This document shows, in pieces, positions 1 to 48,504 of a stretch of DNA of 48,504 nt (position 1 is the first letter of the stretch; each line of letters opens with the position of its first letter). The stretch covers positions 1 to 48,504 of the forward strand of contig PXBH01000007.1 in NCBI GenBank assembly GCA_003565555.1, written 5' to 3'. This DNA is from Cryomorphaceae bacterium (GTDB taxonomy: Bacteria > Bacteroidota > Bacteroidia > Flavobacteriales_D > Cryomorphaceae). Below the pieces are notes generated by a model, which worked only from the letters and a program-made list of their open reading frames with translations, made no database searches and had not been told where the DNA came from. Position numbers and translations under genes: made by a program.

Positions 1-1716
1 GAAGGTCGCGGCCGCGTCCTCAAAAAGGGATGTTTCACCGCCGTTGATGCTGTACTCCACGGCAATTCCCGTGACGGTTTCTGTGCCGGCATTGCGCACC
101 CGTATCACCGGTGTTGCTGCCGAATATCCCTGAACGGAACACCTCCACGGTGCCGAGGGCTCAACAATCTCGAGAATTTCGAGATCGAATTGGTTTTGGC
201 CGGGAGGCACGGGGTCGTGGGTTTCCGCAAGGTGGTCAAAAGCGGCTTTGACGTTGATCAGCCCCATGCCGTAGGTATTGTCCTCTCCGGGCTCACCGAG
301 GTCAGTGGCGCTGTGGTAGAGCGCGAGGAGAATTTCCTCACCGGTGAGCGAAGGGAATGCTTCCTTGAGCAATATGGCCGCTCCGCTCACATGAGGAGAA
401 GCCATCGAAGTTCCGCTGAAACTTGCATAACTGTCACTCCCTACAGATGAGCGCACATTCACCCCGGGGGCGGATACTTCCGGTTTTATCAGCAGACTGC
501 CCTCGGCATCGCAAAGACTCGGACCGCGGCTTGAAAATTCGGCAATCGGATAGTCGGGTCCGGCCACATTTCCGTTCAGGGCTCCTACACTGAAGGAGTT
601 TACCAAGCCCATGTTCGTATTGTTCGGCACGCCGATGGTGGTGTCACCGGGGCCGGCGTTGCCCGCGGAGAATATACTCGCGATTCCCGCGGCCTCTACG
701 GCCTCGAAGGTTGAAATTACAAAAGGAGCGCAGGGCGGGTTGGCTTCGCTCGGTGTACGGCCCCAAGAATTATTGATCACAGCGGGCACATCATCGGATG
801 TGGTATCGTCCCCGTCGGGATTTAGGGCCCATTCAAATCCGTTCATGACATCTGTAAGCGGCTTCGGGGTATCTCCCGAACCCACGGTGGGGTCGGTAGC
901 GATGAAGTAAGCTTTAAACCCCACACCGATGGTGTCGGCAGTCGCGGTATCGAGTCCCAGCATGGTGCCGCTCACATGGGTGCCGTGGCTGCTCGCTTTG
1001 TCGGTAGGCACGGGGCTGTCAAAGGGAAACCAGGTTTTGTTCAAGGGCATCCGGTTGGGAAGAAACCTCCGCGTGAGCGCCGGGTGGTCGGGCCACACAC
1101 CGGTGTCGAAGGTCATGGCCAGCACGTTCAGCCCGGTGTAGCCCATGGCCCATAATTCGGGCGCGCCGATCACCGAGAGCCCGATTTCGCTGCCTCCGTC
1201 TTCAGAGCGACCGTCGGAAAGTTCGCCGCGCGAACTAAAGTGGTCGGCTTCGCCCACAATCGGGGCGTCATAGCTGATGTAGGCCACCTCGGGCCGTGAG
1301 GAAAGCAGATCGATCAATGGCTTTTCGGCGTGAAGGGCGATGCTGTTTGTCACCCAAAAACTTCGAAGATTGTCATAGTTCATTTCGCTGTTTTCAATCG
1401 CTGCAATCACGGCGGGCTGTGTGGCCGCCGCTTTTTCCTTCAGCAGGGCGATCACGGTTTGCGGTCGCCTGTTTGCGGGCACATTGGCCAAGTCCATTTC
1501 AGCTTTCAATCCCTGCAGGTCGGCAGTTTCATCCAACATGAGCACCACGGGAATCAACTCGCCTTTCGAGGCATCCGCCATGCGGTCTTCCAGATTTTGC
1601 TCCACGTAGGCGTACTGGGCCGAAATCGAGGTCCCTGTGAGCGCGAGTAGTGCGCATGAGAAAGCGAAGGCGCGGACGGAAGGCGCGATGAATTTGAATA
1701 CATTTTTGAATTCCAT
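1..1716 (-). CDS. Subtilisin-like (S8) serine protease, C-terminus cut by window edge
   Basis: Partial gene: 572 codons run in frame off the left edge. It starts at ATG 1716 with a signal peptide (MEFKNVFKFI..., cleavage near the SISAQ at about residue 34), followed by a prodomain-like region to about residue 160. The S8 catalytic triad is visible: Asp204 in FDTGVWPDH, His244 in SSHGTHVSG, and Ser437 in FSGTSMASPH. The beta-sandwich region after the catalytic domain has begun where the window ends. By analogy with its two upstream paralogues (877 and 884 aa), about 300 residues including a T9SS sorting domain should lie outside the window. It is the last visible gene of a three-paralogue operon, 31 nt behind the middle copy. 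Probable role: extracellular or cell-surface endopeptidase. Substrate unknown. Confidence 0.93.
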   Translation of the reverse strand, partial: MEFKNVFKFIAPSVRAFAFSCALLALTGTSISAQYAYVEQNLEDRMADASKGELIPVVLMLDETADLQGLKAEMDLANVPANRRPQTVIALLKEKAAATQPAVIAAIENSEMNYDNLRSFWVTNSIALHAEKPLIDLLSSRPEVAYISYDAPIVGEADHFSSRGELSDGRSEDGGSEIGLSVIGAPELWAMGYTGLNVLAMTFDTGVWPDHPALTRRFLPNRMPLNKTWFPFDSPVPTDKASSHGTHVSGTMLGLDTATADTIGVGFKAYFIATDPTVGSGDTPKPLTDVMNGFEWALNPDGDDTTSDDVPAVINNSWGRTPSEANPPCAPFVISTFEAVEAAGIASIFSAGNAGPGDTTIGVPNNTNMGLVNSFSVGALNGNVAGPDYPIAEFSSRGPSLCDAEGSLLIKPEVSAPGVNVRSSVGSDSYASFSGTSMASPHVSGAAILLKEAFPSLTGEEILLALYHSATDLGEPGEDNTYGMGLINVKAAFDHLAETHDPVPPGQNQFDLEILEIVEPSAPWRCSVQGYSAATPVIRVRNAGTETVTGIAVEYSINGGETSLFEDAAATF

Positions 1717-1747
1717 GTGAAATATTTTGATGAAAAGGATTTTCGGG

Positions 1748-4381
1748 TTACTGAAGGATCAATTTGGCGATGTGCCGCGCACCGTTGCCTTGCAGCACTT
1801 CCACTGTGTACATCCCGGGAGCCCGGCCGCTGCGGCTCACTTCAAAAAGGGAGGTCTCCGGCCTGAATTCGCGCACGGTACGCCCGCTGATATCTCTGAT
1901 CACAATTCGCTCCATGACCGCTCCCTCGGTTTTTACCGTAAAGGAAGTGCTCGCGGGATTGGGGAAAATCAATAATTCCGACCGGCTTTCCTCGACGGGA
2001 GCGCTAAGCAGACCCTCGATCATGATGTTGTCGACCATCAGGTTATTGCCGCGGCCGTTGATTCCGGTGAAGACCACGTAAAATCCCTGTTCGGGATCCA
2101 TGTCGGGGATTTCGCTCAGGTTCAGCGGCACGGTCGTTTCAGCCCAGTCCTCCGCAGATTCGGGTACGGAATTGGGCTGATGGATTTCGTTGGTGAAGAG
2201 GTCATCACCTCCTTTCCGGAGAATTTCGTGCTCCCCGGCGCCGCAATTGTATGCCACGCTCACCGACAAAGTGTCGAAGTTGTTCACGTTGTTGGTTCGC
2301 CGGCGGTAGAAGTGGTCGAAACGCAGGTTGAGGTCGCCTTCCTGCACGGGTAGCCAAGGGCCGATCAGCCGGTCTTCCTGTCCCGCGGCCGGTGAGTAAT
2401 TGAAAAAGCGCATTACCGCAGCTTTTCCTTCGGTGCCGTCCGCCTGTATCACGCTGTCGGTTTCCCAAGTCACGTCTTCATCGGGATTGATGACCGTCCA
2501 AATTTCCTCCCGAATTCCTTCTTCGAAATCTTCTGTGAGTGTGGTGAGTCCTTCCGGAGGTGTGGGGAGGCGCGTCCCGCGGCGTATCGCATTGTTGTTG
2601 AATAGGTCGTATTCATTCTCGGCGGGGGTGATCACCGCGTGGAGTTCCGTAAATCCCTCTGAGCTCAGCTCGATTTCGGGCAGTGTGATCGAGAGGGTGT
2701 CGCCGGGGGCTGCAAAAAACGAAGGATCTGTATAGGTAAGGTAGTTTTCTCCGTTGAAGCCGTAGGAGATTTCAATTCCGAAGGCCGGCACGAGACCGCC
2801 GTTGGTCACCGTGATTTCGGGCACGGTAAGGGCGGGATCGAGGGCCGAGCAGCGCAGGTCGAAGTCGGGTGCGTCCACCGAAATCAGCTCCAAGTCGAAT
2901 TCCAATACCTTCGGCGGCACGGGCGTATGGTCGGCGGCGAGGTAGTCGAAGGCATCTTTTACATGGATGATTCCCATCCCGAAAGTATTGTCTTCTCCCG
3001 GTTCGCCGAGGTCGCGGGCGCTGTAGTAGAGCGCTTCGAGGATGGTTTGCCCGGGCAAGTCCGGGAAGGCTTCTTTCAACAAAAGCACCGTCCCGCTCAC
3101 GTGGGGAGCTGCCATGGAGGTACCGCTGAAGGATGCGTAGCTGTCCTCACCCGCGGAAGAGCGGACGTTCACTCCCGGAGCGCTTACTTCGGGTTTGATG
3201 AGCAGGCTTCCGGTGACTTCGCAGAGGCTGGGCCCTCGGCTGGAAAATTCTGCCGCGGGGTAGTCCGGGCCTTCGGCATTTGCGTCCAAGGCGCCTACGG
3301 CAAATACATTGACGGGATTGAGGGCGGTATTACTCGGGCGGCGCACGGTAGCCGAGTCGGGGCCGTTATTGCCCGCACTGTGCACGTTGGCAATGCCCGC
3401 CGCTTCGACGGCTGCGAAGATATCGGTGATAATTTCCGAGCAATCCGGGGGCGTGCCTGTAGGGTTTCCGCCCCAAGAATTATTGATCACATCGGGCACA
3501 TCGTCTGAAGTATCGGGATTGCCGTCGGGATCCAGGGCCCATTGGTACGATTCGAGGATGTCGGTAAATCCGAATTGTGAGGTCATGTTATGGTCCCGAA
3601 TGGCATCATTGGCGATAAGATATGCACCGAAAGCCACGCCGATCGTGTCGGCATTGGCGGGATCAAGTCCCGCCACCGTACCGCCTACATGCGTCCCGTG
3701 GCTTCCGGGTTTGTCGCGCGGCATGAAGCTGTAAAAAGGATCCCAGGTGTGAAAAAGGGGCATTATATTAGGCAGAAACCGTGCGGAGAGGGCGGGGTGT
3801 CCGGCATTGATACCCGTATCGAAGATCATCCCTCTTCGGCCGTGCCCGGTGTAGCCCATGGCCCAAAGCTCATCTGCGCCGATGGCCGTCAATCCCGGCT
3901 CGGCACCGCCGGCAGACCGCAATGCGGGCTCAGAGGTAACCGGAATTATGGGATCGAGCAAGGAAACATCTGCGGCGATGTAGGCTACATGCTCGGAAGA
4001 AGCCAAGAGTGAGATCAGTTCAGGGCAGGCCTCAAGGCGCATGACATTGGCTATCCAAAATGATTCAGGCTCGGAATGGGGAAGGCCGCTTTCGCGGATA
4101 AGTTCACGCACGGCGGGCTGCGAAGCCAGGGCTGTTTCGCGAAGGGCGCGGATGACTCTGTACGGGCGACGGGATGCGGGCACCTGCGCGGCATCCATCT
4201 CATTTTTGAGGGCCTCAAGATCTGCGGCAGCGCTGAGCTTGATTACGACGCCTGTTTTTTCATTTTTCGCTGCAGCGGCCGTGCTTTCGATCACTGCCTG
4301 GTCTATGAATGCATGCTGTGCCGAAAGTGACGCCGCCGACAAAAACGTCGCGGCAAGAAATCCCCGCCAAATCTTCCTCAT
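1748..4381 (-). CDS. Subtilisin-like (S8) serine protease with T9SS sorting domain
   Basis: 877 aa. Signal peptide at residues 1-21 (ends SLSAQ), prodomain-like region to about 160, then an S8 domain with Asp188 (IFDTGINAGH), His228 (GSHGTHVGG), oxyanion Asn near 338 (SAGNNG) and Ser422 (FSGTSMAAPH). A beta-sandwich region follows (about 500-790). The last 80 or so residues (IFPNPAS... ending GMYTVEVLQG and AKLILQ) form a type A T9SS sorting domain. This predicts Sec export and then T9SS delivery to the cell surface or medium. Middle copy of a tandem array, 75 nt downstream of the 4457-7111 paralogue and presumably cotranscribed. An INAGHP stretch replaces the VWPDHP of both sisters right after the catalytic Asp, so cleavage specificity may differ. 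Confidence 0.95.
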   Translation of the reverse strand: MRKIWRGFLAATFLSAASLSAQHAFIDQAVIESTAAAAKNEKTGVVIKLSAAADLEALKNEMDAAQVPASRRPYRVIRALRETALASQPAVRELIRESGLPHSEPESFWIANVMRLEACPELISLLASSEHVAYIAADVSLLDPIIPVTSEPALRSAGGAEPGLTAIGADELWAMGYTGHGRRGMIFDTGINAGHPALSARFLPNIMPLFHTWDPFYSFMPRDKPGSHGTHVGGTVAGLDPANADTIGVAFGAYLIANDAIRDHNMTSQFGFTDILESYQWALDPDGNPDTSDDVPDVINNSWGGNPTGTPPDCSEIITDIFAAVEAAGIANVHSAGNNGPDSATVRRPSNTALNPVNVFAVGALDANAEGPDYPAAEFSSRGPSLCEVTGSLLIKPEVSAPGVNVRSSAGEDSYASFSGTSMAAPHVSGTVLLLKEAFPDLPGQTILEALYYSARDLGEPGEDNTFGMGIIHVKDAFDYLAADHTPVPPKVLEFDLELISVDAPDFDLRCSALDPALTVPEITVTNGGLVPAFGIEISYGFNGENYLTYTDPSFFAAPGDTLSITLPEIELSSEGFTELHAVITPAENEYDLFNNNAIRRGTRLPTPPEGLTTLTEDFEEGIREEIWTVINPDEDVTWETDSVIQADGTEGKAAVMRFFNYSPAAGQEDRLIGPWLPVQEGDLNLRFDHFYRRRTNNVNNFDTLSVSVAYNCGAGEHEILRKGGDDLFTNEIHQPNSVPESAEDWAETTVPLNLSEIPDMDPEQGFYVVFTGINGRGNNLMVDNIMIEGLLSAPVEESRSELLIFPNPASTSFTVKTEGAVMERIVIRDISGRTVREFRPETSLFEVSRSGRAPGMYTVEVLQGNGARHIAKLILQ

Positions 4382-4456
4382 CGTGAATAATTCATCATGT
4401 AAGCGTAAAACTAATAATTTCGGCCGAGAGGTGCAGAAAGGAGCGGGTTGCCCGCT

Positions 4457-7111
4457 TCAGTACACCGTTAGCTTGGCTACAGACCTTCCGCCGTCGGGCA
4501 TCAGCACTTCTGCAATATAAATACCTGAAGCAATCCCGGCAAGCGAGAGTTCGGTCCCTGCGGTAAATCGGGGATGCGATGCCACAGGTGTTCCGCGCAT
4601 GTCGTAAAGGGTCAATTTTCCGTTCTGTTCGCTTCCGCTCCATGTGATGCGCACTTCGGTTCGCGCCGGGTTCGGAGCCAAGGTCAGCTCAACAGGGGCC
4701 GCACTTCTGCGTGTTGAGGCTGCATAGTCCAGAGATACATTGCCGATAAGGAGGGTATTGCCGCGGCGATTGATGCCTGTAAATACCGGGAAAAAGCCGT
4801 CTTCCGCAGCAAAATCGGGAATGTCATTAAGATCGATCGGCAGCGTGATCGCAGCCCAGTCATCCGTTGATTCCGGCATGGCATTGGGCATGTGTACATC
4901 ATTGGTGTAGAGATTTTCACCGCCTTCTCTCCACAACTCGAAGAAGCTGTCACCGCAGTTGTGCGCGAGTGACACGGCCAGGGTGTCAAAGTTATTCGGG
5001 TTATTCGTTCTGCGGCGGTAGAAATAATCGAAAGTGAGGGAGTACTGGGATTGCCCTTCCGGAAAAATCATGGGCCCCGCGAGGTAATCTCTCTGACCTG
5101 CCGCAGGGGCATAACTTCCGAAGCGCATGCGCGCGGTCAGCCCCGTTTCGCCGTCGGGCCGGAGGGCGGCAACGGTGTCCCAGGTGATGTCGAGGTCGGG
5201 ATTGATCACTGTCCACAGTTCGGGGTCAAATCCCGTTTGGAAATCTTCGGTAAATGCATCGAGCCCCTCTGTCGGCACGGGCAATTGTGTCCATCGTCTT
5301 ACGGCGTTATTATTGAACACATCGTACTCATCCGGATGCGGGGTGATGCGCAGGTGCAGTTCCGTAAATCCGGGAGATACCGCGGCGATGGGAGGCAGGG
5401 AGAGACTGACCGTTTGGTCGGGGGCGAGGGCAAAACTCGGATCGCTCCAAACCTGCTCGGGACTACCGGTCAGGGTGTACCGAATTTCGATACCGAGAGC
5501 GGGCTCTGTTCCTTTGTTATGCACGGTTATTTCCGGTGTGATTTCCGTTTGTCCGTCAGCCGTGCAGCGAAACAGGGCAAGAGGTGCATCGGCAGAAACA
5601 AGGTCGAGGTCGTGCTCCGGAACTGCGGGCTGAGCGGGGTCATGTGCTTCGGAAAGATAATCGAATGCCGCCTTTGCGTTGATAAGCCCCATGCCGAAGG
5701 TATTGTCTTCTCCGGGCTCACCGAGGTCTGTTGCCGAATAGTAGAGGGCCAGTAAAATCTCCTCCCCGGTCACATCGGGAAAAGCTTCTTTGAGCAGCAG
5801 CACGGCAGCGCTCACGTGCGGAGACGCCATAGAGGTTCCGCTGAAGCTTTGGTACTCGCCGCTCCCGGTAGAAGAGCGTACGTTTACTCCGGGGGCGCTC
5901 ACTTCGGGCTTGATAAGCAAGCTTCCTTCGCCGCCGCAGAGGCTCGGTCCGCGGCTTGAAAATTCGGCAATCGGGTAGTCGGGGCCCGCAACGTTCCCGT
6001 TTACCGCCCCTACGGTGAAGGAATTGACGAGACCCGTGTTTATATTGTGCGGCACGCTCATGGTGAAAGGCTCCGGGCCTTCATTTCCCGCGGAGAACAC
6101 ATTGGCAATACCCGCGGCCTCGACAGCGTCGAATACGGGCACTACAAATTCGGGACAGGGCGCCTCGTCCAAGTCCGGACCGAACCCCCAAGAGTTGTTG
6201 ATCACATCGGGCACGTCGTCTGTGGTGTTTTCGTCGCCGTCGGGGTTGAGGGCCCATTCGTACCCGAACATAAAGTCGGAGAGGGGCTTGACGAAGGCCA
6301 GATTGCTCACCACGGGATCCGTAGCGATCAAATAAGCTTTGAAGGCCCCGCCGATGGTATCGGCTGTGGCGGGGTCAAGACCCACCATGGTTCCGCTCAC
6401 ATGGGTGCCGTGGCTGCTTGTTTTATCGACCGGCAGGGGGCTGTCATATCCGAACCAGGTTTGGGAGATAGGCATCATATTGGGCAGAAATCGATCTGCC
6501 AAAGCGGGATGGTCGGGCCATACGCCGGTGTCAAAGGTCATGGCCAACCTTCCGTTACCGGTGTAACCCATCTCCCAGAGTTCGGGCAGACCGATCACTG
6601 TCAGTCCCGGCTCACTGCCTCCCTGTGACTTGGCTTCGGATACGGGCAGGATTTCGGGCTCGATGAGCAATCCTCCGCGGATGTCAAGGGTCATGCGCTC
6701 CACCGCCCGGTGAGAGGCAAGGGCTTCGATTACCGCTTTATTTGCCGTAAAGGCGAAGGTATTGGAGATGCGTATGTGCATGACCTCTGAAGGGGAGAGC
6801 CCTTGCTTAAAGAGAAATTCGGCTACCTCGCGCCCCGAAGTTTCCGCTTTGACAGCCGCGGCAAGCAATACTTCGCGCGGGCGCTCTTTTGCCGAAAGGC
6901 CCCTCGCATCCATACTGCGCTTCAAGGCTTGATAATCCACACGATCGCTGAGCATGGCGAGCACGGCGATCAGGGTTTGGTCGTCTGCCTCCGAGAGTTC
7001 GTCGGACAGGCCCTGTTCGATAAAGGCGTGTTGCGCTTTGAGCTGCGGCAGCGATGCGAAAAGCATGACAGTGAAAAAGAGGCCTGCACTGAACGGGCGG
7101 AAGGAATTCAC
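4457..7111 (-). CDS. Subtilisin-like (S8) serine protease with T9SS sorting domain, first gene of tandem array
   Basis: 884 aa. Signal peptide 1-26 (ends PQLKAQ), prodomain to about 165, S8 domain with Asp194 (FDTGVWPDH), His234 (SSHGTHVSG) and Ser427 (FSGTSMASPH). A long beta-rich region and a T9SS sorting domain follow (from LAPNPART to the end, with SGIYIAEVL). Order and spacing of motifs match the two downstream copies closely, so the three arose by tandem duplication. As the promoter-proximal gene it probably carries the operon promoter: an element GCTAATTTTAAC lies 20-33 nt upstream on the coding strand (7131-7144). Likely a secreted endopeptidase for external protein. Confidence 0.95.
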   Translation of the reverse strand: MNSFRPFSAGLFFTVMLFASLPQLKAQHAFIEQGLSDELSEADDQTLIAVLAMLSDRVDYQALKRSMDARGLSAKERPREVLLAAAVKAETSGREVAEFLFKQGLSPSEVMHIRISNTFAFTANKAVIEALASHRAVERMTLDIRGGLLIEPEILPVSEAKSQGGSEPGLTVIGLPELWEMGYTGNGRLAMTFDTGVWPDHPALADRFLPNMMPISQTWFGYDSPLPVDKTSSHGTHVSGTMVGLDPATADTIGGAFKAYLIATDPVVSNLAFVKPLSDFMFGYEWALNPDGDENTTDDVPDVINNSWGFGPDLDEAPCPEFVVPVFDAVEAAGIANVFSAGNEGPEPFTMSVPHNINTGLVNSFTVGAVNGNVAGPDYPIAEFSSRGPSLCGGEGSLLIKPEVSAPGVNVRSSTGSGEYQSFSGTSMASPHVSAAVLLLKEAFPDVTGEEILLALYYSATDLGEPGEDNTFGMGLINAKAAFDYLSEAHDPAQPAVPEHDLDLVSADAPLALFRCTADGQTEITPEITVHNKGTEPALGIEIRYTLTGSPEQVWSDPSFALAPDQTVSLSLPPIAAVSPGFTELHLRITPHPDEYDVFNNNAVRRWTQLPVPTEGLDAFTEDFQTGFDPELWTVINPDLDITWDTVAALRPDGETGLTARMRFGSYAPAAGQRDYLAGPMIFPEGQSQYSLTFDYFYRRRTNNPNNFDTLAVSLAHNCGDSFFELWREGGENLYTNDVHMPNAMPESTDDWAAITLPIDLNDIPDFAAEDGFFPVFTGINRRGNTLLIGNVSLDYAASTRRSAAPVELTLAPNPARTEVRITWSGSEQNGKLTLYDMRGTPVASHPRFTAGTELSLAGIASGIYIAEVLMPDGGRSVAKLTVY

Positions 7112-7130
7112 GGCGTGTATTTTTGATTCG

Positions 7131-7144
7131 GCGTTAAAATTAGC
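7131..7144 (-). promoter_or_regulatory. Promoter-like element GCTAATTTTAAC upstream of protease operon
   Basis: On the minus strand TTTTTGCTAATTTTAACGC lies just upstream of ATG 7111. TAATTTTA matches 7 of 8 positions of the Bacteroidota -7 box TAnnTTTG (A for the final G). A nearly identical GCTAATTTAAC lies upstream of the secreted hydrolase at 20220, so the element may be shared by genes for secreted enzymes. Inferred from sequence only. Confidence 0.35.
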
Positions 7145-7521
7145 AAAAACCGGTCAGGGGGCCGCGGCCGAGCACCCGTCGCAGGACTGATCGCCACATT
7201 TCCGCGCAACTTGCACAAATTTTGATGTCCGTGCAGACTTAAAAACAATCGATGTGAAATTTCCGGATTACTGTCATCGCAGCCGCAAAATCTCATTGGT
7301 GCATTGTACATTAAGATTTGTTGTGCTCAGCAGGTCATCAAAAAATTTTGAAATGTAAGTCAGAAAAACATCTTTCAAATTGAAATCCGAGGCGCTCGAC
7401 CTACTCCCTCAAATCGCTGAAAAGCGCAATGGCGTCGGCAAAAAGATTCGGTATACGCTGACCGGTTTTGTTCCGAAACTTAAGATTAGAAAAATTGCAA
7501 TTCGTCCGTGGTTTCCTTCGT

Positions 7522-7529
7522 TATATTTG
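7522..7529 (+). promoter_or_regulatory. -7 promoter box TATATTTG
   Basis: Perfect match to TAnnTTTG, 23 nt before the TTG start at 7553. A TTG at 7495-7497 could be the -33 element, but its 24-nt spacer is a little long. The predicted transcription start gives a 5' leader of roughly 15-20 nt. Confidence 0.55.
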
Positions 7530-7552
7530 CCCTTTGAAAAACCTGATTAACC

Positions 7553-8011
7553 TTGAAAAAAGTTATCTTTTTGGTGCTGGTAACAGCCTTTGCAGGAGCA
7601 ACCGAAGTTTGGGCCCAGAGCCCGATCGGGAGAAACGGCCGTCAATTCAATGCAGGTGTCGGCCTGTACTCGAGAAGTTTTCCGCTTTATGCCGGCATGG
7701 ATTTCGGAATACACCAAGACATCACCGCCGGCCCCGAATTCGGTGTTGACCTCGATATCAACCGCATATATGTGGGCGGTCGCGGAGACTACCATTTTAA
7801 TACCCTGTTGGGTATCCCGAGGGATTGGGACTTTTACGCCGGTCTCAACCTGGGCGTGGTCGGATTTACAGACGGCGGCACTTCGGGCCTTAATCTGGGA
7901 TTACAGATCGGCGGAAGGTATTACTGGAGCACGGACTGGGGCGTAAACCTTGAGTTCGGCGGGGGAAACAACCTTTCGGGCGGAAGAATAGGCGTTTCCA
8001 GACGCTTCTGA
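7553..8011 (+). CDS. Small outer-membrane beta-barrel-like protein
   Basis: 152 aa from a TTG start (TTG AAA AAA GTT), supported by the -7 box just upstream and by the signal peptide MKKVIFLVLVTAFAGATEVWAQ. The mature part is a series of short amphipathic, Gly- and aromatic-rich strands (FNAGVGLYS, YVGGRGDYHF, DFYAGLNLGVV, GLNLGLQIGGRYYW, WGVNLEFGGG) and ends in Phe, as outer-membrane barrels often do. The size suggests an 8-stranded barrel of the OmpA/OmpW type. Function unknown. It is monocistronic or loosely linked to the protease 91 nt downstream. Confidence 0.75.
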   Translation: MKKVIFLVLVTAFAGATEVWAQSPIGRNGRQFNAGVGLYSRSFPLYAGMDFGIHQDITAGPEFGVDLDINRIYVGGRGDYHFNTLLGIPRDWDFYAGLNLGVVGFTDGGTSGLNLGLQIGGRYYWSTDWGVNLEFGGGNNLSGGRIGVSRRF

Positions 8012-8102
8012 TCCCCGCCGAAAGGAAATCTTTACCTTCGGTACAACATTTGCGAAGGTCGCGTTGTAATGCTGCCGATTTAATTTTCAACAAAAAATTC
8101 AG

Positions 8103-9677
8103 ATGATTTTTTCATTCAAGTCTCGTTCTTTTACCCTTTCCGCTGCTTTTCTATCAGCCTTTTGCGTGATATCTTCAGGTGCGCTCGGGCAGTCCGATTG
8201 GTTCAATCTCGATTTTGAAACAGACAGTGTGCGGGGAGTATCTGTCAATAAAGCGCTGAAATTTCTCGATGATCATGAGATACAACTCGCTCCCGTTGTG
8301 GTGGCGGTGATCGATGACGGTGTCGACATCGAACATCCGGATTTCGAAGGTCGGATCTTCATCAATGTCGATGAAAAAGAAGACGGAACGGACAGCGACG
8401 GCAATACCTTTGTCGACGATATTCACGGTTGGAATTTTCTCGGAAATTCCGAAGGTGAAAACATTGAATTTGAGACCTTGGAAATCACCCGTCTCGTGCG
8501 TCGCGACCTTGAGCGGTTCGAGGGGAAAGCGGAAAGTGATTTCAGGGGAAAAGAGAAAAAGGAATTTCGCGCCTACATGGCCCTGAAGGAGGAATACGAT
8601 GCGTCGGTGAAGGAAGCGGAAGAAAGTTTTTCCGAATTTTCTCAATTTGCCGCGATGTATGCGGGCGCCATGTCACACGCCCAAGAGCTGCTGGGCAGGA
8701 AAGAGCTCACGGCCGAAATGCTCCTTGCACACGATCCGACCGACGAAGGAGAGCGTCAGGTAATCGATTTTCTCTTGATGGCTGAGCGGGAAAACCTCCG
8801 GGGGCATCTGGAAGAAGGATCGGAATATTTTGACATGGTGCTCAACTACCATTACAATATGGATTACAAGCCCAGGGATATCCTGGACGATACGGCTCCC
8901 GGATACGGAAATCCCATGGTATGGGCAGCCAATCCTGACCACGGAACCCATGTGGCGGGGATTATTGCCGCTGTGCGCGGCAACGATATCGGAATCGACG
9001 GGGTGGCGCCGAATGCGGTGATTCTTCCGATCAGGGCAGTGCCGGGCGGTGACGAGCGTGACAATGACGTGGCCGCCGCTATCCGTTATGCAACGGACAT
9101 GGGCGCGAAGGTGATCAATATGAGTTTCGGCAAACCATACAGCCCCGAGGAAGCGTCCGTGCGAGAAGCGGTGCGCTACGCGGCAGACAACGACGTGCTC
9201 TTGGTGCATGCGGCCGGTAATGATGCCACGAATAACGATCAAGTACCCAACTATCCGGACGGCACCTTCGGGAAGCGCAAACCTTTGAAAAATTGGATCA
9301 CCGTAGCCGCTTCAGGTCCCGCTGACGGGCCCGAACTTTTGGCCGAATTCTCTAATTTCGGTAAGAAAAAGGTGGATATTCTCGCTCCGGGTGTAGATAT
9401 ACGCAGCCTCAAACCCGAGGGCAAAACTGCCGTGAATTCAGGCACAAGTATGGCTGCCCCCGTGGTAAGCGGAGTGGCAGCTTTGATACGGGGGATGAAT
9501 CCCGAACTGAGCGCGGAAGAAGTGAAAAAAATTCTGATGCGCACAGCACAGCCCCTTCCGAAAATGATTGTTTCGGCAGGAGAGGAGGAGCTTCCCCTGA
9601 AAAAAGCTGTCCGTACACCGGGGGTGGTATCGGCAGCAGATGCGGTGAAGTACACCGCAGAAAAATACGGTAAATAG
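8103..9677 (+). CDS. Subtilisin-like (S8) serine protease with a long helical insertion, no T9SS domain
   Basis: 524 aa with a signal peptide of about 30 residues (ends SSGALGQ). Catalytic Asp71 (VAVIDDGVD), His280 (PDHGTHVAG) and Ser449 (SGTSMAAPV). About 200 residues separate Asp from His, against about 40 in the tandem paralogues at 1-7111. The extra segment (roughly 105-250) is rich in Glu, Lys and Arg and looks mostly helical (RRDLERFEGK, EKKEFRAYMALKEEY). The C-terminus ends shortly after the catalytic domain and has no sorting domain, so the protein is expected in the periplasm or anchored otherwise. It belongs to a different S8 branch from the tandem array. Likely role: envelope protein turnover or processing (inference). 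Confidence 0.93.
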   Translation: MIFSFKSRSFTLSAAFLSAFCVISSGALGQSDWFNLDFETDSVRGVSVNKALKFLDDHEIQLAPVVVAVIDDGVDIEHPDFEGRIFINVDEKEDGTDSDGNTFVDDIHGWNFLGNSEGENIEFETLEITRLVRRDLERFEGKAESDFRGKEKKEFRAYMALKEEYDASVKEAEESFSEFSQFAAMYAGAMSHAQELLGRKELTAEMLLAHDPTDEGERQVIDFLLMAERENLRGHLEEGSEYFDMVLNYHYNMDYKPRDILDDTAPGYGNPMVWAANPDHGTHVAGIIAAVRGNDIGIDGVAPNAVILPIRAVPGGDERDNDVAAAIRYATDMGAKVINMSFGKPYSPEEASVREAVRYAADNDVLLVHAAGNDATNNDQVPNYPDGTFGKRKPLKNWITVAASGPADGPELLAEFSNFGKKKVDILAPGVDIRSLKPEGKTAVNSGTSMAAPVVSGVAALIRGMNPELSAEEVKKILMRTAQPLPKMIVSAGEEELPLKKAVRTPGVVSAADAVKYTAEKYGK

Positions 9678-9830
9678 TGTCTGTCGGTGCTTTATCGCAT
9701 TATCTCGAACAAAGGAAAGTTCGGGGGTCCTGAATTCGACCATACGGGAAGCCGAGAATAATCCCGTTTCTTTCTGCGGTGCCCAAAGTGCGGTATATCG
9801 GGAAAATTGCGTATCTTGTGGAGCGACGAG

Positions 9831-11123
9831 ATGAACAACATTCTCCTACATACCGTTTTATCGGGATGTTTGCTTTTTTCTGCTCACTTCGTGTGCGGTC
9901 AGAATGAGCGAACCGGAGTTTCTTTCCGACCCGGGGATCTTTATGATGTCGGGGATTTTCGTCCGCTCGACCCCTCTCTGCACTACAACAGAGATTTTTT
10001 GCGCGACTCCACCTATACATACGAGGCCGTGCGCTCAGACAGCACCGAAGAGTGGGTGCTCACGACACGCCAAGTTCACCAATACAACACCAAAGGCAAA
10101 GAGCAGGCAGCCGTGGTTTCCGTCATGGAGAATAATCGGTGGGAAGATTCCTATAAGCTTGAGTTTACCTATCGACAAGAAACGGAACTGGAAAGCGCAG
10201 TGATGTTTACCCGCGATGAAGGACATGGTACAGACGGAGAATGGGTGATGAGAGAGCGCCGAATTTACGGCTACACGTATTCCGGTATGCAGAGCGATCT
10301 GCTGACCGAGAGGAGAGAGGGGGAGCGTTGGCTGCCGGTTTCTCTCGCAGAGTACACCTACAACGCCTCCGAACTGAAAGAAGAATATTTGCTTTATCAG
10401 TGGTCAGACGAAATTCTTGACTGGCAGCCTGAGGAGCGAACTTTATATACCTACGAGGAGGCTACCGACCTCCCCGCATCTGAGCGTATCCAATTTTGGG
10501 ATACGATTTCGGGAGATTGGATTAACGTGTCGAGAATGGTCTTTTTCTATGATGAGCATGCAAACCTTGTAGAAGCGGTAAAGAGCACTTGGGACCGCGA
10601 CACAGAACGCTTCGTGCCTGTCACCCATACCGAATGGTCTTACAACCATGAAGGACTGCAGTTGAACATGATCACCGTCCCCGCCGAGGGTTTTGATGCC
10701 CAGGCTGCCGAAGGGGAGGGCGCGGTATTCAGCGAGCACAATGCGCTGTACTCTGAAGAGGGCAACCTGAACCAAGTGGTGGTAACCGAATGGAACGAGG
10801 AAACCGACGATTGGGTACCCGTTCGTTTTGATGAGCACTTTTGGTCGGCGCACACCACGGGCACCGGAATTCCCGAACACACCGAAATAAACTGTATTTA
10901 TGCGAACCCGTACACCATCGGCTTGCCTTGGAATTGTGAAGGTTTGATGCGCGATGTTCAATACTCCTTTGAGATTTTTGACCTTACGGGCCGCCTCTAT
11001 TATGCAGACACTTTCAAGGGAGGAGATTCATTCCGCGTGCGTCGAAACGTGCCTTCGGGTATCTACATTGCTGTGATCACAGGGGGTATGGACCGCCACG
11101 CGGAGAAAGTTATCGTGCGTTGA
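9831..11123 (+). CDS. Secreted repeat protein with T9SS-type C-terminal domain
   Basis: 430 aa from ATG 9831. An in-frame TTG at 9807 would add eight residues ahead of the signal peptide (MNNILLHTVLSGCLLFSAHF, cleavage near VCGQ), so the ATG is preferred. From about residue 50 to 340 the protein is made of roughly eight degenerate repeats of 30-45 residues, each with a Trp followed by a few residues and then Y-x-Y (WLPVSLAEYTY, WQPEERTLYTY, WVPVRFDEHFW). The last 75 or so residues resemble a T9SS sorting domain (IFDLTGRLYY, SGIYIAVI, AEKVIVR), with YANPY in place of the usual YPNP. Predicted cell-surface protein, function unknown. The repeats may form a beta-solenoid or propeller-like surface. 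Confidence 0.8.
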   Translation: MNNILLHTVLSGCLLFSAHFVCGQNERTGVSFRPGDLYDVGDFRPLDPSLHYNRDFLRDSTYTYEAVRSDSTEEWVLTTRQVHQYNTKGKEQAAVVSVMENNRWEDSYKLEFTYRQETELESAVMFTRDEGHGTDGEWVMRERRIYGYTYSGMQSDLLTERREGERWLPVSLAEYTYNASELKEEYLLYQWSDEILDWQPEERTLYTYEEATDLPASERIQFWDTISGDWINVSRMVFFYDEHANLVEAVKSTWDRDTERFVPVTHTEWSYNHEGLQLNMITVPAEGFDAQAAEGEGAVFSEHNALYSEEGNLNQVVVTEWNEETDDWVPVRFDEHFWSAHTTGTGIPEHTEINCIYANPYTIGLPWNCEGLMRDVQYSFEIFDLTGRLYYADTFKGGDSFRVRRNVPSGIYIAVITGGMDRHAEKVIVR

Positions 11124-11169
11124 TGAACTTTGCACGCCCCGCCCCGTTATTTTTCTAAAAGCAACCCGA

Positions 11170-12387
11170 ATGGCTCAACCCGTTTACGAGAAGGATTCCG
11201 AACTTCACGCTGTAGAGCACAGCTACCGCGAAGTGCGCCGAAAAACAGAAAATATCTGTGCGCCGATGCATCCCGAAGATTGTACCGTTCAGCCCGCCGT
11301 CTTCGTCTCACCGCCCAAGTGGCACTTGGCGCATACCACTTGGTTTTTTGAAACTTTCGTTCTGAAAAGGTGGGCCGAAGGATACCGAGAATTCCACCCC
11401 GATTTCGGATACCTGTTCAACAGCTATTACGAAACCTTAGGTAAACGTGTGGCCCGTGATCACCGCGGCGAATTGACCAGACCGCCTCTGCCTGAAATCC
11501 TCGCCTACCGCGCACATGTCGACGAAGCCATGGTGCGCTTTTTGGCAACAGAACGCAGCACTGAGCCGGAAGCGGCATCACTGATTGAAATCGGTCTGCA
11601 CCACGAAATGCAGCATCAGGAGCTTTTATACACCGATATCAAGTATATTCTTGGTACCAATCCGACTTATCCCGTGTACCATCCCGAAGCACGTGAGGAC
11701 CGTCCGGGCCCTGTCGGGGAAAGAGGTGATTTGCACGTGAACGGAGGGACGGCTCCGGTGGGCCATACAGGCGCCGGATTTTCTTACGACAATGAGCATG
11801 CCCGGCATAAAGTCTACCTCGAACCTTTCAGCATCTCTGCGCAACCCGTGACTTACGGCGAATATATCGAATTCATTGAGGAGGGAGGATACAGGGACCA
11901 TCGTCTGTGGCACGCCGACGGATGGGATTGGCTGCACGAATCAGGTGTTGAAGCACCAATGTATATGTTTCAAAAAAACGGTACATGGGTGCGCTTTACA
12001 CTTTCAGGCTTGCTCGAAGTAAACATGGATTGTCCCGTAATGCACGTGAATTTTTATGAAGCATCTGCTTATGCCGCCTTTGCAGGACGGCGGCTCCCCA
12101 CGGAAGCCGAGTGGGAAACGGCTTCGGCACGCTTCTCATGGGGCCAGTCTTGGGAGTGGACGGGAAGCGCTTATCTGCCTTATCCGGGATATATGCAACC
12201 TAAAGGGGCGGTAGGTGAGTATAACGGTAAGTTTATGGTCAACCAAATGGTACTTCGCGGAGCATCTCCCGCCACCTATCCGGGGCACAGCCGAGCCACG
12301 TACCGAAACTTTTTTCAACCCCCTTGCCAATGGCAGTTCACAGGAATCAGAACGGCAGCATTACAGAACAGTTTAAAGCAGACGTAG
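11170..12387 (+). CDS. egtB: Ergothioneine biosynthesis protein EgtB (iron-dependent sulfoxide synthase)
   Basis: 405 aa, close to family length. EgtB joins a sulfur donor (gamma-glutamylcysteine or cysteine) to hercynine, using O2 and a non-haem iron. The N-terminal DinB-like helical domain carries the three-His iron site: the His in WHLAHTTWFFE (about 52-55) and HEMQH (145-149). The C-terminal half is the formylglycine-generating-enzyme-like fold (GGTAPVG near 195, RRLPTEAEWE, WEWTGSAY, VLRGAS, YRNFFQP). The last 58 nt overlap egtD in another frame, indicating translational coupling. No egtC-like amidohydrolase or egtE lyase is in the window. Cysteine as direct donor is possible but cannot be decided here. 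Confidence 0.93.
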   Translation: MAQPVYEKDSELHAVEHSYREVRRKTENICAPMHPEDCTVQPAVFVSPPKWHLAHTTWFFETFVLKRWAEGYREFHPDFGYLFNSYYETLGKRVARDHRGELTRPPLPEILAYRAHVDEAMVRFLATERSTEPEAASLIEIGLHHEMQHQELLYTDIKYILGTNPTYPVYHPEAREDRPGPVGERGDLHVNGGTAPVGHTGAGFSYDNEHARHKVYLEPFSISAQPVTYGEYIEFIEEGGYRDHRLWHADGWDWLHESGVEAPMYMFQKNGTWVRFTLSGLLEVNMDCPVMHVNFYEASAYAAFAGRRLPTEAEWETASARFSWGQSWEWTGSAYLPYPGYMQPKGAVGEYNGKFMVNQMVLRGASPATYPGHSRATYRNFFQPPCQWQFTGIRTAALQNSLKQT

Positions 12388-13301
12388 ATAAAGGGCTGTC
12401 CGCCCCGTTCAAGTTTCTGCTTTCGCGGTATTTTTACGACGCACGCGGTGACAAACTCTTTCAGGACATTATGCACATGCCTGAATATTATCTCACCGAC
12501 GCCGAACACGAAATTTTTTCCCGACAGGGCGCAGACATTTTGAGGCGTTTTGATGCCGGCGGCAGCTTTGACCTCGTCGAGTTCGGTGCCGGCGACGGGC
12601 TGAAAACCCGCATTCTCATCAAACGGATGATCGAAACGGACACCCCTTTCACGTATCGGCCCATCGACATCTCCGATGATGTTCTCGCAGCACTCAAATT
12701 CGACCTGAAACTGGCATATCCCGACCTCGAGGTGATCCCGGAGCACGCCGAATATTTCACCGCACTTCAAAATATCAATGAACAAAGTGACCGAAAGAAA
12801 CTCGTACTTTTCTTGGGATCGAGCATCGGAAATTTTGCCGAAGATCGGACACGTGCTTTTCTGGATGCCCTCAGCTCCAAGCTCAGTAAAGGCGATACGG
12901 TATTGATCGGGTTTGACCTGAAAAAAGACCCCGAGGTGGTACTTCGCGCTTACAATGACCCTGCGGGCATCACCGCCGAATTTAACCTGAATGTGCTGAG
13001 AAGAATCAACAGGGATCTCGGAGGTAATTTCGCGCTCGACCGCTTCAAACACTATCCCACCTACAATCCCGAATCGGGCTTTGCCCGAAGCTACCTGGTG
13101 AGTACGCGGACGCAAGACGTGTCGATAGAAGCGATGAACAAGACATACCTGTTCGCTGAAGGAGAATGCATTCATACCGAAATCAGCAGGAAATACGACA
13201 AGCCGCAAATCGAAGCGCTGCTTTCGAATTCCGGATTTTCCGTGAAAGAACATTTTACGGATTCGCGGGGTTATTACGTAAACACCCTTGCGGAAAAATA
13301 A
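12330..13301 (+). CDS. egtD: L-histidine N-alpha-methyltransferase EgtD
   Basis: 323 aa from ATG 12330; a TTG six bases earlier is possible. EgtD trimethylates histidine to hercynine with S-adenosylmethionine, the first step of ergothioneine synthesis. The EgtD-type N-terminus (YFYDARGDKLFQDI, PEYYLTDAE) is followed by the SAM site VEFGAGDGLKTRILI and by LFLGSSIGNF, both family hallmarks. The C-terminal ALLSNSGFSVKEHFTD continues the methyltransferase fold. It overlaps the 3' end of egtB by 58 nt and ends 5 nt before the DUF427 gene, so the three form an operon. Confidence 0.95.
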   Translation: MAVHRNQNGSITEQFKADVDKGLSAPFKFLLSRYFYDARGDKLFQDIMHMPEYYLTDAEHEIFSRQGADILRRFDAGGSFDLVEFGAGDGLKTRILIKRMIETDTPFTYRPIDISDDVLAALKFDLKLAYPDLEVIPEHAEYFTALQNINEQSDRKKLVLFLGSSIGNFAEDRTRAFLDALSSKLSKGDTVLIGFDLKKDPEVVLRAYNDPAGITAEFNLNVLRRINRDLGGNFALDRFKHYPTYNPESGFARSYLVSTRTQDVSIEAMNKTYLFAEGECIHTEISRKYDKPQIEALLSNSGFSVKEHFTDSRGYYVNTLAEK

Positions 13302-13306
13302 CTCAC

Positions 13307-13588
13307 ATGCGCGCAATCTGGAACGGCGAGGTAATCGCCGAAAGCGAAGACACCATCGTAGTAGAAAACAACCACTATTTCCCGCCCGAAACGGTGAACA
13401 AAGAATTTCTCGCAGAAAGTGACCACCACACCGTATGCCCTTGGAAGGGTACTGCATCCTATTACCACATTTCCGTAGACGGAAAAGTGAATGAGAATGC
13501 CGCCTGGTATTACCCCGAGACCTCAAAACTTGCCGAGAAGTTTAAAGACTATGTTGCTTTTTGGCGCGGGGTGGAAGTCAAGGACTGA
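13307..13588 (+). CDS. DUF427 domain protein
   Basis: 93 aa from ATG 13307, 5 nt after the egtD stop. The sequence matches the DUF427 pattern: MRAIWNGEVIAES, ENNHYFPPE, CPWKGTASYYH and AWYYPE. The CPWKG and YYP motifs line the putative ligand pocket of this small beta-fold. No signal peptide, so cytosolic. Its biochemical role is not established. Tight linkage to egtBD suggests it acts in, or is induced with, ergothioneine synthesis or redox stress (inference). Confidence 0.85.
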   Translation: MRAIWNGEVIAESEDTIVVENNHYFPPETVNKEFLAESDHHTVCPWKGTASYYHISVDGKVNENAAWYYPETSKLAEKFKDYVAFWRGVEVKD

Positions 13589-13653
13589 GTAAACCGCCGT
13601 TTCATATAGCGTAAAGCTGCGCCGTCCCTTCTCTGATCGGGAGGTGGACGCCC

Positions 13654-15075
13654 TTATCCGGCGACTTGCAGCCCGAGCTTTTTTCCTTCATTCAGCATGA
13701 AGTTATACGCTTCGTCGTAGTCGTTTCTGATCTGTCCGTCCAATATGGCCTCCTTGATGCTGTTTTTGATGATGCCGACCTCGCGCGACGGAGCAATACC
13801 GAAAGTCTTCATAATCACTTCTCCGCTTACCGGCGGTTGCCAGTTTCTTACGCGGTCTTTCTCTTCCACCAGAACCAGCTTCTTTTTGACCTTCTCGTAG
13901 TTCTCCAAATACCTTTTCACTTTGGACTCATTCTTCGAAGTGATGTCACTTTTGCAGAGGATCATCAGGTCGTCGATGTCATCGCCCGCGTCGTAAAGCA
14001 GGCGGCGGAGGGCAGAGTCTGTAGCAATGTCTTTGGTAAGAGCAATCGGCCTGAGGTGAAGGGCGACGAGCTTCTGAACGTACTTCATCTTCTGGTCCAG
14101 CGGCAATTTCAATCGTTTGAAAATTTGGGGAACCATGCGTGCGCCTTTGTCTTCGTGGCCGTGAAAGGTCCAGCCTGCTCTCGGGTGAAAGCGTTTGGTC
14201 ACCGGCTTGGCAATGTCGTGAAGTATGGCGGCCCAGCGCAGCCAGAGGTTGTCGCTTTGGCCTGCTACATTGTCAAGCACTTCCAAGGTGTGATAAAAAT
14301 TGTCCTTGTGCCCGATTCCGTCGCGCTCTTCGGCACCCTGAAGCGCGACCATCTCCGGGAAAAATTCACCAAGCAAACCTGTATCAAACAGAAGTTTGAA
14401 TCCGACAGAAGGCTTGTCCGCTTCGATGATTTTATTCAGCTCCGTCGTGATCCGCTCTGCACTGACGATTTTGAGCCGGTGGTGCATTTCTTTCATCGCC
14501 TCCATGGCTTTGGCTTCTATCTTGAAGCCGAGTTGGGTGGCAAAGCGCACCGCGCGCATCATGCGCAGCGGATCGTCGCTGAAAGTGACATGCGGATCGG
14601 TAGGGGTGCGGATGATTTTGCCCCTGAGGTCGGCGATGCCGTCGAAGGGGTCTATCAGCATCCCGAAATTGGACTTGCTCAGGCCTATGGCCATGGCATT
14701 GACGGTAAAATCTCTCCTCAGCTGGTCGTCTTCGAGGGTACCTGCCTCAACGAAAGGCTTGCGCGAGTCTCGGGCATAGCTTTCTTTCCGCGCCCCCACA
14801 AACTCCAATTCCCATTCGCCGTGGCGCACCATGGCGGTGCCGAAATTTTTGAAGACTTTCACACCCTTGGCGCCCGTTCGCTTTTCCACGGCCTTTGCCA
14901 AGGCAATCCCGTTTCCGGTGGTCACTACATCCAGGTCCTTGCAATTGCGGCCCAGCAAGGTGTCGCGTACGAATCCGCCCACGACGTATGCCTCCGCATC
15001 CATTTCGGTCACTACTTCGTGCAAAAGCTTGAAGACAGGGAGCTCCAGCGCCTTGCTATGGTCTCTGATTCGCAT
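13654..15075 (-). CDS. cca: CCA-adding tRNA nucleotidyltransferase with HD domain
   Basis: 473 aa. Adds or repairs the 3' CCA end of tRNA. Class II polymerase-beta head domain with VVGGFVRD (31-38), the metal-binding DLD (47-49) and RRDFTVNAMA (about 120-129), then the neck and body helices (DPLRMMRAVRFATQLGF). The C-terminal HD phosphohydrolase domain is marked by WAAILHDIAKP (His286-Asp287). Last gene of the operon dapD-GT9-yrdC-like-cca, 12 nt behind the YrdC-domain gene. Both cca and a YrdC-type gene act on tRNA in other bacteria, which may explain the pairing. Confidence 0.95.
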   Translation of the reverse strand: MRIRDHSKALELPVFKLLHEVVTEMDAEAYVVGGFVRDTLLGRNCKDLDVVTTGNGIALAKAVEKRTGAKGVKVFKNFGTAMVRHGEWELEFVGARKESYARDSRKPFVEAGTLEDDQLRRDFTVNAMAIGLSKSNFGMLIDPFDGIADLRGKIIRTPTDPHVTFSDDPLRMMRAVRFATQLGFKIEAKAMEAMKEMHHRLKIVSAERITTELNKIIEADKPSVGFKLLFDTGLLGEFFPEMVALQGAEERDGIGHKDNFYHTLEVLDNVAGQSDNLWLRWAAILHDIAKPVTKRFHPRAGWTFHGHEDKGARMVPQIFKRLKLPLDQKMKYVQKLVALHLRPIALTKDIATDSALRRLLYDAGDDIDDLMILCKSDITSKNESKVKRYLENYEKVKKKLVLVEEKDRVRNWQPPVSGEVIMKTFGIAPSREVGIIKNSIKEAILDGQIRNDYDEAYNFMLNEGKKLGLQVAG

Positions 15076-15087
15076 GTACGGGGCGGC

Positions 15088-15657
15088 TTATTCGCGAAGT
15101 ACGGCTACTTCCCCCGCCGGTCCCAATTTAATCACGGGAATTTTTCGCAGAGGATAGTGCCGATTTGCGGTCGGCAAAGATAGTACATATCCCACCTCAT
15201 CCAAAACCTCGGGCGATGCCTCATCAGTTCCGGCGGCGGGCAGGCCTTCCGCATTGATCAGTGCTGTACACGCTAAGGGGCCGTTGGCCGCTTGCACCAA
15301 TTTTCGCTCCTCCGCATCTTTGCAAATTCTCACGGCCACGGTGCCGTCGTCTGCGAGCACCTCTTTCGACAGGCCTTTTCCTTTCGGCAAGACCAAAATG
15401 ATCGCTTCGGTCGCGGTGTCAATGATGTCCCAGGCGATAGGAGGTACATCGGTGGTATACCGGTTGAGGCGGGCATCGCTGTCGATCAATACGGAAAATC
15501 CCTTCTCCGGAGGCCGCTTTTTCAACTTCCGAAGCTTGGCGACGGCCTCGCTGTTGCGGGCATCGCAGATCAGTGCGGGATAGCCGTCCAATGTGCCGAT
15601 AAGAATTTCCCCGTCGCGGAGCAGGGCCGTTGCAGTCTTGGTATCTACCGATTTCAT
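15088..15657 (-). CDS. YrdC/Sua5-domain protein with degenerate active-site motifs
   Basis: 189 aa from ATG 15657, which overlaps the GT9 stop codon as ATGA. The overall sequence follows the bacterial TsaC/Sua5 threonylcarbamoyl-AMP synthase fold: LLRDGEILIG, CDARNSEAVAKLRKLKKRP, VLIDSDARL, GTVAVRICKD. However, the family's near-universal PTDTVxG motif reads GTLDGYPAL, and the S-T-S-A-N-x-S-G motif reads ACTALINAEG. The lysine-rich KLKKRP segment is kept. Threonine/ATP handling is therefore doubtful. It may be a paralogue with a changed function (YciO-like) or an inactive remnant kept in frame, with a true tsaC elsewhere. Confidence 0.8.
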   Translation of the reverse strand: MKSVDTKTATALLRDGEILIGTLDGYPALICDARNSEAVAKLRKLKKRPPEKGFSVLIDSDARLNRYTTDVPPIAWDIIDTATEAIILVLPKGKGLSKEVLADDGTVAVRICKDAEERKLVQAANGPLACTALINAEGLPAAGTDEASPEVLDEVGYVLSLPTANRHYPLRKIPVIKLGPAGEVAVLRE

Positions 15658-16634
15658 GAGGGAAGCATTTGCTGCACATCTATGCCGTGTGCACATTTAA
15701 AATGGCCTTTCGGGCAAGATTTTTTTCCGTGAAGTCCGCAAGGCCTGCAGGTGAGCTCCTCAGCGGTCTGTACGGTGTGCGACACGTCGCTCAGCGGACC
15801 GAATCCGAATTCGGGAATCGTGCTGCAATACACGGCGGTGACGGGCGCATTCACGGCAGATGCCATGTGAAGCGGCGCGGAATCATTGGTGTAATTCATT
15901 CGCGCCGACTCCATAAGTGCAGCGGATTGCAAAAAATTGAGCTCTCCCGCCAGCACATGCACACCGCTGTGGGCACTGTCTGCCTTAATCTTTGCGCAGA
16001 TTTCGAGATCCGCGGGACCGCCGAGCAGGTAGATGCGCCAATCAGGCTTGATGCTGTGGATGAGTTCAATCCACTTTTCTGAAGGAAGCTGTTTGGTGAA
16101 CCAGACCGATGCCGGGGAAATGGTGATAAAAGGCTGACCCGTGTAGGGCTCTGCCTTGGCATAATCCACTGCCGTGGGGTAGAGTACGGGCCGCTGAAAG
16201 CTTGCATCAGTGAGGTGTTCGATCAAGCTCAGGTTGCGGTGAGTCTCGTGGTGCTCCCGGTCGATGACGTGCGGAAATTTCTTCGTGTAAGCAAAGGAGA
16301 AAGGATTCTTGCTGAACCCGATTTTCTCCGTCTCTCCCGAAGAGGTGGTAAGCAGTCCGGAGGAGGCAAAACGCTGTAGGTTAATCAGCAGGTCGTAATT
16401 GTTCCTTCTCACTTCCTTCCCGAGCTTCGCGAGGGAATTGTACTTCGACTTCTTCTTGTCCCAAATCAATACCTTGTTGATTTTCGGATGCTCCCGCAGC
16501 AGGCCTTCGTTTCCCTTTCGGAGCAGGAAATCGATGTCCGCATCGGGATAGAACCGCTTCAATTTTTCGATGAGCGGTGTGGCCAGGATGACGTCTCCGA
16601 TAAATGCGGTCTGTATGATCAGGATGCGCTTCAT
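15654..16634 (-). CDS. Glycosyltransferase family 9 (ADP-heptose:LPS heptosyltransferase-like)
   Basis: 326 aa from ATG 16634; a GTG three bases earlier is also possible. GT9 enzymes transfer heptose to the lipopolysaccharide core at the inner face of the inner membrane. Visible family features: N-terminal KRILIIQTAFIGDVILATPLIEKL split over residues 2-25, PFITISPASVWFTKQ in mid-protein, YLLGGPAD, and the C-terminal donor site NDSAPLHMASAVNAPVTAVYCS. A Cys-rich tail (CRPCGLHGKKSCPKGHFKC) with four cysteines is typical of many GT9 proteins. It starts 3 nt after dapD and ends overlapping the next gene, so it is internal to an operon. Exact acceptor unknown. Confidence 0.9.
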   Translation of the reverse strand: MKRILIIQTAFIGDVILATPLIEKLKRFYPDADIDFLLRKGNEGLLREHPKINKVLIWDKKKSKYNSLAKLGKEVRRNNYDLLINLQRFASSGLLTTSSGETEKIGFSKNPFSFAYTKKFPHVIDREHHETHRNLSLIEHLTDASFQRPVLYPTAVDYAKAEPYTGQPFITISPASVWFTKQLPSEKWIELIHSIKPDWRIYLLGGPADLEICAKIKADSAHSGVHVLAGELNFLQSAALMESARMNYTNDSAPLHMASAVNAPVTAVYCSTIPEFGFGPLSDVSHTVQTAEELTCRPCGLHGKKSCPKGHFKCAHGIDVQQMLPS

Positions 16635-16637
16635 CAC

Positions 16638-17450
16638 TCAGACGGCGATCTTGTGTTCGCGCAGCGTTTCATTCAATGATGTTTTGAGGTCGGTCCCCGG
16701 GCTGCGCTTTCCGATAATCAAGGCACAGGGCACTTGGTATGCGCCTGCCGGAAACTCTTTCGTGTAGCTGCCGGGAATCACCACCGAGCGCTCGGGCACT
16801 TCCCCGCGAAGGGTGACGGGCTCATCGCCGGTCACGTCAATAATGCGGGTGGTCTTCGTAAGGACGGTGTTGGCGCCCAGAACGGCTTCCTTCCTCACGC
16901 GCACGCCCTCTACCACGATGCAGCGCGAGCCGATGAATGCGCCGTCTTCCACAATGACGGGGGCCGCCTGAAGCGGTTCAAGTACTCCGCCGATACCCAC
17001 ACCGCCGCTCAGGTGCACATTTTTTCCTATTTGGGCGCAGCTTCCTACCGTGGCCCAAGTATCCACCATGGTATTTTCGTCTACGAAGGCACCGATGTTT
17101 ACGTAGCTCGGCATCATCACCACGCCGGGAGCAATATATGACCCGTAACGCGCTACGGCATGGGGTACCACACGCACCGATTTTTCGCGGTAACCCGTTT
17201 TGAGCCGCATTTTATCATGAAACTCAAAGGGACCCACTTCGACGGTTTCCATTTTCCTTACCGGGAAATAGAGTACCACGGCTTTTTTCACCCACTCATT
17301 CACGCGCCATCCGTCACCGTCCGGCTCCGCACATCTTAAAGCGCCTTCATCCAATGCGGCGATTACTTCTTCCACCGCGTTGCGGTAAGGCATCCTTTCC
17401 AAGAGACTGCGGTCGTCCCATGCGGCCAATATGGCTTGTTCTGTTGTCAT
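16638..17450 (-). CDS. dapD: 2,3,4,5-tetrahydropyridine-2,6-dicarboxylate N-succinyltransferase
   Basis: 270 aa from ATG 17450. The frame stays open further upstream, but the sequence MTTEQAILAAWDDR and a -7 box at 17469-17476 fix the start. DapD succinylates tetrahydrodipicolinate in the succinylase branch of lysine and diaminopimelate synthesis. N-terminal helical domain, then a left-handed beta-helix of hexapeptide repeats (IAPGVVMMPSYVNIGAFVDE, VDTWATVGSCAQIG, HLSGGVGIGG, VIVEDGAFIGSRCIVVEGV, AVLGANTVLT). Ends in GAYQVPCALIIG. Leads the operon dapD-GT9-yrdC-like-cca and is divergent from the permease gene at 17599. Confidence 0.95.
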   Translation of the reverse strand: MTTEQAILAAWDDRSLLERMPYRNAVEEVIAALDEGALRCAEPDGDGWRVNEWVKKAVVLYFPVRKMETVEVGPFEFHDKMRLKTGYREKSVRVVPHAVARYGSYIAPGVVMMPSYVNIGAFVDENTMVDTWATVGSCAQIGKNVHLSGGVGIGGVLEPLQAAPVIVEDGAFIGSRCIVVEGVRVRKEAVLGANTVLTKTTRIIDVTGDEPVTLRGEVPERSVVIPGSYTKEFPAGAYQVPCALIIGKRSPGTDLKTSLNETLREHKIAV

Positions 17451-17468
17451 TTGCTCGGCTTGAGTCCA

Positions 17469-17476
17469 CAAATATA
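17469..17476 (-). promoter_or_regulatory. -7 promoter box TATATTTG upstream of dapD
   Basis: Perfect TAnnTTTG on the minus strand, 18 nt before ATG 17450. The predicted leader is only about 15 nt. No clear -33 TTG at the usual spacing. Confidence 0.55.
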
Positions 17477-17598
17477 GCATTCCGCAAGGGGGCACCGAAG
17501 CCGTTGCGGGCTGAGTGGTGTGAAGATTTCCGAAACGCAGCCGTGAACACTCTGTTTTTCGCGAATTACCCCTACTTTCGCTCCAAAACCTTCAAACC

Positions 17599-18717
17599 TT
17601 GAAAGATCTTAATTTTCAAAATCTTCAAAGGGCGACCGTCTTTTTGGTGTTTTCCATCGCTTTGGTCTATGTGATGATTGTGGGCCAGAACATTATCGTG
17701 CCCCTGATCGTCGCGTTTTTCTTGGCATTCTTGCTATTGCCCATCGCAGAGTGGTTGGAAAAAATCGGTGTGGGTCGGGTCCCGGCCGCACTCCTCAGCC
17801 TGCTTGCTGCTACACTGATGATTGTAGGTATAGGAACCCTCTTCGGCAGTCAGGTGGGCAGCTTCATCAGTGATTTGGACGGATTTGGGGAAAAAGTCAG
17901 CGAACTTCTCGACGACCTGCCCGAAGAAGTGCGCACAAGTCTCGGCGCTTTCACGGACGGTGGCATCATGAAACTTTTGGACGAAAACATTCAAGAGATT
18001 TTCAAGGGGCTTACGGGTTTTGCAAGCAGTTTCACCTTCGCGGTAGTGGTGCCGATCTACATCGCCTTGATCCTGATCTACCGAAAACTCCTCAGAGATT
18101 TTCTGCTCAAGGTATTCGCACCCTCTTCGGGTGAATCCGATGATGATAAAAAAGGTATCCGCCATTTAATTCCCCGCATAAAAATCATTCTCCGTCAATA
18201 TATTTTGGGAATGTTCTATGTAATCTGCATTCTGTTCGTTCTCAACAGTATTGCTCTCTTCTCGCTGGGCATAGAGCACGCCCTGCTATTTGCCGCCTTC
18301 GCGGCTTTTCTCAATATCATTCCGTTTGTCGGTCCTTTGGTAGGATCGATTTTACCGATCTTATTTGCCTTGATCACCAAGGACAGTCTCTTTTATCCGC
18401 TGGCGGTAATGGGTGCTTTTATCATTATCCAAACCGCCGAAAGCAACTTGATCACCCCAAATATTGTAGGGAAAAACGTGAGTCTCAATCCTCTCGTTAC
18501 GCTCATCACCCTTTTCGTCGGTGCGGCCGTCTGGGGCGTGATCGGCATGGTACTTTTTATCCCCTTGGTAGCCGTGCTCAAAGAGGTGATGCTGCACATC
18601 GAAGGCCTCGAACCGTATGCCCATGTCTTGGGTCGGGGTGATGAAAAAAGCAGCGACTCGGGCAAAGGCGTTTTCTTAAAAGCTTTGCGGAAAGCCGAAC
18701 AAACTTTGAAGGAATAA
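17599..18717 (+). CDS. AI-2E family (PerM-like) membrane transporter
   Basis: 372 aa with about eight membrane segments: two or three at the N-terminus (ATVFLVFSIALVYVMIV, IIVPLIVAFFLAFLLLPI, ALLSLLAATLMIVGIGT), a soluble loop at about 85-145, then five or more from FAVVVPIYIALILIY to GVIGMVLFIPLVAVL. The family signature region near FLNIIPFVGPLVGSILPI and ITPNIVGKNVSLNPL is well kept. Starts at TTG 17599; no ATG lies near, and a box TACTTTCG (one mismatch to TAnnTTTG) sits at 17572-17579. Members export small molecules or ions, but substrates differ and autoinducer-2 should not be assumed. Followed by a strong terminator hairpin. Confidence 0.9.
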   Translation: MKDLNFQNLQRATVFLVFSIALVYVMIVGQNIIVPLIVAFFLAFLLLPIAEWLEKIGVGRVPAALLSLLAATLMIVGIGTLFGSQVGSFISDLDGFGEKVSELLDDLPEEVRTSLGAFTDGGIMKLLDENIQEIFKGLTGFASSFTFAVVVPIYIALILIYRKLLRDFLLKVFAPSSGESDDDKKGIRHLIPRIKIILRQYILGMFYVICILFVLNSIALFSLGIEHALLFAAFAAFLNIIPFVGPLVGSILPILFALITKDSLFYPLAVMGAFIIIQTAESNLITPNIVGKNVSLNPLVTLITLFVGAAVWGVIGMVLFIPLVAVLKEVMLHIEGLEPYAHVLGRGDEKSSDSGKGVFLKALRKAEQTLKE

Positions 18718-18718
18718 A

Positions 18719-18747
18719 AAAACCGCCCCGGATACGGGAGCGGTTTT
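18719..18747. terminator. Bidirectional intrinsic terminator
   Basis: AAAACCGC+CCCG, loop GATA, CGGG+A+GCGGTTTT: a 12-bp stem with one bulge. T-rich tails on both strands (TTTTATT on plus; seven Ts on minus) fit its place between the convergent permease and hydrolase genes. Confidence 0.88.
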
Positions 18748-18771
18748 ATTCTCATTCGCAGCAAAGCCGAA

Positions 18772-20220
18772 TTACTCCAATACAATGGTAGCGCGTTGCG
18801 TAGCGTGCTCACCGGAAAATACAGCGATGTACACTCCGGAAGCAAAGCCTGAAAGGTCAGCGGCAATCTCATCGCGGTTTACCCTTTGCTCAAATACGCG
18901 GTGGCCGTAGACATCGTACACCGCAAAAATACCCCGGGCTTCGGGCAAACTGAACCTGATCGGACCTGAGGTCGGATTGGGCCATGCCTTGAGCTCTCGG
19001 CTTGAACCGAAATCGTCTGTGCTTACCGTCAGGTCACAAGGTGTGGTTTGGTTGTTGAAAAAAGTCCTTGTGGCCAGCACTGCGGGAATCACGCATTGCC
19101 CGTGGTTGAAGCCGGGACCTACATTCACGGCATCGGCATCCACAGCACCTTTGGCCTGCATACTGTCGCGGGCCGCAATGCTGTTCTCGAAAGGTACCTG
19201 TTCATCTCCGGAGCAGTAATACATGCGGATCGGGACTTGCGGTGCCCAGTCAAAATTGTCATTGTCGCGGAGGGCCGTCCAGATGGGGTGGTTGTCATTT
19301 GCCATCATATTGGTGAGCACGGAGTCTACCAAAATTTCACTGAGCAGGTTTGGGAGTAGGCCGTTGGGAACGTCCATATCATATTCGTTTTGCGCACCGT
19401 CAAAATAGGTCAGCATGGTTTCGTTGTAGGGACTTTGAATGATGTCGCCCAGATCGTTATAGATGGTTCCGTAAGCCGTTTCATAGCTCATCAGGAGGTA
19501 GATCACATAGCCGGGATTGGAGTAGGGCTCGTCACTCAGCAGTACCTCAGCTTGCGAACCGGACATATTGTACGGTCCGCTCATGGGCGCCGCAGCCACG
19601 ATTCCCATTTCCTCCGAGAGCCCGTTGTCCTGCGCATACTTCAGAGTGGCCATGGCGGCATGCCCGCCTTGGGAGTAGCCGGTGATGGCTGTCTCTCCGT
19701 TGTAGTGCAGGTTTTCCTCACTTTCGATAAATTCGAGGGTAGCGTAATACATGTCTATCGAAGCGGTGGCTTGAGATTCGGCATGCACATAGGGGTGAAA
19801 TCCTTCATTGATACCAAGCCCCAGGTAGTCCGGAGCGGCAGTAATGTACCCGATGCCTCCGAACCGCTGCGGAAGCTCGGCTTCATCGTTGTTTTCAGAG
19901 GGAACATCGAGCTGACGCAATACCGTGCCGTGGCAGTAGATGGCCACGGGAAAAATATCACACGCTGATCCTCGCGGCACCGCTAATCCGCCCGATGCTA
20001 CCGTAGGTTCTCCGTTTACGTCAACCGTGTTGTACGTAATTCTGTAATAATCTACATCAAATTGGGCTGTGAAAATAAAGGGGATGGTAAGTTGCCCCGC
20101 AGTGAGGGAAGTGATGAGTTCACTGCTCACAAGGGTTTGACCGTTGGCGCGTTGAGTGAAAACGGACGCGGTCAGAAATACCGCTGCAATCGTGACCTTG
20201 AAGGGTAGCATGTTTTTCAT
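18772..20220 (-). CDS. Secreted alpha/beta hydrolase (lipase/peptidase-like) with T9SS sorting domain
   Basis: 482 aa. Signal peptide of about 28 residues (ends RANGQ). Alpha/beta-hydrolase core with nucleophile Ser183 in GYSQGGH, acid Asp339 in CSGDEQVPF and His373 in FNHGQC; IYCHGT near 95 precedes the oxyanion region. The arrangement resembles secretory lipase-type hydrolases. Residues from about 410 to the end (AWPNPTSGPIRF, YDVYGHRVFE, SGVYIAVFSG) are a T9SS sorting domain. Predicted extracellular esterase, lipase or peptidase; substrate not readable from sequence. Divergent from ruvX with 77 nt between; upstream element GCTAATTTAAC at 20260-20270. Confidence 0.92.
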   Translation of the reverse strand: MKNMLPFKVTIAAVFLTASVFTQRANGQTLVSSELITSLTAGQLTIPFIFTAQFDVDYYRITYNTVDVNGEPTVASGGLAVPRGSACDIFPVAIYCHGTVLRQLDVPSENNDEAELPQRFGGIGYITAAPDYLGLGINEGFHPYVHAESQATASIDMYYATLEFIESEENLHYNGETAITGYSQGGHAAMATLKYAQDNGLSEEMGIVAAAPMSGPYNMSGSQAEVLLSDEPYSNPGYVIYLLMSYETAYGTIYNDLGDIIQSPYNETMLTYFDGAQNEYDMDVPNGLLPNLLSEILVDSVLTNMMANDNHPIWTALRDNDNFDWAPQVPIRMYYCSGDEQVPFENSIAARDSMQAKGAVDADAVNVGPGFNHGQCVIPAVLATRTFFNNQTTPCDLTVSTDDFGSSRELKAWPNPTSGPIRFSLPEARGIFAVYDVYGHRVFEQRVNRDEIAADLSGFASGVYIAVFSGEHATQRATIVLE

Positions 20221-20259
20221 AAAGGGTGAATTAAGGATGGAATGAAAACTTTTGAGTCG

Positions 20260-20270
20260 GTTAAATTAGC
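20260..20270 (-). promoter_or_regulatory. Promoter-like element GCTAATTTAAC upstream of hydrolase
   Basis: Minus strand TTGCTAATTTAACCG, 40-50 nt before ATG 20220. It shares TTGCTAATTT and AAC with the element upstream of the protease operon at 7131-7144. TAATTTAA is a 6-of-8 match to the -7 box. Speculative. Confidence 0.3.
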
Positions 20271-20286
20271 AATTACCGGCGATGTG

Positions 20287-20294
20287 TACCTTTG
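20287..20294 (+). promoter_or_regulatory. -7 promoter box TACCTTTG, probably giving a leaderless ruvX mRNA
   Basis: Perfect TAnnTTTG ending 3 nt before ATG 20298. If the box centres at -7, transcription begins at or within a base or two of the start codon. The box also contains the TTG at 20292 that would extend the frame, which argues against that TTG as the start. Confidence 0.6.
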
Positions 20295-20297
20295 GGC

Positions 20298-20723
20298 ATG
20301 CCCCGAATTCTTGCCGTGGACTACGGCACAAAACGTTGCGGAATAGCAGAAACGGATGATTTGCAAATCATTGCAAGTGCCTTGGAAACCGTCAGCCCGT
20401 CTGAACTCTTGCCCTATCTCCGGCGTTACACATCAAAATATGCGGTAGACGCCCTTGCAGTGGGGCTTCCGGTGCGTATGAGCGGTGAGCTCTCAGCTGT
20501 GGAGAAAGACATTGCGAAGTTTATCGAAAAGTTTGTAAAAGAATTCCCGAATATAGCCGTGCACCGCGTCAATGAAATGTACACGTCAAGAGATGCCGCA
20601 GCATCGATGATCGCCTCGGGGGCGAAAAAAAAGAAGCGCCGCGATAAAGGAAACCTCGATAAAATAAGTGCAACGCTTATCTTGCAGCAATTTTTAGAAC
20701 AAAAGAGAAACCGAAATATATGA
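20298..20723 (+). CDS. ruvX: Putative pre-16S rRNA nuclease / Holliday junction resolvase-like RuvX (YqgF)
   Basis: 141 aa from ATG 20298. RNase H-like fold protein that in other bacteria trims the 5' end of 16S rRNA. Conserved DYGTKRCGIAETD (about 8-20), VDALAVGLPV, and the C-terminal LDKISATLILQQFL with its acidic residue. The usual central DERxTS motif reads NEMYTS: the Glu is kept but the Asp is Asn and the Arg is Met, an unusual substitution near the active site. A Lys/Arg patch (KKKKRRDK) precedes the last helix. Its stop overlaps the clpP start (ATGA), so the two are translationally coupled. Confidence 0.9.
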   Translation: MPRILAVDYGTKRCGIAETDDLQIIASALETVSPSELLPYLRRYTSKYAVDALAVGLPVRMSGELSAVEKDIAKFIEKFVKEFPNIAVHRVNEMYTSRDAAASMIASGAKKKKRRDKGNLDKISATLILQQFLEQKRNRNI

Positions 20724-21289
20724 GTGAAAAAGAAAACAAGGAGAAAAAAGACTCGCGAATAGGCAATCTCATTGATGAGCAATACCTCAAAGACCGAAAG
20801 GTCTTCCTTTGGGGACAGGTAGACGATAAAAGCGCCCGCCATGTGGTAGACCGCCTTTTTCTTCTCGAGGCAAGAGACCCGGGAAAAGAAATCACCTTTA
20901 TCATCAACAGCCCCGGCGGTTACGTCACTTCGGGATTTGCGATATACGATACTATGAAGTCCCTCGAGAGTCCCGTATCTACCGTATGCATGGGGCTTGC
21001 AGCTTCTATGGGGAGCATATTGCTCTCAGCGGGTGCAAAGGGCAAGCGGTTCATATACCCCCACGGCAAAGTCATGATTCACCAGCCCAGCGGCGGTGCC
21101 CGCGGACCCTCTGCCGACATTGAGATTCAGGCCAATGAAATTCTCAAAACCAAAGAGCTCGGCGCGCGAATCCTCGCGGAAAATTGCGGCCAAAGCTTTG
21201 AAAAAATCATGAAGGATTTCAACCGTGATTACTGGATGAACGCGGACGAAAGCTTAGAGTACGGCATTGTAGACGGGGTGATCAAGTGA
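20720..21289 (+). CDS. clpP: ATP-dependent Clp protease proteolytic subunit
   Basis: 189 aa. Serine peptidase chambers of ClpXP/ClpAP. Triad Ser96 (GLAASMGS), His121 (MIHQPSGG) and Asp170 (FNRDYWMN) at the canonical spacing; FIINSPGGYVTSG provides the oxyanion and substrate-binding strand. The N-terminus is charged (MSEKENKEKKDSR) and lacks a long propeptide. ATGA overlap with ruvX upstream; a terminator hairpin overlaps its stop codon. No clpX follows, so the ATPase partner must be encoded elsewhere. If the genome has a second clpP, this may be the accessory copy. Confidence 0.95.
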   Translation: MSEKENKEKKDSRIGNLIDEQYLKDRKVFLWGQVDDKSARHVVDRLFLLEARDPGKEITFIINSPGGYVTSGFAIYDTMKSLESPVSTVCMGLAASMGSILLSAGAKGKRFIYPHGKVMIHQPSGGARGPSADIEIQANEILKTKELGARILAENCGQSFEKIMKDFNRDYWMNADESLEYGIVDGVIK

Positions 21290-21302
21290 TCCCCCGTTTT
21301 TT
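21273..21302 (+). terminator. Intrinsic terminator overlapping the clpP stop codon
   Basis: ACGGGG-T-GATC, loop AAGT, GATC-CCCCGT: a 10-bp stem with a bulged T, followed by six Ts (21297-21302). The 5' arm is inside the last codons of clpP. No T tract in the opposite direction, so it serves the plus strand only. Confidence 0.8.
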
Positions 21303-21924
21303 AATTCGGGCGGTTGCCCCCGGCGATAAAAATCAGACCCAACCGGGGATTGATCAGCTTCAGGTCTAAGTCAACGCCGCTTCTCGCTGTGCCCTCGGTT
21401 ATGCTGTTTAGAATATTGAAGCGGAAAAATTCGATGTTCAGCCCGATGCGCGGTGAAAGCCAAACGTTGACGGCTGCGGGTACGGAAATCGCCAAAAGGT
21501 TGACTTCACCGCCGATCCGTGATACTTCAAAGCCCAGGGAGGTTTGCAGAAAGCCGGCTGTGACGGGTGCCCAGAATCTCAGTCCCGCGCCGAAAGCGTT
21601 TTGCGCATCTTGTTCGGGGGAATTGATGTGTTCAAATACGGCGTGCAGCGTGATGTGCTTGGAGAGGGCTACTCCGGGCCGCATGCCTGCGGAGAGTCCC
21701 TGTCCGGATGTGGTGCTTAGTGCAGCCTCTCCTATAATTGCCCCGCGCACGAGCCTGTCGCCGAAGAGCACTTGGCGCATATTGTCGGGAGCTGCGTCAT
21801 AGCCTTGTGCGAGTACTGCCGACACGGCAGGGCAGAGCAGTGCGAGAAGCAATCCCGGACGGAGCCATCGGAGATGTCTGCACCGGTTGAAGAGGGCTTT
21901 CAGGCTTTCGATTGTGTGCATCAT
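21301..21924 (-). CDS. Probable outer-membrane beta-barrel protein (paralogue of upstream gene)
   Basis: 207 aa. Leader with hydrophobic stretch LRPGLLLALLCPAVSAVLAQ, then a region of alternating strands (RGAIIGEAALST, ALSKHITLHAVFEHI, FGAGLRFWAPV, FLQTSLGFEVSRIG, VNVWLSPRIGLNIEFFRFNIL, NPRLGLIFIAGG). Motifs DNMRQVLFGDRLVRGAIIGEAAL and GLNIEFFRFNIL have clear counterparts in the neighbouring 216-aa protein (ENARQIFYGSRIQQGAVLVTGGI, GLQIEFFRLGFI). They are tandem duplicates that have diverged strongly. ATG overlaps the upstream stop (ATGA). Function not recognised. The stop lies within the clpP terminator T tract. Confidence 0.7.
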   Translation of the reverse strand: MMHTIESLKALFNRCRHLRWLRPGLLLALLCPAVSAVLAQGYDAAPDNMRQVLFGDRLVRGAIIGEAALSTTSGQGLSAGMRPGVALSKHITLHAVFEHINSPEQDAQNAFGAGLRFWAPVTAGFLQTSLGFEVSRIGGEVNLLAISVPAAVNVWLSPRIGLNIEFFRFNILNSITEGTARSGVDLDLKLINPRLGLIFIAGGNRPN

Positions 21925-22571
21925 TCCTGCGGCTCTTTGGCGTTAAATGCGATGATCAGCGAAAGCGAGGGTTGAAAAGTAGTGGCGCGCAGCGATTGCC
22001 GGTTGATTTCAGCGTCATCGCCGCGTAGCTCGCTGATGAAGCCCAGCCTGAAGAACTCTATTTGCAGCCCGACGGATGACGAAAACCAAGCCGTGACCCC
22101 CACGGGAACCGCAATTTCGGCGAAGTTCACATCAAAGGCGCTCAAAGCGGGCCCCTCTGCAGGCAGGCGTTGAAAATTGGTAATCCTGCTCCATGCAGCG
22201 TCAAAACCGGCGTAGAGCTGCAGTACTCCGCCCGCAACAGCATCCGGCCACACGCGAAACCCGCCTCCGAATGACATATAGCGGTCTTCAAAGGCGTCCG
22301 GGAAAAGGTCGGGAGCATTGTCAAATGCGGCGATCAGCTGCAGGGTGACGCGTTCCGAGACCCCTATGCCGATACCCGTGCGCATGCTCAGGGTATTCTG
22401 AACGGCAGTTTCAGAGGTAAAGCCTATCCCTCCCGTTACAAGAACGGCGCCCTGCTGAATGCGGCTTCCGTAAAATATTTGGCGGGCGTTTTCACTTATC
22501 TCTCTATCGGTCTGAGCAGCGGCCGAGTACGCCGAAAGAAAGCCGGCGCACAGGATCAGGAGTTTTTTCAC
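21921..22571 (-). CDS. Probable outer-membrane beta-barrel protein
   Basis: 216 aa. Clear signal peptide MKKLLILCAGFLSAYSAAAQ. The mature region has amphipathic strands (GAVLVTGGIGFTS, ERVTLQLIAAFDNA, MSFGGGFRVWP, VLQLYAGFDAAW, FAEIAVPVGVTAWF, VGLQIEFFRLGFI) ending in a hydrophobic final strand (PSLSLIIAFN), as expected of an outer-membrane barrel of about ten strands. First gene of a two-gene unit with its paralogue. Specific role unknown. Confidence 0.7.
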   Translation of the reverse strand: MKKLLILCAGFLSAYSAAAQTDREISENARQIFYGSRIQQGAVLVTGGIGFTSETAVQNTLSMRTGIGIGVSERVTLQLIAAFDNAPDLFPDAFEDRYMSFGGGFRVWPDAVAGGVLQLYAGFDAAWSRITNFQRLPAEGPALSAFDVNFAEIAVPVGVTAWFSSSVGLQIEFFRLGFISELRGDDAEINRQSLRATTFQPSLSLIIAFNAKEPQE

Positions 22572-22670
22572 AGGTACGGATTTGTCGCTAAAGTATCATT
22601 TCTTGCGGGATCCTTCCCGCTCCGAGGGGCGTCCTGTCGGGAAGCACGCGAATATCTTCTCCGCAATTGC

Positions 22671-22678
22671 TACCTTTG
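22671..22678 (+). promoter_or_regulatory. -7 promoter box TACCTTTG upstream of fabG
   Basis: Perfect TAnnTTTG, 35 nt before ATG 22714, predicting a leader of about 30 nt. An open frame further upstream (from 22582) runs through this box and is not believed to be coding. Confidence 0.55.
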
Positions 22679-22713
22679 GGCCCGCTACAAAAATTTTATC
22701 CAAAACCCCATTT

Positions 22714-23460
22714 ATGAAGTTGCTCGAAGGAAAAATTGCCCTGATCACGGGAGCCTCCCGCGGAATAGGAAAGGCCGTTGCACAAACTTTTGTGAACCAC
22801 GGCGCCGTGGTTTGCTTCACTTACATGAGTTCTGACGAGAAAGCCAAAGCCTTAGAGCAAGTGCTTTCCGCCGACGGAGGCACCGCCAAGGGTTTTAAAT
22901 CAGACGCCGGTGATTTCAATGCAGCGCAAAAACTTACAGAGGATGTAGTCAAAGAATTCGGTACAGTGGATATTTTGGTCAATAATGCCGGCATCACCCG
23001 CGACACACTCCTGATGCGTATGTCAGAAGAGCAATGGGATGAAGTGATTGCCGTGAACCTCAAATCTGTATTCAACCTCACCAAAGCCGTGCTGCGCACC
23101 ATGCTTAAGGCCCGCAGCGGATCCATCATCAACATGAGTTCGGTGGTGGGGGTAAAAGGCAATGCGGGGCAGGCCAATTATGCCGCCTCGAAAGCGGGCA
23201 TCCTGGGTTTCACCAAATCTACGGCCCTTGAGCTCGGCTCCAGAAACATCCGCTGCAACGCTGTGGCTCCCGGTTTCATCGAAACCGAAATGACGGGTGC
23301 TCTCGACGATACGACCGTACAGGGCTGGCGCGATGCCATTCCCATGAAGCGCGGCGGCACCCCGGAGGATGTGGCCAACCTCTGCCTCTTCCTCGGAAGT
23401 GACCTCAGCGGCTACATCACGGGCCAGACCATTCACGTAGACGGGGGGATGCTGACCTGA
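22714..23460 (+). CDS. fabG: 3-oxoacyl-[acyl-carrier-protein] reductase
   Basis: 248 aa from ATG 22714. Short-chain dehydrogenase that reduces beta-ketoacyl-ACP with NADPH in fatty-acid elongation. TGASRGIGKA (12-21) binds the cofactor, NNAG is at 90-93, catalytic Asn is near 115, Ser143 (INMSSVVG), Tyr156 and Lys160 (YAASK). VAPGFIETEM and GQTIHVDGGM are typical of FabG. The upstream in-frame extension has no family similarity. The next gene begins 3 nt after the stop. An SDR acting on another substrate cannot be excluded. Confidence 0.92.
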   Translation: MKLLEGKIALITGASRGIGKAVAQTFVNHGAVVCFTYMSSDEKAKALEQVLSADGGTAKGFKSDAGDFNAAQKLTEDVVKEFGTVDILVNNAGITRDTLLMRMSEEQWDEVIAVNLKSVFNLTKAVLRTMLKARSGSIINMSSVVGVKGNAGQANYAASKAGILGFTKSTALELGSRNIRCNAVAPGFIETEMTGALDDTTVQGWRDAIPMKRGGTPEDVANLCLFLGSDLSGYITGQTIHVDGGMLT

Positions 23461-23462
23461 CC

Positions 23463-25547
23463 GTGAGCAACCTCGTTTTCTCATATCCCGCTTGGGCCGT
23501 ATTGCTGTGCATTCTCGCAGGTGCGCTTTATGCCGGCCTGCTTTATTTTCGTGAGAAAAGGTTTGCGGAAGGCAAGATACTCCTCCCGGCGCTTACGGGT
23601 TTGCGCCTTTTGGCAGTCACCCTCATTGCACTTCTTCTCACAGAGCCTATGCTGCGCTATTTCGAACGGGAAATCGAACCGTCAACAGTGGTTATTGCTG
23701 CGGACAACAGCGCTTCTATGGTGATGGGAAAAGATTCGGCCGAAGTGGCGGAAGCTTATCCCCGAATGATACAAAACCTTCGCGATCGCCTTTCGGAAAA
23801 TTTTGACGTGGCCGTTTACACCTTCGGAGATGAGGTGAAGGAGGGCGGTGCGCTTACCCTGGATGCCCCCGTGACCGATCTCGCTTCTGTATTTACGGAA
23901 GTGAAAAACAGGTATGCCAACCGAAATCTGGGCGCTGTGATCCTGGCTACGGACGGACGCTACAACAGGGGCGCAAATCCCCGCTACATGCTCGGAGCGC
24001 CCCCTTGGAAGGTAGTGCCCGTGGCCATGGGCGATACCGCGGTGAGACGCGATGCGCTGATTGCAGAAGTTGCTCTCAACAGAATCGCCTATCTGGGAAA
24101 TAAATTTCCCGTTGAGGTTACCGCGGAAGCGAGAAAACTCGACGGGAGAAAGCTCACCTTTACCGTGAGCCGGGGCGGTGAAACCTTGCACAGCGAGACG
24201 ATTGATGTGAAGGGAAACAGCTTTCGGAAAACGATCCGCGTGCTGCTTGACGCCGATGAACCGGGCACACAGCGGTACCGGTTGAAAATTTCTCCGTCGG
24301 AGGGCGAGGTCACCCTGCAAAACAATGTGCGCGACATCTTCATTGATGTGATCGACGGACGCCAAGAGGTGCTCATTCTTGCAGGATCACCGCACCCGGA
24401 CGTGAACGCCCTGAGGAACGCCATAGCATCCAATGAAAATTATAAAGCCGAAGTCAAGCTGCTGTCTGACTTCGACGGGAAGATCGAGCCTTACGACTTG
24501 CTCATTCTGCACCAAATACCCAACACGGATACGAAAAGCGAAGAATTGCGCCTTGCTGTTCTGCAATCGGATATGCCCGTGTGGGCCATTGTGGGCACAC
24601 AGACCAATGTGGGCATGCTTTCGCGCTTCGGATTGGGCGCAGACCTCAGCGGTCGGGCCGGGAGTTACCACGACGTTCGCGCAAAAATCTCCGGAGATTT
24701 TACCGCCTTCGGTATATCCGAAGGAACAGACCGTTTCCTGAGGGATGCTCCGCCGCTCAAGGCACCTTTCGGAAAATGGCGTATAGCCAATTCTTCGGAC
24801 GTGCTTCTCAGGCAGCGCGTGGGCAGCATCGATACCGATGACCCGTTGCTCATTGTGAACCGCACGGGCGAACGCAAGTCTGCTGCTTTGCTCGGTGAGG
24901 GCATCTGGCGGTGGCGTCTCTATGATTTTGCCGTAAACGGGAGCCATGAAAAATTTGACCGCTTCACGGGAAGTCTGGTGCAGTTCCTTGCCCTGAAAGC
25001 TGACAAGCGCTTCTTTAAGGTGAACCACGAGCAGAGCTTTATGGAAAATGAGCGCATCGTTTTTAATGCCGAGCTGTACAACGACGCGTATGAATCCGTC
25101 AATGATCCCGAAGTCTCGATTGTGTTTCAAAGTGAGGAGGGAAAGGATTATCCCTTCACTTTTTCGCGGACACCGACGGCATACAGACTCGACGCGGGAA
25201 CCCTTCCCGTGGGCACTTACACCTACACCGCCTCTGTGAACAGGGGCGGAGAGGCCTTCAGGGAGAGCGGGCGTATCATCGTAAAGCCCTTTGACATCGA
25301 GGGGGCTGATCTCACCGCCGACCACAATTTGCTGCGTGCCCTGGCCGAAGGTACAGGGGGGCGAATGTTTTTTCCCGAGGATGCCGACGAAATTCCCGAT
25401 TGGCTGTCGCAATCCTCCGATTTGAAACCTGTGAGCTATTCCACGGAGGTCTTTGATACGGTGCTCAACTTGAAATGGATTTTCTTCCTCATTCTGCTTC
25501 TGCTTTCAGCCGAATGGTTCTTGCGGAAACGATCGGGGAATTATTGA
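23463..25547 (+). CDS. VWA-like membrane protein (BatA-type topology)
   Basis: 694 aa from GTG 23463, 3 nt after fabG. Two N-terminal membrane segments (about 10-28 and 40-60), then a von Willebrand A-like domain with MIDAS DNSAS (81-85) and ILATDGRYNRG near 160. Beta-sandwich domains follow, and a glutamine-amidotransferase-like segment around 300-400 (EVLILAGSPHPDV, YDLLILHQIPN). A single C-terminal membrane helix (LKWIFFLILLLLSAEWFLRK) ends the protein. This layout matches a widespread Bacteroidota family of large membrane proteins of unknown function. Most of the chain should face the periplasm. No substrate or partner can be named. Confidence 0.8.
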   Translation: MSNLVFSYPAWAVLLCILAGALYAGLLYFREKRFAEGKILLPALTGLRLLAVTLIALLLTEPMLRYFEREIEPSTVVIAADNSASMVMGKDSAEVAEAYPRMIQNLRDRLSENFDVAVYTFGDEVKEGGALTLDAPVTDLASVFTEVKNRYANRNLGAVILATDGRYNRGANPRYMLGAPPWKVVPVAMGDTAVRRDALIAEVALNRIAYLGNKFPVEVTAEARKLDGRKLTFTVSRGGETLHSETIDVKGNSFRKTIRVLLDADEPGTQRYRLKISPSEGEVTLQNNVRDIFIDVIDGRQEVLILAGSPHPDVNALRNAIASNENYKAEVKLLSDFDGKIEPYDLLILHQIPNTDTKSEELRLAVLQSDMPVWAIVGTQTNVGMLSRFGLGADLSGRAGSYHDVRAKISGDFTAFGISEGTDRFLRDAPPLKAPFGKWRIANSSDVLLRQRVGSIDTDDPLLIVNRTGERKSAALLGEGIWRWRLYDFAVNGSHEKFDRFTGSLVQFLALKADKRFFKVNHEQSFMENERIVFNAELYNDAYESVNDPEVSIVFQSEEGKDYPFTFSRTPTAYRLDAGTLPVGTYTYTASVNRGGEAFRESGRIIVKPFDIEGADLTADHNLLRALAEGTGGRMFFPEDADEIPDWLSQSSDLKPVSYSTEVFDTVLNLKWIFFLILLLLSAEWFLRKRSGNY

Positions 25548-25558
25548 GCATTTCGAAG

Positions 25559-25594
25559 GCGGAGACGGCCCTTTTTTGTTCATTTCATCTCCGC
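25559..25594. repeat. Inverted repeat between convergent genes
   Basis: GCGGAGA (25559-25565) and TCTCCGC (25588-25594) flank a 22-nt loop with a T6 run. It sits between two convergent genes and could act as a weak terminator, but the loop is long and the T run is inside it. Confidence 0.3.
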
Positions 25595-25605
25595 GCATCG
25601 ATGCC

Positions 25606-27906
25606 TCAACGGGCAATAACCATCCGCTCGGTGTAGCGTTCACCCCCGGCATCGATCACGATAACGTAGACTCCCGCTTGAAGCTGATTTGCCGGAAAGG
25701 CGAATTCGAAAATTTCTCTTTCTGCAACCGTATTGAGATTTTGCCACACCGCGCGTCCCTGAATGTCGTATACGCGAACCTCTGTGCGGTCGCCGCGGTG
25801 GCCCTTGAGCAGGAGGGTAGCGGATTGATCGGCAGGATTGGGATAGATCCCGAATACCGTTTCTTCGTCAGGAATAGGTGCCCCGGGCAGGCGGTTGCAG
25901 ATGGTGGTGCGCTCATTGCTGCCAAATCGTGCACCGGATGCCCGAACATTGCCCTCACCATCTTCCACGCGGTAGAAGCCTTGACCGAATCCGCAGCAGA
26001 GTCCGTCACCGGCAAGGTCGAAAATCTCAAAATAATAGCACATATCCCGGCCTATGCAAAAGGATTCCGTGACCGTAGATCCCTGTGGGTTTGTCGTGTA
26101 AGGTCCGCCGGCATAAAGCAGCGTGCCGTTTTCGGAGGTGATGCTCCACGAGGTCTCCTCGGGATAGTCATCTAATCGGATGATGACCCTGACTTCGGCA
26201 TCTTCGAAGAAGCGGTAAAAGGCCTTTTGCATCACATTTCCGGCCTCCCTTTCGTCGATCACACCGTTTACCGTCAGCACCTCGACCCGCAGGCTGTTTT
26301 CGCCGTCGGCGGGTTGAAACTCAGGAAGGATGATGGTTTGCGACTGCCCGGGCTCCAAATCGATGTCTGCACTCAGGGTATCTGCCGGCGCGGAATTAAA
26401 GGAAAGCGTATAGGTGAAGGAGAGCGCGGGAGCGGTACCCGTGTTGACGACCGTGAGATCAGGGATCACGGTGCCGTCATCGCACGCCGTTGTTTCCGGA
26501 TTGCCGAAACCGGCCAAGGTCAGATCGTTCGGCACAGGCGGAGCCGTGCAAGAATTCGGCAGGCGTGTGAGGCCCGAGTTGATGGGATCGAGCCATTCAG
26601 AGAGCCGAGTGGCCTGATTATCTCCGAAATCCCATGCCACACCCAGCCGGCCGTAAAAATCGTGAAGTCCGTTATTCACTGCCCCGTTGCAGGCGGCAGC
26701 ACCCCCGGAGAGCACACCGATGATGTCGCCGTTTTGGTCAAAAAGCGGTGATCCCGAGGAGCCCGGCTCAGTAACGCCTGATTCCCATCGGTCTATGAAC
26801 CAGGTTTCGTTGACAAAATTGGCGGTATTTGCTTGGTGGTAAGGCGCGCCGTCGGCGAAGCAGATCTTTTTCACGTCGCCGCGCGGGTGATGTATACCGA
26901 CGGCCGAGGTTACCGCGTCCTCCTCATCGGAAATATTCCAGCCCGAATAGCACACGTCGAAATCTTCGGGAGGTACCGCTGAAAGCCTCAGCAGAGCAAA
27001 GTCAGAATGACCGCTCCGCGCGATCAGGTTGGCCCCCGAGATGGATTGGTCGATCGGTCCGTCATTGCCGATGCAATCCGGCGCTTCGTGGTTGAAGTAG
27101 AACACCCAGTTGGCCACCTGTCCGGTAAATGCCGGCAAACAGTGGTTTGCAGTGAGAAAATAGGGCTCTGAATTCACCGCGGTATTGTTCACCAATGCTC
27201 CCGAGCAAATTCCGTTGTTGTTGACCACGATCAGGGCTACAGAGCGTTTTTCGAATTCGAAAGGGAGTCCCTGCGGGCAGTTCACATTGATGTTGCAAAG
27301 CCCCGCATTTCCGAAAGGGCCGCTTTTGATTCGGTCTGCTGCGGGTGCAATACTCCTGTAGCCGTGAGTGATGTTGTCGATGTGCAGGCGGCCTTCGCCC
27401 GCGTGCTCGGCAGGCACCGTGTATTCAATCACGGCTTCGTCCCCGTAGATCAGGCCTACCCCGAGCGAAAGCCTTTCACCGGCGTTCTCTCGGGTATAGC
27501 TCCCCTTCACGTGGCGCATGTCGGGGCTGTAGATGAATACGCGCCCCCCTTCGGGAATGTCGAATACGTCAAATTGAAAATTAAGGCTGACCGCCCCCGG
27601 ACTTTTCACGGCTACCCGCCACATGTAATCTCCGGCATCCGTTACCGTAAATTCGCCTGCATTGTTTGTCCCGATATCGGTCGGGATGTTGGCGCCGAAT
27701 CGGTAAGGAATGCCTTTCAGGGTATCGTTTATCGCATCTTCACGGGCGAGCGCCCGCAAATCGGGAGCGGGGAGGGTGAGAAATTCGGGCAAATCGTCCG
27801 CCCTGCCCGCAGGGGTGCCACCGTGCCCGATCTGCGCGAAGAGGTGCATGCCCGAGAGCAGAATGAAAATTGTGAGGGCTACCCCGATATATCCCCGTCT
27901 TTTCAC
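25606..27906 (-). CDS. Secreted trypsin-like (S1) protease, lysyl endopeptidase-type, with T9SS domain
   Basis: 766 aa. Signal peptide 1-25 (ends MHLFAQ), a propeptide-like beta domain to about 200, then an S1 fold: His255 (LTANHC), Asp302 (HSDFALLRL) and Ser384 (EPGSSGSPLF). Cysteine placement (GLCNINVNC, NGICSG, NHC, DCIGND) resembles Achromobacter-type lysyl endopeptidases and their Bacteroidota relatives. A CARDB-like beta domain (about 460-580), a domain with CYYFEIFDLAGDGLCCG, and a T9SS sorting domain (YPNPADQSATLLL, GVYVIVIDAGG, ERMVIAR) follow. Predicted extracellular endopeptidase, probably Lys- or Arg-specific by family (inference). Two nt separate it from the upstream lipoprotein gene. 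Confidence 0.92.
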   Translation of the reverse strand: MKRRGYIGVALTIFILLSGMHLFAQIGHGGTPAGRADDLPEFLTLPAPDLRALAREDAINDTLKGIPYRFGANIPTDIGTNNAGEFTVTDAGDYMWRVAVKSPGAVSLNFQFDVFDIPEGGRVFIYSPDMRHVKGSYTRENAGERLSLGVGLIYGDEAVIEYTVPAEHAGEGRLHIDNITHGYRSIAPAADRIKSGPFGNAGLCNINVNCPQGLPFEFEKRSVALIVVNNNGICSGALVNNTAVNSEPYFLTANHCLPAFTGQVANWVFYFNHEAPDCIGNDGPIDQSISGANLIARSGHSDFALLRLSAVPPEDFDVCYSGWNISDEEDAVTSAVGIHHPRGDVKKICFADGAPYHQANTANFVNETWFIDRWESGVTEPGSSGSPLFDQNGDIIGVLSGGAAACNGAVNNGLHDFYGRLGVAWDFGDNQATRLSEWLDPINSGLTRLPNSCTAPPVPNDLTLAGFGNPETTACDDGTVIPDLTVVNTGTAPALSFTYTLSFNSAPADTLSADIDLEPGQSQTIILPEFQPADGENSLRVEVLTVNGVIDEREAGNVMQKAFYRFFEDAEVRVIIRLDDYPEETSWSITSENGTLLYAGGPYTTNPQGSTVTESFCIGRDMCYYFEIFDLAGDGLCCGFGQGFYRVEDGEGNVRASGARFGSNERTTICNRLPGAPIPDEETVFGIYPNPADQSATLLLKGHRGDRTEVRVYDIQGRAVWQNLNTVAEREIFEFAFPANQLQAGVYVIVIDAGGERYTERMVIAR

Positions 27907-27908
27907 AA

Positions 27909-28346
27909 TCAGTAGATATAGTCCAGGATTCTGTTCGACTTTACGAAAACCAGTCGTATCCGATTGGTGCCCGGGTATTGCAGGGGGCGGAGGTCAAAGT
28001 AGCGCTTTTCATCGATCACGCCGCGGCAGTAGTCGCCGTTGTTGTAGTGCTTGATGTGCAGTTCGATTTCGGGAGGGTAGGTCGCCGTGTACTTTCCGTT
28101 GCTCAGCACTTCAAAATCGTGGTCTTCGCAGCCGCCGGAATAAGATACGTGGAGCACCAGAAAATCATTGATCACATCGGCAAACGAAATGTCGAAAGGG
28201 TCGGAGAGGCCTCGAATATCGGCGTTCGGCCCTGCGATCACTTCAGGGGCTTCTTCCGGAAGCTCCGCAACGGCCCGTTGTAATGATCCGCAGCCGGCGA
28301 GTGCCGCAAAGAAGACTCCCGAAAGGGCAACAGTAAAATTCCTCAT
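27909..28346 (-). CDS. Putative lipoprotein of unknown function
   Basis: 145 aa from ATG 28346. The frame continues upstream to 28406, but the signal sequence MRNFTVALSGVFFAALAGC with lipobox LAGC and a perfect -7 box at 28352-28359 place the start here. Mature protein is mostly beta-like with FLVLHVSYSGGCEDHDFEVLS, where GGCEDHDF resembles small Bacteroidota lipoproteins of unknown function. A C-terminal segment PGTNRIRLVFV follows. Located 2 nt upstream of the secreted protease and transcribed with it. No enzymatic motif seen. Confidence 0.8.
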   Translation of the reverse strand: MRNFTVALSGVFFAALAGCGSLQRAVAELPEEAPEVIAGPNADIRGLSDPFDISFADVINDFLVLHVSYSGGCEDHDFEVLSNGKYTATYPPEIELHIKHYNNGDYCRGVIDEKRYFDLRPLQYPGTNRIRLVFVKSNRILDYIY

Positions 28347-28351
28347 ACCTG

Positions 28352-28359
28352 CAAATGTA
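28352..28359 (-). promoter_or_regulatory. -7 promoter box TACATTTG, near-leaderless lipoprotein transcript
   Basis: Perfect TAnnTTTG on the minus strand, ending 5 nt before ATG 28346, so the predicted transcript starts within a few bases of the start codon. Confidence 0.6.
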
Positions 28360-28375
28360 GCATGAAACGACATAA

Positions 28376-28606
28376 GATGCCTCGGACGCACCTCCCGAAG
28401 AAGCACACTTCGCGGAGAGATCGGTGCAGATCCTCGAAATGCAGGGCGGGAAGAGCGATTTCAGCTATGGCAGTGAGCAGAAGCCGGGATATTCTTCGGG
28501 GTTGTACTTCAGATTGAACAGTCCCGCTCAGGTTCAGACAGGCCCGCCCTGCTTTTTCATATCAGTTCGGGCAGGCCGTGCAAATTGCCATTTAACAATC
28601 CCTTGA
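28376..28606 (+). pseudogene. Possible gene fragment (very uncertain)
   Basis: An open frame with protein-like composition (EAHFAERSVQILEMQGGKSD, then FSYGSEQKPGYSSGLYFRLN) but no convincing start, preceded by a stop at 28373. It may be the decayed tail of a gene, or chance. I do not recognise the sequence. An inverted repeat GCAGGGCGGG (28441-28450) / CCCGCCCTGC (28543-28552), followed by five Ts, lies within it. Confidence 0.15.
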
Positions 28607-28709
28607 CGTCTTGCCTCTTGCAAGTTGCCATTTAACAATCTCTTGACGTCTTGCCAATTGCCTATTGCTAATTGCCTATTTCCCTTGCCTATTGCCTATT
28701 GCAAACTGC
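28585..28709. repeat. Short tandem repeats downstream of dnaA
   Basis: Two direct copies of a 31-nt unit (TTGCCATTTAACAATC plus CYTTGACGTCTTGCC) at 28585-28615 and 28625-28655, differing at one base with a 40-nt period. They are followed to 28709 by a run of degenerate TTGCCTATTGC and TAATTGCC words. The array abuts the dnaA stop codon. Only two long copies and no spacers, so not CRISPR. Similar low-complexity TTGCC/TATTGC arrays are familiar from Bacteroidota intergenic DNA. Confidence 0.75.
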
Positions 28710-30140
28710 CTACTGAATACTCAACTTTTTCTCCAGATCATCCAAATACTTTCGGAACTGTTTATCTGTCTCCTGAAGGTTGTTTACCGTACGGCAGGCG
28801 TGAAGCACCGTGGCGTGGTCTTTCCCTCCGCAGTGCATGCCGATATTGGCAAGGCTGCTTTTTGTCATCCGCTTTGCAAAGTACATGGCGATCTGACGCG
28901 CCTGCACCACTTCGCGTTTTCTGGTTTTTGACTTGAGCAGTTCGATGGGCAGGTCGAAGTAGTCGCAGACCACTTTCTGAATGTAATCGATGGAAACCTC
29001 CCGCGCCGTGTTTTTCACAAACTTGTCGATCATCTGCTTTGCGAGATCGAGCGTTACGGGCTTCTTGTTGAGCGATGAGTGTGCAATCAGCGAAATCAGT
29101 GCGCCTTCGAGCTCGCGGATGTTGCTGGTAACGCTGTAGGCGAGGTATTCGGTCACTTCTTTGGGCAGGTCAATGCCGTCTGCATACATTTTCTTCTCGA
29201 GGATGGCGATACGGGTTTCGAGTCCGGGCGTTTGCAAATCGGCCGAAAGACCCCATTTAAAGCGGGAGAGGAGGCGCTGCTCCATGCCCTGCATTTCTAC
29301 GGGGGCTTTGTCACTGGTCAATACGATCTGCTTGCCTGTCTGGTGCAAATGATTGAAGATGTGAAAGAACATGTCTTGCGTTTTCTCTTTTCCGGCGAGA
29401 AACTGCACATCATCAATAATGAGCACGTCCATCATTTGATAAAAGTGGCTGAAGTCGTTGACATTGTTGTTCTTCACCGCATCGATAAACTGGTGAATGA
29501 ACTTTTCTGACTCTACATAGAGCACCGTTTTATTCGGGAATCTGTTTTTGATTTCGATTCCGATGGCTTGGGCCAAATGGGTTTTGCCGAGACCTACGCC
29601 CCCGTATATCAACAGTGGGTTAAAAGCGGTTCCGCCGGGATTCTTTGCCACGGCAAAACCCGCTGATCTGGCCAGTCGGTTGCAGTCGCCCTCCACGAGG
29701 TTGTCGAAGGAATAATTCGGTTTTAGGTTGGAATCCACATTGATCTTCCGCAACCCGGGAATGATAAAGGGATTCTTAATTTGCTTTGTGCCTCCGATGT
29801 CCATGGGTGCGGATACCGGGGTGTTCTTGATCGCTCGCTTATTCGAGGTCGGGATTTTTACCGTGTAGGGATTGTTGCCGTTACGGCTGTTCTCCATGAC
29901 AATGCTGTATTCGAGCCTTCCGTCCTCGCCAAGTTCTTTACGAATGATCTTCTTCAAAAGATGGATGTAGTGCTCTTCAAGCCATTCGTAAAAAAATTGG
30001 GAAGGTACCTGAATCGTCAATACTTGGTTGTCGAGCTTGACGGGTTTGATGGGCTCAAACCAAGTCTTGAAGCCTTGCAGACTCACATTGTCCTTGATCA
30101 TGCCAAGGCAATTGCCCCACACTTCTTCATGTTTATTCAT
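28710..30140 (-). CDS. dnaA: Chromosomal replication initiator DnaA
   Basis: 476 aa, full length. Domain I (1-90, WFEPIKPV, FFYEWLEEHY), linker to about 140, AAA+ domain III with Walker A GGVGLGKT (180-187) and Walker B VLIIDDVQF (239-247), sensor and arginine-finger region QRLLSRFKWGL, and DNA-binding domain IV (VVQARQIAMYFAKRM, GGKDHATVLHA). Initiates replication by binding DnaA boxes and opening the origin. Flanked by repeats at its 3' end and by an AT-rich non-coding region at its 5' end that is a candidate origin. No dnaN or recF follows. Confidence 0.98.
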   Translation of the reverse strand: MNKHEEVWGNCLGMIKDNVSLQGFKTWFEPIKPVKLDNQVLTIQVPSQFFYEWLEEHYIHLLKKIIRKELGEDGRLEYSIVMENSRNGNNPYTVKIPTSNKRAIKNTPVSAPMDIGGTKQIKNPFIIPGLRKINVDSNLKPNYSFDNLVEGDCNRLARSAGFAVAKNPGGTAFNPLLIYGGVGLGKTHLAQAIGIEIKNRFPNKTVLYVESEKFIHQFIDAVKNNNVNDFSHFYQMMDVLIIDDVQFLAGKEKTQDMFFHIFNHLHQTGKQIVLTSDKAPVEMQGMEQRLLSRFKWGLSADLQTPGLETRIAILEKKMYADGIDLPKEVTEYLAYSVTSNIRELEGALISLIAHSSLNKKPVTLDLAKQMIDKFVKNTAREVSIDYIQKVVCDYFDLPIELLKSKTRKREVVQARQIAMYFAKRMTKSSLANIGMHCGGKDHATVLHACRTVNNLQETDKQFRKYLDDLEKKLSIQ

Positions 30141-30616
30141 TGTTCGATACGATGTAGTTTAGGTTAATAAAGCGTAAACTCGCTGAGGGCATGTTACCCA
30201 TGCATTCGTGCCCGATTGCTCCGACAAATATTTGGAGAAAAAAGTGAAAAAAAAAGCCCGTCGGGTATTGTCAGAATTAAAAGTTTTACAGGCGTGAATT
30301 TTTTCTGAAACCTCGGTTTCCCTAAGGTTTTTGGCATAATTTTATTTACGGAATCGGAAAAAGTAGGCACCAAATGATTTCTGTATTGAAATATAGTGTG
30401 AAGCGAACACAGAGAGCATTTTTTTGCGGTTTGCGGAGCAGAATCAAATGTAGACTAAGGTTAAGTTATTCACAATTTGCAGCCGAAAGCTTGCCCTGTG
30501 GTGGAAAAATTTCCTTCACCGAATCAGCTTTCGCTTTCAGGCAGCGCATGCGTGAATTGTATGATTTACCTGATTGCGCCGGCTGATTCTTGTCCGCACA
30601 GCGTATATTCGCGGGC
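30141..30616. other. AT-rich non-coding region upstream of dnaA, candidate oriC
   Basis: About 475 nt without a supported gene. It is visibly more AT-rich than its surroundings (for example 30238-30256 and 30331-30360). It holds one DnaA box matching TTATNCACA (TTATTCACA at 30466-30474), a partial one (TTTTCCACC, minus strand, 30496-30504), and a repeated GCGTGAATT (30292-30300, 30550-30558). One good box is weak evidence; the dnaA promoter must also lie here. Confidence 0.3.
30604..30611 (+). promoter_or_regulatory. -7 box TATATTCG upstream of thioesterase
   Basis: Seven of eight matches to TAnnTTTG, ending 5 nt before ATG 30617, again predicting a transcript with almost no leader. Confidence 0.4.
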
Positions 30617-31024
30617 ATGCATCATCACAGCACCACGTTTCGCGTACGGTACGCCGAGACCGACCGTATGGGCTACCTATACTACGGCAATTACGCAGCA
30701 TATTTCGAAGTGGGCCGCGTAGAGCTTTTGCGCAGCCTGGGGATTTCATACAGGGATTTGGAGGACAGCGGAATACTGCTGCCTGTGCGCGATTTTTCCG
30801 TGCGGTATATCAAGCCCGCCTATTATGACGAACGCCTGACTCTTGAAACTGCCGTGTCCGAACTGAGCAGTGCGCGCATCGTTTTTCAATACAAATTAAA
30901 AAATGACGCGGGCGATTTACTCACAACGGCAGCAACCACACTGGTTTTCGTTGATAGGGTATCCGGCAGACCGATATCCCCTCCGCCCGATGTAGCCGAA
31001 GCTCTGCACAATTTGACCAAATGA
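30617..31024 (+). CDS. Acyl-CoA thioesterase, YbgC/4-HBT hotdog family
   Basis: 135 aa from ATG 30617. An ATG-less extension to 30590 would pass through the promoter box. Hotdog-fold signature RVRYAETDRMGYLYYGNYAAYFE contains the catalytic Asp16 and the Y-x-N-Y motif; FEVGRVELLRSLG and FSVRYIKPAYYDERL follow. Hydrolyses acyl-CoA or acyl-ACP thioesters in the cytosol. The exact substrate is unclear; YbgC relatives act with Tol-Pal but no tol genes are here. Divergent from dnaA. Confidence 0.9.
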   Translation: MHHHSTTFRVRYAETDRMGYLYYGNYAAYFEVGRVELLRSLGISYRDLEDSGILLPVRDFSVRYIKPAYYDERLTLETAVSELSSARIVFQYKLKNDAGDLLTTAATTLVFVDRVSGRPISPPPDVAEALHNLTK

Positions 31025-31054
31025 ACAGATCGTAACTTCACTTCAGAAAAAAGG

Positions 31055-31100
31055 AATGTAAAGCAGGCTTTACATTTGTAAAGTTTTCTTTACATTTGTC
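31055..31100 (+). promoter_or_regulatory. Twin palindromic operator with embedded -7 boxes
   Basis: Two identical 18-bp palindromes TGTAAAG-N4-CTTTACA at 31057-31074 and 31077-31094, centres 20 bp apart (about two helical turns). The first extends to 9-bp arms (31055-31076). Each palindrome overlaps a perfect -7 box TACATTTG (31071-31078 and 31091-31098); the second box is 28 nt before ATG 31127. A bound repressor would occlude the promoter. The small XRE regulator at 31617-31817 is the obvious candidate ligand. Confidence 0.75.
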
Positions 31101-31126
31101 AAAACCCTTTCGTGATTTTGACAACC

Positions 31127-31627
31127 ATGATTCGCACTACGCTCTTTCCCGCTCGCCTCCGTCCGTTGGGTTGGGTGCTCTTGACGCTCGGACTCTCCGC
31201 AGCGACATGGCACGTATTTACAGGTTTTCAAGAGTGGGGGGTCTTGGAATTCACCGTTCCCAAGTTTCCATGGTCGAGCGATATCGGCAATTTATTATCC
31301 TCGCCGCCTGAAGACAGTTCTTTTGTAGGCACACGCAAGGAAAATTTCACCAATGAGGTCATTGCTCTTCTCATTTTGGTGGGCGCTGTCCTCGTGGCAT
31401 TCACCAAGGAACGGGTCGAAGATGAGTACCTCGTCCACCTTCGCCTCAGTGCTCTCGTTTGGGCCGTTTACGTAAATGCTGCCATCACTGCACTCGCAGT
31501 GCTCTTTCTTTACGGGTTCACCTTCCTGTACTTTATGATGTTCAATTTATTCGGATTGCTGCTTTTGTTTACAGCGAGGTACCGCTACCTTTTGCGGAAA
31601 ACGAAGATTGCCTCAGATGAGAAATAA
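31127..31627 (+). CDS. Four-TM membrane protein of unknown function, paired with XRE regulator
   Basis: 166 aa from ATG 31127; a GTG at 31112 is less likely. Four predicted membrane helices: about 13-33, 77-95 (VIALLILVGAVLVAF), 108-130 (LVWAVYVNAAITALAVLFLYG) and 131-150 (YFMMFNLFGLLLLFTA). The loop between the first two (about 35-75) is probably outside. The C-terminus is basic (RYRYLLRKTK) and likely cytosolic. Overlaps the regulator gene by 11 nt and sits behind the twin operator. No family recognised; the pairing of a small membrane protein with a 66-aa XRE regulator recurs in many bacteria. Confidence 0.75.
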   Translation: MIRTTLFPARLRPLGWVLLTLGLSAATWHVFTGFQEWGVLEFTVPKFPWSSDIGNLLSSPPEDSSFVGTRKENFTNEVIALLILVGAVLVAFTKERVEDEYLVHLRLSALVWAVYVNAAITALAVLFLYGFTFLYFMMFNLFGLLLLFTARYRYLLRKTKIASDEK

Positions 31628-31817
31628 GGTGCGGGATTTTCGTGTCCGCAAAAGTCTTACACAGCAGGACCTTGCAGCGTCTGTCGGGGTGAGTAGACAA
31701 AGCATTATCGCGATAGAAAGCGGAAAATATGTGCCGTCCACATTGCTTGCCCTGAAGTTGGCAGCGCGCTTGGACGCACCCGTTGAAACGCTTTTCCGAC
31801 TCGAAGCGGACGACTGA
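31617..31817 (+). CDS. Small XRE-family HTH transcriptional regulator
   Basis: 66 aa from ATG 31617, consisting of little more than one Cro/C1-type helix-turn-helix: LTQQDLAASVGVSRQSIIAIESG (14-36) with scaffold helices on either side and the usual PSTLLALKLAARLD. Family members of this size dimerise and bind short palindromes. Cotranscribed with the membrane protein (11-nt overlap), so the twin TGTAAAG-N4-CTTTACA operator upstream makes autoregulation likely (inference). No ligand domain, so the signal must come through the partner or another protein. Confidence 0.88.
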   Translation: MRNKVRDFRVRKSLTQQDLAASVGVSRQSIIAIESGKYVPSTLLALKLAARLDAPVETLFRLEADD

Positions 31818-31822
31818 AACCA

Positions 31823-31844
31823 TGCACGGGCTCTGTGTCGTGCA
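31823..31844. terminator. Weak hairpin between convergent genes
   Basis: TGCACG / CGTGCA with a 10-nt loop just after the XRE gene stop, followed on the plus strand by a pyrimidine-rich stretch rather than a clean T run. Possible weak terminator. Confidence 0.25.
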
Positions 31845-31871
31845 GTACCTTTCTCTTTCCGGAAAAATGAT

Positions 31872-33275
31872 TCACCCCATCAGCCGCCTGAGCCAACTGA
31901 GTTTCCATTTGCCGAAAGGCGGATACTTGATGCGCGGATCTGCCCACGTGGCAGACTTCAGGATGCTTTTGGCATGGCTGAATGCGGTAAAGCTGTGGCG
32001 GCCATGGTAATTTCCGCTGCCGCTTCCCTGAATCCCTCCGAAGGGCAGGTCGGGATTGGCCAGGTGAATGAGGGCATTGTTCACGCAGCCCCCGCCGAAC
32101 TCAATCTGTTCGGTGACGAGTTTTTCCGTGGCTTTATCGCCGGTGAAAACGTAGCAGGCGAGGGGGTACCGCATGTGTCGCGTAATTTCGAGAAGATCGC
32201 TGCGCTCATTCCATGTGAGCACCGGCCACACGGGCCCGAATATCTCCTCCCGCATCACGGGGCTGTCCAAGCTTTCAACTTCGATCAGGGTAGGAGCGAT
32301 GTATTTATCGGCGGCGTCGGTCTGCCCGCCGTAAATCAACTTTCCGTCGCCGATAAAAGCAGAAACCGTATTGAAGCGTTTGGCATTGATCATCCGTCCG
32401 TAGTCGGCTGATTTTTGGGGTTCTTTTCCGTAAAAGTCTTCGATACACTTTATGGCCTCGGTGAGAAATTTTTCTTTCACGGAAGTGTGCACCAGCAGGT
32501 AGTCCGGTGCCACGCAGGTTTGCCCCGCATTGGTGAATTTGGCAAATACCAACCGCCGCACGGCCACTTTCAGGTCGGCAGATGCGTCGACAATGCCGGG
32601 GCTCTTTCCGCCCAGCTCCAGGGTAGTCGGGGTCAGCTTTTCAGCGGCCTGCTTGGCTACCATGCTGCCCACAGCCGGACTGCCCGTGAAGAAAATATGG
32701 TTGAAATCATGGGCTTTCATCATAGCGGGAACCACCTCGTGACCGAGGCCCTGCACCACGCTGACGTAATCTTCGGCAAAGACGTCTTTGACCAGAGTTT
32801 CGATAACGGCTGCCGTGGCCGGCGCCTCCTCAGAGGGCTTGATCACTGCGCAATTGCCTGCTGCAATCGCGCCGACGAGCGGGGCAAAGGCAAGCTGAAA
32901 GGGATAATTCCAAGGCGCAATAATGAGTACCACGCCCTTCGGCTCATACATGATTTTGCTCGATGAGGGTTGAATGACCAGGGGGGTATCGCGTCGCTCG
33001 GGCTGCATCCAATCCTTCAGGTGGTGCAAGGTGTGCTTGATTTCCTCCTTGGTCACGGCGATCTCAGTGATGTAAGCCTCTGCTTCCGATTTGTGCAGGT
33101 CCTCGTATGCCGCCTTGATCACGGCGTCTTCATGTCGCTCAATTCCTTTCAGTAAGGCTTTGAGCTGCGCCGTTCTGAATCCGTAGGCACGGGTGTGGCC
33201 GCGGTCAAAAAATCGGCGCTTTGCGGAAAATTTCGCATCGGCCGCAGTCGCTTGAGAAGGGGTCATGGTTTCCAT
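31872..33275 (-). CDS. Aldehyde dehydrogenase (class 3-like)
   Basis: 467 aa. Oxidises aldehydes to acids with NAD(P). Cofactor site IIAPWNYPFQLAFAPLVGA (118-136) and FFTGSPAVG (195-203), general base Glu220 in ELGGKSP and nucleophile Cys254 in NAGQTCVAPDY, all intact. EEIFGPVWPV and the C-terminal PFGGIQGSGSGNYHG, FSHAKSIL and hydrophobic tail resemble ALDH3-type enzymes acting on fatty or aromatic aldehydes. Substrate not determined. Same strand as the acid phosphatase but 83 nt downstream; cotranscription uncertain. Confidence 0.93.
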   Translation of the reverse strand: METMTPSQATAADAKFSAKRRFFDRGHTRAYGFRTAQLKALLKGIERHEDAVIKAAYEDLHKSEAEAYITEIAVTKEEIKHTLHHLKDWMQPERRDTPLVIQPSSSKIMYEPKGVVLIIAPWNYPFQLAFAPLVGAIAAGNCAVIKPSEEAPATAAVIETLVKDVFAEDYVSVVQGLGHEVVPAMMKAHDFNHIFFTGSPAVGSMVAKQAAEKLTPTTLELGGKSPGIVDASADLKVAVRRLVFAKFTNAGQTCVAPDYLLVHTSVKEKFLTEAIKCIEDFYGKEPQKSADYGRMINAKRFNTVSAFIGDGKLIYGGQTDAADKYIAPTLIEVESLDSPVMREEIFGPVWPVLTWNERSDLLEITRHMRYPLACYVFTGDKATEKLVTEQIEFGGGCVNNALIHLANPDLPFGGIQGSGSGNYHGRHSFTAFSHAKSILKSATWADPRIKYPPFGKWKLSWLRRLMG

Positions 33276-33358
33276 GGCTCAGGAGTTTTCGGTTGCAGAG
33301 CCCAAGATACAACGAAAGGATCAAAGAATTTTCCCAAAAATACCTATTCCGAAAAGGC

Positions 33359-34186
33359 TCACAATTCCGGTGCGGCAAGGTGCTCCCTTCGCAGCCTGCA
33401 GCGTTCGGCGTCGGAGATGCTGCGGTCGTAATTGTAGAGGGTGCCTTCCCAGGTGCCGTAGATGGTATTGGGGAGTACAATATATTCGGCACCGAATTTT
33501 TCGGCATCTTCAAAAGCCGATTGGCTGCGCTCCGCTGATGTGGCCGGCTTGTCGTACCTGCCGGAATGATCGCCCAGATTGTCGCCGATGAGCATGACGA
33601 TATCGTAACCCTCGGCGCGTACGGCATTTCGGCGTTCGGTTTTATCAGAGGTCTCCGTTTTCAGCAGGAAATTTTCTTGACGCAGCTGAGGCAAGCCGAG
33701 TTTTTCCATATTGGTCATCGTAGGGGGCAGCTGAGAGGTGTCGCGGTTACTGATGTAAAATATGCGCAGCCCGAGGCTGTCGGCAAAATGCAAAAAACCG
33801 CCGGCGCCGGGAACTTCCTCTGCGGAGGCCTCCTGCACCCAACGGACCCAAGTCTCCGGGCTGTATGGCTTACCGTTGAGCACCTGCCAAGCGGAGTAGG
33901 GGCTGTTGTCGAGCACTGTTTCGTCGAGGTCCAGCACCACGGCGGGGCGCTCTGATTTTGCGGAAAGCTCGGGTAGCCTTGCCGCTGCCGCGTTATAGGC
34001 TTGGAGGCAAAGCGCCTTGTATTCGGCAGACTCCTGAGTGAAGAGCACGGCGCCGGTCAGGTAGGTTTGGCTGTCGCAAATACAGGGGGAGTCCGGCTTC
34101 TCTTCAGCGGGAGAGATGGTGCACGAAGGAAGCGCTGAGACGGCTGCTGTAAAGAGGAACAGGCTGAGGCGGGTGCTGCAGTACAT
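33359..34186 (-). CDS. HAD-superfamily acid phosphatase, lipoprotein e(P4)-like
   Basis: 275 aa. Lipoprotein-type signal with Cys22 (SALPSC) and further cysteines in PCICDSQ. HAD motif I VVLDLDETVLDNS (Asp86 nucleophile, Asp88 acid), motif II FYISNRD, and motif IV region DIVMLIGDNLGD. Matches the class B / e(P4) outer-membrane acid phosphatases that dephosphorylate nucleotides such as NMN or 5'-nucleotides for uptake. Predicted on the envelope, facing periplasm or outside. Divergent from the DUF389 gene over 332 nt. Confidence 0.9.
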   Translation of the reverse strand: MYCSTRLSLFLFTAAVSALPSCTISPAEEKPDSPCICDSQTYLTGAVLFTQESAEYKALCLQAYNAAAARLPELSAKSERPAVVLDLDETVLDNSPYSAWQVLNGKPYSPETWVRWVQEASAEEVPGAGGFLHFADSLGLRIFYISNRDTSQLPPTMTNMEKLGLPQLRQENFLLKTETSDKTERRNAVRAEGYDIVMLIGDNLGDHSGRYDKPATSAERSQSAFEDAEKFGAEYIVLPNTIYGTWEGTLYNYDRSISDAERCRLRREHLAAPEL

Positions 34187-34518
34187 CGGTAAAAATTTTG
34201 CGCAATGATAAGGATTATGCCCGTGATAACTCGCGGGTGTACCTCCGCGGCAGCGCAGTTCGAATGCGCGGGACTTAAATGGCTTTTCGACCGCAATATA
34301 TCAACAGGCAAAAAAGAAAATCGCAGTGATTGTCCTGCCGGGAGAAGCTGTGAAGTGCTTAAATTGCCTCACGGAGAAAGCGGATTCAGTATTCGCATCC
34401 CTCGGAGGCCTCGTTTCGTAAGAGGTGTTAAAATTGTCTTTGTGCAAACATCATCGGCGTTTTTTCGTCGAATAAGTCCATATTTGCTTACGCAAAACAA
34501 CGCCGCAGTAAAATTTCC
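34187..34518. other. Intergenic region, no gene seen
   Basis: About 330 nt between divergent genes. A TGTCTTTG (one mismatch to the -7 box) near 34434-34441 might serve the DUF389 gene. Open frames here look non-coding. No repeat or RNA structure stands out. Confidence 0.4.
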
Positions 34519-35991
34519 ATGAGCGAGGAGACCCCAAAAATACCCGAAAACGGCGATCAGGAATCTGAGCACGATCAAAAGTCCGCAGATGATCTGAACC
34601 GGCTTTTTCGACGTTTTAAGATCTTTTTCGCAGAGCTTACTGCCTTTCTCGGTGAACTGCTCAGCATACGCCACGATACGGATTACGAAAAGACCCGGGA
34701 AGGAATCGTCCGCGATATTCCTTTCAAGGGGCATACCATATACATTCTGATCTGCTCGGTATTTATCGCTTCGATCGGGCTCAACCTGAATTCCCCGGCA
34801 GTCATTATCGGTGCCATGTTAATCGCACCGCTGATGGGCCCCATTTTGGGCGCGGGTTTTGCCATCGGGGTCAATGACGCCCCTTTGCTTTTCAAGTCAT
34901 TGAAAAACTTCGGGGTGATGGTTTTTGTCAGCCTTTTCACTGCCACGATGTACTTTGCGCTCACGCCGCTGGTGGAGTATCAGCCTGAATTGCTGGCGCG
35001 GACCAAACCTACCACCCTCGATATTTTCGTTGCGATCTTCGGCGGTGCGGCGGGCATTGTGGCAGGCTCGCGAAAGGAGAAGAGCAATGTAATCCCGGGT
35101 GTGGCCATTGCTACGGCCCTGATGCCGCCGCTCTGTACCTCGGGGTTCGGGCTTGCCACGGGCAATTGGAACTTCTTTTTCGGCGCCTTTTACCTTTTCA
35201 TGCTCAATTCGATCTTCATCTGCGTGGCCACCTTTATCGGGGTGCGTTACCTGCGCTTCCCTATGAAGGTATTTGTGGATGCGGCCCGCGAAAAGCGCGT
35301 GAAATTCTACATGACCCTCGGCGTGGTAGTGGTCATCCTGCCCAGCCTTTACATTTTCTGGGGTGTCCTGAAAGAGTCCTATTTCAAGAGCTATGCGGAA
35401 TCCTATATTACCAATGTAGTGCGCATGGAAGGCGCAAAACTCGTGAGCTCCAAGCTGGTCTATGACGATAAGACGCCTATCATCGAACTCTTCCTTATCG
35501 GCGAAGATGTGCCCGAAGACACCGTGGCCGTATGGAAGTCACAGATGCCGTATTATAAGCTGGACAATGCGCGGCTGGAGATATATAAAAGCGGGGGTGC
35601 AGCCAGAGGCAGCGACGAACTTCAGGCCATTTCGGGCCAAATTCGGGCCGATATCGTTGAAGATTTGTTCATTAAGAGCCGTGATGAAATCACCGACAGA
35701 GAAGCCGCCATCGCTGATTTGCAAAAAGAACTTGAATTTCTGCGCGGCGGACAGGTGAAAATCGGGGGGTTGAGCCGCGAACTCAAAGTTCAATTCGAAG
35801 ATTTGGAGCGGGTCTCCTTCGCACTTATGGAAGAAGCGGACGGCACGGGAGCGGTAGATACCATCCCCACCTTCCTGGTGCGCTGGAGTGAGCGGGCCCG
35901 ACCCGCGGAGATCCGAAAGAATGAGGAGGTACTCGGTAACCTTATGAAGCTCCGCCTGGATTTGGATACGGTGCGGGTGATCCGGTTTTAG
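34519..35991 (+). CDS. DUF389 (TIGR00341-like) integral membrane protein
   Basis: 490 aa. Soluble acidic N-terminus (1-30), then about six membrane segments from residue 75 to 285. Within them are the family hallmark NSPAVIIGAMLIAPLMGPILG, the FGGAAGIVAGSR turn and GVAIATALMPPLCTSGFGLA. The C-terminal 200 residues are cytosolic or periplasmic, with a short coiled coil (DREAAIADLQKELEFL). DUF389 proteins are widespread; some are reported to bind or transport small molecules but no general function is agreed. Well-formed and full length. Not obviously cotranscribed with the peroxidase that follows. Confidence 0.9.
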   Translation: MSEETPKIPENGDQESEHDQKSADDLNRLFRRFKIFFAELTAFLGELLSIRHDTDYEKTREGIVRDIPFKGHTIYILICSVFIASIGLNLNSPAVIIGAMLIAPLMGPILGAGFAIGVNDAPLLFKSLKNFGVMVFVSLFTATMYFALTPLVEYQPELLARTKPTTLDIFVAIFGGAAGIVAGSRKEKSNVIPGVAIATALMPPLCTSGFGLATGNWNFFFGAFYLFMLNSIFICVATFIGVRYLRFPMKVFVDAAREKRVKFYMTLGVVVVILPSLYIFWGVLKESYFKSYAESYITNVVRMEGAKLVSSKLVYDDKTPIIELFLIGEDVPEDTVAVWKSQMPYYKLDNARLEIYKSGGAARGSDELQAISGQIRADIVEDLFIKSRDEITDREAAIADLQKELEFLRGGQVKIGGLSRELKVQFEDLERVSFALMEEADGTGAVDTIPTFLVRWSERARPAEIRKNEEVLGNLMKLRLDLDTVRVIRF

Positions 35992-36022
35992 CCGAAAGGT
36001 AAAACGGGTGCCGCGGAATCCG

Positions 36023-36030
36023 TATTTTTG
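36023..36030 (+). promoter_or_regulatory. -7 promoter box TATTTTTG upstream of cytochrome c peroxidase unit
   Basis: Perfect TAnnTTTG. It ends 4 nt before the ATG at 36035 that opens a 39-codon ORF and about 120 nt before the peroxidase start at 36151. Confidence 0.5.
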
Positions 36031-36034
36031 CACT

Positions 36035-36154
36035 ATGCAATCCTCGGCTATCCCACGGCTACTCGTGTTTTCGCAATCTGCGGGTTCACACACGCAATGC
36101 GCCCGACGTCTTCCCGGAGCGCCCCTGCCGACCAAATGCGGCGCGTCAGCATGA
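36035..36154 (+). CDS. Possible 39-aa upstream ORF coupled to the cytochrome c peroxidase gene
   Basis: Begins 4 nt after a perfect -7 box, so it would be translated from an almost leaderless transcript. It ends in TGA overlapping the ATG of the peroxidase at 36151 (ATGA). It encodes MQSSAIPRLLVF and a Cys-containing tail with two cysteines (22, 35). It is in a different frame from the peroxidase. Composition is not obviously protein-like, so it could be a regulatory leader peptide, a means of translational coupling, or a chance ORF. Confidence 0.35.
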   Translation: MQSSAIPRLLVFSQSAGSHTQCARRLPGAPLPTKCGASA

Positions 36155-37143
36155 GGGTTGCGGCAATTCTTCTGTTTTGTATATCTGCGGCATGTACACC
36201 TCAAGTCGAGGTGGATGATGTGCTCAAGGTGCCTTCCACATTCGATTCGCTCCCGCACATCCCTGCCGACAATAAGTTGACCGAAAGCAGGATACGCCTC
36301 GGAGAGCGCTTGTTTTTTGATAAAAGACTTTCTGCCGACGGAACTATTTCCTGCGGATCCTGCCACAAACCCGCCCTGGCCTATGCCGATACGGTACCCG
36401 TGAGCAGCGGGGGGCACGGCCGCTTCGACTTCCGAAATTCGCCCTCGCTCCTCAATGTGGGCTACCGCAAAACCCTGTTTCGCGAAGGGGGGATTCCCAA
36501 TCTGGAACTTCAGGTCTTAGCGCCTTTCGGCAATGAGAATGAGATGGATTTCAGTCTTCGTGATGCCCTCGCATACGTTTCTTCAGATGCGCAGTACCGC
36601 GCTATGTTTCTCGAAGCCTACGGAGGCGAGCCCGCGCCGATTTACATCGCGCAGGCGCTGGCCTGCTTTCAGCGCAGCCTGGTGAGTTCGGGCAGCCGTT
36701 ACGACGCTTGGCTCGAAGGGGATAATGAGGCATTGAGTCCCGCTGAGCAGCGGGGCAGGGCACTGTTTTTCAGTCCGGAGACTGCTTGCAGCGACTGCCA
36801 CGCCGGTTTTCTTTTCGCCGATGACGGGTTTTACAACGTAGGCCGCTATTCAGACTATGCAGATCTCGGGCGGAAGCGGCTGACCGCAGCACCCGAAGAC
36901 GCCGGAAAAATGGCCACACCCTCCCTGCGCAATGTGGCCCTCACACCGCCGTACATGCACGACGGGAGCATGCCCGATTTGGAAACGGTGCTCAGGCATT
37001 TCAACGAAGGCGGTGCCGATCACCCGAGTAAGGATGAGCGAATCAGGCCCTTGGGGCTTTCCGAAAGCGATTTAGAAGATCTCCGGCAATTTCTCATCGC
37101 CCTTACGGATACGGTCTACACCCTTCCGGAAAATTTGCGGTGA
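36151..37143 (+). CDS. Di-haem cytochrome c peroxidase family lipoprotein
   Basis: 330 aa from ATG 36151; an in-frame ATG at 36136 is the alternative, and the frame is open back to 36028 without a plausible signal. MRVAAILLFCISAACT looks like a lipoprotein signal (Cys15). Two c-type haem motifs: CGSCH (68-72) and CSDCH (213-217), with a distal Met at about 269 (TPPYMHDGS). Reduces H2O2 in the periplasm using electrons from small cytochromes; some family members (MauG-like) oxidise other substrates. The RxGxxLFFDKRLSADGTISC context is typical. Monocistronic behind the upstream ORF. Confidence 0.92.
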   Translation: MRVAAILLFCISAACTPQVEVDDVLKVPSTFDSLPHIPADNKLTESRIRLGERLFFDKRLSADGTISCGSCHKPALAYADTVPVSSGGHGRFDFRNSPSLLNVGYRKTLFREGGIPNLELQVLAPFGNENEMDFSLRDALAYVSSDAQYRAMFLEAYGGEPAPIYIAQALACFQRSLVSSGSRYDAWLEGDNEALSPAEQRGRALFFSPETACSDCHAGFLFADDGFYNVGRYSDYADLGRKRLTAAPEDAGKMATPSLRNVALTPPYMHDGSMPDLETVLRHFNEGGADHPSKDERIRPLGLSESDLEDLRQFLIALTDTVYTLPENLR

Positions 37144-37158
37144 GTACCCGAAGATTTT

Positions 37159-38442
37159 TCAGACCGCAGGTTGGGGAGCTGCCTTCTGCGGCACATCCAC
37201 CTTGTTCAGGGCCTGCTCGATGTCCCAAATCAGGTCTTCCGCGCTTTCTACGCCTACGGAGAGGCGCACGAGTTTTCCCGTGATATTCATGGCGCGGCGG
37301 CCTTCTTCGGACACGTCTACGTGGGTCATCGTGGCCGGGTGCTGCGCGAGGCTTTCCGTGCTGCCCAGACTCACGGCAAGTTTCACCAGCTTGAGGGCAT
37401 TCAGAAATTTGAAGGCTTCCGCTTCTCCTCCTGCCACGTCAAATGCGATCATGGCACCGTTCGAAGTGCATTGCCGCTTCATTAAAGCATCGAGGTCCTT
37501 GTCCGTTCTGCGCTGAATACCCGGGAAGTATACCTTCTCCGTTTTCGGGTGCGCGTGAAGGAATTCGGCAATTTTCTCTGCATTTGCCGCCTGACGGTCC
37601 ATACGTACTTTGAGGGTTTCTAAGCTGCGCATGAGGAGCCATCCCGTATAGGGGCTCGTCATATTTCCCAAAAATGTGCGCAAAGTTTTTACGCGCGTCA
37701 TCAGCTCGCGCGAACCCAGTACCGCTCCCGCGATCAGGTCACTGTGTCCCCCGATGTACTTTGTAGCGGAGTATAGCACCAAGTCTGCACCGTGCTTGAG
37801 GGGGTGCTGCCAGATGGGGCCCATATAGGTATTGTCCACGGCGGTGATGACGCGACGTTCTTCGGTGCTGTAGCGCGCGGCAAGTTCAGCGATGGCGCGG
37901 AGGTCGATCATGGCGTTTGTAGGATTGGCGGGTGTTTCCACGTGAATCAACCCCAGACGGTGCGCCATACCGGAAGCATCAAGCCTTGCGCGGATCTCCT
38001 CTATGCGGTCCGTTGCACTGAACTCCATCAGATGAATTCCGAAGCGGTCGAGTACGTGCTTGCTGAAATGGTCCGTGCCGCCGTATACGGGCGAGCTCAT
38101 GAGGAGCAGATCACCGGGATTGAGAAATTCGAGCATCACTGTGCTGATGGCTGACATACCGCTCTCAAAAACAGCGGCATCTTCGGCCTCATCCCAAAGA
38201 CAAAGCCTGTTTTCCAAAATTTCCAGATCGGGATTGTTAATTCGGCTGTAGATGAGCCCCATTTCTTCGTTCGGGGCGGGCTTTCTGTGCCCGTATGCCA
38301 GTTCAAAAAACCGCTTTCCTTCCTCTGCCGATTCGAATTCGAAGGTAGACGTTTGGAATATCGGACACTTAATGGCACCCACGGAGAGCTCAGATTTGTA
38401 TCCGTGCGACATCATCAGGCTTTCGGGTTTCATCTTTTTCAT
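37159..38442 (-). CDS. Cystathionine gamma-synthase / methionine gamma-lyase family PLP enzyme
   Basis: 427 aa from ATG 38442. The frame is open further up, but MKKMKPESLMMSHGYKSEL is the recognisable N-terminus and a -7-like box TACTTTTA lies at 38469-38476. PLP lysine in SATKYIGGHSD; YSRINNPDLEILENRL and SSPVYGGTDHF bind cofactor phosphate. These enzymes make or break C-gamma-S bonds of cystathionine, homocysteine or methionine. The KCPIFQTSTFEFESAEEGK insertion is typical of one Bacteroidota/Proteobacteria subgroup. Divergent Lrp gene suggests amino-acid-responsive control, as for methionine gamma-lyases elsewhere. Confidence 0.9.
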   Translation of the reverse strand: MKKMKPESLMMSHGYKSELSVGAIKCPIFQTSTFEFESAEEGKRFFELAYGHRKPAPNEEMGLIYSRINNPDLEILENRLCLWDEAEDAAVFESGMSAISTVMLEFLNPGDLLLMSSPVYGGTDHFSKHVLDRFGIHLMEFSATDRIEEIRARLDASGMAHRLGLIHVETPANPTNAMIDLRAIAELAARYSTEERRVITAVDNTYMGPIWQHPLKHGADLVLYSATKYIGGHSDLIAGAVLGSRELMTRVKTLRTFLGNMTSPYTGWLLMRSLETLKVRMDRQAANAEKIAEFLHAHPKTEKVYFPGIQRRTDKDLDALMKRQCTSNGAMIAFDVAGGEAEAFKFLNALKLVKLAVSLGSTESLAQHPATMTHVDVSEEGRRAMNITGKLVRLSVGVESAEDLIWDIEQALNKVDVPQKAAPQPAV

Positions 38443-38468
38443 GGTGAGACAGTATTCAGGTTGAGAAG

Positions 38469-38476
38469 TAAAAGTA
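38469..38476 (-). promoter_or_regulatory. -7-like box TACTTTTA upstream of PLP enzyme
   Basis: Seven of eight matches to TAnnTTTG on the minus strand, 26 nt before ATG 38442. Lies in the 149-nt divergent region shared with the Lrp gene. Confidence 0.35.
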
Positions 38477-38558
38477 CAAAAACCAAGCGTGAAGCACTGC
38501 AAAAGGAATAAACAGATTATTTTGAGCTATCAGGCAGAAAATATGCCTTCAAATATGT

Positions 38559-38566
38559 TAATTTAG
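38559..38566 (+). promoter_or_regulatory. -7-like box TAATTTAG upstream of Lrp gene
   Basis: Seven of eight matches to TAnnTTTG, 25 nt before ATG 38592. Resembles the TAATTT(T)A elements at 7131 and 20260. Confidence 0.35.
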
Positions 38567-38591
38567 CCGAAAGAACAGAAATACATTCGGG

Positions 38592-39026
38592 ATGGATCAG
38601 ACAGACAAAAAGATCATCACCATGCTGGCGGAAAATGCCAAGCTCCGCATCAAGGAAATTGCCGGGGAGCTCGGCATGAGCACCACTCCCGTATTCGAGC
38701 GGATCAAAAAGCTGGAGCGTGCGGGAGTCATTGAGGGCTATCATGCGAAAATCAATCCCGAAAAAACGGGAAAAGTGCTGCCCGCTATCTGCGCCATTTC
38801 GCTGCAGGAGCACAAGACGGCATTCCTGGACACTTTTGAAAAGGAAATCGTGAAGTTTGAAGAGGTAGAGGAGTGCTACCACGTGGCAGGCCAATTTGAC
38901 TACTTGCTGAAGATCAGGACCTCGGACATGCAGGCCTACCGTGCGTTTGTCACGCGAAAATTGGCTTCATTGGAGAATATCGCCCGCGTACAGAGCAGTT
39001 TCATTCTTACGGAGGTGAAGCATTAG
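38592..39026 (+). CDS. Lrp/AsnC family transcriptional regulator
   Basis: 144 aa. N-terminal winged helix-turn-helix (LRIKEIAGELGMSTTPVFERIKKLERAGVIEGY, about 17-49) and a C-terminal RAM ligand-binding domain (VEECYHVAGQFDYLLKIRTSDMQAYRAFV). Such proteins form octamers and respond to amino acids. Divergently transcribed from the trans-sulfuration enzyme, whose promoter it probably controls along with its own (inference). Confidence 0.93.
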   Translation: MDQTDKKIITMLAENAKLRIKEIAGELGMSTTPVFERIKKLERAGVIEGYHAKINPEKTGKVLPAICAISLQEHKTAFLDTFEKEIVKFEEVEECYHVAGQFDYLLKIRTSDMQAYRAFVTRKLASLENIARVQSSFILTEVKH

Positions 39027-39158
39027 AGCATTTCCGCACAAGCCAATCATTCGGAAGAAGCTGTTCGACAGCAAGCTCTTAACCCGGGAGGTGAAATGCT
39101 GATCGAAAGTGAGAAGGACCCGCTCAACAGCCGAAACCGGGCACGGGCACAGTTCTTA

Positions 39159-39914
39159 TCAGCGCACTGCCTTCATGACGGGGAAGCGCTCGGTCTGTCC
39201 GCCCTGACGCACCACGAGGTGGTACAGTCCCGCTGAGAGGCCCGCTGTGGAAAGGGTGCGGTTCATTCTCCCCGCATCCCCGTCCGAACTTCCGGTCAAA
39301 ACGGACCTTCCCACGGCGTCGTACAAGGTGTACTGCACTTCGCCCCGGCATTCGGATGTGAGGTCAAAAGCAAATTGGCCCACATGCGGATTGGGGTAGA
39401 GGGCCACTTTAAAGCAGCTGTTTTTCCCTTGGGTAAACAGCTCGGTGACATTTTCGAGCACATCTATTTTGATTTCTCCGAGGCCGGAGCAGGATGAACC
39501 GTAGTTGTTTCGAACGGAAATCAGCACGTATTTGGCGGTATCGCCCTTAAAGTCCGTCACAGTTTCTCCTTCATACCGACTTTTTCCCGTGGCGCGGTTG
39601 AGGATGAGGCTGCCGTGCTCCCGCCAGTCGGTTCCGTTCGTGCTGAGGTCGATCACAATTTCCCGCGCGCCGATGTCTGTGAGGTCGGCACCGTTGTAAT
39701 TCCAAACGTTCATTTCGCCGAGGGCATAGGTGTAGCCGAGGTCGTACATGATCCAGTGTCCGCGCTCCCGCTCGGGGTTGGGGCTGTCACGCATATCGCA
39801 GCTCACCCAGCCTTCATTGGGCGAGGTATTGTGCCGATCCGGGTAGCACTGGGCCGAGGCGGCACCGATTTGCACGAAAAGTGCTGCGGTCAAAAAAAAC
39901 AGGGTTGTCCTCAT
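39159..39914 (-). CDS. Discoidin-like T9SS-secreted protein
   Basis: 251 aa from ATG 39914, which overlaps the upstream stop by one base (TGATG). Signal peptide ends at ASAQC. Residues 25-150 resemble a discoidin / F5/8 type C fold (IMYDLGYTYALGEMNVWNYNG, VIDLSTNGTDWREHGS, AKYVLISVRNNYGSSCSGLGEIKID), suggesting carbohydrate or surface binding. A T9SS sorting domain ends the protein (YPNPHVGQFAF, SAGLYHLVVRQGG). Last gene of the DUF1800-DUF1501 operon, so probably its surface-displayed partner. Confidence 0.88.
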   Translation of the reverse strand: MRTTLFFLTAALFVQIGAASAQCYPDRHNTSPNEGWVSCDMRDSPNPERERGHWIMYDLGYTYALGEMNVWNYNGADLTDIGAREIVIDLSTNGTDWREHGSLILNRATGKSRYEGETVTDFKGDTAKYVLISVRNNYGSSCSGLGEIKIDVLENVTELFTQGKNSCFKVALYPNPHVGQFAFDLTSECRGEVQYTLYDAVGRSVLTGSSDGDAGRMNRTLSTAGLSAGLYHLVVRQGGQTERFPVMKAVR

Positions 39915-41338
39915 CACGATTGCGTCATGTTCATAAAACCGACCGGAGGCTGGGCGGAATAAGGGTTGTAGAAATTCGGGAGATCGGGAAAAATTTCGGT
40001 TAGGTCACCCGGTGATACCCCGTACCACAATGCGAGCTCGGCCATGTACTCTGCCGCACTTACGGTAGGAATCAGTACACCCCGCTCGAGGGTGTATTCG
40101 CCGTTGAGGGAGAGGTCGGGGTAGTTTCCGAAAATTTGTCCGCCGTTTACACCTCCGCCCATGACCATGGCATTTCCTGCCCAGGCGTGGTCGGATCCGT
40201 CACCGTTGGAGGTAAGTGTCCGACCGAAATCGGAGATGGTGAAGGTGGTCACCCCTTCGAAAACTCCCATTTCTTCGAGGGCCGTTCTGAACTCATCCAA
40301 GGCTTTGCTCAATTCGGGGAGCTTCTCCTGCTGGGCGGAAATCACTTCATCGTGGTGGTCCCAGCCTCCGAAGTTGATGAAGAATGTCTGACGGCTCACA
40401 TCGAGGCGTTCACGGGCTGCAATGACACGGGCGGTCATCTGCATTTGCCGCGAGAGCGGTGTATCAGAAAAGATATGGTCAAACGAGGGCGACGACTCAA
40501 GGGCTTCCTCCATCTTCAAACCGCCCTCAATTCCGCCTTTTACGGTGTTGACGTAGGTTTTTTCGAAGATGTCGGCGTAGTCGCGTTCGATCATATTCTT
40601 TATCGCAGCGGTACGTTCGGTGTGGTAGTGGCTGTTACGCCCGTATCCGTTGATGCCGAAGCGCTCATTGGGTGCTACGGCAAATTCGGACGTGGTCATG
40701 CCCTGCTGAAATTGGTTCGTACCGCTCAGTGAAATGTTCATGCTCATGGCGGGGTTGGTATTCTGTGCGGCCATGAGGTCGGCAATGCGCCCGCCCCAGC
40801 CGTAGCGGCTTCGCTCCCCGGGGCGGCCCGTTTGCCAATGCTTTATCTGGTCGGAATGAGAAAAAAGCCCGACGGGAAGTTTTTTGTTTCCGGACAGGTA
40901 TTCTGCCTTGGTCACGGGCTCTGTCAAAGTGCCCACGTTGGCCACAAAGCTCAGCTTGCCGGCATCGAAAAGTCCTTTGATTTCGGCCATGGCCGGATGC
41001 ACACCGTATGTTTCACCCCCGATGCTCGGGTGCTGCAGGGGAAGTACTGCCGACTGCGGAACAGCGATGTTTCCGCGAGAGGCTTGATATGCGCCATAGC
41101 CGTTTCCTGCGGCGGGAATCAGCATGTTGTGAGAATCGGCACCGCCTGAAAGCAAGAGGCATACCATAGCGCGGTAGTCGCCTTCGGCACGGCCGGGAGA
41201 TTTGTCCAGAGCCGCCGCGGCAATGGCCTTCATATTGATCACCGATGAAAACAAAGTGGTAAGGCCGAGGGCGGCACAACCGGAATTTGCGATAAATTTT
41301 CTTCGGCTCAGGGTATGTTTGCGGTGGTTTTCGCTCAT
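39914..41338 (-). CDS. DUF1501 protein with Tat-type signal
   Basis: 474 aa. N-terminus has a twin-arginine motif SRRKFIANSG and hydrophobic stretch, so export in folded form by Tat is likely. Alkaline-phosphatase-superfamily-like DUF1501 core: MVCLLLSGGADSHNMLIP (about 58-75), INFGGWDHHDE, FTISDFGRTLTSNGDGSDHAWAG split over about 365-390, and GGQIFGNYPDL. Activity of DUF1501 proteins is unproven, though metal-dependent sulfatase or phosphatase chemistry is plausible. Twelve nt after the DUF1800 gene and 1 nt overlap with the discoidin-like gene. Confidence 0.92.
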   Translation of the reverse strand: MSENHRKHTLSRRKFIANSGCAALGLTTLFSSVINMKAIAAAALDKSPGRAEGDYRAMVCLLLSGGADSHNMLIPAAGNGYGAYQASRGNIAVPQSAVLPLQHPSIGGETYGVHPAMAEIKGLFDAGKLSFVANVGTLTEPVTKAEYLSGNKKLPVGLFSHSDQIKHWQTGRPGERSRYGWGGRIADLMAAQNTNPAMSMNISLSGTNQFQQGMTTSEFAVAPNERFGINGYGRNSHYHTERTAAIKNMIERDYADIFEKTYVNTVKGGIEGGLKMEEALESSPSFDHIFSDTPLSRQMQMTARVIAARERLDVSRQTFFINFGGWDHHDEVISAQQEKLPELSKALDEFRTALEEMGVFEGVTTFTISDFGRTLTSNGDGSDHAWAGNAMVMGGGVNGGQIFGNYPDLSLNGEYTLERGVLIPTVSAAEYMAELALWYGVSPGDLTEIFPDLPNFYNPYSAQPPVGFMNMTQS

Positions 41339-41350
41339 TGTTTCGGGTAC

Positions 41351-43162
41351 TTATTTCAATACGGTATAGTCGGGGCTGATCATCATCAGGAATACAGCCA
41401 GATCTGTGCGGTCTTTGCGCACATCGGCAGAGGCATTCGGAGTGTATTCGTTCAGGGCTTCCCGGAGGATCTCACGGGTTTCGTCGCTGAGGCGACCGTG
41501 GGTGAAAAGCACATCCAGCTTATTGATCCAAATGTCCGTATCGATGATTTTTGATTCGTAATGCTCATAAGCCATCGCCACGGGCTCGTTGAGGAGGGGA
41601 GAATTGAAAAACCGATCGCCTCGGGTAGCGAGGTCGAGCTGATTGATGTAGGCAATTGAGCTCAGGCTGTTATGAATTTCAAACTCAGGCGCGCTGAGCT
41701 CCATATCGGCTACGGGGCCGTTGGGTCGGTGGTCGGGCAGGTAGAAGTTGAATACACTCGGCGACATATAGGGGCTGTGGAGCGAGACGGCAAAATGGCG
41801 GAGATAGTGGATCCACGGAGTGGTCACCTCCGAATTTGAGGCGAGGGCCCGAATCATGTGCATGGTGCGCAGTGTGGGCGCCCTGAGCTTCCCGTGTTCC
41901 GCAGTGTTTTGCCACAGGCAGTCTCGGGCTTCTTCATGGAGGAGTACGGCCTTCACCACGGCTTTGATATCGCCGCGTACCCCTTCGCCGTTATCGGCAA
42001 ATGCCGCGGCCACATCCGCCACATAGGCAGGTGACGGATTGGAGGTGACCAACTGCTTGATCATGTGCTTGGCGAAGAAGGGCCCGGTATTGGGATGTTC
42101 GAATAAAATATCGACGGCGGCTTCGATGTCGCCGAGCCCGTCCGATCCGTTGATCGTATTTCCCAAAAGGTATTTGGGTCCGGGTTCGTGCCAATCGTCG
42201 TGCATGGTCATGGGCAGTGCGAAGTCCATAAATGCCCGCCCGGTGTGCCAGCTCAGGTTGATTCCCTCTTGCATACCCCGCTCATTGAGTCCGCCGGCCG
42301 CAAGTCCCGTAAAAACTTTGGAGAGTTCGCGGACATCTCCCGGGGTGTAAGTTTCGATCAGATTACCGTCAGCATCGGTTTTTTCCGTTCCGTCGGGATT
42401 CAGTTCGTAAAGGCCGATGGTGAAAAGCTGCATGAGCTCTCTTGCGAAGTTTTCATCGGGAAAGGTATTGGCTTCGGGGTCGGTTTTGCCGTTTTTAAAA
42501 TGGGAGAGGAATACGCCCATCGCGGGATGGAGCGAAATGTCGAAGAGCAGGTCGCGAAAGTTTCCGTCGGCATGCTTTCGCAGCATGTCGTGGTAACTTG
42601 CAAAGGCTTCACCGGTGCCCGCCAAATTCGAAAATGAGGATATCACGAAGATTTCACTCATGGCCAGTGCGATCCTTTGCCTCAGCACATCCTTGTCTTC
42701 CAAAGCAGACTGCCAGAGTCCGGCTTGAAAGTGGCGAAAGTGAAATTCATCAGCCGCTCCGCCCGCCGTTGAGAGGAGTGAATTATAGGTGTCAAAAGCC
42801 GCATAAGCCCTTTCGGCGGCAGAGTAATTTTCGAGGGAATATTGCCAATCGATCCAGCCCTCGAAGTCGAGGGTCTCAGCCAAAGCCTCAATCTCCTGCG
42901 GTGATCCGCCGAGCCCGGCCTGCGCCAGAAAACGCGAGGCCTCCATACGCGCGGCATCAAGCCCGCCCCCGTCGATGGTGCGCTCGCCGGTAGCATTGCG
43001 CGTCCATCCGTCGCGGGTATAATCACTGCTCACCGATACGGTAATCCCCTCAGCGTGACCCGCTCCTACATAGTCTTCAAATACGGGTGCTTGTGCTTCA
43101 GTCCCTTTCGGAAAAATAAACATCAGCAATGCTGTGCACGCTGCTAAAATCGGATGCCTCAT
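41351..43162 (-). CDS. DUF1800 protein
   Basis: 603 aa. Signal peptide MRHPILAACTALLMFIFPKGTEAQ. The DUF1800 region spans most of the chain: ASRFLAQAGLGGSPQEIEAL, RQRIALAMSEIFVIS, MGVFLSHFKNGKTDPEANTF, FPDENFARELMQLFTIGLYELNPDGT, VRELSKVFTGL, GNTINGSDGLGDIEAAVDILFEHPN (split) and the C-terminal SPDYTVLK. Largely helical secreted protein of unknown function. DUF1800 and DUF1501 genes are found side by side in many phyla, implying a joint role. First gene of the operon. Divergent from the glycosyltransferase gene by about 100 nt. Confidence 0.92.
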   Translation of the reverse strand: MRHPILAACTALLMFIFPKGTEAQAPVFEDYVGAGHAEGITVSVSSDYTRDGWTRNATGERTIDGGGLDAARMEASRFLAQAGLGGSPQEIEALAETLDFEGWIDWQYSLENYSAAERAYAAFDTYNSLLSTAGGAADEFHFRHFQAGLWQSALEDKDVLRQRIALAMSEIFVISSFSNLAGTGEAFASYHDMLRKHADGNFRDLLFDISLHPAMGVFLSHFKNGKTDPEANTFPDENFARELMQLFTIGLYELNPDGTEKTDADGNLIETYTPGDVRELSKVFTGLAAGGLNERGMQEGINLSWHTGRAFMDFALPMTMHDDWHEPGPKYLLGNTINGSDGLGDIEAAVDILFEHPNTGPFFAKHMIKQLVTSNPSPAYVADVAAAFADNGEGVRGDIKAVVKAVLLHEEARDCLWQNTAEHGKLRAPTLRTMHMIRALASNSEVTTPWIHYLRHFAVSLHSPYMSPSVFNFYLPDHRPNGPVADMELSAPEFEIHNSLSSIAYINQLDLATRGDRFFNSPLLNEPVAMAYEHYESKIIDTDIWINKLDVLFTHGRLSDETREILREALNEYTPNASADVRKDRTDLAVFLMMISPDYTVLK

Positions 43163-43247
43163 GGATTGCGGTTTTCCTGCCTCAGTTTCTACGCATCCGG
43201 CGGGCGCAGGTTTCGCACGGAAAGTGAGGGGGGAGATTATTTTCTGC

Positions 43248-43255
43248 GATATTTG
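43248..43255 (+). promoter_or_regulatory. -7-like box GATATTTG upstream of glycosyltransferase
   Basis: Seven of eight matches to TAnnTTTG. Predicted transcript start near 43258-43260, at the GTG 43260 and 9 nt before TTG 43269, the two candidate start codons. Confidence 0.4.
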
Positions 43256-43268
43256 CCGTGTGGCAGCA

Positions 43269-44357
43269 TTGACAGTAGTACACCTGAGCTCTGAGCGGAG
43301 CTGGCGAGGCGGTGAGCAGCAGATGGCCTACCTGATTGAAAACCTGATCCCCTCGGGTGTAAAGGTGGCTGTTCTCGCCAGAGAGAACTCCGCATTTGAA
43401 AAATGGTGTGCCGATCGCGATATCGATTTGTACACAGCCGGGTTTCGCATCGGGCCTGACTTGAGCACCGCACTGAAGCTCAAACGTGTGGTGCGGGATT
43501 TGGGTGCAGATCTCGTACATGTCCATTCCGGAAAATCACATACCATCGCATGGCTCGCCGCATCGCTGGGAATGCGGGCGCCGATCGTGGTGCACAGAAG
43601 GGTAGATTTTCCCTTGAGCGGCAGCCCCGTCAAGCTCGCTAAGTACAATCACCCTTCCGTCAAGAAAATAATTTGTGTCTCCGATGCCATCGCTGACCTG
43701 ATTCGGTCCAAGGTCGCGCGGCCCGAGCGTGTGGCGCGCGTGTACAGCGGTATTGACTTCACGCGCTTCGACGGGCCAAACACGGGATCAGATTTCCGAA
43801 AGGAGAACGGGATTCCGGAAGGGGCCCTTCTTGTGGGGAATGTTTCGGCTCTGGCCCCGCACAAGGATTACCACACTTGGATAAGAACCGCCAAGCGGGT
43901 GGCGGAAGTGCGTAATGACGTGTATTTTGTGGCTGTAGGTGAGGGTGGGCTCACGGAAGAGATCAAAGCGGCTGCCGCAGAAGCGGGAATTGAAAAACGT
44001 GTAGTCTTCACGGGATTCCGAAAAGATGTGCCCGACTTGCTTCCGCAATTTGACCTTTTCCTGATCACCTCCGAAACTGAAGGCCTCGGCACGGGCATCA
44101 TCGACGCCATGTACTGCCGGCTGCCCGTGGTGGCTACGCGCGCGGGCGGCATTCCCGAACTCGTGGTACCGGATAAAACGGGCTTCTTGTGCGAGGTGGT
44201 TGATGACATCTGCTTGGCGAAGAGGGTGGTTCAGCTCCTCGAAGACCGGGCTTTGCGCGAACGCTTCGGAAGGGAAGGACGCACCCGCGCCGAGCGTTTT
44301 TCCGGAAGGGATATGGCGGCGGCGGTTGAAAAAATATACCGTGAACTCGGGGACTGA
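43269..44357 (+). CDS. Glycosyltransferase family 4-type (GT-B)
   Basis: 362 aa from TTG 43269 (GTG 43260 adds three residues). The TTG is preferred because TVVHLSSERSWRGGEQQ then sits at the N-terminus, as in relatives. The frame is open to 43134, but that part resembles nothing and overlaps the DUF1800 gene. GT-B fold with acceptor domain (VHVHSGKSHTIAWLA, HRRVDFPL) and donor domain (VGNVSALAPHKDY, VVFTGFRKDVPDLL, ETEGLGTGIIDAMYCRLPVVAT, GGIPELV). The EGLGTGIIDAM stretch holds the conserved glutamate that binds the sugar nucleotide. Probably builds lipopolysaccharide, capsule or a glycolipid. Acceptor unknown. Confidence 0.9.
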   Translation: MTVVHLSSERSWRGGEQQMAYLIENLIPSGVKVAVLARENSAFEKWCADRDIDLYTAGFRIGPDLSTALKLKRVVRDLGADLVHVHSGKSHTIAWLAASLGMRAPIVVHRRVDFPLSGSPVKLAKYNHPSVKKIICVSDAIADLIRSKVARPERVARVYSGIDFTRFDGPNTGSDFRKENGIPEGALLVGNVSALAPHKDYHTWIRTAKRVAEVRNDVYFVAVGEGGLTEEIKAAAAEAGIEKRVVFTGFRKDVPDLLPQFDLFLITSETEGLGTGIIDAMYCRLPVVATRAGGIPELVVPDKTGFLCEVVDDICLAKRVVQLLEDRALRERFGREGRTRAERFSGRDMAAAVEKIYRELGD

Positions 44358-44433
44358 GGCTCCCGTATCGCCGATTGCTCTACAGAATTCTGAGCTGAGT
44401 TAATACCTCCGATTTGAAAAAAACCTTCACATC

Positions 44434-44449
44434 CCGGTCGGAGGACCGG
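44434..44449. other. Hairpin CCGGTC-GGAG-GACCGG
   Basis: Perfect 6-bp stem with tetraloop between the convergent glycosyltransferase and aminotransferase genes. No T run directly after it on either strand, so a classical terminator is not supported. Confidence 0.3.
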
Positions 44450-44510
44450 AAAGCCGAAGCGAGTCGAGGCGGGATATTTGCATGAAGCGGAGCCGAAATT
44501 TCGCCGATTT

Positions 44511-45794
44511 CTACTTCCTGAACTCCCGCACCGTCTTCGCAATAATCTCTACACAAGTCATCAGTTGTTTTTCGGTCATCACCAGCGGCGGAGCAAAGCG
44601 AATGATATTTCCGTGCGTGGGCTTGGCCAAGAGGCCGTTGTCGCGCAGGGCCAGGCAAAGGCGCCAGGCCGTATCGCTTTCGGGGCTGTCGTTGATCACC
44701 ACCGCATTGAGGAGCCCTTTTCCGCGCACCAGTTTGATCAGGTCTGATTCGTCGACGAGTTTTTGCATTTCCTTCCGGAAAATATGCCCGAGCCTGCGGG
44801 CATTTTGCGTGAGCTTCTCATCCTCGATCACCTCCAGAGCGGCCATGGCCACGCGGCAGGCGAGGGGATTGCCCCCGAAGGTAGACCCGTGCTGTCCGGG
44901 CTTGATGACTTCCATCACATCGTCGTTGGCCAGGGCCGCGGATACGGGGTAGACCCCTCCGGAGAGGGCTTTTCCCAAAATCAGAATGTCGGGGCGCACA
45001 AAGGTGGCGGGCTGTCGCTCGCAGTGCCCTTGGCAGGTGCAGTTTCCGCACACGGCGAGCAGGCTGCCTGTGCGTCCGATGCCGGTTTGCACCTCGTCGG
45101 CGATGAAGAGGATGTTGCGCGCGCGGCACATTTCGGCGGCTTTCGCCAAATACTGTTCGTTCGGGGTGTGCACGCCCGCTTCGCCCTGTATGGGCTCAAC
45201 CATGAATCCCGCCACATCGGGTTGGTCCAGGGCGTCTTTCAGCGCGTCGAGGTTGTCGTATTCCACGGTGATAAATCCGCCCGTGTAGGGCCCGAAGTCA
45301 TCGCGGGCAGTTGCATCGCTGCTGAATGAGATGATGGTGGTGGTGCGCCCGTGAAAGTTGTTGCCGCATACCACAATTTTGGCCTTGTCCTCTTCGATTC
45401 CCTTTTTATTGTACGCCCACTTTCGGCATATTTTGATGGCTGTTTCCACGGCCTCGGCGCCGGAGTTCATGGGCAGCACCTTGTCAAATCCGAAGTATTC
45501 GGTCACATACTCGGCATATTCACCGAATACGTCGCTGTGAAATGCGCGCGACACGAGCGTGAGGGTTTCGGCTTGTTCGGTGAGGGCCCCGATGATCTTC
45601 GGGTGGCAGTGGCCTTGATTTACGGCAGAGTAAGCTGAGAGGAAATCGAAGTACTTCTTGCCTTCCACATCCCACAAATACACGCCTTCTCCGCGCTTCA
45701 ATACCACCGGCAGCGGGTGATAATTATGTGCGCTGAATTTTTCTTCTCTTTCAATGGCGGTTGATGTGGATTGTTTTGAGCTCAAAGTTTGCAT
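44511..45794 (-). CDS. rocD: Ornithine aminotransferase with four-cysteine insertion
   Basis: 427 aa from ATG 45794. Converts ornithine and 2-oxoglutarate to glutamate semialdehyde and glutamate, linking arginine and proline metabolism. Class III aminotransferase features: [59 protein letters not shown], and PLP lysine Lys275 ([10 protein letters not shown]). Between GRTG and the PLP lysine it has an insertion with four cysteines (Cys249, 252, 254, 258: [10 protein letters not shown]), not needed for the standard enzyme and suggestive of a metal or redox site. Monocistronic. Confidence 0.93.
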
Positions 45795-45904
45795 GGATTT
45801 CTGTGTGTTGATGGAGGCGACAATGCCTTTCGCAAAGGTCACTCAAATCTTCATATCGTCCAAATTTCGCTTCCTTTGCAGCCGAATTTTAAGCCATTCA
45901 AGCA

Positions 45905-47335
45905 TTGCAGAAAACGAAAATAAAACGCGGTGAAGAACTGGAAGTGACCATCAGCGCGATGGCCTTCGGCGGCAAAGGGATCGCCCGTGTGGCCTTGGAC
46001 GGAACCGAGATCGTGGCTTTCGTGCCCAACACCATCCCCGGCCAAAAAGTGCGGTGCCGCGTCGATAAATCGCGAAAGCGCCACCTCGAGACCAAGCTCA
46101 GAGAAGTACTCGAGAAGAGTCCCGACGAAACGGAGATTCCCTACCAGCGCATTTCGGGGGCACCCTATGCGGCGCTGCCCGTCCCTTTGCAGGAAAAATA
46201 CAAGCGTGAGACCTCCGTCGAGCTCATGCGGCGCATCGGCGGAGTAGAGGATGCCGAGGTGCTTTTCGACACCTACATCTCTTCCCCGAGCCGGTGGCAT
46301 TACCGAAATAAAATGGAGTACGCCTTCGCGGCCATCCGCTACGACATTCACACCGGCGAGGAACTCGATGAATTTGCCCTCGGCTTCAAGCACCGCGGCA
46401 CTTGGTGGATGGTGGAAAACCTCGATAAGGACAGCGGCCTCTTCGACGCTGAAGTCGAAGACAACCTGCACGCTGTCCGCGAATTTTGCGAAAGCAGCGG
46501 CCTTCCCGCCTGGCATGCGCCGCGCCGCGAGGGTTTTTTCCGCTACCTCACCGTGCGCAAGAGCTACGCCGACGACGCCCTCCTCTTCAACCTGGTGACC
46601 ACCGATCACGGACTCGAAACCTTTGATATGGCCGGATTTATCGACCTGATGAAAAAACTTTTCGGAAAACGCCTCGCCGGAATCATCCATACCGTCAATA
46701 ATGACACCGGCGACCGCGTACAGCCGCTCAGCGGTGCGTCGACATGCATTTACGGAAAGGATTACATCACCGAAGTGCTCCACGGCATCCCCTTCGATAT
46801 CAGCATGCAGAGCTTTTTCCAGACCAATCCGAAATGTGCCGAACGCCTTTATTCCAAAGCGCTCGAATACCTCCGCGAAGGGGTGGGCGAGGCCGCGACC
46901 GTGTTCGACCTTTTCTGCGGCACGGGCACCATTTCCCAGCTGATCTCACGCACCTTTCCCGCCGCCGAGGTGGTGGGCGTCGACATCGAGGCAAAGGCTG
47001 TTGCCGATGCGAAAAAAGCCGCCGCCGACCGCGAAAACATTCGCTTTTACGCTGCCGATGTGGGAAAATTCCTGCCCGAACACCCTGAGTACATCGGCCG
47101 CATCGACGCCGTGGTACTCGACCCGCCGCGCGCGGGCATCGCCCCGAAAACGCTGAGACGCGTCATCGAACTCGGTGCGCCCTGCATTGTGTACATCTCT
47201 TGCAACCCCGCCACCTTGGCCCGCGACACCGCCACATTGCGGGATGCCGGTTACAGGTTGGAAAAGTATTCCCTCGTTGATCAGTTTCCGCATACTTCGC
47301 ATGTGGAGGCTGTCTCACTTTTTAAAAAACGCTGA
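45905..47335 (+). CDS. RlmD/RumA-family 23S rRNA (uracil-5-)-methyltransferase lacking Fe-S cysteines
   Basis: 476 aa from TTG 45905. TRAM domain (1-65), then a class I methyltransferase with FQTN (305-308), VFDLFCGTGTISQL (333-346), VVLDPPRAG (403-411) and nucleophile Cys433 in YISCNPATLARD; the C-terminal HVEAVSLF holds the catalytic Glu. These mark C5-methylation of uridine in 23S rRNA or tRNA. The usual N-terminal cluster ligands (CGGCxxQ) are replaced by SGAPYAALPVPLQ, so no [4Fe-4S] cluster is expected. Target position cannot be told. Divergent from rocD; 3 nt before the next methyltransferase gene. Confidence 0.92.
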   Translation: MQKTKIKRGEELEVTISAMAFGGKGIARVALDGTEIVAFVPNTIPGQKVRCRVDKSRKRHLETKLREVLEKSPDETEIPYQRISGAPYAALPVPLQEKYKRETSVELMRRIGGVEDAEVLFDTYISSPSRWHYRNKMEYAFAAIRYDIHTGEELDEFALGFKHRGTWWMVENLDKDSGLFDAEVEDNLHAVREFCESSGLPAWHAPRREGFFRYLTVRKSYADDALLFNLVTTDHGLETFDMAGFIDLMKKLFGKRLAGIIHTVNNDTGDRVQPLSGASTCIYGKDYITEVLHGIPFDISMQSFFQTNPKCAERLYSKALEYLREGVGEAATVFDLFCGTGTISQLISRTFPAAEVVGVDIEAKAVADAKKAAADRENIRFYAADVGKFLPEHPEYIGRIDAVVLDPPRAGIAPKTLRRVIELGAPCIVYISCNPATLARDTATLRDAGYRLEKYSLVDQFPHTSHVEAVSLFKKR

Positions 47336-47338
47336 TCC

Positions 47339-47929
47339 GTGGATAAGAAATTCGACACAGACTACTGGCAAACCCGCTGGGATGAAAACAGAACGGGGTG
47401 GGACATAGGCCATGTCTCCACACCCCTCAAAGCCTACATCGACGGGCTCACCGATACATCAGCCGCAATACTCATTCCCGGCTGCGGAAATGCCTACGAG
47501 GGTGAATACCTATTCCGGCGAGGATTCCTCAATACCTTCCTCATCGATCTGGCTCCCGGAGCGGTTCGTGCGCTGAAGGAGCGTACCGACATCATCCCCG
47601 ACGACCGCATCATCCTCGGCGATTTTTTCGAGCATCGGGGCAGCTACGACCTCATCCTCGAGCAAACCTTTTTCTGTGCCCTTGACCCCGATTTGAGGCG
47701 GGCTTACGCCGAAAAAATGCACGACCTGCTCGAGCCCGGCGGAAGACTCGTCGGTGTACTTTTTGAGGACGAACTCTACAAGGACCATCCCCCTTTCGGC
47801 GGTGACCGCGAGGAGTACCGGTCCTATTTTGAAGACCTCTTCAAAATTGAAGTCTTCGAGCGCTGCCGCAACTCCATCGCCCCGCGCGAGGGCAGGGAGC
47901 TTTTTATTTCGCTGCGCAAAGGGCGCTGA
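47339..47929 (+). CDS. TPMT-like SAM-dependent methyltransferase
   Basis: 196 aa from GTG 47339, 3 nt after the RlmD-like gene, so the two share a transcript. N-terminal YWQTRWDENRTGWDIG and PLKAYI are typical of the thiopurine S-methyltransferase family. The SAM motif is ILIPGCGNAYEGEYLFRRG (about 44-62); YDLILEQTFFCALDP and MHDLLEPGGRLVGVLF continue the fold. Members methylate thiols, selenium or other small nucleophiles, mostly in detoxification. The natural substrate is unknown. Confidence 0.9.
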   Translation: MDKKFDTDYWQTRWDENRTGWDIGHVSTPLKAYIDGLTDTSAAILIPGCGNAYEGEYLFRRGFLNTFLIDLAPGAVRALKERTDIIPDDRIILGDFFEHRGSYDLILEQTFFCALDPDLRRAYAEKMHDLLEPGGRLVGVLFEDELYKDHPPFGGDREEYRSYFEDLFKIEVFERCRNSIAPREGRELFISLRKGR

Positions 47930-47949
47930 TCGGTTTCTCTCCGCTCAGT

Positions 47950-48047
47950 TCAGGCAACTGCCGGCGTTAGGAGCCTTGCGGCGCTGAAGGCTTATGAGCG
48001 CTGTTTGAGCCGGGCTCCGGTACTCCCGCCTGCGCACTGTAGTGACG
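47950..48047 (+). repeat. Diverged direct repeat, copy A
   Basis: Shares with copy B (48217-48305) the ordered blocks TCAGGCAAYTGC, GCTGTTTGAGCC[G/C]GGCTYCGG, CCTGCGC and TGACG, at similar spacing and about 267 nt apart. The spacing between blocks varies, as in dispersed non-coding elements that have drifted. Confidence 0.6.
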
Positions 48048-48187
48048 TGAGCCAAAAAAAATCTTTCAGGTCGCAGTCGGCCGGTAACGACGTTGATAAG
48101 AACCACCGGTGTTCGCGCCTTGATGACCTGACGGGTAAGGTCTAAGCTTCCGTAAAAGGAAAAAGCGTCTCAGCCCGCTTCGGCTTA

Positions 48188-48218
48188 GACCTGACAGGAG
48201 TTCAAAACCTTTCAGGTC
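48188..48218. repeat. Inverted repeat GACCTGACAGG / CCTTTCAGGTC
   Basis: Eleven-bp arms with one mismatch around a 9-nt loop. Related half-sites occur at about 48062 (CTTTCAGGTC) and 48125 (GACCTGACGGGTAAGGTC). Resembles the GACCTGACAGG palindromes scattered in Bacteroidota genomes. Confidence 0.6.
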
Positions 48219-48305
48219 AGGCAATTGCGAGCGTTTTGGGGATGCGGTGCTTTGCGGGCTGTTTGAGCCCGGCTTCGGAGAACAAGCCTGCGCGCCCGGG
48301 TGACG
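48217..48305 (+). repeat. Diverged direct repeat, copy B
   Basis: Second copy of the element at 47950-48047, with GCTGTTTGAGCCCGGCTTCGG broken as blocks and CCTGCGC conserved. It overlaps the TCAGGTC arm of the inverted repeat at 48188-48218. Confidence 0.6.
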
Positions 48306-48451
48306 GATGGGTACCCGTAAGGTCCGGGCATTGGCAAAAATAAGAAGCGTTCCGCTTTGCTACAGGTCACACAGATCGGAAGGTCCTGCCTTCTCGGATG
48401 AGATCTCTCGCTTCGCTTCGAGATGACCGGGCGGTCTTAAAGAGGGGGGCG

Positions 48452-48504
48452 GGTAAGGGGAAGAAAAAAGGGCGGCGTTGCCGCCCTTTTTTCTTCCCCT
48501 TACC
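48452..48504. terminator. Perfect 25-bp inverted repeat at the window end; terminator-like core
   Basis: Arms 48452-48476 and 48480-48504 are exact complements around a 3-nt GTT loop. The inner part (AAAAAAGGGCGGC / GCCGCCCTTTTTT) is a strong bidirectional intrinsic terminator. The outer 12 bp (GGTAAGGGGAAG / CTTCCCCTTACC) extend the symmetry beyond what a terminator needs and run to the very last base. Confidence 0.75.

Follow-up and report, generated by a model that had tools for sequence, protein, structure and literature searches.

The window analyzed here, a 48,504-nucleotide stretch of DNA from a Cryomorphaceae bacterium, carries two small overlapping genes that are preceded by a pair of inverted repeats. 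The features of this unit are as follows.

31057 to 31074, no strand: operator 1, TGTAAAGCAGGCTTTACA (TGTAAAG-CAGG-CTTTACA), a perfect palindrome whose motif is kept 5′ of homologous gene pairs
31071 to 31078, plus strand: a second copy of TACATTTG, recognized by sequence at the junction of operators 1 and 2, a possible alternative −7 element
31077 to 31094, no strand: operator 2, TGTAAAGTTTTCTTTACA (TGTAAAG-TTTT-CTTTACA), a perfect palindrome at the twin spacing seen in relatives
31091 to 31098, plus strand: the likely −7 element TACATTTG of the predicted promoter, in which the right arm of operator 2 is joined to TTTG, placed in the same way in relatives
31127 to 31627, plus strand: membrane protein of 166 amino acids with four predicted long helices, as judged from the open reading frame, family conservation and an AlphaFold2 model
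31400 to 31456, plus strand: coding sequence of FTKERVEDEYLVHLRLSAL, a conserved stretch located between helices 2 and 3 that is predicted to be cytosolic and is a candidate docking site for the repressor
31617 to 31817, plus strand: CylR2-like XRE (HTH_3) regulator of 66 amino acids (HTH_3, E=2.4e-12; CylR2 1utx, E=1.7e-10)

The initial annotation of this DNA described two TGTAAAG-N4-CTTTACA palindromes with centers 20 bp apart, and indeed both are perfect 7-4-7 repeats with exactly this center-to-center distance. Only 0.07 palindrome matches with at most two mismatches are expected in the window, and two such matches arose in 1 of 100 shuffled versions. A genome scan, which had been proposed along with the annotation, identified operators 1 and 2 as the only sites with zero or one mismatch in the 3.7-Mb draft genome, and the broader pattern TGTMAARNNNNYTTKACA also fits these two sites only. 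By either measure, no target other than the operon itself was found in this genome. The gene upstream of operator 1 is co-directional and ends 32 bp 5′ of it. Within positions 28710 to 33275, the unit is flanked by a thioesterase-like gene on one side and a convergent aldehyde-dehydrogenase-like gene on the other, and a dnaA-like gene is located on the minus strand beyond the thioesterase-like gene.

The annotation also reported a four-transmembrane protein overlapping a 66-amino-acid XRE regulator, which agrees with the four long helices of the modeled 166-residue protein and with an overlap of 11 bp between the two genes. Family alignment favors the ATG at position 31127 as the start codon of the membrane gene, with a GTG at 31112 as the alternative. 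In the AlphaFold2 model (mean pLDDT of 86), the helices span residues 9-32, 75-91, 100-127 and 131-165, and two short strands (residues 41-45 and 69-73) are present between helices 1 and 2. No relative of this protein was found by sequence in Pfam, NCBIfam or the PDB, searches of Pfam and NCBIfam with 29 family members together gave merely scattered weak matches, and a fold search of the PDB with the model gave no match at E≤0.001. Residues D99, E100 and R106 are invariant among the 29 family members, and helix 3 begins at residue 100 in the model. Both termini of the protein carry basic residues, which suggests that the N- and C-termini are inside and, therefore, that the three invariant residues face the cytosol.

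The product of the second gene is an HTH domain alone, with no ligand domain attached, and its recognition helix is nearly constant among homologs. Among solved structures, the best matches are to a PbsX-family regulator (9k3w) and to CylR2 of Enterococcus faecalis, each over nearly the full length with E values of ~1e-10. In the matches to 1utx and 2xiu, residues 3-63 of the regulator are aligned to residues 4-64 of the chain. Similarity of the HTH to antitoxin HMMs is also detectable, but falls under the model cut-offs.

Members of the membrane protein family occur in 44 of the 395 genomes sampled from the phylum (30 of 171 genera). An HTH gene is located near 24 of the 29 family copies that were fetched, with the copy in the window left out of this count. 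Conversely, at least 71 of 80 loci fetched by HTH similarity, a set that is biased by this query, carry a homologous membrane ORF directly 5′ of the HTH gene. Most of these ORFs overlap the HTH gene by 4 or 11 bp. Tandem copies of the membrane gene are present in several genomes, and in two of these (G271 and G436) the copies lie within frames of ~300 codons; at loci L138 and L140, tandem copies in single frames of this size are followed by an HTH gene. Relatives from Algoriphagus and Aquiflexum carry a second paralog as the first gene of the operon. No copies of the pair were found on plasmids or phages.

A conserved neighboring gene that might point to function was sought, and only lineage synteny was found. 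In Pedobacter loci (including L038, L053 and L057), rimM-like and trmD-like genes flank the pair, with rpsP- and rplS-like genes close by, a setting that we recognize by eye from sequence as a ribosomal and tRNA-modification gene cluster. The sister species of the same genus (G001; L086:1191-2215) retains the twin operator and a membrane gene that is 77% identical, with ~250 bp of extra DNA containing hairpins between the two. Its HTH gene lacks the region for the recognition helix, due to either decay or an assembly fault. The persistence of the membrane gene and operators beside this degenerate regulator suggests that the regulator is not strictly needed.

A palindrome-constrained de novo motif search was conducted with 109 promoters of homologous membrane gene/regulator pairs. 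From two starting points, the search converged on TGTAAAG-TATA-CTTTACA with a log-likelihood of 777, compared to 98-311 for other starts. A run on reversed sequences merely recovered the mirror image and does not serve as an independent control. Sites scoring at least 14 bits are present in 88 of the 109 promoters, where 0.05 would be expected in shuffled sequences. The rest of the loci, used as a control, contained 23 sites in 505,183 positions. When five-fold cross-validation was applied, 88 of 109 held-out promoters and one control stretch carried a site, and a minority of homologous promoters carry none. Furthermore, a strong site occurs in 85 promoters, and in 54 of these it is accompanied by another at a distance of 20-22 bp, most often exactly 21 bp. 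Related sequences enter these counts separately, and the counts are thus not of independent events. The spacing is 20 bp in the window and in its family-level relative G005, whose site is likewise confined to its own operon. These results give a strongly positive answer to the check, proposed with the annotation, of whether operator and gene pair are conserved in relatives. Window shuffles, promoter-motif shuffles and cross-validation rule out a chance origin of the palindromes. An earlier palindrome scan without a motif model had yielded six perfect arms compared to 2.2 expected, a result slightly over chance that is superseded by the motif search. A search of the open-licence literature with both half-sites found no report pointing to this operator system, which does not prove that none exists.

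The placement of the twin sites offers an explanation for their spacing. TTT(G) continues directly from the right arm of the downstream site in 39 of the 54 twin promoters and completes a TAnnTTTG-type −7 box; a box at the junction occurs in 7 of 54. For 33 of those 39 promoters, a TTG is found 20-21 bp 5′ of the −7-type box, at the −33 position. This TTG depends on a G in the right arm of the upstream site; that base is found in 38 of the 54 upstream sites and in just 4 of their 54 downstream counterparts. Since the downstream site contributes the TAnnTTTG sequence and the upstream site contributes the −33 TTG, the 20-22 bp spacing of the twin sites appears to be set by the promoter. The two operators overlie the two predicted promoter elements, and their separation matches the −33/−7 distance of Bacteroidota; promoters of this layout in B. 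thetaiotaomicron read TGTA-19 bp-TATCTTTG (PMC6193735).

The window conforms to this arrangement in part. Each copy of TACATTTG consists of the last four bases of a palindrome plus TTTG, and the claim in the initial annotation that each palindrome overlaps a perfect −7 box is correct insofar as both copies exist. However, normally only the promoter-proximal box serves as the −7 element in relatives, and for this reason the copy at positions 31091-31098 is the likelier real one. Unlike most relatives, the upstream palindrome of the window lacks the −33 TTG, and because of this absence the promoter is probably weak or slightly differently placed. Its exact location is uncertain, given this missing element and the spacing of 20 rather than 21 bp.

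Exact operator sites are rare, occurring in 11 of 395 genomes, and a reversed control pattern is about equally rare. Outside the genome of the window, a CylR2-like gene is found beside 6 of 11 site loci. At two of these six loci (L102 and L104), this gene is paired with a second membrane family, which is present in 13 genomes and is followed by the regulator at a distance of 0-15 bp in 12 of them. A weight matrix trained solely on the first membrane family locates sites near 12 of the 13 second-family loci, often as two sites 36-43 bp apart, or about two periods. A third type of membrane gene (L106 and L107) is positioned 3′ of the regulator. Exact sites also occur in five Bacillaceae genomes, at one or two per genome. 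In the Bacillaceae loci that were fetched, the site lies 41-42 bp before a CylR2-like gene, and the site at L161 precedes one as well; at the sites examined, this gene is followed by yet other membrane proteins. Judging from these loci, the operator goes with the regulator and not with the first membrane family. One exact TGTAAAG-N4-CTTTACA sequence (L108:1501-1518) has no CylR2-like gene in its vicinity and was observed at the start of a Fur/PerR-like gene, after which comes a peroxiredoxin-like gene.

A DE-x4-[ILVM] segment marks the beginning of a membrane helix in most of the partner proteins, but is not present in its exact form in the L106 type. Models of both Bacteroidota families place the start of helix 3 at this segment. 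Only the motif region aligns when the profiles of these two families are compared one against one (E values of 0.0015 and 3.5e-4), which is too weak to claim homology. We propose that the segment is a docking site for the repressor, with weak statistical support from shuffled sequences (p of 0.03-0.07 per protein). A link to DUF6442 was considered and rejected, as it derived from a single weak match of a paralog (E=0.002) under the cut-off, with no match over the cut-off in 18 genomes of the family to which the Bacillaceae relative belongs.

We consider it fairly probable that a CylR1/CylR2-like, autorepressed module with a membrane partner is the best overall explanation for the unit in the window. 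The pair very probably forms a self-repressed membrane-sensing switch, in which the predicted autorepression is well supported by sequence and the sensor role is one that we infer. The 66-amino-acid protein would act as a dimeric repressor that binds TGTAAAG-N4-CTTTACA. Two dimers spaced by 20-21 bp, or two helical turns, would occupy the same face of the DNA, perhaps cooperatively, and would sit directly over the −33 and −7 elements, so that RNA polymerase is blocked at the operon that encodes them. The signal input would come from the co-translated membrane protein with its four helices: depending on an envelope or extracellular cue, its cytosolic EDE-x5-R-L segment would retain the repressor or let it go. 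The signal would then derepress the operon, and the additional membrane protein may itself be part of the response. Autorepression had been proposed in the initial annotation, and both components of the proposal gain support: the location of the operators over both promoter elements favors repression via polymerase blocking, and the confinement of the site to its own operon points to autoregulation. Sequence comparison directly shows that the operator is conserved, that it is tied to regulators of this type and that it overlies the promoter. Points that weigh against the proposed module are the lack of a detected target beyond the operon, the 20-bp spacing and missing −33 TTG in the window, the minority of homologous promoters with no site, and the degenerate regulator of G001 beside a retained membrane gene and operators. 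A sensor or antagonist role for the membrane protein is suggested by analogy to CylR1/CylR2 and to LytTR regulatory systems, and the conserved, probably cytosolic EDE-x5-R-L motif is helpful for this proposal.

Other explanations account for some of the same observations. Autorepression could be real while the membrane protein is no more than the effector under control, such as a protein of the envelope or one for self-protection, with the repressor sensing something else. The operon does appear to regulate itself alone, and SdpI of Bacillus is an immunity protein as well as a signal partner. However, the regulator has no ligand domain, and contact between the partners is suggested by the recurrence of a DE-x4-[ILVM]-like segment in the several different membrane families with which it is paired. 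We judge this explanation to be unlikely. It is less probable still that the regulator activates its own promoter while the membrane protein restrains it in the absence of a signal, as in the positive feedback of LytTR regulatory systems. Those systems match in architecture, with a small DNA-binding protein and a small non-enzymatic membrane protein encoded by an autoregulated operon (PMC6193735). In contrast to their direct repeats 5′ of the −35 element, the inverted repeats described here lie on the −33 and −7 elements, where a bound protein should block polymerase, and CylR2 is described as a repressor (PMC3709268).

We assign a very low probability to a toxin-antitoxin-like pair, in which a free membrane protein is harmful and is counteracted by the XRE protein, itself also the repressor of the operon. 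Two small overlapping genes with probable autorepression would fit such a system, as would the sub-threshold resemblance of the HTH to antitoxin models, which is expected for any HTH_3 protein. Against this stand the lack of plasmid or phage copies, the existence of tandem and double-copy membrane genes, and the case of G001, where the regulator is eroded and the membrane gene intact, a combination that would not be expected to survive if an antitoxin had been lost. Most improbable of all is that the palindromes are the site of another regulator that controls the pair, such as an FNR/Crp-like protein. Several protein families bind short TGT...ACA palindromes, but a global regulator would have many sites, whereas no genome has more than one or two copies of the exact motif, which accompanies the CylR2-like gene in two phyla and with different membrane partners.

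If the autorepressed module with a membrane partner is considered beyond the window, a class that spans phyla can be envisioned, although we advance it tentatively and hold it to be possible rather than probable. Its members would combine one CylR2-like HTH and one operator with interchangeable small partners that dock the HTH via the cytosolic DE-x4-[ILVM] helix start, and the 21-bp period of the Bacteroidota arrays would be dictated by −33/−7 spacing. Few routes from a membrane signal to genes that involve neither kinases nor anti-sigma factors have been described, and this small and widespread unit, if real, would be one such route. The operator would then aid in recognizing members of the module from DNA sequence, and harmless gut or soil bacteria would offer a setting in which to test how CylR1 communicates with CylR2. 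The operator arrangement recurs across dozens of Bacteroidota genera, and the coincidence of operators with both promoter elements would explain the 20-22 bp twin spacing.

Among known systems, SdpR/SdpI of Bacillus subtilis is similar in that an autorepressor is combined with a membrane partner proposed to sequester it. SdpR is an ArsR-type repressor, whereas no ArsR-family or SdpI match was found for the window pair in Pfam scans. LytTR regulatory systems such as HdrRM and BrsRM are likewise two-gene autoregulated operons for a DNA-binding protein and a non-enzymatic membrane partner, in which a LytTR domain acts through direct repeats upstream of the −35 element with positive feedback (PMC6193735). 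The window regulator instead matches only HTH_3, an XRE domain, with no match to LytTR, and its inverted repeats lie on the −33 and −7 elements.

The closest parallel is CylR1/CylR2 of E. faecalis, a described membrane-protein/repressor pair in which CylR2 acts as the repressor and induction requires CylR1 (PMC3709268). The suggestion in the initial annotation that the function of the pair is undescribed therefore needs to be qualified, as the type is partly known from this system; no description of it in the present form was found in the open-licence literature. The 66-amino-acid HTH protein is homologous to CylR2 over residues 3-63 (E=1.7e-10), the adjacent gene encodes a small multi-helix membrane protein with no enzymatic domain, whose homologs lie next to the regulator gene in most relatives, and inverted repeats lie over the predicted promoter, where the regulator would act as CylR2 does at its promoter (PMC3709268). 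In contrast to CylR1/CylR2, whose genes are divergent from a large target operon, the sole target found here is the pair itself, the genome contains no other site and the upstream gene is co-directional. Further differences are that the membrane gene comes first and overlaps the regulator gene, that the operators occur in tandem and that the membrane family has no name. Given the homology to CylR2 and the membrane partner on the one hand and the lack of a separate target on the other, the window pair is a CylR1/CylR2-like variant rather than a member.
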